NCBI GenBank assembly: GCA_946699065.1
Contig: CAMPDV010000005.1
Span: forward strand, 1,860,001 to 1,924,000
DNA: 64,000 nt
Direction of reading: 5' to 3'
Source of the DNA: Loxodes magnus
Lineage: Eukaryota; Ciliophora; Karyorelictea; Loxodida; Loxodidae
Under the pieces are notes generated by a model. That model worked only from the letters and a program-made list of their open reading frames with translations. It searched no databases and was not told where the DNA came from. This document shows, piece after piece, positions 1 to 64,000 of the stretch (positions are counted from its first letter, which is position 1; every line of letters starts with the position of its first letter). The position numbers and the translations under genes were made by a program.

Positions 1-360
1 TTTAAAATAACTCACACTTAGAAGATAAGAAAAAGGTTAAAATAAATAACCTAATACTAAACATTCTTATAAATGCTAAAACTCTGAAGTTAGCTCACTT
101 CTTTAGCCAGTTTTATTATAAAATACTCTTAAAGATTTTTAAACCTCAGTTCTTTTTTAAGCTAGGAAGAAAGCAAATATATATTAAGCAAGATAAAGTA
201 AAAGTAATATTGAGAATTAACTTGCTAAGTCTGGCTTAATAAATAGAGTGGTTAATAGAAAAATTAGCTTAATTGTTAATAAATATTCCATAGATTAAAT
301 ATCTACCTAAATATAGGAATAATAAGATTAGACTAAATAGCATTCTATAAGCATTAATCA
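1..360. other. non-coding AT-rich sequence
   Basis: Very AT-rich and nearly free of CpG. No frame on either strand gives a protein I would defend. An ATG at 73 is in frame with the coding-like stretch ending at 603, but the codons between about 100 and 360 look random. Confidence 0.5.
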
Positions 361-603
361 TAAATTAACTATAGAAATAATCTTCCTCTTAAAATACCAG
401 CGCTTTAAGTATTCCCAAAAGGCTTAAATCTGACGACGAAAGAAATAGTATAAGGTTGATTCAAAGCCAATTTAAAACAAAATAAATAACAGAAATATGC
501 TAATATTAAAGAAGCGAAAGTGATAGTAATGAAGTAGTTAGTAGCATGGCTTTGAGTATATCATGCAATTCTAATTTTTAATTTATTAATGCTTCCCTTT
601 TGA
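361..603 (+). CDS. possible small protein, start unresolved
   Basis: This frame ends at a TGA (601-603). It reads as a plausible short protein: a PALQVFPKG segment, then a basic region containing KEIVQGWFKANLKQ, then a hydrophobic C-terminal stretch beginning VAWLWVYHAIL that could be one membrane segment. It holds the only CpG cluster of the first 800 bases. I found no good start; the in-frame ATG at 73 would add a hydrophobic and basic leader. Small genes in this code can be illusions, so this is tentative. No family recognised. Confidence 0.3.
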
Positions 604-825
604 TTAATGCTTTACTTCTATCTAAATATCAATTTCTACACTTGCTTACTTTATGTTCCTAATTAACTAACTTACTAAAAAATAGAAACAATTGATGTAC
701 AAAGCAATCAAGTTTTACCTCATTTAAAGATTAAAAAGATAGGAAAAAAGAGTGTTAAAGAAGGAGTAGGAAGAGAGCTAGAGTCTGCATTTTATTTAAG
801 AAATCTAAAAAAGAAAGAGAAATAA

Positions 826-1611
826 ATGTCGGAAACTAATAATTCGGTAAATAAAAAGAAAAACTTGACTATTGAAATTGGAGAAGACCCTTTACCGAAA
901 TAGACGTAATAAGAAAACACTAATTTGTCTGATTAGCAAGAGATGTCTGAAATTTAATAAGTTAACCCAAAAGTACGAAAACTATCTGTTGATAAGAAGC
1001 AAGAAAAGAGTCCGGAGGAACTTCTTGATGAATGCGAAGACGAGTTAGACGTGCTTAAAATGGTGATAAAGCATATGGACTAAAATGTTAAAGTAAATAA
1101 TTAGTAAGAATAAGATCTGAGTATGGCTTAATATGTCTCTATTGTCCAAAGATCTATTTAAAGTTTGAGAATACTTACTAGTAAAAGTGAGACTATGGAT
1201 TAAGTGTAGAAAGAAAGACTTGACAAATTTTGCATTGAGTTCGATTAGAGTTTCAGAGAGTATTAAAAGCATTGAAATTAAAATTATTGGGATGCATTTT
1301 GGAGGTTTATGTCTGAGTAAACTCCTAAGCATAAGGATAGCTTTGATTTTAAGGGTGAAGTGAATTAAATATATAATTACGGTAACTAGAACAATATACT
1401 TACAAATATTGTACTCACATATTAAAAATAAGAATCAAAAGCTTTGGACAACTAGGAAAAATAATAAAAAGGTAAAGCATTATTAGATGGCTAAGAAGAA
1501 GAAAAAGAAAACAGAGGATAAGACTTCTAGTTAGAAAGTAGTATGCCTGTATCAAACAATAGCAAATGTTTATCTTCTTAGAACAGCACTTGTAAATGCA
1601 CCTTATTTTGA
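826..1611 (+). CDS. hydrophilic protein with C-terminal CaaX-like motif
   Basis: A 261-residue protein, no family recognised. It starts MSETNNSVNKKK. It is rich in Lys, Gln and Glu; many Gln codons are TAA/TAG and one Trp (codon at 1273) is TGA. The middle (about 65-190) looks helical and acidic/basic, with an aromatic patch around HWNQNYWDAFW. It ends STCKCTLF before TGA at 1609. The last four residues, CTLF, match a CaaX prenylation box (Phe at X suggests geranylgeranylation) and a second Cys sits two residues upstream. That fit is part of the reason for reading this TGA as the stop. A membrane-anchored role is inference. The frame stays open upstream of the ATG, so a longer N-terminus cannot be excluded. 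Confidence 0.6.
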
Positions 1612-2694
1612 GTGGATATTGATATTAAATTATTTGATTTTTAATTTTGAGAAATAATGATTATAGGTAATTTTCCTATCCCTACTATTTGATGAATTGT
1701 AATCTCAAAGAAAGTAAGTACATAAATAGCTTAGAGACATATCTTTGTAGATTGCAAGGGATTTAAATATACTGCAGCTTAAATATAATAAAAGACAATA
1801 TAATTTTAAATAATCTACACTTCATCAATTAAATTAAGAGAATTGCTAAACTTAGATATTTTCTTCTTTTTCATCTTCAGTTTATTTTTATTAATATCAT
1901 TTTACTTTACACTTGAAACAGATAGTCTAGATATTTTGTCCCTTTCTACTTTTAAGAATAGATAAATATTTAAAATTTAGTTGCATAGTCTAAATTACCA
2001 GCTTTATTATAAGATATAAGCTTGTTTACCATTTAGCAGTTTGTCTATATTAGGTTTAGTTAGAAGTAATTAGTTTCCTTAACTAAAGAATATCCTTTTT
2101 TCAATTAGTTTATCATTAAAGTTCACTATAAACCTCTAAGCTAAATTAGCTAGATTGTATCTATTTTAACCTTTAAACTCATACTTAAAGCCTACTTTTT
2201 ACTAGATGTATATCTTTAAACTAATTCTGATAATACATAATAAGCAAGAGAGAATAGAAAATAGTAGTTTGCTATCTTATAGATTATAAGAGCACTAAGG
2301 CATAATATATACATTTATATTATTCTCTATGGAAAGCTTACTTTATAGTGAAAAGTAAGTCTATTACAAATATTAATTTTATCTATTTCATATAATGAAA
2401 TAGCTTCAAATATAAGAGTAGGCTTTATAATGGTATATAAGCATTCTTTATTTATCAAAGCTAAGAGTATAAATAATTAGAGAGCTATCCTTAGAAACTA
2501 AATCTAGTCTCAGCTTAATACACTAAGTTTATAAGTATAACTTTTCTCTAGGTAGAGAAAAAAATTCCATAGTAATAGTTTTAGCCCTTGTCTTAACATG
2601 CTAGTAAGAATAACTGAAAGCTTTGTAATTATATTTAAAAGACTTAAGTTAAAATAATTGAATACTTCAGTTTTTATGATTACTTCTAATAAAA
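1612..2694. other. intergenic, non-coding
   Basis: About 1.1 kb with no CpG, no coding-like frame on either strand and no repeat I could see. It includes the 3' region of the CaaX gene and the upstream region of the kelch gene. Confidence 0.6.
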
Positions 2695-5600
2695 ATGACT
2701 ATTTTCAAAAGCAAGGATATGCTTTATTCTTATAACTAGCCTTAAAAATAAATACACCCATCATTTTCCAGAACTTGCTTCTAGTAGAGAGAGAAATTAA
2801 AAGGAGGAGGAAATAGCTAGAACTTATAAAAGAATTAATCCTTTACAAATATAGAAAGAAGTGAAAAGCTGGAATTTTTTAGGAATAACATTAGTGAAGA
2901 GAGTGAGAGTGCATTTTAGATATCAAAGTAGATAAACGATAAATGCTAGAAGCTGAGCATAGAGGAGATTTAATTACTTATAATGAAGTATAATCAATTG
3001 AACTAAAATAAGATTGTTGATTATGTTTAAGTTGTTGAAAACTTCCTCTAGGCTGTTTCGTGTGCAGCTTTTGATTTTAGATTTGCTTCTGTAATTAAAG
3101 ATCTTGGCATCCTTCTTAGAAAAACTTTTATATTAATGCTTAATAATCTGAAGGAAAGAAGCTTTGGTTAGGATAGCTAATCGTATAGAGTGTTTAACAA
3201 GTTTAAGAAGTTTCTTAACAAGGTTAGGAATTATTTCCAAAAGCAAAACTTTTTTGATTTCGGACTCTAAGTAGAGCTAGAGATAATTGACGAAGTAATA
3301 GTCCTTCTTAAGACTAATCCAAATGAATTTCAAAGTGCTTTCAATTTGCTTTAGATAATCGAATTAATGGAGCAAAACTAAATAATATCCCAATAAGTTT
3401 ACTTCGGTTTGACTATTTAGAATGAGTTAAAGAAAAAGTACTATAAAAGTTTGAACCTTTTTACCTTTCTTCCCTATTTAGAGTTCATAATATCTACTTT
3501 TAAAAGTGATGCTCATTAAATCACCTCTTGCATAGCTAACTTATGAGATTCTTATTAAAAGATGGATGTTTGATTAATGTAGATTTTAATACTTGAGAGG
3601 CTTCTCTAAATCTGCATTGTGTGCAAAGATGAGTCAATCAAGTGAAAATTACTGTTAAGTTAAAACGAGCAAATGAGTTTCATAAAGGTTATGAGCAACC
3701 CATGTAAGAACGTTCACTAATGAAGAGTTTAGCAATTTGCAACTTACGCATTAATTTAGAACTTTGGTAGTACAAAGATTTAGAGTGAAATAACTTAAAT
3801 AACTTACAAGTTTCTCTAAAGCTAATAATCCCAACCATCAACCTTATAAATTCTATAGGAAAAATCTAATTACAATATAGAGAGAAAGAGAATAGGAATT
3901 TAAAACCTTGAAACGTCATGCAAAAACCAGAATATCATGGGAAGTTCTTACTTTATTATGTAGAAAGAGGAATACATTGGTGCAGATAATAAAACTTCTA
4001 TTTCCAAGGAAGAAACTATTTTATAAAGCATCAAAACTGAGCCTAATTTCAAGCTGGCTAAGTCAGAAGATATCTAACATAAGCAAAGTTTATCTTTTAT
4101 AAGCACTAAATACAGATGTAGATGTGGATCGTCTTTTAATGAGAGTAAGAATTTACCCTAAATTTTGGAATGTGGACATGACTTATGCAGGTAATGTGTA
4201 TGAGAAAAATTCAACTAAGCAAGCGAAATAAAATGCCCCTTATGCGAAAAGTCTACTTATTCACATCCAAATAACCTAGTAACAAGAATTTCCTTACTTC
4301 AACAGCTCTAGGATCTAAGAGCTAGTCGAGTAATATAGTTAGATAGTTCTTAAATATGTCTTTAGCACATAAAAGAATATGAATACTATTGTGAAGAGGA
4401 TGAGGAACTTCTTTGTCTAGAATGCAAGTATGAGCTGAAGCACTCTTCTCATACAATAAAAGATAAAGATTAGCTCTTAAAAGAGTAATATTAGAGTATG
4501 TAGACGAATATAGTAAAATTTACAAAGCAGCAAAATTAAATTAACGAGTAGATTTCAATCCTAAAGAAAATGAAAGAAGCACTAGTCAAGAAAAATAAAG
4601 ACTTCCTTATATTCAATATTAACTTATCAAATGATATGCTTTAGGTTTTAATTCAAAATCGGAAAAAAAACTACAACCAATTTACCTAAATGATGCAGAC
4701 TAGAATATAGGAAATAGAAGAGATAATATAAAGTTGACAACAGATAAAGAATAGTGGGTACTTGAATAAATTTAATCTGGCAAATAAGAATATAAAAGAG
4801 ATAATCTAGCTGTAAAAGGATATTCAATCAATATCCAAGCAAATATAATTTGAACTGGATATGAATGATGTCTCTATATTGAATTAGCTTGATTTCTACA
4901 ATTACTCAAATACAAGCATTACTATGGAAATAAATGTAAATTCCATGTTTAAGGAAATCAACAGCTAGCTTTAAAAATAATTCAGTGTTCTCTTTTTTGC
5001 TATTCAAAATACTAATTAAGTAATTAAGTTCATAGTCTCGTAAGGAATACATGAGTATAAAAATACTGACGTAGAGAATTTTGGTTAGTGATTTAGATAA
5101 ATTTAAATAGACAATTAGACTTTTGTAGTATGTGGAGGTTATAATGGCAATAATGCAATGAACAGAATAAGTGTTATAAGAGAGAGTCTAGTTAAAGAGT
5201 ATACTATGCTAGAGCCTAGATATTTACATCAAGTTGCCTTCTAAAAGTAAACAAATCTAATTTTTATCATTTCAGGAGCATGTAACCAAGGAGTATTATC
5301 TAGCGAAGTATTCGATTTGAAAAAGAAAAAATCTAAGTTCTTGAGTCCAATAATAATACCTATATGATATGGAAGCTGTAGCATAATAAATAACATGTTA
5401 TATACATTTGGAGGATGAAATTAGAAATTCATTGATGCTATTTAGCAATATGATATTGAAAAAGACTGTTGAAATCTTTTGAAAGTAAAACTCTTAAAAC
5501 CAATGCAAACAATTTCCGTAACATATAGTAACAAAATTTATGTATTTGAAGATAATCCCTAAATAGTACAGGAAGAAAACGAAAAAGAGAAAATGATAGT

Positions 5601-5772
5601 ATCAGCATTCTAAGGAGAAATGATAAATAAAGTAAGTAAGGATATTAAGAGAACATATGTTGATATTGTTCCCCAATCATCTGATAAAAAAATCTACCTA
5701 TTCGATAGAAGTTTGAGGCTTTTTATCTATGACACGGAGACTTTTACTTGGGAAACTAAAAAATTAGAATGA
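2695..5772 (+). CDS. RING / B-box / coiled-coil / kelch protein
   Basis: A 1,025-residue TRIM-like protein, probably an E3 ubiquitin ligase or a cytoskeletal adaptor. Residues 1-470 are a Ser/Gln-rich leader followed by a long helical region. A RING-type zinc site lies at about 475-517: YRCRCG, then ECGHDLCRQC, then CPLC. A B-box follows (about 535-575) with the pattern CLQHIKEYEYYC...LCLECK...HSSH. Next come a Gln/Lys-rich coiled coil (about 580-720) and a kelch-like beta-propeller (about 800-1025) with segments VVCGGYNG and YTFGGWNQ. Trp in the RING linker and in the FGGW repeat is encoded by TGA, while the final TGA at 5770 closes the last kelch blade. No intron is needed. A partial paralogue lies at 62659-64000. 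Substrate unknown. Confidence 0.8.
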
Positions 5773-6179
5773 GTTTGGTATAAAAATTAGATAAGTTAAT
5801 ACATTTTTTAACTTTTACTATTTTTCATTAAATTGATTCCTTATTTTGACTTTATTATCAATGTATAGATTTAGGATTAAGTCATATAATTAATAGCAAT
5901 TTTTACTTTATCCAAGTTAGCTTTACTTCATTTACTACTGTTTATTTCTATTTGCATCTATTAATAAGCCTTTAAACTCTAGAAAGGAAAATTAGTTAGA
6001 TAAAGCTCTAAAATATATGACTTAAGCTATTCTTTTTCATTTTAACAGCTAGATCTTCATGACAAGAATAAAGTTTCTAGATTCTATTATTTTTGGTTTA
6101 TAAGCGATAGCAAAATATTGAAATATTGGAAGTTAAATCAAAAGCTGAGTTATAAAATGTGATAGGCTATATTAAATTA
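5773..6179. other. intergenic; may hold the 5' part of the ET-domain gene
   Basis: The left part looks non-coding. From about 6100 the frame of the next gene is already coding-like (EVKSKAELQNVIGYIKLM), so an upstream exon or a start before 6180 is likely but not resolved. Confidence 0.4.
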
Positions 6180-6455
6180 ATGGAATGCTCTTATGATTAT
6201 TATTGATATATGGAATATTAAAGCTTAAACTAAATAAAAATTTAGGAAAATAGGTATGAACGCTTATTCAAAATTTCTTAGTAGCTAATAAGTCTAGAAC
6301 AGAAATATTTTATACAAATGGTCTAAATCGTAAAAAAAAATTGCTAGTTGCTTGATGATTAATAGGAATTTGAGCTTGACCTTGAAAAATTGGATAATGA
6401 AACTATAATTTAATTAGAAGGGTTCCTTAAATAAGTATCTAAAGAGCCTTAATGA
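6180..6455 (+). CDS. ET (NET)-domain protein, partial model
   Basis: The segment from about 6290 to 6440 resembles the extraterminal domain of BET bromodomain proteins and TAF14. An MVQIVKKN helix is followed by an acidic strand and helix, EFELDLEKLDNETIIQLEGFL, matching the family pattern of EIEIDF then a Leu-rich helix. ET domains bind short lysine-containing peptides in chromatin complexes. I see no bromodomain or YEATS domain nearby, so either the protein is short or upstream exons were missed. The chosen ATG (6180) is only the nearest in-frame one. The stop is taken as TGA at 6453, just after a TAA; further downstream the frame is still somewhat coding-like, so the 3' end is also uncertain. 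Confidence 0.45.
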
Positions 6456-7223
6456 CTTATTATTTCTTTAATGAGTTTTATAAATGCATTTGAATACTCC
6501 TGATCTTCTTAAGTTACTAATCAGTATCCAATTGAAGATTTATATACGGTATGCTAAAAGATAGTTCAAAGTTAATCTCTAATTTAGTTCTTCATTTTCT
6601 TTATGTTTCCCTTTATCTATATGAATCATCTTATTGATAACTAATACCAATATTTTGTCTTTCTTATTTATATTCACCTTCTATTTTGTTTTGTATGATA
6701 AATCAAGTAAAAGAACATCAGGCTTGCAATAGCAGGAGTAAACTAAAAAAAATCTTAAAAATTAACTAAAAACAGAAGTTTATAAAATTAAATAGGTTTG
6801 GAAAGAGAGGGTAAAAGAAGCATGATTAAGACTAATTTTTACTCTATTTTAAATTATCTTTTTCAGTTAAATAAATAAAATTGGTAACTAGCAGCCAATT
6901 ATTATCTTCAGCAAGTTAACCTATTCAAAGTGATCATAGTCTCACTGTAACCAAGAGCAAGTATAAATTGATTGATGATTATGTTGTAAACAATTAATTA
7001 GAAAAGACACTAATCTAAGAAATAAAGTAAATATTAATACTTATGAGTAACTTAGACCTTTACTAGAAAAAGCTTGAATAGCTAATATCTAATATAATAA
7101 AAGCTGTAGGTCTAACGTGATAAATATTTCCCATGTCTAGAATGAGAGATAAAAGAAATAAACATAACAGTTAAGTTTAAATACTTAACAGAATTTAAAT
7201 GAGTTTATATATTTTGTAATACA
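6456..7223. other. intergenic, weak coding-like signals only
   Basis: The first 200 bases read plausibly both as an extension of the ET-domain frame and, on the reverse strand, as a Gln/Lys-rich peptide. I could not decide between them. The rest, up to the GTPase start, looks non-coding. Confidence 0.4.
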
Positions 7224-8508
7224 ATGAAAAAGGAACTTAGAAGTAAGTTTTTATTCCCTTTTAGAGAAGAGCAACCTTGTCAGTGGAGCTAAAAAATTTA
7301 GATAGGAGAAGAGGAAAAGGGACGAAGCCAGAAGATTGAGAAAAGAAGCTAAAAAATCTAAAGCTTTGAAATTTTCCAAGATCAAGTCAAAGAAACACAC
7401 AGAAATTCCTAATATGTTTCCTTTCAAGCAGGAATTAGTTCAAGAACTCGAGAGAAAAAAAGAATCTGAAAAGTAGAAGAGGTAACTGGAAATTTTGAAG
7501 AAAAAGGAGCAAAAGGAAAATTAAGATCTTCAGTAGTTGGTGATAAGTGCTTAATCTAAATAATTACTTTTTGATAGTAACTCTAATTAAGTACTCGAAG
7601 TTTCGAAAAAGCACGGAAGAGAAATTTAGCAGGTTATCGAGTCAGCTGACGTTCTTTTAGAAGTATTAGATATTAGGGATCCTGAATAATATAGGAGTGA
7701 GGAGCTAGAATCGAGTGTAGTAGGTAAACAAAAAAAATTAGTCATCATCCTCAACAAAATAGACTTAGTTCCACCCTAAATCGCTTATTAGTGACTTTTG
7801 CACTTTAAAACGATGTATCCTACTATTTTGTTTAAGAGCAACACTTAGAAATAATAGACTCACTTATTTTCCAAAAGTGTTTTCACTAAAAGTATGAGCG
7901 AAAATCCAGAATTAGCTCAGAATATCCTGAATTAATCCGGTGCTGTTGGAACTGAAGCTTTAATGAGTTTACTAAAAAATTACTGCAGAGATAGAGGAAA
8001 CATAAGTGTAGGAGTTGTCGGTTATCCTAACACTGGAAAATCTAGTATTATAAACTCACTTAAAAGATAAAAAGCAGTGGGCGTTAGCAATACTCCAGGA
8101 TATACTAAGTATGTTCAAGAAGTTGAAATTGATAGCAAAGTTAAGCTTTTAGATACACCTGGAATAATATTCGACAAAGATTTTAACTAAAATGATCCCA
8201 ATTTTGTCTTAAGAAACATCGTTTCAATATAGTACTTGAAGGATTTTTACACTCCTATCTAAGCTATACTAGAGAAAATTGACAAGCTAACCTTGCTCAA
8301 GAAATACGAGATTGCTGATTATAACGATATAATGGAATTTTTAGGAAACATCGGAAGGAGAAGAGGTAAGTTTAAAAAACATGGAGTTCCAGATTTTGAA
8401 GCTTCAGCTAAAATTGTATTACATGATTGGGTGACTGGAGGAATATCATACTACAAATTGCCATCATCAAGTATGGAAGTTGAGATGCCAGCACAGCCAA
8501 TTTCCTAA
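7224..8508 (+). CDS. nucleostemin/GNL3-type circularly permuted GTPase
   Basis: About 420 residues in two exons (7224-7242, 7265-8508), resembling the nucleolar GTPases GNL3/Grn1/Nug1 that act in large ribosomal subunit maturation. It has a basic, coiled N-terminus typical of the family. The GTPase motifs are in permuted order: a G5-like LDIRDP, then G4 NKIDLVP (about 170), then the P-loop GYPNTGKSS (about 259-267) and G3 DTPG (about 303). The conserved C-terminal block [19 protein letters not shown] is present. A 22-nt intron is required: the ATG frame and the body frame join only when it is removed. There is no in-frame TGA near the end; the first TAA after PAQPIS (8506) is taken as the stop. 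A longer model with an intron from 8570 is possible but less simple. Confidence 0.8.
7243..7264 (+). other. 22-nt intron
   Basis: Starts GTAAGTTTTT and ends CCTTTTAG. Removing it joins ATG-KKELR in frame to the basic N-terminus of the GTPase, as expected for the nucleostemin family. Confidence 0.75.
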
Positions 8509-9114
8509 ATGAACTAAACAAATAAAAACTTTTAAATTAATTAAGCCAAAATCAAGTTTACTTTATATTGTAAGTACCTATCAAATTTATTGGCTAAGAT
8601 GCTATAAATTTTATAATTTTATACTTTAATATCTAATCTTTTTCTCTTATCTTTTATTTCCAATTTTAGCTTATTTAAGCTCTATTGTATATTGAATAGC
8701 TAACTTTTATTTAGAAATATAAATAAAGCAAATATTAATTCTATTAACTCAAAAATAGATATAGATAAGAGTAACTTCTTAGCACGACTCAAACTGAACT
8801 GTAGTTTAATGATAAGCTTTTAGTTTTAAAGAGTACAGATGACTTATCACTTTAGCAGATAAGTACTTAAACTGCTCTTCTTTTATTTATCTTACTATTC
8901 CTCTTACTAATAAATCCTTAATAGGCTATTGAATAAATAATATCTTGATTTGAAAGTAATTTTCGTTAAAGTTGAGAGTAGTTTTACTGAAATAATTCAG
9001 TAGAGATAAAAAATCTAATTAATTAGAAAGTAGTAAAGATGAATATTAGTTAGAGATATGCACAGTGTAAGTAGACTGTTTCAAATAGAGTTTAAATGAT
9101 TAATTATTGTCAAG
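8509..9114. other. intergenic between convergent genes
   Basis: AT-rich, few CpG, no defensible coding frame. It carries the 3' regions of the GTPase and of the reverse-strand zinc protein. Confidence 0.5.
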
Positions 9115-9753
9115 TTATTCTTTATTTACTAAAGGCAGTACTTCAATCAAAACTTCTGTCCATTTCATCTAGCAATTTCCTCTATCCCATACTGAACTAT
9201 CTCTTACTTGCTATAATTTAGAATATTTTCTCTAGCAGTTAGTAACTGGATTTAGTATCTTGAATTATGCTTTGTATACTCCAAATTAGTTGCATATTCC
9301 AATTCACTGTTAGCAAAGTGGACAAGATGAATATTGAACTTCATGATCGAGATAAAATTGTCCAAAACCTTTATTGACTATTACTTTCTACTAAAAGGCA
9401 TTGCAGTTATAATTAGTACATACTCCTCTAACATTTAATCCTTTCTTCAACTTTCTGCCTGGAATTTTTCCGTTACTGATATTTTTTTTCATTTAAATAC
9501 CTAATAAAATATCAAACTTCATACTGTTATCCTCTCTAGCAAATAAAATATCTCCATTTTACAGTCCATTTGTAATGCAATTACCATTCTCATTTACTTC
9601 TACCATTCTTGGATCCAAAAAAGTTAATTTATCCTTGTTATTAAGCTCCGAGAAATGCCTGAAAATTTCCTTCAACTTCTACTCAGTATCTACTTTATAT
9701 TACAAGGTAAACTCATTAAATTAAAGCGTAAGCTGGAATTATTCTTTCTCCAT
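9115..9753 (-). CDS. zinc-binding protein with ubiquitin-like N-terminus
   Basis: 212 residues. Residues 1-80 have the length and pattern of a beta-grasp ubiquitin-like fold, including DPRMVEVNENGNCI and NGDILFARE. The C-terminal half has two Cys pairs, GVCTNYNCNAF and CPLCQQW, in a block beginning KKGLNVRGVCTN. I know this block from uncharacterised protist and plant proteins with a ubiquitin-like plus zinc-site layout; assignment is by pattern only. One Trp in the zinc site (CPLCQQW) is TGA. The stop is TAA at 9115: no in-frame TGA occurs for more than 300 bases downstream. Function unknown; a ubiquitin-pathway role is inference. Confidence 0.6.
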
Positions 9754-11464
9754 TTAAGTTGCTAATCTATTAATATAGCAGACGTTTCTAAAAGCTAATT
9801 ATCTTAAATTATACTCATTTATAGTTAATCTTTATTGAAATGCTCACTATAACTATGCATTACTTCTTAAATTACTCACCCTTGCTACTTATTGATTTAA
9901 GAGCAATTATATGCTTATAGTGCTACCTCTGAGCTTTTAACACTTATCTTTCCATACCTTTGAAAATACTCCACTAATATAACAGAAGTTTAACTTTTAA
10001 GAGCAATCATACTAATGAAACTAGAATAAACGATAGTGCTTATTACAAATTATTTAAAGGCTATAAAAGAATAGCTGAGCAAAAATAGAGCTTCTTAAGA
10101 TAAAAGTTAACTAGACTGATTTATATTTCAGAGCCTAATTTATAATGGACTAAATATTTAGGCTGATAAGCCTATTAAAAGCTAGTTTGATGAAATGTAA
10201 TTAAAATCTCTCATATAATTACAATATACTAAAGATATTCTTATAGTTATAGCTGCATCCATTAGTTCTTTTATATAAGTAAGAAAATAACCTAAACTAC
10301 TTATAAAAAATTCCTTTATAGTAGATCAAACATTATTCTAATAAAATTTGCTTTTAAAGGATAAGTAGAGAAGATAATAAAGCGATATAGAATCAATTCG
10401 CCCCTTTAAATCTAAAAGACTATTAATAACAAAGCAGAATATAAAATTTCATTATAAAGTATCTCTATTACTCTTAAATTTTGATTAGTTATTCAGATTC
10501 AAGATTTCAGTTATTGTATAAAAACCTTACTCATTTTTAATAAGTTAGTAACCTTTGTTGAGAGGTATAAATACTATAAGAAATGCTTCACTTATAGCTT
10601 TGGTAAAATGGTTGGATAATCAAACTTGATTTAGTGATGAAAGGTGTAAAGGATTTAAATGATAGCTGTAGCAAATTTGCTAAATAGCATTAGAATGTTA
10701 TCTTTATACTGTAAAGTAAGTAAAAGATAGTCTCTTTACTGATGTTCTCATTAATATCTTTACTATATCAAAAAACTACTTTAGAGATTCTTATAGCAAA
10801 ACTGAAGCATACATCTCTATATTTATGACCCTTCTTCTACTTTACTTAAAGCATATTAAGCTTCTCATTTAGCAAGCTCTCTGGATAAAGCTAAACATAG
10901 CCTAAAACTAGAAGATATCAGTCAATCCCTTTAATGTCTCAACATTTACAATGTATTTGTTTTAGAAATATTGAAGAGAGAGTCAAGAGTAGAGAGAAAA
11001 GAAGTAAGTAAATAGAATAATTATTAGGAAGAAGTTAAATTAGCATTTATTCCTTTTAAATCTTTAGATTTTAATCAATATAACTATTTAAATTTCTTAG
11101 TAATGCTTTACTCTCTCACTAGATAAATATATACAAATATTGTATTGCAACCTTCAGCTATTAAGCATCTAATCTTGATAATAGTTAAAAAAATCTAGAA
11201 GTCTTTTAGATATAAAATAAAGCTAGGAGTTTAAATTCAGCTAATGAGTCTGTTAACTAAGTGATTGTTATGCTGTTTCTTATTAAATAGCTATTTATAA
11301 AAAGGAATGAAGTATACCTAATAGCAGTAATTATACTATCAGTTTAAAAGTCAAGAAAGGAAAGTTATTTTCATATTTTTGTGCTGGAAAACCATTCAGA
11401 AGAATAATGGTAATATTTTCAATGTTTATCAAATTTTAAAATTAAAGTTACATTCAAATCTAAA
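9754..11464. other. long intergenic region, non-coding
   Basis: 1.7 kb between divergently transcribed genes. Very low CpG, and no frame on either strand looks like protein. No repeat or structured RNA seen. It should contain both promoters, but no motif stands out. Confidence 0.55.
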
Positions 11465-14092
11465 ATGTCCAAAATAAAAAACGTGGGTCCTATAGTAGAA
11501 TCTGAGTTACAAAGCGATTCTGACTCGTAGAAGAAAAAGAAACCAAAATTTATATTTGATTACACTAAATATATTGGAGCTCCTCTACCTCTTACTGAAG
11601 GCTGTATGGAGTAAGAATGACCTCGTTGTGGAACTAATTTGAGAATAATTCCTTTAGTGTGCTTTTAAGGCTTTGAACCTATTGAACCTATTGGGGAAGT
11701 AGATCCCGATTTTGACCCAATGTGCATGTTTAAAGGATTAATTTAGGAATAAGAAATTCTATTAGCAGTAGCAGGTGCCACTTAGTCCAATGTAGTATAT
11801 AGAAGAATGGATAATTAAAGAGATTATTTATGCAATATACGAGAGCTAATTTCTAAAGACTATAAGAGAAAACCTGACTTCGTTTAGTTGCCTCCCTATT
11901 ACAAACTTCAAAGTTCTAGTGACAAAACTTTAGTTTTTGAGTCAAGGTTTGAAAGTGGAAATTTAGATATGGCAGTTAAGGTTAATGACAATGAATATAA
12001 TTTACTACTTCAAGTTGATATTAACACAAAGGGCCATACTCAGTGGTTTTATTTTTCAATCAGAAATACAAGAAAAGGAGAAGCCATTAAATTCAATATA
12101 ATGAATCTAGCTAAGCCAAATTCACTGTTTAACGAAGGTATGAAAGTCCTTGTGCACAGTGAATTTTTGCATTAATAGAACGGGACTGGATGATTTAGAG
12201 CAGGAAGAGAGATAAAATACTTCTGCAATGGATTTAAGCGTTCAAATAAAATAGATAAGTTCTACTACACTCTTACCTTTATAATCGATATTCCTAATGA
12301 TAACGATACTTTACACTTTGCGTATTGCTATCCTTATACTTATTCAGACTTAATCTAAGATCTATAGAAAATTGAAAATGATCCTAACAAAAGAAATTTT
12401 GTTAGCCGTTCTGTCTTATGCCGAACATTAGCTGGAAATAGATGTGATTACTTAACTATTACGAATCCTTAACAAGATATGGAAGCTAAGAAAAGTAAAT
12501 CAGGTGTATTCATGTAAGGAAGAGCACATCCGGGTGAATCAAACGGAAGTTGAATGATGAAGGGAGTTATAGACTTTTTGACAGGAGATTCAAAAGAAGC
12601 ATAAGTTCTGAGAGACAGGTTTGTATTTAAAATAATACCCATGATTAATATTGACGGAGTAATTAATGGAAATTATAGATGCTCTTTAGCAGGAACAGAT
12701 TTGAACAGAAGATGGAAAACTCCTTCTAAAGTATTGCATCCAGAAGTCTATTATGCTAAAAGACTTTGTAAAATACTGACTAGAGATTATCCTCTTGAAC
12801 TAATAATTGATTTTCACGGACACTCCAGAAAGAAAAATATTTTTGGCTATGGAAACAACATTAAAGAATAGCCAGAAGCAACTAGGCTTTTTCCCTTTGC
12901 TCTCAGCAAAATATCACCATACTTTAGCTTTAACAAATCTAGGTTTAAAATGTAAAAGAGCAAAGAGTAAACGCTAAGAATCACACTGTTTAAAGAAACT
13001 AAATGCTCTAATACTTACACCATTGAATCTTCTTTCTGCGGATCTGATTATGGAGATTTCAAAGATAGTCATTACACTAGTGAATAATTAATCGAATTGG
13101 GCAAATCTGTTTGTATAACTCTATTAATTCTTTCTGAGCAGTAGAAATAAATATAAAGAAGTCTAGCAGGTGAATCAAACTAAACGAAAGAAGAGTCATA
13201 GTAAACATCAGAAGTTGCTTAACTATTAATGAAAGAACTTAATTTGCCTTCTAGGGAAGAAATGATTAAAGAGATGCTATAGTGTTCTGAAAACATAAAT
13301 GACGGCAGTGATTCGAGCAGTGAAGGATCAGATTCCTGTCCATCTGATGATAACCTAAGTCAGAAATAATTAGAAAGACTACTGCCAATTAAAGCTGTTA
13401 GCAAGAAGCCAAAAAAGCCTAAAAGCTAAGAAAATAAATTAAGTGCTCAAAGCTTATTTAAAAAGAAGTTGGAGAACAATCTTAAAATGTAAATAGCATA
13501 AAAAATAAAGGAAAAGTGTCCTAATTGTGGAGAAGATATGGAAGAAGAGCATAAATGCAAAAAATTAGAGCAGAAACCAAGAATTCCCAGCAAACGAAAA
13601 TCACTTTTTCCATAGCAGGCTTAACAAAAGGTAATATATACGAACTATAAAGGGGTAAAAGTATCTGATGCTTCTACTTAAACTCCTGGACCACCTTTAC
13701 CTTAATTTAGGGCTATTCATAAAATTTAGCATTTAAGTAGTCCTAAAGGAAATATCTAGAATTTATAAAGTCAATAAAGCTTCAATGGCTATCAAGCAAT
13801 GAGACAAAATCCTAGCCTTGAAAAACTAAATTCTGTTCGCTTCAATAATAATCAGCAGCCATTGTCAAATAGAATGGATCAACAGAAAATCCTGAATAAT
13901 TATATGACGAATAATTTAAGTCTCACAGGAGGAGTATTGAGACAGAGTTGGAATTTAATGTCAAAAGCACCTAATTAGAGAGTAGTAGCAGCCACTCCCC
14001 AATATCAAAAAGCAGGAAAACTTTTAGAAAACTTGCAGACTGGAAAGAAAAATCCATCACCTACCAAAAAAAGTATGAGATAGTTCATTTGA
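11465..14092 (+). CDS. cytosolic carboxypeptidase (tubulin deglutamylase family, M14D)
   Basis: 875 residues, one exon. CCP/AGBL enzymes trim glutamates from tubulin C-termini and side chains, which controls ciliary microtubules. The family N-domain (about 140-290) contains LVFESRFESGNLDMAVKV and HTQWFYFSI. The zinc carboxypeptidase domain shows HPGES (His355, Glu358), then GNYRCSLAGTDLNR, DFHGHSRK (about 449-456) and YTIESSFCG with the presumed catalytic Glu521. These residues are intact, so it should be active. Residues 560-875 are a low-complexity Ser/Gln/Lys tail with a short Cys pair motif (CPNCGEDM). TGA codes Trp (for example NGTGWFRAG) and also ends the gene at 14090. Confidence 0.92.
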
Positions 14093-14786
14093 ATTTTATT
14101 ATTATAATATTTTAGAGTAAAATTATAAATCTAAAGCACTATCACATATCTACTCTATTTTCACTACTCCAATTTATCTTAACATTTATAAATATAGCTT
14201 AAGAAATTTTACCAATGAGATATAAATAGTAAAGTGCTATAACATAATTTTATGTATTACTATAAAAGTCAAACGCATTTACTAAATTACTCTTCCATAC
14301 AAATTTATGTTTTATTCTAAAGTTTGTATTTAACTATTAACAGCTAGGTCTTATATCTCAAATCTTAATAAGAAATATTAATATATAATCTACAAGGTAT
14401 AAGCAATCAGAATCTCACTACTATCGTTCATACTGTCTTCTTCAAATTCTCCTTCATCATTCACTACAGCATTAATAAAAGCGTAGCTTAGTTTCCTTTT
14501 TAATGAAGGAGATGATCTAAGTTAAAGGAGTAAAAGAGGACAATAAAAAAGAGTGTAAGTATATAATGAATTGCAATACTAAAAGATTATAAATTTATAT
14601 TTTTCTAGCTAGTATATTCAAGTATAAGATACTTAATATGTACAATACCTTTCTTTATTAAATATTCCTTTTTGTTAATTCTCTCTTTGCTTATTATCAC
14701 TCTATATTATGCCTAACCTTATGCTTTTAAATAAATTAATCCTTTTACCATTTTTAAGCGCGTTTCTAAATGTTATATTATTAAGT
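14093..14786. other. intergenic, with one unexplained coding-like stretch
   Basis: Mostly AT-rich non-coding sequence. Roughly 14400-14530 on the reverse strand reads like an acidic protein end (SYAFINAVVNDEGEFEEDSM) but has no ATG upstream in any frame. See findings. Confidence 0.4.
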
Positions 14787-17203
14787 ATGGTAAACGGCGA
14801 AAGAAATAGCTTCTAGGCGGAGGGAGAAAAAAAGAGGGATAATGTGAAATGCGAAAGAAGTTAAAACTAAGAGCCTTAGGAGAATGATTATGGAAATGCT
14901 AAGGAAGAGAAATAGGTAAATACCAATGTTAGGATTAATAAAGGTAAGCTTTTCTTATCAGTCAAGTTGATAAGTTAAAATACTGTAAAGACAAAATTAT
15001 TATTGATAATGGGGGAAAGGGAAAGAAAAAAGAATTAACTGACTTTGGAAAGACTAAAATTAGAATGAATCGAAATTCCTTTGTTTTATAAGTAGGTAAT
15101 GATGAGTTAACTAAAAGCATTTAAAAAATATAAGCTTATAATTAGAAACCAGTTAGCTAAAAAATCTAACCAATGATTAAACTTCTAGAGGAAATGGAAA
15201 TATAACCTGATTTAACAGTTTAAAAGATACATCCATAGAAATTTATATCATAAACTCCAAATGGCAACTAAAGGTATTCTCTTAGAAAATAACTAAGCAT
15301 CAATTGTCCATTTATTCAATATGAATCTTAATCTAATGAAAAGAAGATGATATAGAATATTAAAGAAGAGTATTAAGAACAGCTTCAATAATATAAAACT
15401 TGTAAGAGTAAAGTAAAGTCTAATGTAAAATGCTTATCTAAGATAAGTAAGGGATAAAAGGAAAGTAAATACCTTTAAATTAAAAGTTTTTAAGATATCT
15501 CATTGAATATTATAAGCGATAAGCCAAAACGAAGAATTATCTGTAATCCAAATAAATTAAATATATCAGAAACTAAACATAAAAGCTAAAATTAATTCCA
15601 GTAAAAAGACCTAAATGATATAATAAAGAAAGATGTATTGCTTGTAGAAAAGTAAGAAAAACCATAAATATTAAGTTAAGCAGATATGTATTATAACCTA
15701 AGCAATGACCATACTAGACTTAAATAAAATCAAGTTATGTCTCTCTCTAAATATATTTAAAAGCCTTAAAGTCTATAGAAAAGTTAATGCTAATAGACAA
15801 ATCAAAATAATTTATAATAAAATCTGTAAAAATACTCAATCATAAAGAACAAGGAAACAAATAGTAAACATGTTCGAAATTTATCATAAAGTTAGGATAT
15901 GCAAATTTAAAAATTATAGTTGATTCAATAAAAAGAAGATTATATTAAATAAACTATCTCTTAGTTCTTCCCAAAAGAATTGAGAAACAGAAACTTTCAT
16001 ATACATAAAACTATTTAATATACTGATTTTCAGGAAAATAAAGAAGTTGTCTAAGAAATATAAAAATTTTAATAAATTATTGAGAAAAAGGAAATTCACC
16101 AAAAGGTTTTGAACAAGGATACTCTTTCTCAATCAGATAATTAATAATTCGTAAAGCTAATTTAAAATCATTATATGTCAAATCAGGAGGGTAAAGATCA
16201 TGAATAAAAGTAAAATAAAGATTATCAACTCTATTAATAGTAATTTAAAGATAAGACTATGTAATGGAAACAAAAGTAAGTAAAAGCAAACTATAAAGAA
16301 TTCAAGTAAATAGATTAAAGTACGTTAAAATAATAAAGTAAGTAAAATTAATGAGAGAAAATGAGCTAATAAGTAAGCTAAATAAACTAAGAATTATTTT
16401 AAGAATTTCACTTTAACTCAATTTAAGTTTTACAATGAATTAGAAATTCAGCTGCTGAGTGACTAGTAAAATTTTTAGAAGACTAAGGAGTTCATTTTGA
16501 AACACTCATAGATACTAGTGAGTTATGTGCGGACTTATTGTATTTTGAGGAGCAATTTTATCTTTTTTAAATGTATTGTGATCTTTTCATCAAAGCGATA
16601 GAAAAACAGATAAAGGTTATACCGCTCAAGACTAAAATTTTCTTTTATAAAATGTTCGTTGAAAGTAAAAATTACCCTGACGATTACTTTATACCTTTAG
16701 AAGTTGAATTGATTGGAATTTCAAACAACACAATAAAGTAAATTTCTAATTTTAGAAATTTAGATAATTTTAAGCGAAATATGCTTATCTGCTTTTTCGT
16801 CTTTTCAAGACAATTCATTGCAAAGCTTCTCTTATAGCCAGAAAAATGTAAAATTTCTCGTAACTTAAGTTAACAGTAAAGGTAGAACCTAAAAATATTT
16901 GGAAGCATCTATAACATTTTAATAGTAGAATACTTTTTGAAAATCGGATATTTTAAAGGTTAAAATGAGTTTGAAGGAGTAAAAATCAATGAAGTGGAAT
17001 ATTATCAGATACAATAGGTAAACTCTTATGCAGAAATATTACGATGGTACTTCTTAGTTCCTATTTAACAAAAATTAAATGAAGAAAGTTTTACAGTAAA
17101 AGGAATTCGAGCTACTGAAGCTTTCAAAGAAAATTTACAAATGCGCGAAAAGTATTAGGAAGGAAAGCGAACTTATTGGCAAAAATTTGACTCTCATAAA
17201 TGA
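14787..17203 (+). CDS. large Q/N/K-rich protein with helical C-terminal domain, unknown
   Basis: 797 residues in two exons (14787-14943, 14967-17203). Residues 1-540 are low-complexity, rich in Gln, Asn, Lys and Ser, with many TAA/TAG Gln codons. Residues 550-797 are a folded, mostly helical domain with many aromatic residues (AAEWLVKFLEDQGVHF, LRWYFLVPIQQKL). The ending EGKRTYWQKFDSHK is followed by TGA at 17201. I do not recognise the domain. An in-frame ATG at 14721 would add a hydrophobic leader resembling a signal peptide. I prefer 14787 because the rest looks cytoplasmic. Confidence 0.6.
14944..14966 (+). other. 23-nt intron (3' end uncertain)
   Basis: Starts GTAAGCTTTT and ends TCAAG. 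Its length corrects the frame between the ATG exon and the long body. A tempting 18-nt version ending ATCAG keeps the wrong frame. Confidence 0.6.
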
Positions 17204-17259
17204 AAAGAACAGGAAATGATTGCGTATAAGAATGTGATAATTAATAAATCTACTTCTTA

Positions 17260-17568
17260 TCAATAATTTCTCTTTACTTTTTATAATCTAACTATTTTAT
17301 AATTAACCTTTTGGGATTATTTTATTATAAATAACTCTAAGATAATATTATGTGAACAAAGAATTGGAATGCAAATTAGCATTCTTAAAGCGATTTCTAA
17401 TCTTTCGAATTGAAGTTAAAATTTCCTTTTTGCAGATAATTTATTTTCATGCAGTTCCTTGATCAAGTTTAAGCAATTATTAATAAAATAATTTTATTGT
17501 CTTAGCCGAATAGTTTCAGAAAGGGAGTGAAATAATGAAAATCATATATTAAGCTGAAGAGTGAACAT
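17260..17568 (-). CDS. small helical protein, unknown
   Basis: 102 residues, ATG to TGA, convergent with the previous gene with only 56 bases between the two stops. It contains an amphipathic charged helix (IKELHENKLSAKRKF) followed by QFERLEIALRM and a hydrophobic patch. CpG content is higher than in flanking DNA. No family recognised. The call rests on composition and a clean start and stop. Confidence 0.4.
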
Positions 17569-18190
17569 TGCAAATATAATTTAGTTTTAGTGGCTTTATT
17601 TTTTTAATATATTTTCTGCTCTATTATTTTATATTTTTCATATATCTTTTAACCAATATTACATGAAATACATTTAGTTTAAAATTATAATAAATCTTTA
17701 TATATCAATAATTGATATCCTAAAAATTAGTATTCATTAAAAAGTAATCTACTAAATATCAGCATTTTACTTATAGGATATATAATACTTAAAGAGTTAA
17801 AATATAAAGCTTTTAATATATTTTATATCCCTTTAAAGAAAAATACTTGAAAGTTCAAACTAGTATATTCTTATATGCTTAAATACTCTTAGCAATTAAT
17901 CAATAGGCAATAGAATTTAAAATATTAGAAGCATTTAGTTAATTAATTTTCCTTATATATTGAGCCTTTTGGTGAATCATTATCCCTACTTTAAAATATA
18001 AAGGCTGCTCAGCTTTACTTTATATCATAATATTTAGCTTTTCCTTGATTAACTTAATTTAAAATTAATTTTTTAATTATGTAAGAAAGTTATTAATTTG
18101 GTGCTATCTAATAAATGTAGAATTAGTGTTTATTATAAATAGTATAAAGATAGGTTTCGGTATCTTTTTAAGTTAATTTATATTAAGTTA
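17569..18190. other. intergenic, non-coding
   Basis: Long A/T runs, no CpG until about 18150, no coding-like frame. Confidence 0.5.
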
Positions 18191-18433
18191 TCACTAATCA
18201 GTTAGGTAATTTACTTCAAATCGATATTTTAATCAACACTTATAACCTTCACTATCGATTATGTTTAGACAGTTATTGAAACTACTATTTCCTATCTTCA
18301 TCTTGCTTAAGTAATGCTATGCATAGTATATTAGGAAGGTTTCTTTATTATAAGATAGCTAATTAAAGTAAATAAGAGTTTCGATAATATAATCCTTATT
18401 AAATACAGCTTACCTAATTGTCTACTTTAGCAT
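18191..18433 (-). CDS. small basic/aromatic protein, possibly mitochondrial
   Basis: 80 residues from ATG to TGA. The N-terminus (MLKQTIRQAVF) is short, basic and amphipathic, like a mitochondrial targeting segment. It is followed by ETLIYFNQLSYNKETF and DSEGYKCWLKYRF. One Trp is TGA. It lies 59 bases downstream of the phosphatase gene on the same strand. No family recognised. Confidence 0.45.
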
Positions 18434-18492
18434 ATTGAAAATAACATTATAAAATATGCAAATAATATAATAATAAACTACCAACCTATCTG

Positions 18493-19071
18493 TCAAGCTT
18501 TCTACTCTCTATATATAGCAAGCTTCTCAAGATCGTAATCTTCTAACTATCTTATGAATGCTTCGTTAATATCTACGTTAACTTTGGCCTTTTTTAGATG
18601 AGTAAGTCCTTCTCTAAATGCAATTTTTTGCTTTCCGATAAAGAATGCTAGAACTAGAGTGGGGGATCTACTCTTTCCTGCTATACAGTGTATTAGAACT
18701 GCCCCATTATTATCTATAGCTTCTTATAAAAACCTATTAGTGATTCTGAAGTATTTCCTGATAACTTCTGAATGACTATCATAACATGGAATATCTAGAT
18801 ATTTAAAGTATCTTGTTCTCTTAAAATATTCAACACAAGAAGCATTTACTATATGAGTAATTTTTAAATCAAGCAACCGACGGGTGCAATAAGCTGCCTC
18901 TAGAGTGCCAATATATATACCAGGAAATACTTCAATTATTTCTGCATCATTCATGGTTACACTACATGGAGTTGTGCAGCCACAGAATTAAGAATGAGGA
19001 AATCTTCCACATTTGATATTTTCCTCTTCATCGTCGTAAATTCTTTGGCTTTATTCGCTTTCTTCTTCCAT
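18493..19071 (-). CDS. dual-specificity protein phosphatase
   Basis: 192 residues. The catalytic domain (about 45-185) holds the signature HCIAGKSRS with nucleophile Cys129 and Arg135, followed by Pro. The general-acid loop is DIPCYDSHSE (Asp98 probable). The opening block VFPGIYIGTLEAA is typical of atypical DUSPs of the DUSP3/12/19 type. An acidic N-terminal 40 residues precede it and include a Cys cluster (CGCTTPC) of unknown role. It should dephosphorylate Ser/Thr/Tyr; the substrate cannot be told. The stop is TGA at 18493. It sits about 100 bases downstream of the next gene on the same strand. Confidence 0.85.
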
Positions 19072-19174
19072 TTTAAATTACTAATATAACTTAATAACTA
19101 AGATTAAAATCTCTAATTTTATATCCTTTCAGCACTTTACAAATATAGATTCGCACTTTAAAGGAATAAATAGA

Positions 19175-20920
19175 TTACATTATTGTTTTTAGCAAATGTC
19201 TTTTTACTTCATCTGAGCAATTTTTCATACCAATTTGAAAAGCTCTTTACACCTCGTAGCCTTACAACTTTTCGAAGCCTTCAATTTAAGTTCTTTGCGT
19301 TTTTGATGCCTAATCTCCTTTATTATTTTACTATTTCTTATCGTCGATATTTATATAAGGTTTTTAGGTTTAAAAGAAGTTATCTTTTATCCTTCTTGTT
19401 AAAGGAGTAACGGGTTTTGATTCTAATCTTTTTTACTCCTCTTCTTGCAAAGTCTCTCTTGCTGTATTGGGAGCTCATTCGATATCTTTAAATTAATAAA
19501 TGTTGGAAATGTTTTGATATCTAAGTTTCTTATTTTTGAAATCTATTATATCTTCACTGTTTTTTCCTTCTATTTCATTTTAAAACTTTACAAACTTGTT
19601 CTTAGGCTGAGTTTAGAATTTTTAAAGTCTCTCTGAAATAAATTTAACACTGTTCGTTTATTATTAAAAGTTCAGCTTAGCTGTTTTCTCTCTCTCAATT
19701 TACTTAAGTTTCTACTCAGCAAATTTAATAGTCCGATTACAGTTTTTATCTTTACCTATTTCTAGGATAATTTCCTTTAAGCATTGCTTTCTGCTTATTT
19801 ACTAGACTCACTACATGTTCTCATTGTAGTTTTGCTCAAAAAATTTGATTTCTTCAATTAGCTGGTGAATGTTCTCCTATGCTTTTGCTATTAATGTATA
19901 AATTCTTTGGTTTACATCTACTCCAAATATTTCTATCTGCTCTTCTTTTATTTTCGTTTCATACTGAAAATAAGTTTCACTCAAAATGCTTAGATAATGA
20001 AACAAGATGTCAGTGTTTTCTTAGTAAGTTTAACCCTCATCAAAAACTTAGATAGGGAACATCAAGCTCTTCTTAGGTTTCACATCGATACTTTACTTCA
20101 AAGATGAATTTTTGAAGATTAACTGAAGTTCCTTATAAATAAGGTTTATCTCTTCCATCTTCAGATTAAAACGCTACTAGTTTCTTGTGTTCAACTTTTT
20201 GAACCAGATTATGCTTTTACCTCTTAGTTTGCGAATTAAATCTTTAGCATTATTTTACAGCATTTTGATTTCTTCTCTTATAACCATGAACTGAAAATCT
20301 TCGTCATTCAGTTTATCTTTTGTATATTTCTAGGCTTTTATAGGTAATGAGTTTTCTCAGTTATGTACATCGAGTTCTACTTTTTTAAGTCTAATCAATT
20401 TCATAACTTTTAACGGATTTCCCGCTTCAAAATTAGGATTTCATTAGATTTTAACATTTCCCATAGACACTTTTCTCATTTTTTCTTAGATCTTAAAGTC
20501 AAAAATGCTATTTTTTTTCTTTTGCTTTTATGCTGATGTTTGATTTCTCGTTTGGAAAACGTATCTTTTTTTCTTGTATCTATGCTTTATTTACACATTA
20601 GCTGCTTTTATCAACTCATGAAATGTCTTTACCTTCCTATGAAAAGGTCTTATCTTTTCCTCCACTTTTGGTTGCTAAATCTCATCACTAGAGCTTTCAG
20701 TGATTTATACCATAGTGCTTTAGCACTTCTAGATCAAAAAGTTAATAGGACTTTCCTATCGTTATGTTTTAGTTTTCTCCACAGCTTTGACGAAACTCCC
20801 TCTTTTTTCAAAAGAGCTGTTAGAACTTCTGAGGAAAGAAGAAGAAAGCTTGTTAGTAGCAGTTTTGGGTTTATTAAAAGGAATATCTCTAAAGTCAATG
20901 AACTTGAGTTGTAAATCCAT
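19175..20920 (-). CDS. basic coiled-coil protein, unknown
   Basis: About 581 residues. Residues 1-150 are Ser/Lys-rich and probably disordered. Residues 220-440 contain several amphipathic helices (EEIKMLQNNAKDLIRKLRGK, YETKIKEEQIEIFG) likely to form coiled coils. The C-terminal third is low-complexity, with ESKPVTPLTRR. In-frame TGA codons encode Trp. The first in-frame TGA that could end it lies inside the phosphatase gene downstream, so the stop must be a TAA; I use 19175, after KTIM. No family recognised; a cytoskeletal role is only suggested by the coiled coils. Confidence 0.6.
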
Positions 20921-21598
20921 AGAATTTAATTAACTATTTAATTATTAAAATTTAGCTTTTATACCCTAACTACTATCTCCACTTCATATCATTCTACCTT
21001 TTCCTTAATATTTAACTTTATGTTTTTCACTATTTTATAAAGGAGGTTCTGATATCCTTATTCCACCCAGCTACCTTTACCTTCTATGAAGTAAGTAAAA
21101 TTTATTAACTCTTATGAAAATAAATGGTTTTAAACATAAACTCTACTTTCCTTTCACTCCTTTAATACAGTAGAAGTCCCTCTTATTGTTAGAACAAAGA
21201 AACGCGAAAAAAATTTAAAAATCATAATGAGCAAAAAGCAATAAACCAGCAATTGGGTTTAGATTGGTTATGAAAGTAGTAAAAATATGAGAAAGGTAGT
21301 GACTTAGCATATTGGAATTAAGCACATCTAATCGAATAATTTTTGAATGCTAGTTATAGCTTTTACATGTAAATATTAATTAAAAATATAAATTTTTACT
21401 TTATACTTTCACTGATTAAAATTATGAAAGTAAATCACTCTCTTTAATACTTTGGCATATAATAGTCACTTTTCTGTTTTATATCCGATTAATAGGAGAA
21501 AGAAGTAAGATAATATATATTTACTTCCTTTAATAAGTATGTAAGGGTATAAAGGTATAAATAGTTGAAAGCTTTAAAGATAAAATAAGGAAATTAAA
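20921..21598. other. intergenic with a doubtful 39-codon ORF
   Basis: Upstream region of the coiled-coil gene. On the plus strand, 21227-21346 runs ATG to TGA and reads MSKKQQTSNWVQIG followed by a basic segment. It could be a micropeptide gene or chance. Otherwise non-coding. Confidence 0.4.
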
Positions 21599-22779
21599 TT
21601 ACTTGTTATGTCTATTTTTATCAATTTAATTATCTGTTCCCTTTTCCTAGTCATATTCTATCTTTAGACTCTTGCTTTGAATCTTCTGCTCACTTATAGT
21701 TAGACAAGAGTAGAGTATTCCACCAAATGCAGTAAGAAACATTCCTATGATAGTGTAGACGTTGTAGTTTTCTCTCATTATTCATATACTCAAGATAGTT
21801 TACGGTATTATCTTACTCTGTGAAATTATTTCCTTCCCCATTGGACTCATATTTTTTATAAGGAGAATTAAAGATAATTACCAGAAGACACATAAAAGCG
21901 AAGTAGCTAGTAGAATTCAGATGAAAACGTTCTGCTGAATGTTTTTTAAGTTAATTCTAATTTCTTACCATTCTAGTATATATGAGGCTGTATAGAACAG
22001 AAATGAGCAAATAATTGTTTAATAAAATAGAATATCATAGGAACTCAAAGCCTTCTCTTTCTAATTCTTTACTATTAGCTACTCCTGCTCTTCCAGGATT
22101 TTCTTAAGTAGAATAATCATAAGGCCATTTAAAATTGTGCTTAATAGACAGCAAATTATTCCAATAGTCTTATAGTAAAAGTCCTTTGGAATAATAAAAG
22201 CAATTTCTGAATCTTTCTAGATAATTTAGGTTTAATCTTGTAGGCTATCCTACATATCTATCACATCATTTGCATCTTCTTGTATAACATATGATTATGA
22301 GGTTACTATAGACCCGAGAAAAACAATCATACAGGCTATGCACCTTCTTATAGAAACTGAATTCTACAAGATAATTCTGCCAAAGAGAGCTATTCATATC
22401 TAAAATTAGTCAAACTTACTATAGTTGTAGCTCTAATAATGACAAACAGACTTATTTATAGCCTTATTAAGGATAATAAGTTGAGTAACACATTGAAAAA
22501 CTATATCAGAGACACGAATGCGCAAGTCTTTATGTTATTCCAAATAAATTTCAGATTAATCTTGTAAGGTAATTTGCATATCAAAGAAATTAAGTGCTAG
22601 AAGCTAAAAAAGACAAAAGTTCCTATTTATTAGACAAAGCATAATGTCATTGGAAAAGCAAATCCATTATTAAAGACCTGCTTGAAGAAAGTGCATTAAA
22701 TAATAGACATTGAAATATAAAAAGTTCCATATAGAAGAGCATTTCTGTATGACATCTTTCTATCAGCTTGATTCTTCAT
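21599..22779 (-). CDS. SLC35-like nucleotide-sugar/metabolite transporter
   Basis: 386 residues in two exons (22779-22420, 22399-21599). About ten hydrophobic segments are spaced as in the drug/metabolite transporter superfamily, closest by eye to SLC35D-type Golgi nucleotide-sugar transporters. Examples are the first segment near LLYGTFYISMSIIQ, a mid-protein IIRATTIIWIALFG, and a last pair ending GMFLTAFGGILYSCL. A charged loop of about 45 residues separates the two halves, and the tail is short and hydrophilic. A 20-nt intron restores the frame between segments 3 and 4. No in-frame TGA occurs after the tail, so TAA (21599) is taken as the stop. The substrate cannot be read from sequence. 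Confidence 0.65.
22400..22419 (-). other. 20-nt intron
   Basis: Reads GTAAGTTTGA...ATTTTAG on the minus strand. Without it the membrane segment after IIRATTI is lost. Confidence 0.75.
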
Positions 22780-22985
22780 TAATTATAGCCTATTGCTTTA
22801 TTCTTAAATTTTTCCTTTTGTTTATTTATTTATCTCAGCTATAAAAACGGTAACTTATTTTTAGAGGTAGATTTAAGTTATCTTAAAATATAAACTGAAC
22901 CAATTTAGAGTGAAAGGAGATAATTAATCCTGCTTAGAAATAAAGCAATACTGATGAATTATATTATAAGGCTCTCCTACTATTA

Positions 22986-23266
22986 ATGTCTTTAAATAGA
23001 AGCTTTCTTATTACTAAGGAAGAAACAACTATAAAAAATTTAAAACTTTTTTCTAATTAATATCATTAAGCAGAGATAACCTTCTCTGTATACTTTAAAA
23101 GTGATCTTTCGCTCACTAAGGTCTCTTATAATGTAATAATAAAAGAGAACAATTTTAAAGCATTATGTAAAATGAGGACTTAGATTATGTATTTATATTG
23201 CTATTAGGATTGTCTAAAGCTGAATTTAAAGTTATAGAGCTTACTAGTAAAATGAATAGTTCATAA
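22986..23266 (+). CDS. small protein with putative intron, unknown
   Basis: About 87 residues if a 17-nt intron (23167-23183, GTAAAATG...ACTTAG) is removed. It begins MSLNRSFLITKEETT, continues with beta-like EITFSVYFKSDL and KVSYNVIIKE, and ends LGLSKAEFKVIELTSKMNSS before TAA. It contains the few CpG of this gap. The strand pattern is vaguely like a beta-grasp or UFM1-type fold, but I would not name it. It lies on the opposite strand to both neighbours. Confidence 0.4.
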
Positions 23267-23679
23267 TATTATTTTTTATTAGAATAAAGTTTATTTTTTA
23301 CAGTAATAGGTATGCTTTAATATACCTTTCTGTGTTTTAATGATATCCTTTAAAACTTGTAAATGAACCCTAAGCTTTAAATCTTTTTAAATATCTTGAA
23401 GTAAGTAATTTATAAATTAAGAAACTTGCAATAAATTGAAGTATAAAATATATTCATGCTTCTTTCCATCTTTGATATGAGGTTTTTTAAATTATAGTTG
23501 CTTAATTTTACTTATAGCTCTACATAAGTATTTTATTAAAGCTTCAAGAGTAAAGCATAAAGAGTTTTGTTAACTCGTTTTTATTTAAAAAATACAAGTA
23601 TGCACAAAGAGATTGGTAATGAGGAGTAAAGATGCTAGATATTGAATATTAATTTTTTAAAAAATGTATAAAAATTTTC
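23267..23679. other. intergenic, non-coding
   Basis: AT-rich; contains the 3' region of the carboxylase gene. No coding frame or repeat seen. Confidence 0.5.
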
Positions 23680-25635
23680 TCAGACAAATTCAACCATTAC
23701 GTCATCTACAGCTACTATATCTCCTGCTTTAACAAGTACTTTCTTTATTACTCCTGGCTTCTCGCTCTTTATGATGTTCTACATTTTCATTGCTTCAATA
23801 ACCAAAAGTTCTTAGTCTGAGATGACTTCCTAGCCTTCCTTCACAGCTACTGATTTGACTGCTCCTGGCATTGGTGCCTAAACTTCCTTACTTAGTTTAT
23901 CAGTCTTAAGTACTGGAGCATGTTGCAATAGCTCAAACTATTGACGGGTATAGATATAGGCATCTTCTAGACCACTTTTGTATTATAACTTAAACCTGAT
24001 ATTAGATTTATCGAATATCTAAATAGTTTCTCCATCTACTATAATACTAGGAGAAATAACATCCCATTAAACGGGAATTGTGTGACTTCTAATTCCATGG
24101 GGAACTGGTTCTTCGTGACTTACTATTCCACTTGTAATTTTATCTTCTTACAATAAACATGAATAGTACTGGTTACGGATATGAATAATGTAATGCAATA
24201 ATTCAGATTTTGGTTTCTTTTCCTTTTCACGAAAGAGGAAAGCGGCAACTTCAGCTAGATGGCGTCTATCTTCTTCAGGTAATTAGGCTACCTTATATCC
24301 TTATGGCCAAGTTTCTTAGATAAACTTAGTTGTGTAATTTCCCTCTTCGAATTTTTGATTGCTAAGTACATCTCTGCAGAAAATTATGTTGTGTCCAACA
24401 CCTCTTATTACGTATTCTTCTAAGGCTTGTTTTAACTTAGTAATAGCAATATCTCTTGTTTCTCCATGAGTAACAACTTTACTTATAATAGGATCATAGA
24501 AAACTGGAATTTCGTCACCTTCAAAAACTCCTGAGTCAACTCTAACATTTTGAGGTTCTCGGTAATAAGTAAGATGTCCTACACTTGGTAAGAATCCTTT
24601 CAAAGGATCTTCAGCATAAATTCTTGCTTCTACAGCATGTCCATTTATTTTTACCTGATCTTGAGTAATCGATAAGCGAGATCCTGCAGCAATTTTGATC
24701 ATTTCCTCTACCATATCAACACCTGCTACTAGTTCCGTAACAGGATGTTCTACTTGTAATCTAGTATTCATTTCCAAGAAATAGAAATTCTTATTTTTAT
24801 CAACCAAAAATTCCACTGTTCCAGAAGACTCATAATTAACTCCCTTTGCTAAAGCGACAGCTTGCTATCCCATTGTCTGTCTGAGTTCTGGAGTAATGAA
24901 AACAGATGGACTTTCCTCAATTACTTTCTAGTTTCTTCTTTGAACTGAGCATTCTCTTTCTGGCAGGTAAATCACATTTCCTTTAGAATCTCCTAAAATT
25001 TAGAATTCGATGTGTCTTGGCTCTACTACGAATTTTTCAATCAGAAGAGTATCATTACCAAATGCATTTGCTGCCTCGTTTTTGGCAAGTCTATAACTTT
25101 CAAGAAGTTAGCCTTCGTTCCATGCAATTCTCATACCTTTTCCACCACCTCCAGCTGAAGCTTTAATCATGACTGGATATCCAATTTCGCCTGCTACTTC
25201 TTTTGCATGTTTTTCGTCTTTTATTTCTCCAATAAATCCAGGAATCATATTAACTCCTGCTTTGCCTGCAATATGCTTAGATTCAATTTTATCTCCCATA
25301 GATAGAATAGCTTAAGCACTTGGTCCTATGAATTTAATGCCATTTTATGCGAGATCTCCTGAGAATTTTGTATTTTCTGAGAGAAAACCATATCCAGGAT
25401 GGACAGCATCAACCTTATGATCAATACAAGCCTATAAGATCTTGTCAGCCCTAAGATAAGATTCTTTTGAAGGAGCAGGACCGATGCACACCGCTTCGTC
25501 AGCTTCTTTAACGTGTCTAGCTCTACAATCAGCTTGAGAGTAAACAGCCATTGATTTAATGCCGAGCTTCTTGCATGATCGAATGATTCTGCATGCAATC
25601 TCTCCTCTATTGGCAACCAAAATCTTTGAGAACAT
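23680..25635 (-). CDS. PCCA: propionyl-CoA carboxylase alpha subunit (biotin-dependent)
   Basis: 651 residues, one exon. This subunit carries biotin carboxylase and biotin carrier functions. With the beta subunit it converts propionyl-CoA to methylmalonyl-CoA in the mitochondrial matrix. The biotin carboxylase domain starts at residue 1 ([19 protein letters not shown]). It contains the glycine-rich ATP loop [27 protein letters not shown] and [16 protein letters not shown]. The linker holds [10 protein letters not shown]. The biotin site is EAMKMQN with Lys617, whose flanks match PCCA better than methylcrotonyl-CoA carboxylase. Stop TGA at 23680. The model begins right at the catalytic domain with no targeting presequence, so a first exon may be missing upstream. 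Confidence 0.92.
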
Positions 25636-25859
25636 TTTTATATGATTACTTATAAAAAACCAGTTAAATACTAACCTAAATACATAACTTTAAATTAAAT
25701 CAAATCATTTACACACCATTATCACTTTAAGTCCCACTAATGCCATTATACAACTATCTATTGCTACTAACTAACTCCTTTAAGATTCAAAAGTAAAAAT
25801 AGTAAACTTAAATTCAAACTTATCTACCTAAGCTAGCTAACCCTCTTAATCAAAAATAT

Positions 25860-26174
25860 TCACTTCCACAGTTGAAAAAATTTAGCAGCATTTAATTAGG
25901 GCGTGAAACCTTGAATTTGAATAATTAGCCTATAAATAGAATATTTCAATGTCAATATAAAAAGAGAAATATTAGTATGTAATAAAATCACCTTTTTAGA
26001 TAATTTTTAGTACAACTTAATTAAATCAGACTAATTATCCTGTTCCATTTCATTAACTAATGCCTCCTTTATTATATTTGCTTACATCTATCTATTTAGT
26101 TCTCTTAACTTCAAATGTAATTTAAAAATTAGTTTAGATTACTCTTGAAGAAGCTGCATCCTATAGCATCTCAT
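25860..26174 (-). CDS. small helical protein with LYR-like start, tentative
   Basis: About 104 residues ending at TGA (25860). The N-terminus, MRCYRMQLLQEQSKL, then LKLRELNRQMQANIIKEAL and DLIKLYQKLSKK, is an all-helical charged pattern reminiscent of LYR-motif mitochondrial assembly factors (here CYR). The in-frame stretch upstream includes a second Leu-Tyr, so the true start may be earlier. Homology is not established. Confidence 0.4.
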
Positions 26175-28435
26175 TAATCTATTTTGGTAGAGCTACTAAG
26201 TAAAGTTTTTTAGCGTTAATACTTTATATTATATTATAGAAGCTTGAATATTAAATGAGTCTCATCTTATAGTAAAATGGTGAGATAATATTTGGAAGTT
26301 ATTAAGACTTTACATTTAATAATGAATCTCTATCTCCATTCAGATTTGTTGCCTTCTTACTGACTAATTTTAAACCCAAATTTGGCTGTATTAATACTAT
26401 CTAAGATGAGAACAAAGGGAGTTTAATTTTGCTTTAGTTATTTAATTAAGAGTAGAATACTAATAATTAAGCATTTTTATTTAAAATTAAAGTAACTAGG
26501 AAAAATGCAAAATTCTAGCTTTCAATCTAGCATCACTATTAATTACGCACTTTTGAACTATCTTAGTAAACTTGCTGCTTATACCATCATTTATATAGCA
26601 AAGCTTTACCCCTTTCTTAAAACTGCTATTTATTATTGATTCATTAGAGTTGATATAGTATATCAATGTAGCTTCTTTTACACCTTTTACAAAATAAGAG
26701 GAGCAGTATAGAGAACAATAAGTATGGGTATACCATAATTAATGTTAATAAGCTAGGATGCCAAGTATTTAACTTACTTCTAATTTTGATATTTTGACAC
26801 TTATTTTTTGATTATCAAAATTATCCTTAACATTCCTTATTTATACTTAAAGCTACTAAGTATAGCACTCCATCTCCATTTCTCTCAAGAAGAGCTATTC
26901 AATACTGAGTATCTAATAATCACTCTTTAGCAAATACAAATCATTTTCTCTTTACTATTGAACCCTTAGCTTTGATGAGTTAAAATGAAAGAGAGTAATT
27001 ATTGTAATAATTTAAGATAACTGTATGTAATAACTAGTATGGATATAGTCATAAGACTAGCTATTTATATAGTATAATCATTTTAATGGAAGAAGGAAGA
27101 GTTTAATAGCAATAAGTATAGCATTTGCTATATGCTAGTGCTTAGTTTTAATTACTTAGATCATTAAGCTAAAAAACAATAGCTCTTAATATGGTTATAC
27201 TCAAGAGGAAAATAGCACAAGATAGAACATTTTTTAGAGCTAATATTGATAATTAATGCCTGCTAATAGGCTATATAGACTAAAATCAACCAACTATAAG
27301 AGCTAAGAAGCTTATTAGAACTATAAAGGAAAGCATTTAAATTATAAGAAGTAAGGCTAAAATACTCATAAAGGAAGAAGCAAATCCTATCTAAGAAGTA
27401 AGGAACAAATAATAATACCATTGCTAAAGCAGATTCCACTCCTCTTTTAAGTTTATTTCTTATATTTATTATACTTCAAAATTAGCCAAGCACTAACTTA
27501 TAATCCTACCCTTAAGAGAAAATATTAAGGAAAATGGGAGCATTGCAAACACTTCCACATGATGTGAAGCTGAATAAGTAAAGAATTGATAGTAATACTT
27601 TAATTGAGTAGTAATCATACTATTGACTAAAAGAATGAAAGAATAAGAAAGATATAAGCTAAAAGTAATAAAATAAGTAAGGAAACAAAGTTAAAGCAGT
27701 GAAAACTATTAAGAACCTAAGTAGAGCTACTCAATATATTAGAAGTTTAAATTAGGAGTTTTAATCTTAATTAGTAAATAAACAGCAAAAGAACTATTTA
27801 GTGATAAATGAACATCTCTTAATTACTTTGATAATTCAAAAAGAGCAATTCTGTAAAACAAGTAAGAATAAGTTAATAGTAGGATATATTTTTAATTGTA
27901 AGTTTAAAATTTTATAAATAAGATTGTTATATATTTAGAAAGACTTCAAACACATTTTCTAAAAGATTCTTAAGAAAGTTTTGATGTCAAAATGATATAT
28001 ATAATTCATATATCAGGGATGTAAAAAAAAGTATGATAAAGCGAATAAAGTTAGAAGTAAGAAGACAGAAAATAAATAAAGTCTTTAGCAAGTTAATTAA
28101 GTAGGATAAAGTTTAAATAATTGCATTTATTAGCAAAAATATTGCTAATTATAGAGATAAGTATATATAAGTAGAAGTGATAATTCGTTAATTTACTGAT
28201 AATTTTTTATTTTGTTTATCTTAGAAATATTAGAAAAAAGAGAGTCAGATTTATTAAAATAAGAAGTTAAACATAAATAAACGTAGCTAAGCGTAGCCTC
28301 GACTTTCTTTTAAATGAATGAGTTTATAATAAATGAATATTGAAAGCATGAATATACTGTAAAATTTTTTATAAAGATGAATAAATTGAATTATTTTAAT
28401 TGTAAGATATAAAAATTTAAAGTTATGAAAGTCAC
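26175..28435. other. long intergenic region, non-coding
   Basis: About 2.3 kb with almost no CpG. Apart from a short GC-richer patch near 28270-28310 nothing stands out: no coding frame I would defend, no tandem repeat, no tRNA fold. Confidence 0.5.
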
Positions 28436-31400
28436 TCAGGTCATTTTCATAGTTTGAGATTTTGCAAGCGTTTTTGCGGTTCTAGGAGTTGTGGCCGAAG
28501 ATTTCCTTTCTTCTTCTTTTACAGTTTAAATTATAATTTTTTAAGCATCTAAAATATTAAAACTTACCAAAAACTTAGCATCCAAAACTGCCAAGACCAT
28601 ATTAAAGAGCGGTTATGCTAAATGCTTCTGGACTCATAACATCTGGATTTTAACCTTAAGTTCTTTCAAGTGCTTTGTTGAAGATTGTCATTACTTTACC
28701 TTCCTTAATATTAGGTTCTGCTCTCATGCATAAGTTTCTAAACTCTCTCAATTCTAAAGTTCCACTTCTATTTTCGTCTGCTTCGTTAAACATAACTTTT
28801 AGTTAATCATAATCACGAATTCTTTTAGTCTCATATTCATCAGCTATAACCGTCAAAAAAGCTGATTTAGAGCACATCCAAATTTCCTTATTTCTATATT
28901 TCTAGGTTAAGAAACCTATTTTATCAACAAATTCGGAATAACTTATATCGCCATTGTTATCAGAATCAATGTAAGCTAGCAAATTTTAGATTTCAGCTGG
29001 GTTAAGCCAGATATCTAGATAATTTTGCATTCCAGATATAAACTCTGTTGTAGAAATAGTTCCTGCTCCACTTTAATCAATCATATTAAATACATCTTTC
29101 GGCTGCTTTCCTAACTTTGCCATTTTCCAGCAAACCATGAACAAAGTAAAGTCGTTTCTTGAACTTTAGTCTGGTAATAACTTTGTCATAATATTGCCTC
29201 CAATGGATCTATCTTCCTTGAAAATTTAAATAATTACGTCAAATACATCAATTAGAGGTACCCAACCTCCACATTCTTAGAATTCAGTTGATTCCTTTCC
29301 TGGTAAAGCTGATTTGCTCTCAGTGGATCTTCCTTTAGCTTCAGAAGACGCTTTTCTTCTGTAATAAACGTCTTATATTTTATTGTAGGTTATTCTTATT
29401 CTAGTCAGGAAGGCCATCAAAATTTTATCAATGGGATCAGGATGATATATTTATAATAGTCTACAGAACAAAGATCCATATTCATGCTTTTGATTAAACA
29501 ACAATTCTAATGCAAGCATAAGTTGAGCTAATACCTTATTAGCTGTTGTTTTGACTTCATATTGTTGGATTAAGAAATCAGACAAGAATTGTTACATTGA
29601 TCGAGGCTAGATCTATGCTTGTAAATCAAGATTATCTTACTCAAATTTCTTATCCATAACAGTTTCAAATAATCTCCATACATTTGCAAATGCCATTGGC
29701 TTTTCTTCTTTCACTTAAGAAATTCTTCTGATGAGGATATTTTCTCTTATTACAATTTGTTTTTGCTTTAGTAATTCTTATTATATATCACCACTTATTG
29801 TTTCAAATTCTCCTAGAACAAATTAAAGTCCTTCAAATGGCTTTTCTCCTCCTTTATAGGTTTCCAATTCTTCTTCAAGCTATTTAATTCTTAAGTTAGC
29901 TTTTCTCAAGTTTGATTCAGCTTGCATTCTTCCTTGATGAATATTATCATAATCTTCAATTTTTTCTTTATTCTAATCTAATAATGACTTAAGTCGTTCT
30001 GCTTCATCAAGCCAATATTGTCTATCTTCAACCAATTTTTATAATTCTCCATTTTCTTTTTGGATTTTGTCTAAGACCTCTCTGAGATTTTTGTCCTGGA
30101 CAGCTGCTTCTAGTTATTATTTCAAATTTTAAGCTTCTTCTTAGAACTTTTATGCTTTCTCTTCCATTTCTTTAAGATTCTATGAATCGGGGCTTTAGCT
30201 TTTTAATTTCTATATATCTTCTTCATATTCAAAGTTTATTTTGTTGAGAGCGTTATTTTCCTAAGCTAACTCATCTACAGATTTTTGTAAGAATCTTCTT
30301 TTTTCCTCACTTTCCTTTAATTGCTACTTTAGCTTTTCATCTTCAACAGATTCTTAAATTTATGAAAACCTAGGGTCTCCAGCAACTTTAGCCTTAAGAT
30401 TCTCAAGTTCATGTTTTACCTTAATGCATTCTTCTGATAAGGGACGTATTTTTTCTAACTCTTCTTTTAGAACTCCATTCTGGCACTCTAGCTTCTCTAC
30501 TTACTACTAGAGTCTAGTCACTTTATCTAAATTCTTTTAATGATCTGCAATTTTGACTTATAGTTGCTTGTTATCCTCACTTAGTTTCAATAATTATTTT
30601 CTCATTTCCTTATTTTTTTCTGAGTTAATTTCTTCTTCTAGATTTTTGACTAATTTCCTTAGTCTTTCAATTTCGTCTTAATCTAGTTCATGATCAGCTT
30701 ATAATCTAATATTTTCTTCTTTCAGTTTCTAATTTTCTTTTTCTTACTCTTATATTTTCTCTTCCAATTCCTATATAATCTTCTTAAGCCTGTGAAGCTC
30801 AGCTTCTAAATCGCAAATTCTATTTTGTTTATCAGTCTTGAATCTCTAGAACTTCATTTGCTCATCTGATAATCTTGTCTCTAAGTCTTAGACTTCTTTG
30901 AACTTTTTGATTAGTTCTTTAAGCAATGCATCGAGCTTATCTTTGTTCACTTACTAATCTTTCTCAAGTTCAGAGCTTAACACCATGTATTTTGAATATT
31001 ATTATTCAGTATCTTTTACTTTATCTTGCATCTACTGGAAGAAATACATCAAATCCTCAAGTTCTTTCTTAAGGCCTAAGATTTATTCGTTCAATTTGTC
31101 ATTTTCGATTTTTAAGTTTTTAACTTCTTCATTGAGCTTATTGTTATCGTCTTCCAAAACCTTGCATTTGTCTTATAGTTCATCGATTAGCTTTTTCATT
31201 TTATCGTTGTCGTCATTAAGTTACTTTAATTCATCTTCCAATGCTTTAATTTTATCTTAAAACTACTAGTTCTCCTACTTTAGCTTATCATTTTAATCAG
31301 TTAGTTCTTTGATTTAATCGTGAAGATCTTGGCCTTCCTTTGTTTTCTATGCCTCTAGTTAAAATAGTTTTTGATCTTTAGGAACTTCTTTTCCAATTAA

Positions 31401-34400
31401 AATTTCAAGTGTCTGCTTGCTATCCTTAAGTAAGTGTTTCTCTTTAGCATGTATGATATTCAGGGAATCCAAAGCTGCATTTTAAGCAGCTTTAATTTGC
31501 TAAGCTAAGTCTTCTTTATCTTCCACTTGAGCAAGTCGTTAGATAATAGCATTTTATACATCAGATTCAGCTTCTAAAGGTACACTGATTTTTTTTATTT
31601 CGTTTAGTAACCTATTCATATCAGCAAGTAGCTAGATTTTGTACTACTTAAACTAATCCTGAAGATCATTAATCTATTTTTTGAGATCATCTATTTCTTT
31701 CTGTTTATCCTCTTATTCATTATCTTTACTTTCCATAATTTCATTAAGCTTGAGGATGTTTTCATTTGATTCAGTAAGCCGCTTATTTAGTTAATCCTTA
31801 TCATCTTTCACTTAATCGTACTCATCTTGTAGCTGCATAAGTCTGTCGTTTATTGCATCAAGTTCTTTCTATTTATCGTCTTACAATTTCTTTATCAGAT
31901 CTCTTTTATCTAGTTCTAGCTCGAATAAGTTATGTCTTAAATTAGGCTCGTTAGTTAAAAGGCAAAGCGTTGTTTGGCTTTCTTTTTGTAACTGATCTAG
32001 TAATTTATCCTACTCTTTGTTTAAATCTAAGCAGGCTTTAAATTGAGCTGGAAGCTTTATAGAAGAAGCTGTTTCTTCTGGAGGTATCTTAGACAAAATA
32101 TCTTCGACATTTCCTCCCATAAACTATATATTCTTCTGTTATCCTCTTATGATTTTATTCAAGGTTTGAGAATATCCATCCACTATCTCTGGAGTTATTT
32201 AAACTATCGAAGGAGCCTTATCACTGTCTACTCCTGAGCAAACGGCTACGCCTTAAATTTTCACATTAGCGGGTTTTAGTTCAATTCTGCACAAACTCCA
32301 TTCTAGATTCTTTAACCTTTCTAACTCGCCCTATCCTTCAAACATCTAAGTTTTAAGATCTTCCACCTAAGTATTTACATCTTCCAATACAGTATTGAAG
32401 TCAAGAGAATTGAAGAACAATTTCTTAAGGACGTCATAAGACCTAAGAAGAGTCTAGAACCAAACAGGATCAATAAGAGAGTCAGTGTAAAAATCTAAGT
32501 ACTCAAACTTTTGTCTCAGCTCAGTGCAATCCTTTTCATAATCGACTCCTTCTTAAGGAGAATTTCCTGATATTTATAGAATTTAAGGAACGATTTCATC
32601 AAAAATGATGCATATATCCTTATACTACTTCAGTAAACAATGCTCTTTGGATATTTCAAGTTTAAGAAGGATGTTATTTTAAATGGAAATGAAGTTGTTT
32701 ATTTCTAATAAGCATGTATTAGTGTAGTTTTCTATAATTGTCATCTATACTTCTTGCGTTTAGTACCTTTAATTAATATTGTATGGTAGTAACTTTATTA
32801 AGTCCCATTACTAATCTCTAAATTTGGCAATTGACTTATCTTTTATCTTTTCTAGCTCCTTCATGGTTTCTATGTAGAATATGATAAATTAAAAGTGAAC
32901 TGTTTGCTTGTCATTCGGCTTTACTTCTGCAACTTTATCTTGAAGATTCTTTAAAATTACCTTCGCTTCGCTTAAGAATTCGCTAATTCCTATATCTTTG
33001 ATAGTTTTGTACTATATCTTAAGAATTTCTTTGAGGTGATCGAATAACTAATAAAGATCAGCTTAATCAAGTTTTATCTTTCTTAGTTCTTCAAGTAAAT
33101 CCTTATAAGCATTAAGAGTTCCTTATACTTATGTTAAGTATTCATTACCTACATCAACAGTGAAGTTTAGATCTTATATAGGATCTTCACTGGCAAAGTA
33201 ATTTTCTATTTTTTTAACCTTCTTCTCCTTTGAAACCAGCTCCTGTTTTAATTTTTCAAGTTCAGACTTTTCAGCAACATAACTACCTTTCCATGGTTAA
33301 GCTGGTGGTAATAAAACACTTTTATTTGATTAAGAAAAGAGAGGAGAGAGAGGAGAGTCAGTTTAATCCTTGGATAATTTGATATCAGCAGAGTAAACTT
33401 GATAGTCCGTAGCTTGATCATATAAGAATTTAGGAACTGACATGAAATTTTTCTAATACTAGCCTTTGCTTGTCCAGAGATAGATAATTGCTAGTGCTAA
33501 ACATGTTAGAAGAGTACTACAGAAAACTTAGGGTGCTTAGACAACACAGCAAGAAAAGTGCAAAGGTAAACCTCCTCCTAGAACTTTAAAACAATTTCCT
33601 TCTTTAAGAGTAAATTTAGTAACTTAAGGCTAGATATATTAAACTTTGATATCTTGTATTTAGAAAAAGATTTCAAGATCTATTTCAGTATCTTAACCTA
33701 TTAAGCAAATAACACAGCCATTTTTTAATTTAGTTCCAATGGATGCGCTTATCTTTGTTCTATTCACTATTGCTAAAAAATCTGCCTCTTATAGAGCTTC
33801 ATCGAAATCTTTCAATTCAAAGCCATTTAAACTAGCTTTCAAAGCCAATTTACCATCAGATTCGCAAACTATTACTTTAGCTCCTCCTATATCTCTAAAA
33901 GCTAAAGCTGCTTCTTTGCCTATTCCTGAAAATCCAATTTGAACAACTGTTCTTCCAGATAAGGAAACTTCACTTAAATTACTAACCGAAGATGGAATCA
34001 TTGAGGCAAGATGTTGGTCAAAAGCACCAGAAGCAGTTGAAAATTCACTAGACAAAGACATTGGAGTGAATCTTAATTGCTAAGGAGAAATCTTCTTATA
34101 CAAATTTTTGGCTACCAAACTATCATCAGTACAAGCTAAAATGTTTTATGTGATTGTTCTGAAAAATTTAGGATCATTTTAGTTCTATTCAATTAAAAAT
34201 TCCTTCAATAAAGTGTAATAATCAAAATCTTATGTTTTAGGCATTTTTTTAAAAGGCATGAAATTAACCCAAGTTTTTTTCTTTAAATACCCTAAATCGC
34301 TTAGTTCAGGAACTTTTTTATGTTATTCAATGAAAGTTTCAAAATCTACTCCAATATGAATGAACTCACTCAATGTTCCTTAACTGTCTACTATTAGATC

Positions 34401-34781
34401 AGGTCCTTTCTTGTCAGGAAAAACGAGCACACATTTCAAGCACTCGAAATATTCTCTATATGTTTGATCTTTCCAAGCAAAAACTCCTGCACTGAAGTTT
34501 TCTACAAGTGCAGCAGCAACAGCATCCTAAGTATGTAAACATTTATCTGAAGTCCATTAAATTTCAGCTCCTAAACCTTTAAGTGTTTCAATAAAGCATG
34601 CAACTTAGGGGGTTATATGCATACATCCAGCAATCTTAGCACTTTTCAAAGGCGCTTTCGCGGCCTAATCATCTGCCAAAGCTTGCAGACCGGGTAAATG
34701 CTAATTGATAGCTTCAATGTCTCTACGACCAGCGGAAGCTAATTTAAGATCTCTTATCCAATAGTCGTCAGTCTTTTACAT
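28436..34781 (-). CDS. AHCY-like pseudoenzyme fused to coiled-coil/EF-hand protein
   Basis: 2,108 residues in two exons (34781-28568, 28548-28436). Residues 1-440 follow S-adenosylhomocysteinase from end to end: LASAGRRDIEAINQHLPGL, IAGCMHIT, the Rossmann segment RTVVQIGFSGIGKEAALAF (about 275-295) and IGQDTEIDLEIF. Catalytic positions are degraded: the DDGGD motif reads DSQGT, the active-site Lys and Cys are missing, and the NAD glycine motif is GxSxxG. Residues 500-1650 are a nearly unbroken coiled coil. EF-hand-like loops follow at about 1897 (DQSGAGTISTTEF), 1934 (DSDNNGDISYSEF) and 1995 (DENRSGTLELREF). The basic tail ends at TGA. No in-frame ATG or gap lies between the parts, so the fusion looks genuine. 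Likely a structural, calcium-sensing protein; its ciliary location is a guess. Confidence 0.8.
28549..28567 (-). other. 19-nt intron
   Basis: Reads GTAAGTTTTAATATTTTAG on the minus strand. Removing it joins SFGCQVF to a Lys/Glu/Ser tail that ends at a TGA. Confidence 0.8.
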
Positions 34782-35328
34782 TTTTAATTATTAATTAAAC
34801 GTCTTCTTATATAGATGGGAAACTAGAAATAATAATTGAAATTCGTTTATTTTTTAAACTTTATATCAACTTTAATTTTTAATCTTCCATATAACCTATT
34901 TAACTAACACTTCCATTAGCTTTTCTACTTAGATGCTATCAGCTATACAAAGCACTATTCCCTTCTTCTCTTCAAACTTCTTCTACTTTACTCTTAAACA
35001 ATATACACCAAAGTCATCTCCTTAACAAATTAGCGTGTTCAAATCTTAACTGGAGATAAAAGCGAGAAATTTAAAAATTTAAAAGATAAAAAGATAAAAA
35101 TAAGCAAAAAGAGGTAAAAAAATAAGGTTTAAAAAGGATAATGAAAAGAAATACTTAACAAAGATATTAGACTACTTACTGATGAATATATTAACAAATG
35201 CTTATTAAATTACTACTAGTAATTTAAAATTAAACGTCTTTATAAAATGGAACTTAATCTAGTTTAATGTATTAAGTAGGAGGGATGCTTTTATAAATAA
35301 TTTAAATTATCTATGATAATCATCAAAC
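34782..35328. other. gap between AHCY fusion and guanylyl cyclase
   Basis: Apart from the fragment at 34866-35060, this is AT-rich non-coding DNA with T-rich runs on the minus strand. It includes the 3' end region of the cyclase gene. Confidence 0.4.
34866..35060 (-). CDS. coding-like fragment upstream of the AHCY fusion, start unknown
   Basis: In frame with the AHCY-fusion ATG at 34781 but separated from it by a TGA (34866) and about 80 AT-rich bases. It reads TLICQGDDFGVYCLRVKQ, then KKGIVLCIADSIQVEKLMEV, a purine-rich and CpG-containing stretch. It may be the end of a small gene whose first exon I cannot find, or an N-terminal part of the fusion protein if the TGA is Trp or lies in an intron. 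No family recognised. Confidence 0.35.
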
Positions 35329-38300
35329 TCACTTCTGTTAGCTCTCACATATTACAAAATAACAACTTATCTCCACATCTTAATTGTCGCTATCTTAGCT
35401 TTTAATAAGTACCTTTTTGTTGAATTCATATGAATATGGAACAGAAGCACACTGATCTAGTAGGTTTTTGGTTTTGTGGCTTACGTTAATAAAGCCGGGC
35501 TATCCGTTGCTTTCCATTAAGTTAGCAATTTTTACTGCTGGGCCATAAATGTCGTACCTAACAATGTTACTACCACTAATACCACCTATTATTTTCCCCA
35601 CATGTATACCTATTCTCAATTATATTTTGGCATTACACTCCTTGCATACTTCTTCAATTGCCACTATTAGCTCTAACGAAAATTTCATCATGTTCTTGAG
35701 TTCCTAATTTTTATCACGCTACTCCTTTTACAAGGAACCATTATAGCCAATAGCAACATAGCAGTCCCCAATAGTACATACTTTATAGCAGTCATTTGAG
35801 ACACATAAATTATCAAATTTAGCAAAAAGCTTAGAGAGCATTTCTATAACCTCTTTGGGTTATTTATTACTTGCAAACGTAGTGAACCCTACTATGTCTG
35901 CAAATAAGATTGGTACATCTTCTAACTCTTCTGCTACAGTTTCCCCTTACTTCATTTGCTCTAATACATGTAGAGGCATTAAATGAGTCAGCAAATTCTC
36001 TGTCTTGCTGATTTCTTCCATAGTAGCCTTTTGGATTTTATAAGCGTTTATTTCATTTTTTTCCTTTACATATACAGACTGAAGCAACAGCACCTTGCAA
36101 CTGAGAATTATCTCTAAAAGAACGAAAAACAGATGAGAGTCAGCTATCATGACTTTGAGAATAATGATCTCTAATGTTATGAGGAGAAGGAAAGTAATTA
36201 GAATCTAATTGAGCATTAAGTTACATTCATGAGCTATTAAAATGGAGTAAAAGCAAATGATAAATCCAACTTCTGCATTTATAATGTCAGTATAAAACAG
36301 GAACAGTAAGATGCATATAGAATAGAGTGCTGTACTAAAAAATGATTGAAGGATCAAACCCTTTTTGAGTAAAAAGACAATGAAGTATACAACATGAAAA
36401 AATATCCAGATGCTCTGAAAAATTATCACTATAAGATATTTTTCCAGCTTGAAGCTTTTGCTTAGAGTCATCAAATTTATTAATACTAAGTTTAAGCAGA
36501 AGCTAGCAATTATACCAAAGATATTAAGGAAAAAGGAGTTGTCTAGCTTATTCTGAATAAAATCTTTCTTATTCTATATGTTTTTATATCGGTAAGGAAA
36601 GCAGATCATTTCAAATATTTTCTTAACGAACTTTCGCTTTTTATCACTTTCTTCTTCCTCTACAATTTATTAGAAAATAGTATCAAATTAGCTTGTATTT
36701 ATACGTCTGACACTTTCTAATTTTATTAATGCTTGCTTTTTGTTTTTAAAACTATTAAATTTGCTTTATTCAATTATAGATGAAGCCTAACTTAAGCTAT
36801 TACTCACTTTCATTTTGTTTATTGAATTATTCAATGCATTCGTAAAACTTTAACTTGAGATAGCAGTACTCTAGAATCTTTCTTAGTTTTGTGGAATAAG
36901 TTTGTTTTCTTAAGAAATTTTCTGTTAGTTTTCATCCAAAATAATCTAACTAGGAACTTTGGACTATTGCTAGCATTCCTATTATACATCTTACTCCTTT
37001 TATTATTTTGGTGCTTCTAAGGATTGAATCTTTAACTTTTCTATTGCTTTTTGTTCGTTGCTTTCCGATAAACATTGGTCCTCGTTAGAAATGGTTTGAA
37101 TTTACTCTCCCTTACTATAAAAGCTCCTTGAGCTAAGAGCTTTAATATCCTTATCAAATACAAGCAGAGAGTTTAATTATTGATTAGATTGATATCCATT
37201 AGTTTTCATTGTAGAGCTAGTTTTTTTTTTCTAGTTAACATCTCTTTCTTCTTCTAGTTATTTATTAAAAGTTTTACTTTCTTCCTTTCGATTTTAATTT
37301 TCAACATTCTACTATTCATCGTTTATAACAACTTCCTGCTACTTCATATTACTCTTTTATTATTTAAGATGTCATATTTGTAGAGGAGAAAGTAAACCCT
37401 TTTTAGGAGAATTGTAAAGAGCTTACGACGAATTTCATTTGAAGTTAAATGATTTTTTATCTTGCTTTGAAGATAGATTCACTTTTACTTCTTAGATTTC
37501 CTTAGTTGCTTGCTATTCAATCTTTTCTTATTACTATTTTTGGGATATAATTTTGGTTAATAGATTTGAAAATAAATTTTGCTTCTAATTCCTCTCAGAA
37601 GGTTTCTGGATTTATAAATCTTAACTAACTTTCTCTTCACTCTGTAGTAGCTTGATTTCTTTCATCTAGTTAACTTATAAGCTTTGAAATTCTCTTTATT
37701 TTACTTCTTTTTATGGATTATTTATGTTTTATAGAAACTTTAATATTTTCAGAGAGAAAAGCACATTTGATATTGTTAGATTCTTGGTCTTGTAAAGGGT
37801 TGGGTTACTGAAGTAGATTGCTTAATTCTTCTTGAGTTTCTCTTCAAGATTTGATCAGATATTAGTTTTATCTTACGTTAGGTTATTTGCTCCCTCTATT
37901 TTATTAGTCAGATTTAATAACTAATGCTTTATGATTTACTTAGTTACTGATTTTTTTCATGAAAGCTTTTCCTAAAAGACTAGGTAAGTAGTTAGCATGC
38001 CTTTTCCTTTTATATTCAATTCTTCCTCCATAAAATTTAAAAAGGCTAGTTTGTTTACAAAAAAATAGGTTGTTTGAGAAATTCTTATGCACATTGGCAC
38101 TTTCACATTGCTACACATGCGACTGGCTGTATTTACTGTGTCTCCAACAAGTGCGAATTGAGGCTTGTTTTATCCTACAACACCTGCAATAACAGGTCCA
38201 GAATGTATTCCAATTGTGATCTAAAGAGGCTTTCCATCCTTACGTGTCATGTTTTGAACACGCCTTATCATATCAAGAGCAAGCTAGAGAGTACGTTCTG

Positions 38301-41300
38301 CATGATTTAGCTATACATCTTGATCTTAGTCTTCTTCAACATTATAAATTAATCCCCCACATGCCATATAAGTTTTCCCTACTGTTTCTATTTTATCCAC
38401 TTTATGAATCTCACACAGCCTATCAAACGAGAGCTATATTTCATTTAGCAACTCTATTAGCTACTTAGGAGTATGTATTTTGCAAATTTCATCAAAGTCA
38501 TAAATGTCACAAAACAGAATGGTAACCATTTTATGATCATCTACAATATTGGGATCTCCTTACTTAACTCTAAACATTATAAATTCAGGAAAGAGGTTAG
38601 ACAGTATGTCATGATACTGCTAGATGGAGTTTTAGATGCATTATTTAAATACAAACTAATTCCTTTGGATATTATCTTGGCTATATAATATAGACACTGA
38701 AACTGTATAAATCAGAACTATTATTAAAGAGCGAAAACCTAGACACAGATTCGAGTCCCCTTTACAGAAGTTCGAAATAAAATGCTGATTAAATTATGAT
38801 TACTGTACATATTGGCTAATCAAAAAACCTACCACTAGCAAAAAATAAGCTATTCCAACTTTGAAGGCATAAATGGTATAAGTAAGCATTGCTAAAATGA
38901 TAGCATACAGTATGAAATAGTCATTTCCGTTTATTTATAGAATAAGCGTGCAAGAAAGTAAGAGAAAGGCATTGAATTGGGCAATTAGCTGCTGTAAATT
39001 CTCCTTTATAAGTTTAACTTTGACTATCATAATGTAAATAAAAGAAATGGCAATATAGCAGCTGCAGTATCATAACTATGCATGTTTAATATTTTTAAAG
39101 TTTGAGGCTAGAATAATTATGACAACTATAAAGTTAATCATCAATACTTTACCAGAAATAAGTAGCACGCTTTTGATCTTTTTAATAAGGAAATTAACGT
39201 ACTTCTACTCCAGGTACTAATTCTGGAATTTATGCTTGTACTTTATCATTTTATATTCCTTCTAGTTTGCTATGATACTCTATCCCAAGTTCTTATTAAG
39301 ATCAATAATGTCATTGAGTCTTTTCTTGAACTGATCGTATCTTACGTTTAGATTGCTTATTTTTATTTACTACTATTCGTTCATTATTTATTTAAACGCT
39401 TACAGCTTTTACAGCTACTGAAGCTTCTAAATTAAATTTGGATTCCAAAACATTTTAATGAACTAAAAGCTTTGGATTCCATAGTTAACACCAGTTACTA
39501 GTATAATGGTTAGTCAGAAATTGATACTTTGATATATTTTGAAGTAGTCTACGTATTCTTCTTCTTGTTAAAGCATAAACATTTCGAATGGCTGCTAGAT
39601 AAGTAATTATAAAATCACAATCAAAATTACGATTAAGATGGATATTATAGGGATGTAGTTCTATAGCTAAACAAACTTTACTGCTAGGTTTATTAGAGTG
39701 CAAATGTATATTACTCCAACTAAATATCTCTAGGTTAGGATAAATGTCTGTAAGTTCTATTTTTCTAGTGAATAGTTTACTATTAAGTATATAACAAGAG
39801 ATTGAGCGGAGGCGTTAAAGAATATCTTAAATAAGTTTAGAAAGGAGTAAAACTTGTGAGTGAAATTGTTCTCGTACTACTGTGGAACATGCATGCTCAT
39901 TTTCTAGCCTAGATCCTACTCAAACATACCTAATAGCAGTGCAAAAACTCCTGTTGTTAAGAATTGAATTAAGATAACATGTATCATATTATTGCTAGGC
40001 AAGCTGCTAAATCCGTTATTAAATTGGTAGAAAAATATTGGCATTACCATCAAAAAAGCCGAGTAAATTTAGAACTCTATTGTTTTGCAAAATCTAATGT
40101 ATATGTATCTACCATGTACTAGTAATAGTCTTGGAAGCATTGATAAGCTTGTAATGCTTATGTCACTAATTTTCTAACTTAAGAAATTATTCTAATTTTA
40201 GATAGCTACACCAACATTTGCTAGATTTAGCATCTAAACGTCAGATATCCCATTTCCAACACAAAGAACTTTAGGTTTAAAGCTGAATTACTCTTTATAA
40301 AACTGTATAAGATTTGCTTTGTCTTTGGCGTTTGCATTAGATAAAATAATTGCGCTGCAATTAAATATCAGCATCGTGAAATATTCTGTAGATGCTAGAT
40401 CTCTTTGAAGTAGTCTAAAGGATTGAGAATCCAAAAAAAGAACTAAGTCTTTTCTTTTTGTCTATTGTGATAAATTGTTGGTTCCATGCTTTACATTTAT
40501 ATAAGAATTAAAACCTTCTTTGTTTTCCTGCTACTATAAATATTCTTCTACTTCTGCTACACTGTTACTAACAGACGAGGTACCTCTTCCTAGACGCAAG
40601 CTGGCAAAGCTTAATGAAGTTTTTCTTCCTTAAACTGAAAAGTTATTAAACAAGGTTTTAATATTATTAGTCTATACATCCCAGGTGGATCTTCTAAACA
40701 ACCCAAAAGTTTTAAGATTTTACCATCCATTTGAAATATCATCCTATTATTCAAATGAGTTTAGCTCATCCGTTATTTAATTTATTTATATTTTTACTGT
40801 TTTGCTCAGTTTTAGCTTACTTTTATTATTTTAGGGCTTCTAAACTTACTAAATTTTATTAGACAGATCTTAGAAATTTTTTTTTATGGCTTACTAATTA
40901 GTATTTGATTACATAAATGATTCCTCTGAAAAGAAGCTAGCTTTAGATATTACTTAAGATTCCATAAAGACAAAATGCTGGAGAATCTATTACAGTTTTC
41001 ATCTAACAACCTCTACTGACTTCTATTTCAAAACTTTTAATTTAATCTATTCATTTGTTATTATCTTCGAATTTAACGAAACTGAAGCTGCAGATCAAAT
41101 ATCATCGCTAGTTACCACTGTTGGTGTAATCCCCATACTTTATATAATCTAGACTGATTTCTTATTATCGTCTGAAATTTTGTATCCAAAGACAATTGCA
41201 CCTTTGAAAGTTAAATCTCTTTCAATTCATTTAGCTAAAGCACTTAGCCTTTTATTTTAGTTTTAAGTTGACTGCTTAGCGTCTATATACTCATTTTAGA

Positions 41301-43260
41301 ACTTCTTGATTTAGGATTATCCAAGAGTTTTAGTCGCAAAGCAAGTATTGAATGTTCCTAGCTTTTTAATAGGATTAAGCTTTTTATTTTCTTCTTCGCT
41401 TATCTTATCTGAAATTTTTTGAATTTCTTAGAAAGGTCCTTTGCATACTAAAATAGCACTATCCATATCAAAATATGTCGAATCAGTACTGTCAAAACTA
41501 TCCAATTCAGAATCCTTCATACGTAAGAGAAGATCATATTGCCTAGAATCAATTTCTCTAAAAATGACAGACAGCTTTTTTCTCTCTTCTGTATATTAAT
41601 TGATAGCAACTATTTGGAAATATCTAAGCTACTCAAATACTCTCATTTTACATACATCAAAGTCTTTGTATTCAAGCTTTATGCCTCACTACTCTAATTA
41701 CTCCTAAACTATTTGTTCTTCTGGAAATATTCCTTAATAATTAACATTGTTAGACTTAATTATGCTATTACAAATTGATACGTATTAGAAGAACTCTAAG
41801 TACTCCTTATTCTGGCTAATATCTTCTTACAGCTACTAAAATGTGAAGAGCTACTGCTCTTTCTAAGCTTGCTCTTAATATTCGCTATCCTCCTAAATAC
41901 TCTCTTTAGCAGATAAAGGTGATAGATCCATTATTTAGTAAATGCTTTAATCCAGAGTTTTGTTGGAAACATCTTAAGGCTAATCTGATTCCTTTATTTC
42001 ACTTTGCTTATTCCTTGCTGTATATAATTTTTCCATTAAATAGCACATTTTTAGCTTTATTACTTTTGAAGTTTCAAGCACTGATTTATCCATAACCACA
42101 TGCTCAATTTTACCCAGATCTTCTATCACATTGCTGTTATTTATTGCAACGCTCTTGTTTTCGTTATTCAACTCATTGTCTCATTTTAAGAACTTGATGA
42201 AAAGAAGTCTCAGAATATCGAGAATCAAATAGATTACAAAAGGAAATGCACTAAAGTAATTGCTTAAGAAGAAAATAAGCTCTTTGTATGTTCTTTGGTC
42301 ATTATTAGTGAACTAATTTTCCTTTTCATCAAAAGTTTTTATCCATATGATCATTCCAACGAAGCTGATTAACGTTATTATAATCTCCAATAATATAACC
42401 TATATCATCAGATAGTTGAGCTTCTCCAATATCACTCCTCTCTTCCTCTGCATAGGAAAATTCTAAAGAGATTTTATTTCAAATCCAGTGAAGATAGAAA
42501 TGCCAATTATTCACTAGGTATTTTTTAAAATGCTATCCCTAAAAACAAAATTCTGCTATGTTAGCTAAATAGTACTAGGAAAGTTAGGTATTTTTATGAT
42601 GCCTTATAGCTCATTTTGGTTTATTTTTATAACAGAGTCGTATATTTTTTTGATGTTCTGCTGAATATCAAAATCATCTTAGCTTATTATAATAGACTAT
42701 GTTTGCTAAATCGCTCTACAGACTGAAAGTTTTTGAATACCATCCACAGCTTCTGTACTGACTAAGCAGTTACCTAAATCTGAAGTTGCTAGTACTAAAA
42801 TATCGCAAGGAATGGCTTCATTTTATTATATATACAGAAAATTTCCAACCTAAACATCCTACCATTTGATTTGCTTAAATTCCTCGTTCAAAAAAATGTA
42901 AACCATTTAGTCATTAAGTGCCTAGAAATCTAAGTTCTTTTGCTATCTGACTTAAGAAGCTAAATTAGTAATAAAACTAACAATCAAGTATATTATAATC
43001 AAAATCATTTTCTAGTATTTCATTTCGTAAAAAATACCCTCTAATAAGAAAACGAGAATTATTATAATAAGTCACCTATTTCCAATTCTTTAAAATTACC
43101 CTTTTAAGTTCTGAATTATGAGTTAAGTTTTAGTACTGCTAAGCTTTAGCCTATTGCTAGAGTATAAATTTTGTTCTTATTAGCTAGTGACTACTATGTT
43201 TCGTTAATAGGACTCATTGACTAAATAGTGGTTAGATCCTTAAGGTTTAATCTTAGACAT
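35329..43260 (-). CDS. P4-ATPase-like / guanylyl cyclase fusion
   Basis: 2,643 residues in one frame with no intron. This is the ciliate/apicomplexan receptor-like cyclase that makes cGMP. The N-terminal half is a P4-ATPase-like module: membrane segments, an actuator block (VQVGNFLYIQQNEAIPCDIL), a phosphorylation-site position that reads MDKSVLET instead of DKTGTLT (Asp391), and a hinge that reads VGNGISDVQML (about 1001). It is therefore probably not an active flippase. Cyclase domain C1 (about 1575-1740) has FCDIYDFDEI, KIETVGKTYMACGG (Glu suggests GTP) and LVGDTVNTASRM. Another membrane block follows, then C2 (about 2440-2640) with LFADIVGFT and TIGDCYVAIG. Only C2 keeps the canonical FADIVGFT metal-site wording. 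Stop TGA 35329, followed by two more in-frame TGAs. Confidence 0.9.
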
Positions 43261-43853
43261 CTTATATATGAATATTTAAATAAAGTAATCTTTAAAATCG
43301 ATTCTTATACATACCTTCTCATATCATATGAGGCTTAGTTACTCAAAACTACCATCTAGTTAGTTTAAAACAATGCGAAAGGCTTTAATATGAAAGTTAT
43401 GTTAATGATAACTACCAGTATCATGAAAATCCTTTAAGGTATATTTAAATTTAAAGAACTACCAAAGAAAAAAGAGGAGGATATTTTATGCTAATAACAT
43501 ATTATATCTACATTGGTAATTATCCAACTAACAACGTATATTTTATTATTAATTGAGCATTTTACCCGTCATAGTGCTTGCTTAATAAAACTTACTAAAT
43601 TTACTGTATTAAATTATCTGAATGCTTTTCAAGTATTACTTTCTACTGATGCTTATATTTTGCTTTTTTTCAAAAAAGAGTTAACAAGTTAAAGATTAAA
43701 ATTAAGGCAATGTGAGTTAAAATCTTATTAGACTTTATGAGATTATTTGAAGAAGAAATTTAATCTAGATCAAGAATTTGATTTAAGTAAGGAAAATAAA
43801 TGAAAAGTTATATATTTTAATTTAGTATCTTTATTAAATGTTTGCTGTGTTGG
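43261..43853. other. intergenic; coding-like membrane segment upstream of the cyclase
   Basis: Most is AT-rich. Around 43330-43460 the minus strand can be read as a hydrophobic helix (IFMILVVIINITFILKPF) followed by a polar stretch. It could be an extra 5' exon of the cyclase or chance. The remainder looks non-coding. Confidence 0.35.
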
Positions 43854-44919
43854 TCATGAATTGTCTAATTTCGTTTGTTCAATTTCCTCTTTAATTGTTT
43901 TTTTAAAATTTTCGAAGTATAATTTTTCAGTAGTCTAAATAAACTTCTATAAATATATTCCCTGGAGCATTTAACTCATACCATATTACGTAAGCTAAGT
44001 TCTATGGTCTGTGATACGATCTTATGGGAAATTGTAAGTTCTAATTTTATCGCTTCTATCTCCTGTTCCTATTTGTTAATCACGAGATGTTTTATCCTCT
44101 TCTTGTTTCTATTTTACTAAGTGTTAATAAACTCGCTAGCTAAGTGTTTCCAAAGCTCTTTCTTTATTTTAATGCTGGGATCTCTCATCTTAGCATGTTG
44201 CTACAGTGCCTGTAGGTACATGAGTTACTCTAACTGCTGAATCAGTAGTATTAACATGCTACCCTCCTGCACCACTTGATCTATACGTTTCTATCCTTAT
44301 ATCTTTATCTTAGATTTAAAAGTCAAGAGGTTTTTCTGGTATTATAACTACTGATATTGTACTAGAGTGTAATCTTCCACCTTTTTCAGTTGTAGGTACT
44401 CTTATAACTCTAAATAATAATTAAATCTTACTTGTGAACTCCTGATTCAAATCTTAATTCTTTATAAGCATCTTCTCCTTTGACCTTTAAAATTCCTTCT
44501 CGTAAAGATTTTCCATCTTACTACCAATTAATTGTCTCTGAAGCTCAGTTTTGATTTTGAATATATTTCATATACATATTCATAATATCCAAACCAAACA
44601 TTCCTGACTCAATACCTCCAACTGCTGGTCTAACTTCTAAAAAGCAACCAGGAAAGACTTTAAAATCATCCTAAACTTTATATTCAGTAATTTTTTCTAA
44701 AGCTGCACTAAATTGATCATTATATGCAGTTTCAAGTGAAACCATTTCTTTCTTTGATCACTATTTCGTTTCTTCATCGTTCTCTTTTTAAAGTTCTGTT
44801 AGATCCTGCATCTGTGATGCGATTGATTGTAGTATTTCTACACTATCTTTTATGATCCAGTCACACCAAGGCTTGCGCTGTAACTGGAGATATTTTAGTA
44901 ATTTATTTGAAAGTTGCAT
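43854..44919 (-). CDS. mitochondrial peptide chain release factor 1
   Basis: 347 residues in two exons (44919-44432, 44409-43854). Class I organellar release factor that recognises stop codons and triggers peptidyl-tRNA hydrolysis in mitochondria. It shows VRPAVGGIESGMFGLD, FESGVHKVIRVPTTEKGGR with an RF1-type PxT codon-recognition motif (PTT), the catalytic GGQ in SSGAGGQHVNTTDSAV, and a conserved end KIRTYNFPQDRITDHR. A 22-nt intron lies exactly within the conserved VHKVIRVP segment. Stop TGA 43854. No clear presequence. This factor serves organellar translation and does not explain the nuclear code. Confidence 0.9.
44410..44431 (-). other. 22-nt intron
   Basis: Starts GTAAGATTTA and ends TTATTTAG on the minus strand. 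Its removal restores the universally conserved RF1 segment around VHKVIRVP, so it is the best-supported intron here. Confidence 0.92.
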
Positions 44920-44960
44920 TTTAGAATTGACTCTATAATATCTATTACTTAGAAAATCAA

Positions 44961-47451
44961 TTAAAATTAAGATTAGTTTTTTGTATTCTTATCAGCTGTC
45001 TTTTGCTTAAAAATCTCCTTTACTTTTTTATCGAGCTATTATCTTCTTTCTTTGAACTTATTCAGTTCATTTAATTCGCTCTGTTTCTAATCTACTCATT
45101 AGCTCTGTTTATTTGTATTGTAAGACAGTTTTTACCCATGTTCTTTCTGTAAAAGCTCTTTATGGTTTTATATATATTATATATCAGATTTCAAACTGTC
45201 TTAGTACTTTTGTGGTTGATTATAATAATAACCTTACTGCTGCTGGTTTAGCTAATTATGTCGATTCTAGTTGGTTTCTTTTTTATTAAATTGAATGTCT
45301 TTTACTTTATTTCCAAATCTATCTTCGCTTTGAAGCTTCTCAAAGCTGCTCTGTAAAATTACAAAATTATCTGTTTTCTCTTATGAAACCCGCATAGGAT
45401 TATATTCTTATATCTCAGGATTTTCATTTTAGTTCAAATTGAGAGGCAAATCTTTTATTTCCCAAGATCTATTTGAGTTATTTGGAGAGAGCATTTGCTA
45501 TGTTATATAAACATCACTAAACTCAGTTAATTACTATTGATTAAGTAAAAGGTTGTTCTACAATAAAACGCTATCCTGTTAATTAAATACAAGCATTTCA
45601 CTTGATTTTATTTCTTCGTTTAGATTTTTGTTAATTTACATTGGTTCGTTCTGATGCTCAAACAAAGAGTTAATTAAGCTAATTGATTAATTTACTTTTT
45701 ACTTTTCTTTATTAATTAACTCTTTTAAGGTCTCAAGTTACTATCCATTTTTCGCCTAGAATTGCATTTTTTATACCTAGTCTCTGCTTTTTAATTGACT
45801 TCTTATACTTTAATTTTGTTTGGTTGTCTGCTATTATGTTCTCTTCTAACTATTCTATCTTTTTTATAACTAATTTAGTTTACTATTCTGTTATCTTGGG
45901 GAAGAAGGAGCAGATTTGAAAGCTTAGCTTTTGCTTATAGATTTATTATGAGAGGGCAAGTTTTTAGAATTGCTATAGAGATGCTGAGCATATTAAGAGT
46001 ACACTTAATTGCAATTGTTCTTTATGTTGAATATCTTATTGTAGATTGTTCTTTGATTTTTAGCATTCAATATTCTGTTGTTTAATGCATTCTAACTTTA
46101 CGTCTTCTTGTGCTTAGTCTCTTGAAATGTTATGTTTATCTTTGTAGAGTTCTTTTGTCCTTCTGGAGTGTTGTTTCTACTTATAAGAGGAGTGTTATTG
46201 AGAGAAGACTTCTGTTTCATATCTTACGTCTGAATTTCTAGAGATTCATTTCTGCTGATTATGGGAGTATTATTTAAGGATGGCTTTTCACTTTGACTTA
46301 TGATTTTTCCTCTTTATTTTTAGTAGAGATAGTTATACTTATTTTTAGATTGTCTTTATGTATTTTATTAGTTTTACCTAATGTTTTTTTTCTGTTTTTC
46401 TATATTTTCTTACACAACCAATGATTGCTTCATTTTTCATTTTTCAGCTTCGTTTGCCAGCCTCTTGAAAACATTTTCTCTGTTTTTAGTAATTTGATCA
46501 GATACTTTATTGCTCTTTTTAGAATTGGCTAATTTGATATGTTGCAAGTAATCTTGCATTTCCTTTATTTTCTTTTCATTTTCTTTTTACTGTTTTTTAA
46601 TTTAGGAGTTTTCTATAATATGAAGCCTTACGTATTAAAGTATCTACATATGAAACTATTCTCTATGGACTTGTTCTCGCTGATTTTGTCTAGTTTTTGT
46701 TCAAAATCATAAAGCTGCTAATTTAGTTCAATTCCGTTTCTTCCTTTTCTTTTACTTTGCTTTAGCTTTTAATCTTTCTACTCTTGATATCACTTTCCAT
46801 CCTGTTTATAAAGCTGCTAACTTGATTTTAAGATCCTTGATGATTAAATATAAGAGATTGTCTCAAGTTCTAACTTTCTATTAACTGCTTTTCTTGTTAC
46901 TTTTCTTAAAGTCTTAACTGTCTTCTTTACCCCTCTTCATACATTCTCTAGGAAGAGAGCTTCTAAGGGTCTTAATTGCTTTACATTTAAGAAAGCGATT
47001 TATTATAATTGATTGATAAATTTATCATGCTTTGCTCTTCTTACAGTATCTAGCATTAATCCTTTTCTTTACTTTCATCAGTAGTTTTATTAATGTTTTG
47101 GTCTAAGATGTTGATGATATGGATATTATCCTCTTTAATTGAGGAATTAGAGTTAGTATAATGCAGAGAAATGCTTCTTTCCTGACTGATATTCTATTGA
47201 TTAGTATTTAATAAATTTTCCAAATCAGATTGAAATATATCTACATCCTAAGATTACTCCTTAGCTTCTAATTTTGATATTTCAAGATCTTACATGAAAC
47301 TTTATTCATTTTCCATGTTATTCGACTAACCCGCTCGAGGGGCAAATAAACCCTTTGAGCCAGAGGTTGTCTATATAACACCGATATGTCCTTTGAACTG
47401 GGCTTGTTTAATTCTATTATTAGTGGACTCACTGTTCATTTATAGTTCCAT
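44961..47451 (-). CDS. large disordered Q/N/S-rich protein
   Basis: About 823 residues in two exons (47451-46632, 46612-44961). Almost entirely low complexity and probably disordered, with short predicted coiled stretches (RRQLRLQEKQQEKQLIESQ, KKQQKENEKKIKEMQDYL). A near-duplicate motif occurs twice in the middle: SLNNTPIISRNES and SLNNTPLISRNNT. The C-terminus is basic and helical. Release factor 1 starts only about 40 bases downstream and there is no in-frame TGA between, so the stop must be one of three closely spaced TAA codons (44961-44975). No family recognised. Confidence 0.6.
46613..46631 (-). other. 19-nt intron
   Basis: Reads GTAAGGCTTCATATTATAG on the minus strand. It joins the N-terminal frame to the downstream coiled-coil frame; without it the protein changes frame mid-domain. 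Confidence 0.75.
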
Positions 47452-49712
47452 GAATGAAAAAGCAGAAAGTAAATTAAATAGATTTAATCACAATATTTGA
47501 TATAGCCTATCTCTAAAAGATACTTCAATATACATATGCAATCACCATATCAATATGTCTAAATACTCCAGTTCTTAACTAAACTTAATCCTAGTTCAGA
47601 TAGATTTATTACCTTTAAAGGGAAAACCTCTTTATATTTTATTATCCTTACAACCTTTTGCCAGTTAGATATATAAACTACCTATTAATTTACCCATTTA
47701 GCTGCTAGAAGGAAAGTAAAATATTCCTTTGAATCACTAGTATCTTTTAGAATAGTTTTCAAATAGATTAGGATAAATCATATTAATTTAAAAAAGCATA
47801 AGATAGTACTTTAAGAGAAAGCTCATAAGAAAATTGCATTTTTACTTTAAATATAAAAGAAAAGAGTGATAATGAAAGAGCTTTAATAAACCACTTATTT
47901 TATAAAAGTTATTTGACTCTAGAAGTTAATTACTATTGTTTAAATTTACATCTTATAGACACTAGTTAAGCTTTAGGATCTCATCAAGTGAATACTTTTT
48001 TTGATTATCTATCACTTTTTGCTTATTCTATATAATTAAAAGATCAATTGCTTTTTACTTTTTCCTTAATTTAGTTTTTATAATATCCTTTTATATAATA
48101 AGAAATAAGTCTAAAATAACTTATAATTCTAGTTTAATTAACTAGAATATCATAAACTATAACCAATATATAAATAAATCTAGCACTTAAAACTAATCCC
48201 TATTTATCTTCATGGTATATCATTATTTAATTTAAACAGCTTAAATTGAAGCTTTACTATTCAGCAAGCTTACTAATCGCTAGTGAATCATCTTAAACTG
48301 ATATACTACGCTTTAAAGTATGAAATAAAGCTTAAAAATATTAGTATTAGCTTAGGATTTTAAATGGTTAGTTCTTTAAGTAGTCTTAATTAAAATTAAG
48401 AACTGCTACTACCATTAGATGTATAGTGGTTATTTATTATCTTAACTATTCTATTGGCATTCATTTCTAAAGAAATTTAGTTTATTACATTATAGCATAA
48501 TTTTTAGGAGTAGTAATATATCAAGTTAAATAGTATATAAACAAAATAACTAGTTGCTTGCATAAGTCTGCTAAAATTTCATAGTCCTATGGTAGTAATT
48601 AATAAGTCTATATCTACAAAGCTATAAAAATGGATTAGCATGATAGAAATATCATTAAATTAACTAAAAGTAATTTGAACTTCCTTTTGAAGCCCCTTAG
48701 AAAGTCTATTATACTTGTCCTTTAATGATTTATAAGAAAATAAATAGACTGTAAGTTTTTATATTAGTCTGATGAAGAAAATTTATATAGTTACTATAAA
48801 TTGGTAATTCCTTACAAGGAATATCTTCTGAACTATATCAAACATTAAATACAAAGACATTTTTATATTTAAAAGCCTTATCAGCTTTGTCTTAGCACAA
48901 ATCAAGTTTTTCATTCCATTATTATTATTATAAACTAATTAACATTCTACTTATAGCTTTTACTTACTATTTTGGAATATATTTTTATTATAATTCTTTT
49001 AATTATAATAACTAAATTAATGGTAGCTGATTGCTTTATATAGAATAGTCTGAATACAAAGTAGCAAGTTTCCTATTATATTTTTAATAGAAAACTTCTT
49101 TAGGTGCTACTTGATACTTAATGTAATACCATATATTTTAGCATAGACTTCTTTACTATTATTGCTAACATCCTCTAAGATTAATATTTTCAAGTATATG
49201 TATAAGCTTTAATTAGTAGTGCAAGTCTCTTCTTAAATATTACTGGATATTAGATAATCACGCTATTCTAAGAATCTACTTATATTTGCTTCAGTAAGCA
49301 TAGTTTTGAGTATATAAAGAATAATAGATATTTCTTTCTAAACAGCTAAGTTTTGGTAAATAGAGGGACTTATTTATCCTTATATTTAGATTATATCATA
49401 ATACCCTAGATAATATAAGGCTATTAATATAAATATTCACACCCATTTAAACAACTTATAGTCTAGAAGCTTCTATATAAGCTATATGAAGATTATCTAA
49501 AGCTAAAACAATACAAATAACTAAGTGTGGAATTAAAATACTTGTATTCTTTTTTGTTTAGTTGAAGAAACAAGAACAAGCTAGCTTAAAACTACATATA
49601 GTTTGAAGACTTTTATTATAAGAATATAAGTAAAATTAATAAGGACTAACTGTAAATATTTTTTATAATTGCTATGCTTTAAAATTATAGAGAAAAAAGA
49701 TATTTATATGTA
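47452..49712. other. long intergenic region, non-coding
   Basis: About 2.3 kb, very AT-rich, almost no CpG, no coding-like frame or repeat. It should hold the promoter of the disordered-protein gene. Confidence 0.5.
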
Positions 49713-49950
49713 TCAGCTTCTTACACTTTTATCCGTTTTTTTGGCATCAATGGCTCTTTTAATAATATTGAAAGACTTATATTTCATGCTCTTTCTTAAA
49801 TACATTACTTATATATATATCAGTATTTACTTAAGCTAATTAAATATATAACTACTGGTACTTTCTAAGCAATCGTTTTCTTTGTGTGGATATGTTTAAA
49901 TTAGATTAACTTGTTAAATTTCCAAGTTTAATCCTAATGTTAAAAAGCAT
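49713..49950 (-). CDS. possible small gene, exon structure unresolved
   Basis: The minus strand ends in a convincing basic C-terminus (KYKSFNIIKRAIDAKKTDK) at TGA 49713. An ATG at 49950 opens with MLFNIRIKLGNLTSQ in a different frame. Joining them needs an intron of length 3n+1 whose ends I cannot fix. The same DNA on the plus strand can be read as a hydrophobic peptide from the ATG at 49708. Treat as a candidate only. Confidence 0.3.
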
Positions 49951-50054
49951 AAAATCTTAATTTAACTCTCCTTATTTTAGATATGTATTACTTAAAATAA
50001 CCAAATTAATACTTTAATTAACAAATTAACAAACAAGATTTTCAGCGTTTAACT

Positions 50055-51858
50055 TCAAAATTCTCTGACTATTGCTTGAACAAACTCCTCTTAGTCTAAA
50101 AATCCATCTTAGTTCTTATCTGCCTCTTCCATTATTTATTTAACAGTTTATAAATCTAGCTATTACTAGAAAAACTCTTAAATCATTTTCTGGTCTATTT
50201 TACCCTAATTCTAAGAATCGATTCTTTCAAAAGTTGTAGCTATTTTATCTGGTGCAAGTATAACTTTTTTATCAATACTTGCTACAATGAATTCATTTCA
50301 CTCAATAAAACCAGATTCATCTATATCTATTTCATCAAATATCTTATCAGATTATTCCCTTGTAAGCAGTTTACCATAGATATCTACTAGAGACTTATAA
50401 AAGTTAGTTTTGCTTATTTTTCCATTTCCATTTTAATCCATTTTCATGAACTCCTGCTTTAGCTTTTGTATATCTTAAGGTGTTGTTAGCTATGAAGCAA
50501 TATATTGCATGACAGCTATCTTTAAAGCTCCTGAAGCTGTAAATTTCTAAAGTCTATCAATAGCGGTAATTGGCTCATTAGGATCGAACTTAATTGTTTT
50601 TCGGAATCATTCATGTTTCAAGCATTGTTTAGCAGAAAATCTTGACTGAGGATCAGGGTCTAGCATTTTAAATAGCAAATCCTTGGCAGCAGATGAAACA
50701 GTATCTCAAACAGAATCGTTTATTTTTACTTTTCCCTTCTTAATTTTACGCACTAACTGGTTATTATTCAATCCTTAAAAAGGATAACTTCCACTAAGTA
50801 TTATATATAATATAACTCCACAGCTTCAAATATCACATTTTTTGGTATATTTCTTAGAAAATATTTCCGGGGCTAAGTATAGTAAAGTACCACACACGGT
50901 TGACATTCATTTTATTTACATTTTTTTAGCGCAGCCAAAATCTATGACTCTGAGATGTAAATTAGGATGAGGCTTCTCAAATACTATATTCTCTAGCTTT
51001 AAATCTCTATGAGCGATTCTCATATGGTGACAGTATTACAGCATTGATAGAATCTATCTCATTATAATTTTGCAACTCATTTCAGGCAACTTTTATAGCT
51101 TCTGGATAAGTTAATATAAATCCCCACCTTCATGATATTCCGTTATGAAGTGAATTTTCTTTTCTTATTCTCATACTTCATAGAGTTTGAGTATGTTAGG
51201 ATGATCCTGTAATAAAAGAACTTACCATAATCTGAAGTAAATAGAACTCATTCCAGATTCTTTCATTCTTTTAATTGTATAAAACTGTTTTTATTGCTTT
51301 TAGTTATTTCTCATCATCAATGCGAGCTACTAAGTTAACACATCCATATGCTCCTTCACCTAATTACTTTACTACCTTATACTTCTTTCATACATCTCCC
51401 TTAATTTTATTAATAAAAAGAGAAGGATGAATTTTTACTTTTATTGGAGTTTATATTCTAGACGATGTTTGATATGAGCTTTCATTAGTATGCTAGATTT
51501 CACTATTACTTTTTCTTAAAGAATTAGTAAGTCCTTTTTAACTCTAAGTTGTTATTAAAGTCTTTTATTCAAATCCATTTACTGTAAAAGGGTTATATTA
51601 AACCGTAAAGGCAGATTACTCTGCTGATTTTTTATGCTCAATATCACACTTAAAAATTTTAATTTAAGGCTTATCATTATTTTTTTTCCTATTTCCTTCA
51701 ACAGTCAGATCAAGAGAATCCATTTAGACTTTTTTATTCTATTACTAATCTCTTTCCACCGAAACATTTAAAGTATCTTGCTTATGAATGCAAGCAATGC
51801 ACAAGTTCTATAACTTATGAAGTAGCTGCATCTTTAATTTATACACTCCAATATTCAT
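50055..51858 (-). CDS. calcium-dependent protein kinase (CDPK)
   Basis: 594 residues in two exons (51858-51226, 51206-50055). A Ser/Gln-rich N-terminus of about 150 residues precedes a Ser/Thr kinase domain with P-loop LGEGAYGCV, Lys in LKAIKTVL, catalytic HRDLKLEN, DFGCAKK and LAPEIFSKKYTKKCDIWS. A junction helix leads to four EF-hands: DQNGNGKISKTNF, DIDESGFIEWNEF, a degenerate DSQNQGKIDQ, and DKNQDGFLDQEEF. This is the plant/protist CDPK layout, so calcium should activate it. Stop TGA after IVREF. Possible starts are MNIGVYK (used), MQLLHK ten residues on, or MDSLDL; a Cys pair near the start (LCIACIHK) could be acylated. Confidence 0.92.
51207..51225 (-). other. 19-nt intron
   Basis: Reads GTAAGTTCTTTTATTACAG on the minus strand, inside the kinase domain between FYLLQIM and DHPNILKLYEV. 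The conserved MDHPNI motif proves the joint. Confidence 0.92.
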
Positions 51859-51926
51859 TAATTAATATCTTATAAAAATGCTTTTAATTACTACTTAATA
51901 TTTCCATTCTTTATCCATTTATACAT

Positions 51927-52139
51927 ATGTTACGTTAGAATGCTATATACAAATAATCATCATCAATTCGAGTGGATGATTATAGACTTTATGCTCGTAA
52001 TAATTCATGAGTAAGAAGGAACTGTGAATTCTCAGTTAATGACATGATATAAAACTCAAAATGAGGCTTTTAGATTTTTTTAAAGTAATTGCATGTTTCA
52101 GTCTATGGTCTAGCTATAATTACTGTATATCAAAGATAA
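51927..52139 (+). CDS. probable complex I B12 subunit (NDUFB3-like)
   Basis: About 70 residues. The central block YARNNSWVRRNCEFSVND, followed by a KWGF motif and a hydrophobic segment, resembles the NDUFB3/B12 pattern RNEAWRY...FKWGFAAF of mitochondrial NADH dehydrogenase. Two Trp are TGA (NSWVRR, SKWGF), which supports the code. It starts only 68 bases from the CDPK ATG on the other strand, so they may share a promoter. The end is taken at TAA 52137; a short intron near 52084 is possible. Homology is by eye. Confidence 0.5.
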
Positions 52140-53948
52140 TCTTAATCTTATCTCTAAACATTACCTCATTAATTTGAACCTTAAACTAGATACTTAGTTA
52201 AGTTTATGAAGTTACTTAATATGAAAACCATTTCTTTCATTTATCTTTTATTTAAATACCAATTTATATCAAAAGGATTTACCTAATTGCATAATAAGCT
52301 TCTCATAGCTTAAAGTCTAACTCTACCTATTCTAATCTGCTTTATAGACTCTCCTTCCTTTTTTTAACTAGAAGTATAAAAAATGGTGTTATTAGATCTA
52401 AAGATAATCCTTCTTAAAGTGTGAAAGAATCCAATAAATTTAGGTAAAATTATCTTAGATTTATATGTATAAAATATACATTAAAATGACTTTAAAGGAA
52501 TCTAATTATTAGATTTACTTAATGATATCTAATTTTAAATCTCCATTCTAACATGAGAATATGTAATTAAATTTAAATATTCAAAAGAGATTTCTAACTA
52601 ATAATCTGAGATATATATGAAGGCTTTCTACATTCTTATACGCTTTAGTATAATTTCTATGGAGGTTTATTTATAGATAATGAGAAGATATCTATCTTTT
52701 AATTAGGAGAGGAAGATTAAATATATATAACTTTCTCACTTGGGTGTGTGTAGTGCTTGCTATATAAAATAATAAATATTTATACTCTAAATATTTAAGT
52801 AGCCTGCTAACTTCCTTTTCTCTTTAATTATGATAAAAATCTTTATTTAATAACTATGAAGCTCATTTAAAACCATAAACTCTACTAGTTCTAAACGATC
52901 TATTATTTAGCAGTTGTTTGGAATCATTAATTTCAGAAGTTTTGGATTCAGAGAATATCCCTTTTAAAACAAGGCCTGGAATAAGAATAACCTTTAGATA
53001 AATGATGTAACTCAAGCATTTCCATATTAAAGCTTTGATAGCTTAAGTACTTATAGTAAACAGAGTAAGTTCTGGTAGTTTTAACTTTATAATTTCTTTA
53101 TTTATGTAGAAATTCCTTTGCTAGTTTAAATGGATTACATATATACACTTAGTAGCTTTTACTTAATTATTATATTTCAAGGAGCAAGAAACTTAAATTC
53201 AAGAAAATACTCCTTTTAAATGAAATTTCAGCTGCAAAGTTAAGTAGCTAGATTTGATCTTTTTAACGTTTCAAAAATAAAGCAAAATATAAAGGTAAAT
53301 AGAGCTAGCTGCCTTATTTCTTAGCATTGAATATGCTATTAATTTGATAGATAACTATACTTCTCTTTTAATAGATACCAAAAATAATGGCTTAATTTAA
53401 ATAAGTAGTGCTTTAATTAAAAGCAGGTAGAAAGCTATGCTTATGTATCTTTAATGTGATATAGGAGTGATATACTAATTATTATCAGATTTATTGGCAT
53501 TATACCAGCAATAGGGCTATAAACTATATTTATAGATACTAAATGCAGACCTTACTAATATTGGCACTTTATTAGAACTTACTTCCATTTTAAATAATAT
53601 CTCATTAGTAAAATTTTAAGCTCTAGTGGCTATAGTCATATATAGAGCTTCATTATTGATAGAATTTGGAATTTATTATTTATCATTTAAAGGGAAAATT
53701 GAGGGAATTAAATTAGATACTTTTGCTTAAAAGTCTTAAAGAGATTGAAGGTATCTATTTATTTAATAAAGGCAAAGAAGGCTTTAAGATATGCTTTAAA
53801 GCAAGGCTAGACTAAATGTATTCTTTGTTCTCGAATATGAAAAAGAAGAAGAATGAGAGTGTGATAGAAGGTGAGAGTATAAATGGTTAGGTATAACTAA
53901 TTTATGAGGTTTAAGATTAAAATTAAGATTTAAATCTTTCCTACAGAC
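52140..53948. other. long intergenic region, non-coding
   Basis: 1.8 kb of AT-rich DNA with very few CpG. A short Lys/Glu-rich plus-strand frame at 53839-53950 overlaps the end of Sec61 beta antisense and is probably chance. Nothing else seen. Confidence 0.5.
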
Positions 53949-54215
53949 TCAAGCTCTAAACTTGCTGAATATGTGAAGTGCTATTACAGTAGCAATAAAA
54001 CTTAAACTGATGAAGAGAACTCCAGTAGGTCCGATTTTTATGCCAGGTGCGTCGTCGTTTTAATTATAAAACCTGAGCTCTCCAACACCTCCTCCTCTAG
54101 AAGGAGCAGCCTTTGCTTATTGTGAAACTCTATGCACTTTCTTGACTGTTCCTCTTTTGTTAATAGCCTCCTGAGCAGCGGCCTATTGTGGTGTTTTCTA
54201 GCTACCTTTTGGCAT
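53949..54215 (-). CDS. Sec61 beta subunit (protein translocon)
   Basis: 88 residues, the usual size for this tail-anchored ER translocon subunit. A Gly/Ala/Ser-rich N-terminus includes APSRGGGVGELRFYNQND. The family hallmark DDAPGIKIGPTGVLFISLSF leads into a single C-terminal membrane segment ending HIFSKFRA before TGA. Gln residues in the N-terminus are TAA or TAG codons. It works with Sec61 alpha and gamma in co-translational import. No intron. Confidence 0.93.
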
Positions 54216-55135
54216 TTTTAATAAAGTATTATGGCAACTTTCAACTTTTTAATTTAAATCAAATATAAATGAAGCCTTCTATATTCCTTATCTTTACAAC
54301 AGCTTGTCTTAACTAATCTTATACCATTATAATCTTAAAGCTACTATCATAATAAACTTTCCTCTCTTTAAATAGCCATATCGTCATAAGCTGGAAGAAT
54401 GTTGCAAATAATATGAATAAAAGCCTTTTAGCTTAATAATTAATCAAATCTAACTATTTTTATACGTAGAATACACTTAAGAGTTCATTCAACTAGACGC
54501 ATCTATTCAAAGCTATCATTATTTAAATTACTTGGCTTTGCTATATGCTATGAGTATCAAAATTAAGGGAAATTGATATTTAGCAATAGTAGATTTCACT
54601 AGTGGAAAGTAAGTTTACTTAGAGAGTTTTTATTCCAAACAAGTATATAAAGAAGTATATAAGAGGTAATAAGATCTTAGCATATCTACTACTTTCAGTC
54701 TAAGAGAAAACAAATGAAAGATAAAATTTATTTTACTAAACAGCTAAATTAATTAAAAGTAGTCTTATAATCATTAATACCTTTAAAAGTTAGCTTAAAG
54801 GTTATTCCTCAAATAGTTTTTTGCTAGCAAGAATAGAAATATAAGTAAATATAGTGGTTCTTAAATAGATAGTAGAGTAATCTAAAATTTACTAATCAAA
54901 GAAACTAAATCCTCTGGAATTAAAATTTCATATTGCAAGCATTGAAAATAGTACATAGTAAGTAAGACTCACTAAATATATCTATCCTGCATTAAAAGAA
55001 ATGAAGCAGAACAGGAATAAAAATTAATCTTAGTTAATAGAACTTAAGTCTTTTAAATAGGTAGATTGAGTATTAGATACTAAATGGTTTATAAATAGGG
55101 AGTTTAGTAAATTAATTAATATTAGTTATTATATT
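54216..55135. other. intergenic between divergent genes
   Basis: 0.9 kb, AT-rich. No coding frame, repeat or RNA structure that I can support. Presumed promoters for Sec61 beta and the gene at 55136. Confidence 0.5.
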
Positions 55136-56439
55136 ATGAGACCCACTTTTTTATAATTTAGAAGCCCAAAAGAAAAAACTCCTGATTTCTATAACCCTGC
55201 TATACTATCTGATGGAAATAATATATCATTAAACAGCTCCACTTCTAGCTCAAGAAAAGGAAGTACTATTCCTAAAACTGAGAGATTTTAATAGTATAAA
55301 GAACTGGAAAAGAGAACGCCTTTTCTAGTAGGACCTGGAGCTTATGGATCGAAATTTAAAACGATTCAGTATGAAAGGAGCAAGGGAACTCCTTTATATG
55401 TAACTTTTAATTGCAGAAAAACTATGTAAGAGAGATAAAAGGAGACCAAAATGCATATTACTATGTCAATAATATCTTAGTATATGATGAAAACTCAGAT
55501 AAGAACAGAAGAAAATCCTCCTTTACCAATGCTAATAACTCTGTTTATTAAAGACTATTCTAAAGTAAATAAAGTAACGTACCTCTTTCATCATAATCAT
55601 AGATAAACACTAGTAAGAAAATCAGAAGTCTATCCAACTCTTCTTAGAATTCTGTTAAAAGTACTTTTGGAATAGAAAATACATTTGATAAAACTTAAGA
55701 TAGCCAGATTCTGAAAAGTGCAAATAATAAGCGTTAAATAATTTCAAGGATTTCTTCAATTTATAGTAAGAACGAAAGCTAAGGAACTCCTAGTCCTTTT
55801 ACCTAAAGAAATCAAACAGAAAGATTTGGTGACATATATGATAGAAAAGCTAAACCTCCAGTAAGCTTTAAACCTAACAAAAGAAGACCTGTTTATAAAT
55901 ATAGAAGACCTGATTAGTTCTTATATAACGCAGATAAACGGCCTGATTCTAGAATTAGAAACTAATCAGTTGGAAGAAATTGAACGCCCTCAAATGAAGC
56001 AGTTGAAGCTCCTATTGTGAAACTCCCTTAGCCAAGAAAAAATTTAACTCCTTCCCCTTCAAGAGGCAGTAGTAAAAATAAACTAAAATTTAAGCCTAAC
56101 TCTCCTCGCTCTCCTTATTCAAATAGACTAGCTCAACCTAAATTCACTAACATACAAACTAAGAATCTATGTGGTATAAAGCTAAATATAAAATCATCTA
56201 AAAAGTATTAACCAAAAAGAGAATAAAATTATCAGCATTTAGTTAATAAATATTTAGATCAGAACGCTAGAGTGTAGAGAATCACTGTATCACATTAACA
56301 AAAATTAGATAAAAATCTTGAAAATATTATCACTAATTTAAAAAGAAAGCAAGTTAGGCTTAGTAGGGATAGTAATACTTAATTCAAGTTGATTAAGAAA
56401 GAATAGCTAAAAGCAGAGGATATCAAACACATTTTCTGA
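55136..56439 (+). CDS. basic Ser/Pro-rich protein with a VGPGAY motif
   Basis: 428 residues in two exons (55136-55399, 55417-56439). The N-terminal region has KTPDFYNP and TPFLVGPGAYGSKF, resembling the PGPGxY motif of STPGR/SHIPPO-type microtubule-associated proteins, but only once, so family membership is weak. The rest is basic and disordered, with many Pro/Ser/Arg runs (KRRPVYKYRRPDQF, LTPSPSRGSSKNK) and a Lys-rich coiled end. Stop TGA 56437. A cytoskeletal role is inference. Confidence 0.65.
55400..55416 (+). other. 17-nt intron
   Basis: GTAACTTTTAATTGCAG. Removal joins GTPLY to KNYVREIKGDQNAYY in frame; without it the reading frame changes mid-protein. Confidence 0.8.
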
Positions 56440-56688
56440 AATAAAAATTATTAGTTTATATTTAATAATTATTTTCCCATAGTCTACTTTTATAAATTCC
56501 TATGCTAATTCTGCATGGAAATTGTTAGATGAGATGTGGTTAATTAAAAAGCATTATGAACTAAAAGTAATTAAAAATTAGTTATAAAAGTGTTCTTGTA
56601 AAATATTTATGGGTTTGAGTTGCTTATTTATATGATTTTTAAGATAAACTAACTAAATTATAATTAATAACGCGATATCATTTTTAAA

Positions 56689-56840
56689 TCACTTCTTAGC
56701 AAAAATACACTTTCAGCGAATAGCTTATAATGCTTTCCGACCTATAAATTTTATATCACATTACAAAAATGAAGACTTGACAATAAATGGAAGTATCGAT
56801 ACATAAATTCAAACTTTTCACATTTTATTATTTCTGACAT
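56689..56840 (-). CDS. possible micro-protein with one intron
   Basis: About 42 residues if a 23-nt intron (56742-56764, GTAATGTG...TTATAG) is removed. It begins MSEIIKCEKFEF and ends RKALQAIRWKCIFAKK at TGA 56689, with one TGA-coded Trp. It sits in a CpG-containing patch within otherwise CpG-free DNA. Unspliced, the frame also gives a plausible peptide ending LKMISRY. No family recognised; tentative. Confidence 0.35.
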
Positions 56841-57124
56841 TTGATTTTAGAACGGAATTTACTTTAATTACTTAATTGTAGTTTCTACTTTCATTTTTAG
56901 AAACATCCTTTAGAAATGAGAAGATAAATTAATTGGAGCTAATTTTAATATTTTTTTGAATATTATTGAGAATTATAGATTTTCTATAGTCTTGAGATGC
57001 TTCAATTAAAATAGTAATTTTTAATATTTTACCTAAATTTATTTAACTTATATTTTAATTTATAGAAATAGTATTAGTATTACTTCAATGATAAAATATA
57101 GCAAATTACTTAAAATACCAAAAT

Positions 57125-58075
57125 TCACAACAAGTTTTCATTAGTAAAATCTCTGACTGATACTTAATCAACTCTCTAACTTTGATATTTTTTTTAATTT
57201 TAATCGCTGCCACTATAAGATCCTCCCTCTGTGTTTTCTTCAGATTCTATTACAGGTGTTTGTGGCTTAACAGCCTCATCTAATTTTTAATTTTGGATAT
57301 CTAAGCAATTTTATTTGTGTTAATCCTCAATTTTTCTCTCAAGACTTTTATTTTAATCTTCCAACTATCAAAGTTTTTTCTAATTATCATTCTAAAGTTT
57401 CTCTACTATTATAGATAAATTAGCTAACTAACTGCTACACTACTCATTACTTTTTTGGAATGACTGTCTTTCTTTTTCCATTTAGTCTATCTAACTTTAG
57501 AAATTATTTTTGTAATGTTCTAACTGTGATTAATTGAATTACTCATTAATGTTCTTCATTTTAGCTTGTTTTTCTTATCATTTTAAGTTTGCTTGATTTT
57601 AGTCAATTAAATTTTGCTTTATCTGCTCAATTTCCTTTTAAAGATTCTAATAAATGAGTAGTACATGATCTTCATTTTTACTAAGTTCAAGTATCCTCTA
57701 TTCGCTTTGTTTCTACTACTTAGAATAAGTTTCTATTCTTTACTTTAATATGATTCATGACTAATTTTAGTCACTTTACATTTCCTTTTTCTACTGATCA
57801 AAATATTATTGCAATTCTTTTTTTATCACCAATATTTAGTTGAATTCACATTCTTTATCAAACTTAACCTTACTATTAACTTCTTGACTCTTAAGATTAT
57901 CTTAGGGATTAAAGCTTCTTTAAATGGCTTTCTAATTGGAGCTTAACTATTATTAGAGCTTTTGAACTTAAATTTTGTATTTTTCATTTTCTTCTGTCAA
58001 AACTTAAATTTACTCTTAGTTACTCAAGAGAATATTTTCATGCTTTCCCTAATTACAAAAACCGCAATTTCCCAT
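57125..58075 (-). CDS. N-acylated coiled-coil protein (MGNC start)
   Basis: 316 residues. It begins MGNCGFCNQGKHEN: Gly2 fits N-myristoylation, and Cys4 and Cys7 are likely palmitoylation sites, so the protein should sit on membrane. Residues 20-260 are a Gln/Lys/Glu-rich coiled coil. An acidic Ser-rich tail (ESEENTEGGSYSGSD) precedes the end RDFTNENLL at TGA 57125. It lies 89 bases downstream of the similar gene 58165-60156 on the same strand; both share acyl start, coiled coil and a GSD-containing tail. They look like a tandem pair, though the coiled coils alone cannot prove homology. Confidence 0.7.
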
Positions 58076-58164
58076 TTAAAATTTCTTAGATTTTATACTA
58101 AATTAAAAAGAAGTAAAGATTAATTTCCGTAAATGTAAGTAAAATTTTATTTACGCAGCTCCTA

Positions 58165-60156
58165 TCAGAAAGGTTCAGTTCCTAGGTTTCTATCTCCTTA
58201 TTCCTATTTTGATGTTGTATGACTATAATCGCTTCCAGTCAGAGACTCTATTTCATCAATCTCATCTTAATTCATTGCAGGCCCACTTGGCTTCTAAGCT
58301 GTTTCCATTTTGAGTTTCCATACATTCTCTCTTGTTTGATTATGTATTTCTTCAAGTTACTATTCTAGTACTTTATACTCACTTTCTAAGTTTTAAATTT
58401 CTTTTTAATGATCTTTTTAGAGAGTTTCCATGGTTAATTTTAAATAGGTAACTTGGCTTTCAGCTTATTAATTACCTTCAGTCAAAGTTTTATTTTGACT
58501 CTTTAGTTATTCAATTTGCTTTGTTTACTAAAGGAGCTTATCCTTAAGTTGAGTTATTTGGACTTAATTGTTTTATTCTTATTTGCTCAATTACTGTTCT
58601 TGCTTTTTTTTAAGATTTTCTATCTCCAAATTTAAAGATTCCTTCCTTTACTTCTCAGAGTTTTCTTTGAGTACCTTAATTTCATTTTCATGTTCCTCCT
58701 ATAGTTTTTGAATTTTGAGGTTAAAATCATCAGTGATAGTTTTAATTTAAGTTTCATGATGTTCGTTTTTTATATTTTCATTATCCTTTTACTATTCCAA
58801 TTAGTTCTATAAATAATTTTGATTCTACTTAATCTGTTCTTCTTTTTATTATAGGAGCTTTTGTGTCTGCTCACTCTATTCTTTCAATCTATTTTTCTCT
58901 TTAAGTTCAATTTCATATTTAGTCTGCAATTATTACTATTCATTTTTCATTTTTTCAATCTGTTATAAACTTTGTTTTTATTCCTGTTCTTTTACATTAA
59001 TTAACTGTTATAATTCTTAAATTTTGACTTAGCTTTTTTCGTTCTAACTGGTCAAAGCTTATATTTGTTTATCTTTTTCTTAAAGTGAATTATTTCCTTA
59101 TTAAACTAGAATTTCCTTATGACTTATTAACTCCTTCATTTAGCTTTCTATTACAATAAGTTGTTTCTTCTATTTCTCTTCATTCTCAAACTTTTCTTTA
59201 AATGCTTGAATTTCTCTTTAATTTTGTTCGTTTTATTCTTAAGCTGATTATACTTATTTATCCTAGTTTTTAAGCTATTACTAAAGTTCTTGAATTTAGA
59301 TTTAATACTTTTCATTTTGACTGTTTAGGAGCTATAAGTGTTCATCTTTCTCTAAATGAGAATTTCCTTTTTACTATTGCAATATTTTTAGTTGCAATTT
59401 TAAATCGTCGCTCTCCTTTTATCCCTTTTCTTGCTATTCGTTATTTTAATCAACGATTATCTACAAGTTTTTCATTTTAGTTTGTATCTCTTACATCTAC
59501 TCTTTATATCGTTCATTTTCACTCTGAACAGTTTCATATTACCGAACTTTAAAGCTCATTTACTCTAAATTCAGCTAGTTTTATTTGGATTTCTCAACTT
59601 CTTATAGAAGTCGTTAATTATCCTATTATAGCTAATTAATTTAATCTTCGTATTTTTTCTATTCTTCACTTGTTATAGAGTTACTTTCTTAAGTCTCTAT
59701 TTCTATTTATTTATGTTCAGTTTAGTTGATAACTTGCTTTAGTTGCTGGTTTTCCTCTCTAAACTTAGATAGAGTATCGATATAGTTTTGTATTTTAGTA
59801 GACTATTCTTAGTTATCATCTGCTAGTTACTGAATTTTTTAAACATAATCTTTTCATTCTTTTTGCATTTACTGTTGTACTATTTCTACCTATATCCTTA
59901 TATAATCATCTAAGTTTTCTTACTCTTCTGCTTAACTTTTCTCAGTCCGTTTTAATGCCTAGCTTTCTCTAATTTTTTAATAAACACCCAACTATACAGC
60001 CAGTACCTAATTTTCCTTCTTCATCCTTAAGATCTCAGAATTGCATTAATCATGGGAGCATTAATTATTAGTGATAGCTTAATCATCTGTGGATGAGTAT
60101 GTTTTAGTTCTTTCCTATTTCCTTCTTTAGGCATTCTTGCTTTCAGCACACCCCAT
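58165..60156 (-). CDS. N-acylated long coiled-coil protein (MGCAES start)
   Basis: 663 residues, no intron. The start MGCAESK is a classic dual-acylation signal (Gly2 myristoylation, Cys3 palmitoylation). Residues 45-610 form an almost continuous coiled coil very rich in Gln, of which a large share is written as TAA/TAG. There are internal near-repeats such as LNSQNEKYQIQIQELQQQL and LTSQNEKSQVKIQELQQL. The tail contains DEIDEIESLTGSDYS and ends GTEPF at TGA 58165. Its ATG is 78 bases from that of the divergent gene at 60235. Probably a cortical or ciliary membrane-linked scaffold (inference). Confidence 0.75.
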
Positions 60157-60234
60157 TTACGTATTATGATAGGGATTAGTTACTTATTACTTATTTGCTT
60201 CTACTTTTATTTCTAGTCGATTTTTAATATCTAT

Positions 60235-61377
60235 ATGTAATTAACCTAAGAAGACGTCGCTTCATGTATTCTCATTTCAGGACTTTAGTCAACCTGCACT
60301 AGACTTAATATTCCCTTATAAGCTGGAACTAATTATCTAAGAAGACTGCTTTCCTAAGATTAGTAACCAACTATACTAAAGAGAATCAGCGAAGAGATAC
60401 TATCTGCTTGCTTTGTTATTGGAATTTAACAAACTAGTAACTTTTACTCTATTGATGAGTCTACTTTAGAAGAACTCCTCAGGTAGGAAGGGTTTAACCC
60501 TAATGAATGCAGATGGAAAAACAAAGAATAAGAAGTAAGAAGGGAAAAGTGGAGTAAAAAGGTACTAGACATAAGAGAAGAGATAAGATAACATGGAGTT
60601 AGAAGAGAAAGATAAAGTTATATTTACAGTTCATTGTAGTAGTTCATTGATTAAATAGGCTATGGAAAACATTTACACTCATTTATGCATATTTCATAGT
60701 AAAAACTACAATCTTGAGCAAACTCTATAAAAGAAGGCTATTCTAATTATTAAAAATTCACTGCAGCAGAACCTCTTGAAAATTGAGTCTAAAGGAAAAT
60801 AGGAGTATGTTCAGTTATTGATTATACAGAGGAAGATGATTTTTAACTGATGAAATTTGCAAAAGAAGTAGGATTGAAGAAAGCTGCAGAGTGCTTATGT
60901 ATAGATGCTAAATATATTAAAAAATAGTCCATTTAGCGTAAAAAGAAAATTCCAAATAAAGCTAGCATCGAAGAATGGAAAAGTTTGTAAGAACATGAAT
61001 CAATTTTACTTGAAAAACTCAAATAAGAATGATTTCCAATGGATATAGAAAACTATCCTGCTGCTAAAGGAATTGAATAAAATATAATCTAAGAGTGCAA
61101 AAAATTAAAGCTAAAAGGAAAGTTATTGACAAGCCAAGATAAAGAAAAAGCAGTGAGATTAACTGGAGAAATTGGTAACATTTATAAAGCTATGTTTCTT
61201 TTGGGCCAAAACTATGGATAGACAAAAAAATATATAACTTAGATCAGAGAAAAAAATACTTAAGATATTTTTGGATAAGAAAGTATGATAACTAAAGAAA
61301 GTAATCAAAGTAATTTATATAATAAAGAAGAAGAAAGTCAAGGCTATAATTAATAAATTGAACACCCGTTTATTTAA
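60235..61377 (+). CDS. conserved-looking folded protein, unknown
   Basis: About 380 residues in one frame. The N-terminus is helical (EDVASCILISGLQSTCTRLN, NYLRRLLSQDQQ, ISEEILSACFVIG), somewhat like a cyclin or TFIIB fold but without a diagnostic motif. The middle has FTAAEPLENWVQRK and IDYTEEDDFQLMKF. The C-terminal half is helical and charged, then turns into a Gln/Asn/Ser tail. Trp codons include TGA. There is no in-frame TGA after the tail, so the stop is a TAA; I use 61375 (61351 and 61354 are alternatives). It is convergent with IST1. Confidence 0.6.
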
Positions 61378-61578
61378 TTAAGTAGTGCTTATTAATTTAA
61401 GAAATTTGAATTCTTTTTTATTATAGTTATAATAAATAGTTAAGTAAAACTATGTTATAAGAAGTAAATTTTAATGCAGTTATCTTAGAAAAATTTGTTA
61501 TTGCTGTTGAAAGGATAATAAATATTACGTCCATTATTTTAAAAGAGGTAAATTAAGGATATTAAAGAGTAAATAGTT

Positions 61579-62630
61579 TCACATAGGAGTAGGTGGCTGT
61601 CCTGGAGGGCCAGGTTTTTGAGATTGCTATTGATTTTGTTGGCCAAAACTTGAAGACACGCTTGGGCTTTAATCTTACTATTTGAATTAATTTGGATCAA
61701 TTTGTGGAATTTGAGGATAGGGACCGGTTTAAGCTTATACAGGTTAACCTTGTGATTACATTCCAAGCTACATTCCAGGCTACATTCCTGGTTACATTCC
61801 TGGTTACATTCCTGGTTACATTCCTGGCTAAAATCCTGGTTGCATTCCTGGTTAAAATCCTGGCATAAATTATTATTAATATCCTTGCATAGGTTATCCC
61901 ATACTAGGTTAAAATTGTATTTAAACTGAATTAGGCTCCCCTGGATTAATGATAATATTTCCTTAATTTTGAGGAGGGTACAATTAAGGTTATTAGTCAG
62001 ATGGAACTGTAGGAGGAGGTAAAAGATCCACTCTTAGGTCCTATTAAATAAAAATTATTTACCTTGAAAGGATCAGATTTTGGAACATACTCAACTTTAT
62101 ATTATGATGCAATTTCTCTAAGTTTAACAGTCTTAAGTTCGTCTTCATATAGACAAAGCTCTAATTTCTCTTTCACCTGTATAAAGTATTACAGTTATGT
62201 TCACTAATTAATTTCCAAGTCCTGTACATCTTTTTTGCATAAGTTAACAAAATTTATTCAGCTCTGGAATGTCGAGTCTTGGTCCAGCATAGAAAATAGT
62301 TTACAAATGAGGAAGCATATCGCTTGGAATCTCTCTGACATAAAATTTTTACCTTTTAAAATCTATCAAGAAATCTGCTCTTTCCTAGCATACTTCAACC
62401 ATTTAGCTAATTATATCATAGACCATCACAGTATTTTCATCTCGGATTACTGACTCCACTTTGATTTTAGCCAATTCCTCGTTTCCATTTTTAAGAAGGC
62501 TAGATATTTCCTATTTTTTCTTTGCTATTTCGTTCTACTTTTTTCCTTTATGAATATTCATTCTTGAAACGGCCATTTGACATGATGACTTAACATTGAC
62601 TTTATTACATTTTCCTTGCTCCTATCCCAT
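61579..62630 (-). CDS. IST1: IST1-like ESCRT-III regulator with PGMQ-repeat tail
   Basis: 337 residues in three exons (62630-62193, 62176-62063, 62040-61579). IST1 binds ESCRT-III and Vps4 and acts in membrane scission at endosomes and in cytokinesis. The helical core (about 20-190) shows ELAKIKVESVIRDENTVMVY, LPHLQTIFYAGPRLDIPEL and KLREIASQYKVEYVP, matching the family. The usual MIT-interacting tail is replaced or extended by a Pro/Gln-rich region with about nine PGMQ-type repeats (61756-61864), ending at TGA 61579. The start MGQEQGKC has Gly2 and could be myristoylated. The upstream gene's stop is only 28 bases before this ATG. Confidence 0.82.
61756..61864 (-). repeat. 12-bp tandem repeat encoding PGMQ
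   Basis: About nine copies of a 12-base unit (sense CCAGGAATGTAA) inside the IST1-like gene. Units vary between PGMQ and PGFQ, and Gln is written as TAA, TAG or CAA, so the protein repeat is better conserved than the DNA. Confidence 0.9.
62041..62062 (-). other. 22-nt intron
   Basis: Starts GTAAATAATT and ends TTTAATAG on the minus strand. It joins KSDPFK to the Pro-rich tail that carries the PGMQ repeats. Confidence 0.85.
62177..62192 (-). other. 16-nt intron
   Basis: GTAATACTTTATACAG on the minus strand, the shortest here. Its removal gives QLVNITVKEKLEL, which lines up with the conserved IST1 segment before the REIA helix. Confidence 0.85.
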
Positions 62631-62658
62631 TTTTTTTAATTAATTTTAAATAAAAATA

Positions 62659-64000
62659 TCAGTCATAAACTTTATGCCAAGTCCTGTTGTCTAGCTAAAA
62701 TCGGATCATTCTCCTGCTTTAGTAATTTCTAAATACTAGAATGAAAATGTTTCCATCAAACTATTTGCATTCATTTGCTATACATCCTAAGGTAGGAATA
62801 TTATCTATCTATTCGCTTATTAAATGAGTTAAATTTACCAGAATGCATTAGTTCCTATTCTAACTTGCAGGATCTAATCCTCCAAAAATCAGAAATTAAA
62901 GAGGTGATCTATTTATTAACGCCATACCATGAATATTTACGCTAAATTGAAAAGAGAAGGGTAATTCTGTTCAACTGTTATCGAATATGTCGTAAATATC
63001 AAAAGTGTCATGAAGTGCTCCACTATCTATTCTTCCACCGCTAACGTAGATTTTATTGTTGTACGCTACAGCACTGCAAGAATCCCTTGTTCTATTAGTT
63101 CCAGTCAGTTTTAATCATTTTTACTCTATAATTGAAAATTTTTCACATTTATTGGTAAATTTATTGTTTTCATCGCAACCCGCTATTATATACACGTACT
63201 CTTTATAATAAACTACGCTATGGTTAGAATGCCCGTGAATCATATCGGAAAGCTTTTCTGGCTTCCAGTTATTTTCTTTTTTCAAAAGATATGCAGTTCG
63301 CAGACCGAGTGATGCTTTAGTTTACCTTCCTCCACAGAGTAAAATATCTCCCTATGGTAGAGAAGTTGAACGAGAGTAGTAAGGAACATCAATTGTGATG
63401 TCAAAGGTAAGTTTTTACTTATTCTAAAGATTTATAAGATACAGTTGAGTTCCGCCTCATTCTAGTCAATGACAGTATTTCTCATAAATTTCTTTACCTT
63501 TTTAAGTGATTAATTCATCTGTATTACTCTATTGATTCCTATTCAAATTTTCTCAGATCTCTTCGATTTTTCAATTTTAGAATGTTTTATTTAGTGACTG
63601 AAGCTTTATAAGGTATTTTTCTATCAAAGGCTGCAGAAATAAAATGCATTCCTCTATATTTTTATTTGTTGCTTCGGTAAATTTTTACTCTATCTTACTT
63701 TTAAGCTTTTCTAGTTATGTCTTCTTCTAAGGCATTTTAATCAGTGAAAATATTACAAAAAACTCTAAACGATACAATTGAATTAGCTAAGCGATTGTGA
63801 CTTCATGTATCTACTACAGTTTCTTATGTTCTTGATGAATGATAACACATTTATAGCATAATCCTTACTTACAACTAGCACATCAAAAATAGCATGAAAT
63901 ATCCTAGTGCTATATACAATTAGCATCCTTAAAACTTCCTTTACTCTAAGCATTTTTCATATATTTTTCCATATCTTCAGGGAGTGTACATTGAATTGTA
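62659..64000 (-). CDS. B-box / coiled-coil / kelch protein, 5' part outside window
   Basis: The last 446 residues are visible; the N-terminus lies beyond base 64000. A B-box zinc site comes first (CIQHQDISCYFWCASC, then LCYKCVIIHQEHKK), followed by a coiled coil and kelch-type segments LLCGGRQTKASLG, YIIAGCDENN, IYVSGGRIDSG and FLIFGGLDPAS. Trp next to the zinc cysteines is TGA, and TGA (62659) also ends the gene. The domain order matches the protein at 2695-5772, so a RING domain may lie just outside. IST1 starts 28 bases downstream on the same strand. Confidence 0.8.

Follow-up and report, generated by a model that had tools for sequence, protein, structure and literature searches.

On the minus strand of the window (the whole 64,000-nucleotide stretch of Loxodes magnus DNA that was analysed), a single gene is predicted to encode a protein of 2,108 aa in which an S-adenosylhomocysteinase (AHCY) fold, a conserved stretch, a coiled coil of about 700 residues and a tail of 380 residues bearing three EF-hand loops follow one another in one frame. 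The predicted fusion is part of a 12-member family within a much larger family sharing the EF-hand tail, and the domain architecture, as read from the sequences, is well supported. Probably an AHCY was duplicated, deprived of its active site and attached to long rods, and now forms part of a calcium-responsive cell skeleton. We give about an even chance to the more specific reading that the AHCY-like cap is a dead head, oligomerising or partner-binding, on a calcium-responsive filament protein; the fusion, the residue loss, the selection, the EF-hand loops and the family are drawn from sequence comparison.

The gene runs from an ATG at 34781 to a TGA stop ending at 28436 (34781..28436, minus strand), with one predicted intron of 19 nt. 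The coordinates and strand given by an earlier, sequence-only reading of this DNA are correct, the end of the TGA falling at 28436 once the intron is removed; before removal, the open frame under table 6 spans 28245..34781 (2178 aa). The standard code leaves 26000-37000 without any overlapping open frame of 100 aa. The L. magnus macronuclear assembly (706 Mbp) is assigned genetic code 27, in which TAA and likewise TAG are read as Gln and, once TGA is taken as Trp as well, no stop codon is left. The window gene has no in-frame TGA in its 2,108 codons, compared with 24-124 in the other five frames. Its predicted intron (28549..28567, minus strand; GT...AG), near the 3′ end, is of typical L. magnus size, and its removal yields VFDAQ in the window gene where the relatives L027, L030 and L031, read intronless, have IFNAQ or VFNAQ. 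An alternative 3′-end intron of 52 nt, picked by eye, was dropped, since the 19-nt one fits the L. magnus intron size and the relatives are intronless there. Exon 2 (28436..28548, minus strand) encodes a short C-terminus, basic and Ser/Thr-rich, together with the stop.

The cap comprises residues 1-475 (33357..34781, minus strand), and its assignment to the AHCY fold, as claimed in the sequence-only reading, has the agreement of Pfam, a PDB sequence search and a Foldseek match of the predicted structure. Pfam gives 152 bits for AdoHcyase (PF05221) and 72-74 bits for AdoHcyase_NAD (PF00670); the best PDB match to the window protein is the AHCY 3ond (E 8.9e-53, residues 6-476). The NCBIfam equivalog TIGR00936 scores 180.3 bits, below its curated cut-off of 497.6. 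The cap model (pLDDT 73.4) matches 3ond with a TM of 0.68 and an rmsd of 6.3, an agreement that is partly built in, the alignment used for the model including real AHCYs. That alignment, A4, was made after A2, in which the bacterial active-site columns fell on a cap insertion and which was not used, and after a smaller alignment, A3; A4 omits five (L066 and L072-L075) of the 13 rows that A2 had from bacteria or archaea, and L076 was excluded from the outset, its match length not being divisible by three.

Twenty-two AHCY positions (one of them, labelled E59?, of uncertain choice) were checked in an alignment of the 12 caps. We take Lys186, Asp190, Cys195, His301, His353 and Glu156 (human numbering) to be the key residues of AHCY. 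Lys186, Cys195, His301 and His353 are kept in none of the 12 caps, Glu156 and Asp190 in one each, and all six are changed in the window gene; the single canonical AHCY of the genome retains them. At Lys186 each of the 12 caps has a gap in this alignment; in A4 the window gene has Ala there. The loss of catalytic Lys, Cys and Asp described earlier is thus borne out, Lys186 and Cys195 being gone and the window gene also lacking Asp131 and Asp190. The caps are most likely catalytically dead derivatives of AHCY. In the enzyme, the C-terminal Lys426 and Tyr430 reach the NAD site of the neighbouring subunit; Lys426 is aligned in two of the 12 caps and Tyr430 in 11, the latter a count that we do not trust, the canonical row running past its own stop there.

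Between the cap and the coiled coil lies a stretch of about 500 residues (476-980; 31842..33356, minus strand) with two blocks conserved in the paralog alignment. Block 1 (residues ~508-560) has 29-87% identity in 10 paralogs and 10% in the paralog C4, and block 2 (~868-985) has 36-81% across 11 paralogs. Residues 476-980 gave no informative database match; a PDB search with residues 481-980 returned one match, a kinase (E 0.007), which was taken as chance. The coiled coil occupies residues ~981-1690 (29712..31841, minus strand) and was delimited by heptad periodicity with a home-made score: windows above the 99% level of shuffled sequence cover 10-57% of positions per 100 residues at 901-1700, and 0-3% in the cap and tail. 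The sequence-only reading had the fold running straight into about 1,150 residues of coiled coil and EF-hand loops; that length fits coil plus tail (981-2108), and the reading left the intervening stretch unmentioned.

The tail module (residues 1692-2071; 28569..29708, minus strand) consists of about 190 residues with no match in Pfam or a PDB profile search, followed by an EF-hand region. Pfam EF-hand scores above its cut-off, and the window gene has canonical 12-residue loops, as had been claimed: loop 1 (DQSGAGTISTTE; 29043..29078, minus strand) has five of six key positions, and loops 2 (DSDNNGDISYSE; 28932..28967, minus strand) and 3 (DENRSGTLELRE; 28743..28778, minus strand) have all six. 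The tail recurs across the genome in 83 matches, corresponding to about 76 places, where it is elsewhere preceded by thioredoxin-like, RING-like or coiled-coil N-termini; the RING-like heads are tentative, seven having been spotted by eye and one of these scoring above the Pfam cut-off. Axonemal proteins (EFCAB6, RSP7, RIB57 and CCDC81B) are among the best PDB matches to the tail profile, with calmodulins close behind. In the best 60 of 535 PDB hits the match is confined to the EF-hand stretch (profile ~179-273), and an axonemal reading was rejected, solely EF-hand columns aligning among the matches listed. A tail structure predicted from the single sequence (pLDDT 40.7) was not used.

The genome holds 12 AHCY-like genes, that of the window included, which group apart from the single intact AHCY. 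In a tree containing no AHCYL sequence, a branch with 100/100 support sets the 12 caps apart from nine enzymes. All 12 genes align from the cap into a common stalk in one frame, and seven also into the tail. Six of the paralogs (C20, C26, C3b, C196b, C193 and C4) align in one frame over nearly the whole protein at 27-40% identity, with TGA read as Trp. The other five (C71, C3a, C53, C196a and C11) keep cap and stalk, with no tail in the DNA retrieved around them and no tail match at these places in the genome search; because these five of 12 have no EF-hand tail, a calcium response would not be common to all capped proteins. The EF-hand loops vary among the tails as well: all three are degenerate in C4 (3, 3 and 2 of 6 key positions), the first two in C3b (4/6 each), and the third in C196b (2/6), C26 (3/6) and C193 (4/6). 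A tail tree does not resolve either way whether the AHCY-capped tails form one group. In the well-covered columns of the 12-gene alignment, 28 of 58 TGA codons face TGG in another member, compared with 1.7% of other codons, in support of TGA as Trp. For the remaining 30, no other member has TGG in that column (9/14 in C196b, 8/11 in C4), and some copies may therefore be decaying.

An apparent fusion could arise from two genes lying head to tail, which look joined only through the decoding of TAA and TAG as Gln. Among the paralogs an uninterrupted frame is no proof in itself, since reading TGA as Trp leaves no stop, and in three members (C20, C3a and C26) a Met stands shortly ahead of stalk block 1. 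The window gene, however, has no TGA in frame throughout, cap and stalk occur in identical frame and order in 11 paralogs (26-67% identity), stalk block 2 is conserved in all members, and no Met at the junction is common to all 12. Nor is GC low at the junction (0.353, versus 0.210 and 0.245 in the flanks), a weak test because GC falls to 0.20-0.23 inside the cap too. On frame openness, paralog alignments, absence of a shared Met and junction GC the two-gene reading was rejected, and we consider it very improbable; the claim of a fusion stands on the same open frame and the 11 further genes. The statement that no in-frame ATG separates the two parts holds in substance: Met447 still belongs to the cap, and no other Met follows until 640. 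A TAA near 33300, named earlier as a possible stop, cannot end the frame provided that the DNA is from L. magnus, in which TAA encodes Gln.

For the fused protein we propose head oligomerisation, coil dimerisation, calcium binding and filament formation, and a place in the cell skeleton. AHCY is normally a tetramer, and the duplicated head, its chemistry gone and its fold retained, would act as a node for oligomerisation or partner binding; a linker replaces the C-terminal Lys426/Tyr430 tail of AHCY, which may prevent the canonical tetramer. The conserved stretch and then the long coiled coil would follow, the coil dimerising and setting length, and calcium binding by the tail would alter assembly or attachment to give a calcium-responsive filament or network. 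The sequence-only reading had offered a structural or ligand-sensing cap, of which the structural or binding option fits better. A cap acting as a metabolite sensor, still binding NAD, adenosine or SAH and relaying its state to the filament, we regard as unlikely. NAD binding by some caps is possible because Glu243, which terminates the Rossmann strand (11/12), and two of the three Rossmann glycines (first 11/12, third 10/12) mostly remain. Also in favour of a sensor, Asp131 (11/12) and His55 (8/12) are mostly kept, and the Pfam NAD-domain match still reaches its 72-74 bits. Against sensing, the second glycine is kept in 2/12 and Thr158, Thr159, Lys186, Cys195, His301 and His353 in 0/12; two of the three glycines are missing from each of C26, C193 and C196b, and the window gene has lost Asp131. 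It is more doubtful still that the caps regulate the canonical AHCY through mixed oligomers, tethering or inhibition, as proposed for AHCYL1. A genome with one intact AHCY and 12 relatives without catalytic residues would suit such a role, and an AHCY:AHCYL1 interaction is discussed in PMC12955632, whose authors, however, report that they failed to see it in their own tests; identity between the caps and the canonical enzyme, moreover, is only 26-31% in the aligned columns. That the cap is a functionless relic on the stalk would account for the missing catalytic residues, and is hardly credible given the substitution pattern: between the window gene and C71, pN/pS is 0.28 in the cap (pN 0.195, pS 0.699) and 0.25 in the middle stretch (pN 0.180, pS 0.711), and at 41 cap columns at least 11 of the 12 members are identical. 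The cap is, by these measures, under purifying selection similar to that on the middle stretch.

Beyond the capped proteins, we tentatively suggest, as a possibility rather than an expectation, that the Loxodes family of ~76 loci builds a filament system that responds to calcium and belongs to neither actin nor tubulin. It would combine a shared EF-hand tail, some of which may have a new fold, with coils of varied length and exchangeable heads (AHCY-like, thioredoxin-like, RING-like or a membrane helix), derived from enzymes or zinc-binding domains and acting as nodes and address labels. If the tail responds to calcium, this karyorelict ciliate would have a filament system with parts other than the centrin, spasmin and Tcb2 of other ciliates. 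The oligomeric state of the head is directly testable, and head exchange on one tail offers a natural experiment in the takeover of enzymes as structural parts.

The domain combination, described earlier as without known precedent, was not found among the literature matches listed, nor was the capped or tailed family among those listed on myonemes, the Loxodes cytoskeleton, or Loxodes coiled coil and calcium. To EFCAB6, RSP7, RIB57 and CCDC81B the tail is alike in its EF-hand part, with no indication of an axonemal place. Tcb2 is described in PMC12661445 as a ciliate EF-hand protein assembling into calcium-triggered networks. The window protein resembles Tcb2 and the centrin/spasmin filament systems of ciliates in being an EF-hand protein. 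We know of no enzyme-derived head in those systems. With the AHCY enzyme it shares both domains, their order (residues 6-476) and the predicted fold, but it lacks Lys186, Cys195, His301 and His353, has a linker in place of the C-terminal Lys/Tyr tail, and carries about 1,630 further fused residues. A close parallel is with animal IRBIT/AHCYL1 and long-IRBIT/AHCYL2, in which, according to PMC7966362 and PMC12955632, the dead AHCY domain is a multimerising and protein-binding module; there too an inactive AHCY domain (inactive here as judged by residues) is joined to a coiled coil, in a setting of calcium and ion biology. In IRBIT/AHCYL, however, a regulatory region and the coiled coil precede an AHCY domain placed at the C-terminus, whereas in the window protein it is N-terminal, the match starting at residue 6 and the rest following, and the Loxodes coiled coil is very long, with an EF-hand tail in seven of the 12 members. 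Loxodes appears to provide a second case after IRBIT, seemingly separate from it, in which a core enzyme of the methylation cycle has become a non-catalytic component; in Loxodes this component heads long coiled-coil proteins and is multiplied to 12 copies.

The main text of the Loxodes magnus genome paper (PMC11441545) describes a macronuclear assembly of 706 Mbp, read with NCBI table 27—TGA is the only stop and can also encode Trp—and introns with a mean of 19.3 and a mode of 17 bp. The frame at 34781..28245 on the minus strand is open over 2,178 codons under table 6; with the standard code, 26000-37000 has no overlapping frame of 100 aa. Removal of a predicted 19-nt intron (GT...AG, 28567-28549, minus strand) near the 3′ end of the window gene gives a protein of 2,108 aa and a terminal TGA with 28436 as its last base, which bears out the gene end proposed by the sequence-only reading. 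There is no in-frame TGA in the 2,108 codons, with 44 expected from base composition; the other five frames contain 41, 124, 24, 24 and 39.

Directly upstream of the window gene, a minus-strand frame (40965..37957) combines a P-type ATPase C-terminal match with a guanylate cyclase domain; another cyclase domain comes next (37347..35329, minus). The region 40965..35329 looks like the ATPase/guanylyl cyclase type of ciliates and apicomplexans. Other frames in the window are a biotin carboxylase plus biotinyl domain (25635..23680, minus, 651 aa) like acyl-CoA carboxylase alpha subunits, an M14 carboxypeptidase-like frame (12554..14092, plus) and a GTPase (MMR_HSR1) frame (7798..9042, plus).

The window gene is one of a family. 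A Pfam search for adenosylhomocysteinase (AHCY) across the whole assembly, as searched here (705,730,643 bases in 7,843 contigs, with the window at C5:1860001-1924000), returns 14 matches, counted as 13 genes: one canonical (on contig C265, 435 bits) and 12 divergent, including the window gene. The full window protein as query finds 29 places. Paralogs, named here by contig with a and b for two on one contig, were aligned to the window protein in one frame with TGA as Trp; the one-frame alignment is what counts and the open frame is not, because reading through all three stops leaves none. The AHCY-like cap and the stalk are present in 12/12 capped genes and the C-terminal tail in 7/12. Six relatives align from cap to tail end: C20 (residues 1-2083, 40% identity to the window protein), C26 (18-2088, 36%), C3b (3-2170, 30%), C196b (1-2082, 30%), C193 (2-2092, 28%) and C4 (3-2102, 27%). 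Five have cap and stalk without the tail—C71 (1-1575, 67%), C3a (1-1536, 37%), C53 (1-1553, 33%), C196a (1-1482, 33%) and C11 (1-1582, 26%)—and none of these five places is matched in the genome-wide search for the tail. Two tandem pairs are found (C3 and C196). The nearest relative, C71, is tail-less, and C38 has a short coil and a tail 62% identical to that of the window gene, with no AHCY match; together, C71 and C38 form a split counterpart of the window gene.

Well-covered columns of the 12-gene alignment contain 58 TGA codons, 28 of which share their column with a TGG from a different gene; for other codons the rate is 1.7%. Because of this pairing and the published table 27, TGA inside genes is taken as Trp. 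No TGG partner is present in the same column for 30/58 TGA codons (9/14 in C196b, 8/11 in C4), so some capped copies are possibly decaying.

At the cap-stalk junction there is no Met common to all 12 genes; C20, C3a and C26 have one just ahead of the first conserved stalk block, and those of the window gene are at 447 and then 640. GC at the junction (33222-33422) is 0.353, and the 200-base flanks outside the two gene ends have 0.210 and 0.245, but this is weak evidence because GC inside the cap also drops in places to 0.20-0.23.

The cap (residues 1-475) matches the Pfam families AdoHcyase (152 bits) and AdoHcyase_NAD (72 bits) inside residues 6-471, and AHCYs top a PDB sequence search (best 3ond, E 8.9e-53, residues 6-476). 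Its NCBIfam AHCY equivalog score of 180.3 bits is below the 497.6 cut-off. An AlphaFold model of residues 1-475 (pLDDT 73.4, pTM 0.64) superposes on 3ond with TM 0.68 and rmsd 6.3, a supportive match without independence, because eight bacterial AHCYs were in its input alignment. We scored 22 cap positions, which we take to be catalytic or ligand-binding sites of human AHCY (numbering as in that protein), against the canonical gene; one, labelled E59?, is uncertain. Each cap retains 6-12 of the 22. No cap keeps Cys195, His301, His353, Thr158, Thr159 or Lys186, the last of which falls in an alignment gap; Glu156, Asp190 and Asn191 are kept in 1/12, and the second GxGxxG glycine and Thr276 in 2/12. 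Intermediate are Thr57 (4/12), the E59? position (5/12), Asn346 (7/12), His55 (8/12) and Thr157 (9/12); the third glycine is kept in 10/12 and the first glycine, Asp131 and Glu243 in 11/12 each, Asp131 being lost in the window gene alone. Lys426 (2/12) and Tyr430 (11/12) are unreliable, the canonical row extending beyond its own stop there.

Comparison of the window gene with C71 gives, for the cap, residues 471-980 and the coil in that order, pN of 0.195, 0.180 and 0.209 and pS of 0.699, 0.711 and 0.801; dN/dS is about 0.1, a rough figure because synonymous sites are saturated or nearly so. A midpoint-rooted tree, built from the 12 caps together with eight bacterial AHCYs and the canonical gene, separates the caps from the nine enzymes by a branch with 100/100 support (C193 is flagged as a long branch and C196b for composition). 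From this branch, the lost residues and pN below pS, the 12 caps therefore look like the product of one old duplication, enzymatically dead and under ongoing selection. A sensor role for the cap retains some probability, since most members still have the Rossmann acid and two of the glycines. We read the window protein as a pseudoenzyme probably put to structural use at the head of a coiled-coil protein with EF hands.

Two blocks are conserved in the stalk: block 1 (~508-560) is 29-87% identical to that of the window gene in 10 paralogs and 10% in C4, and block 2 (~868-985) is 36-81% identical in 11. Using a home-made heptad score rather than a published predictor, windows above the 99% shuffle level make up, per 100 residues, 10-57% at 901-1700, 0-25% at 501-900 and 0-3% in cap and tail. 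By eye, block 2 also lies in tail genes on C41 and C2 (loci L080 and L082), within long upstream near-perfect coiled-coil tandem repeats of several hundred residues, each with the stalk block; these imply either giant proteins or assembly repeats.

The tail module—the 380 residues preceding the intron—has three EF-hand loops. Of the six key positions, the window gene has 5 in loop 1 and all 6 in loops 2 and 3. Counts out of six for loops 1-3 are 6, 5, 5 in C20; 6, 5, 3 in C26; 6, 6, 4 in C193; 5, 6, 2 in C196b; 4, 4, 6 in C3b; and 3, 3, 2 in C4. Every family matching at least 7 of 15 tail members in a Pfam scan is of EF-hand type, and the best stretch for the tail profile in PDB is within ~179-273 (best 60 of 535 matches). 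On both counts the first ~190 tail residues have no match, within the families hit by at least 7 of the 15 members and within those best 60. Single-sequence structure prediction of the tail gives pLDDT 40.7, too low to define a fold.

One tail as query gives at least 83 matches at E <= 1e-10 in the assembly, a lower-bound count that becomes about 76 places once seven split matches are merged by hand. The tail matches at C897:53233-57507 (L031) and C2897:131-4405 (L032) are identical, as are the translations compared, and probably represent one locus in two contigs. Tail genes cluster at C1:1230000-1570000 (L021-L025 and others), and some, among them L022 and L023, are almost identical, which suggests recent local duplication.

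Upstream DNA was inspected at 38 of the ~76 places, counting L031 and L032 once and viewing 1.5-6.6 kb where there is no AHCY cap. AHCY-like caps are found at 7/38 and thioredoxin-like heads at 4/38 (L028, L030, L031, L043), all four above the Pfam cut-off. The thioredoxin-like heads may also be losing catalysis, because two keep CxxC (CGPC, CEPC) and two lack the first Cys (TWSC). RING-like N-termini occur at 7/38 (L078, L081, L084, L085, L048, L049, L060), one above the cut-off, and L077 (1/38) has, by eye, a possible membrane helix at the N-terminus. The other 19/38, Pfam-scanned in part, show coiled coil or nothing recognised, a count that does not equal headless genes. Among 18 tails placed in a tree, those of thioredoxin type cluster with L027 (100/100), and the coil tails from C1/C6 also cluster (100/100); the AHCY-capped tails are not resolved as a group.

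No such AHCY fusion appears among the literature matches listed, which mostly leave out subscription papers, and the main text of PMC11441545 contains none of adenosylhomocysteinase, coiled, calcium, cytoskelet or gene famil. Architecture, residue loss, selection and family membership we regard as established at the level of sequence; as to function, the head is most likely an oligomerising or partner-binding node. In this reading the rod bearing the dead AHCY head would be long and dimeric, and its tail would respond to calcium. According to PMC7966362, the AHCY domain in IRBIT and long-IRBIT forms homo- and hetero-multimers and binds AE2, and PMC12955632 describes AHCYL1/2 as inactive owing to substitutions. 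IRBIT and long-IRBIT offer a precedent for AHCY-domain multimerisation and partner binding. Tcb2, a Tetrahymena EF-hand protein that forms networks on calcium (PMC12661445), is a precedent for calcium-triggered EF-hand networks.
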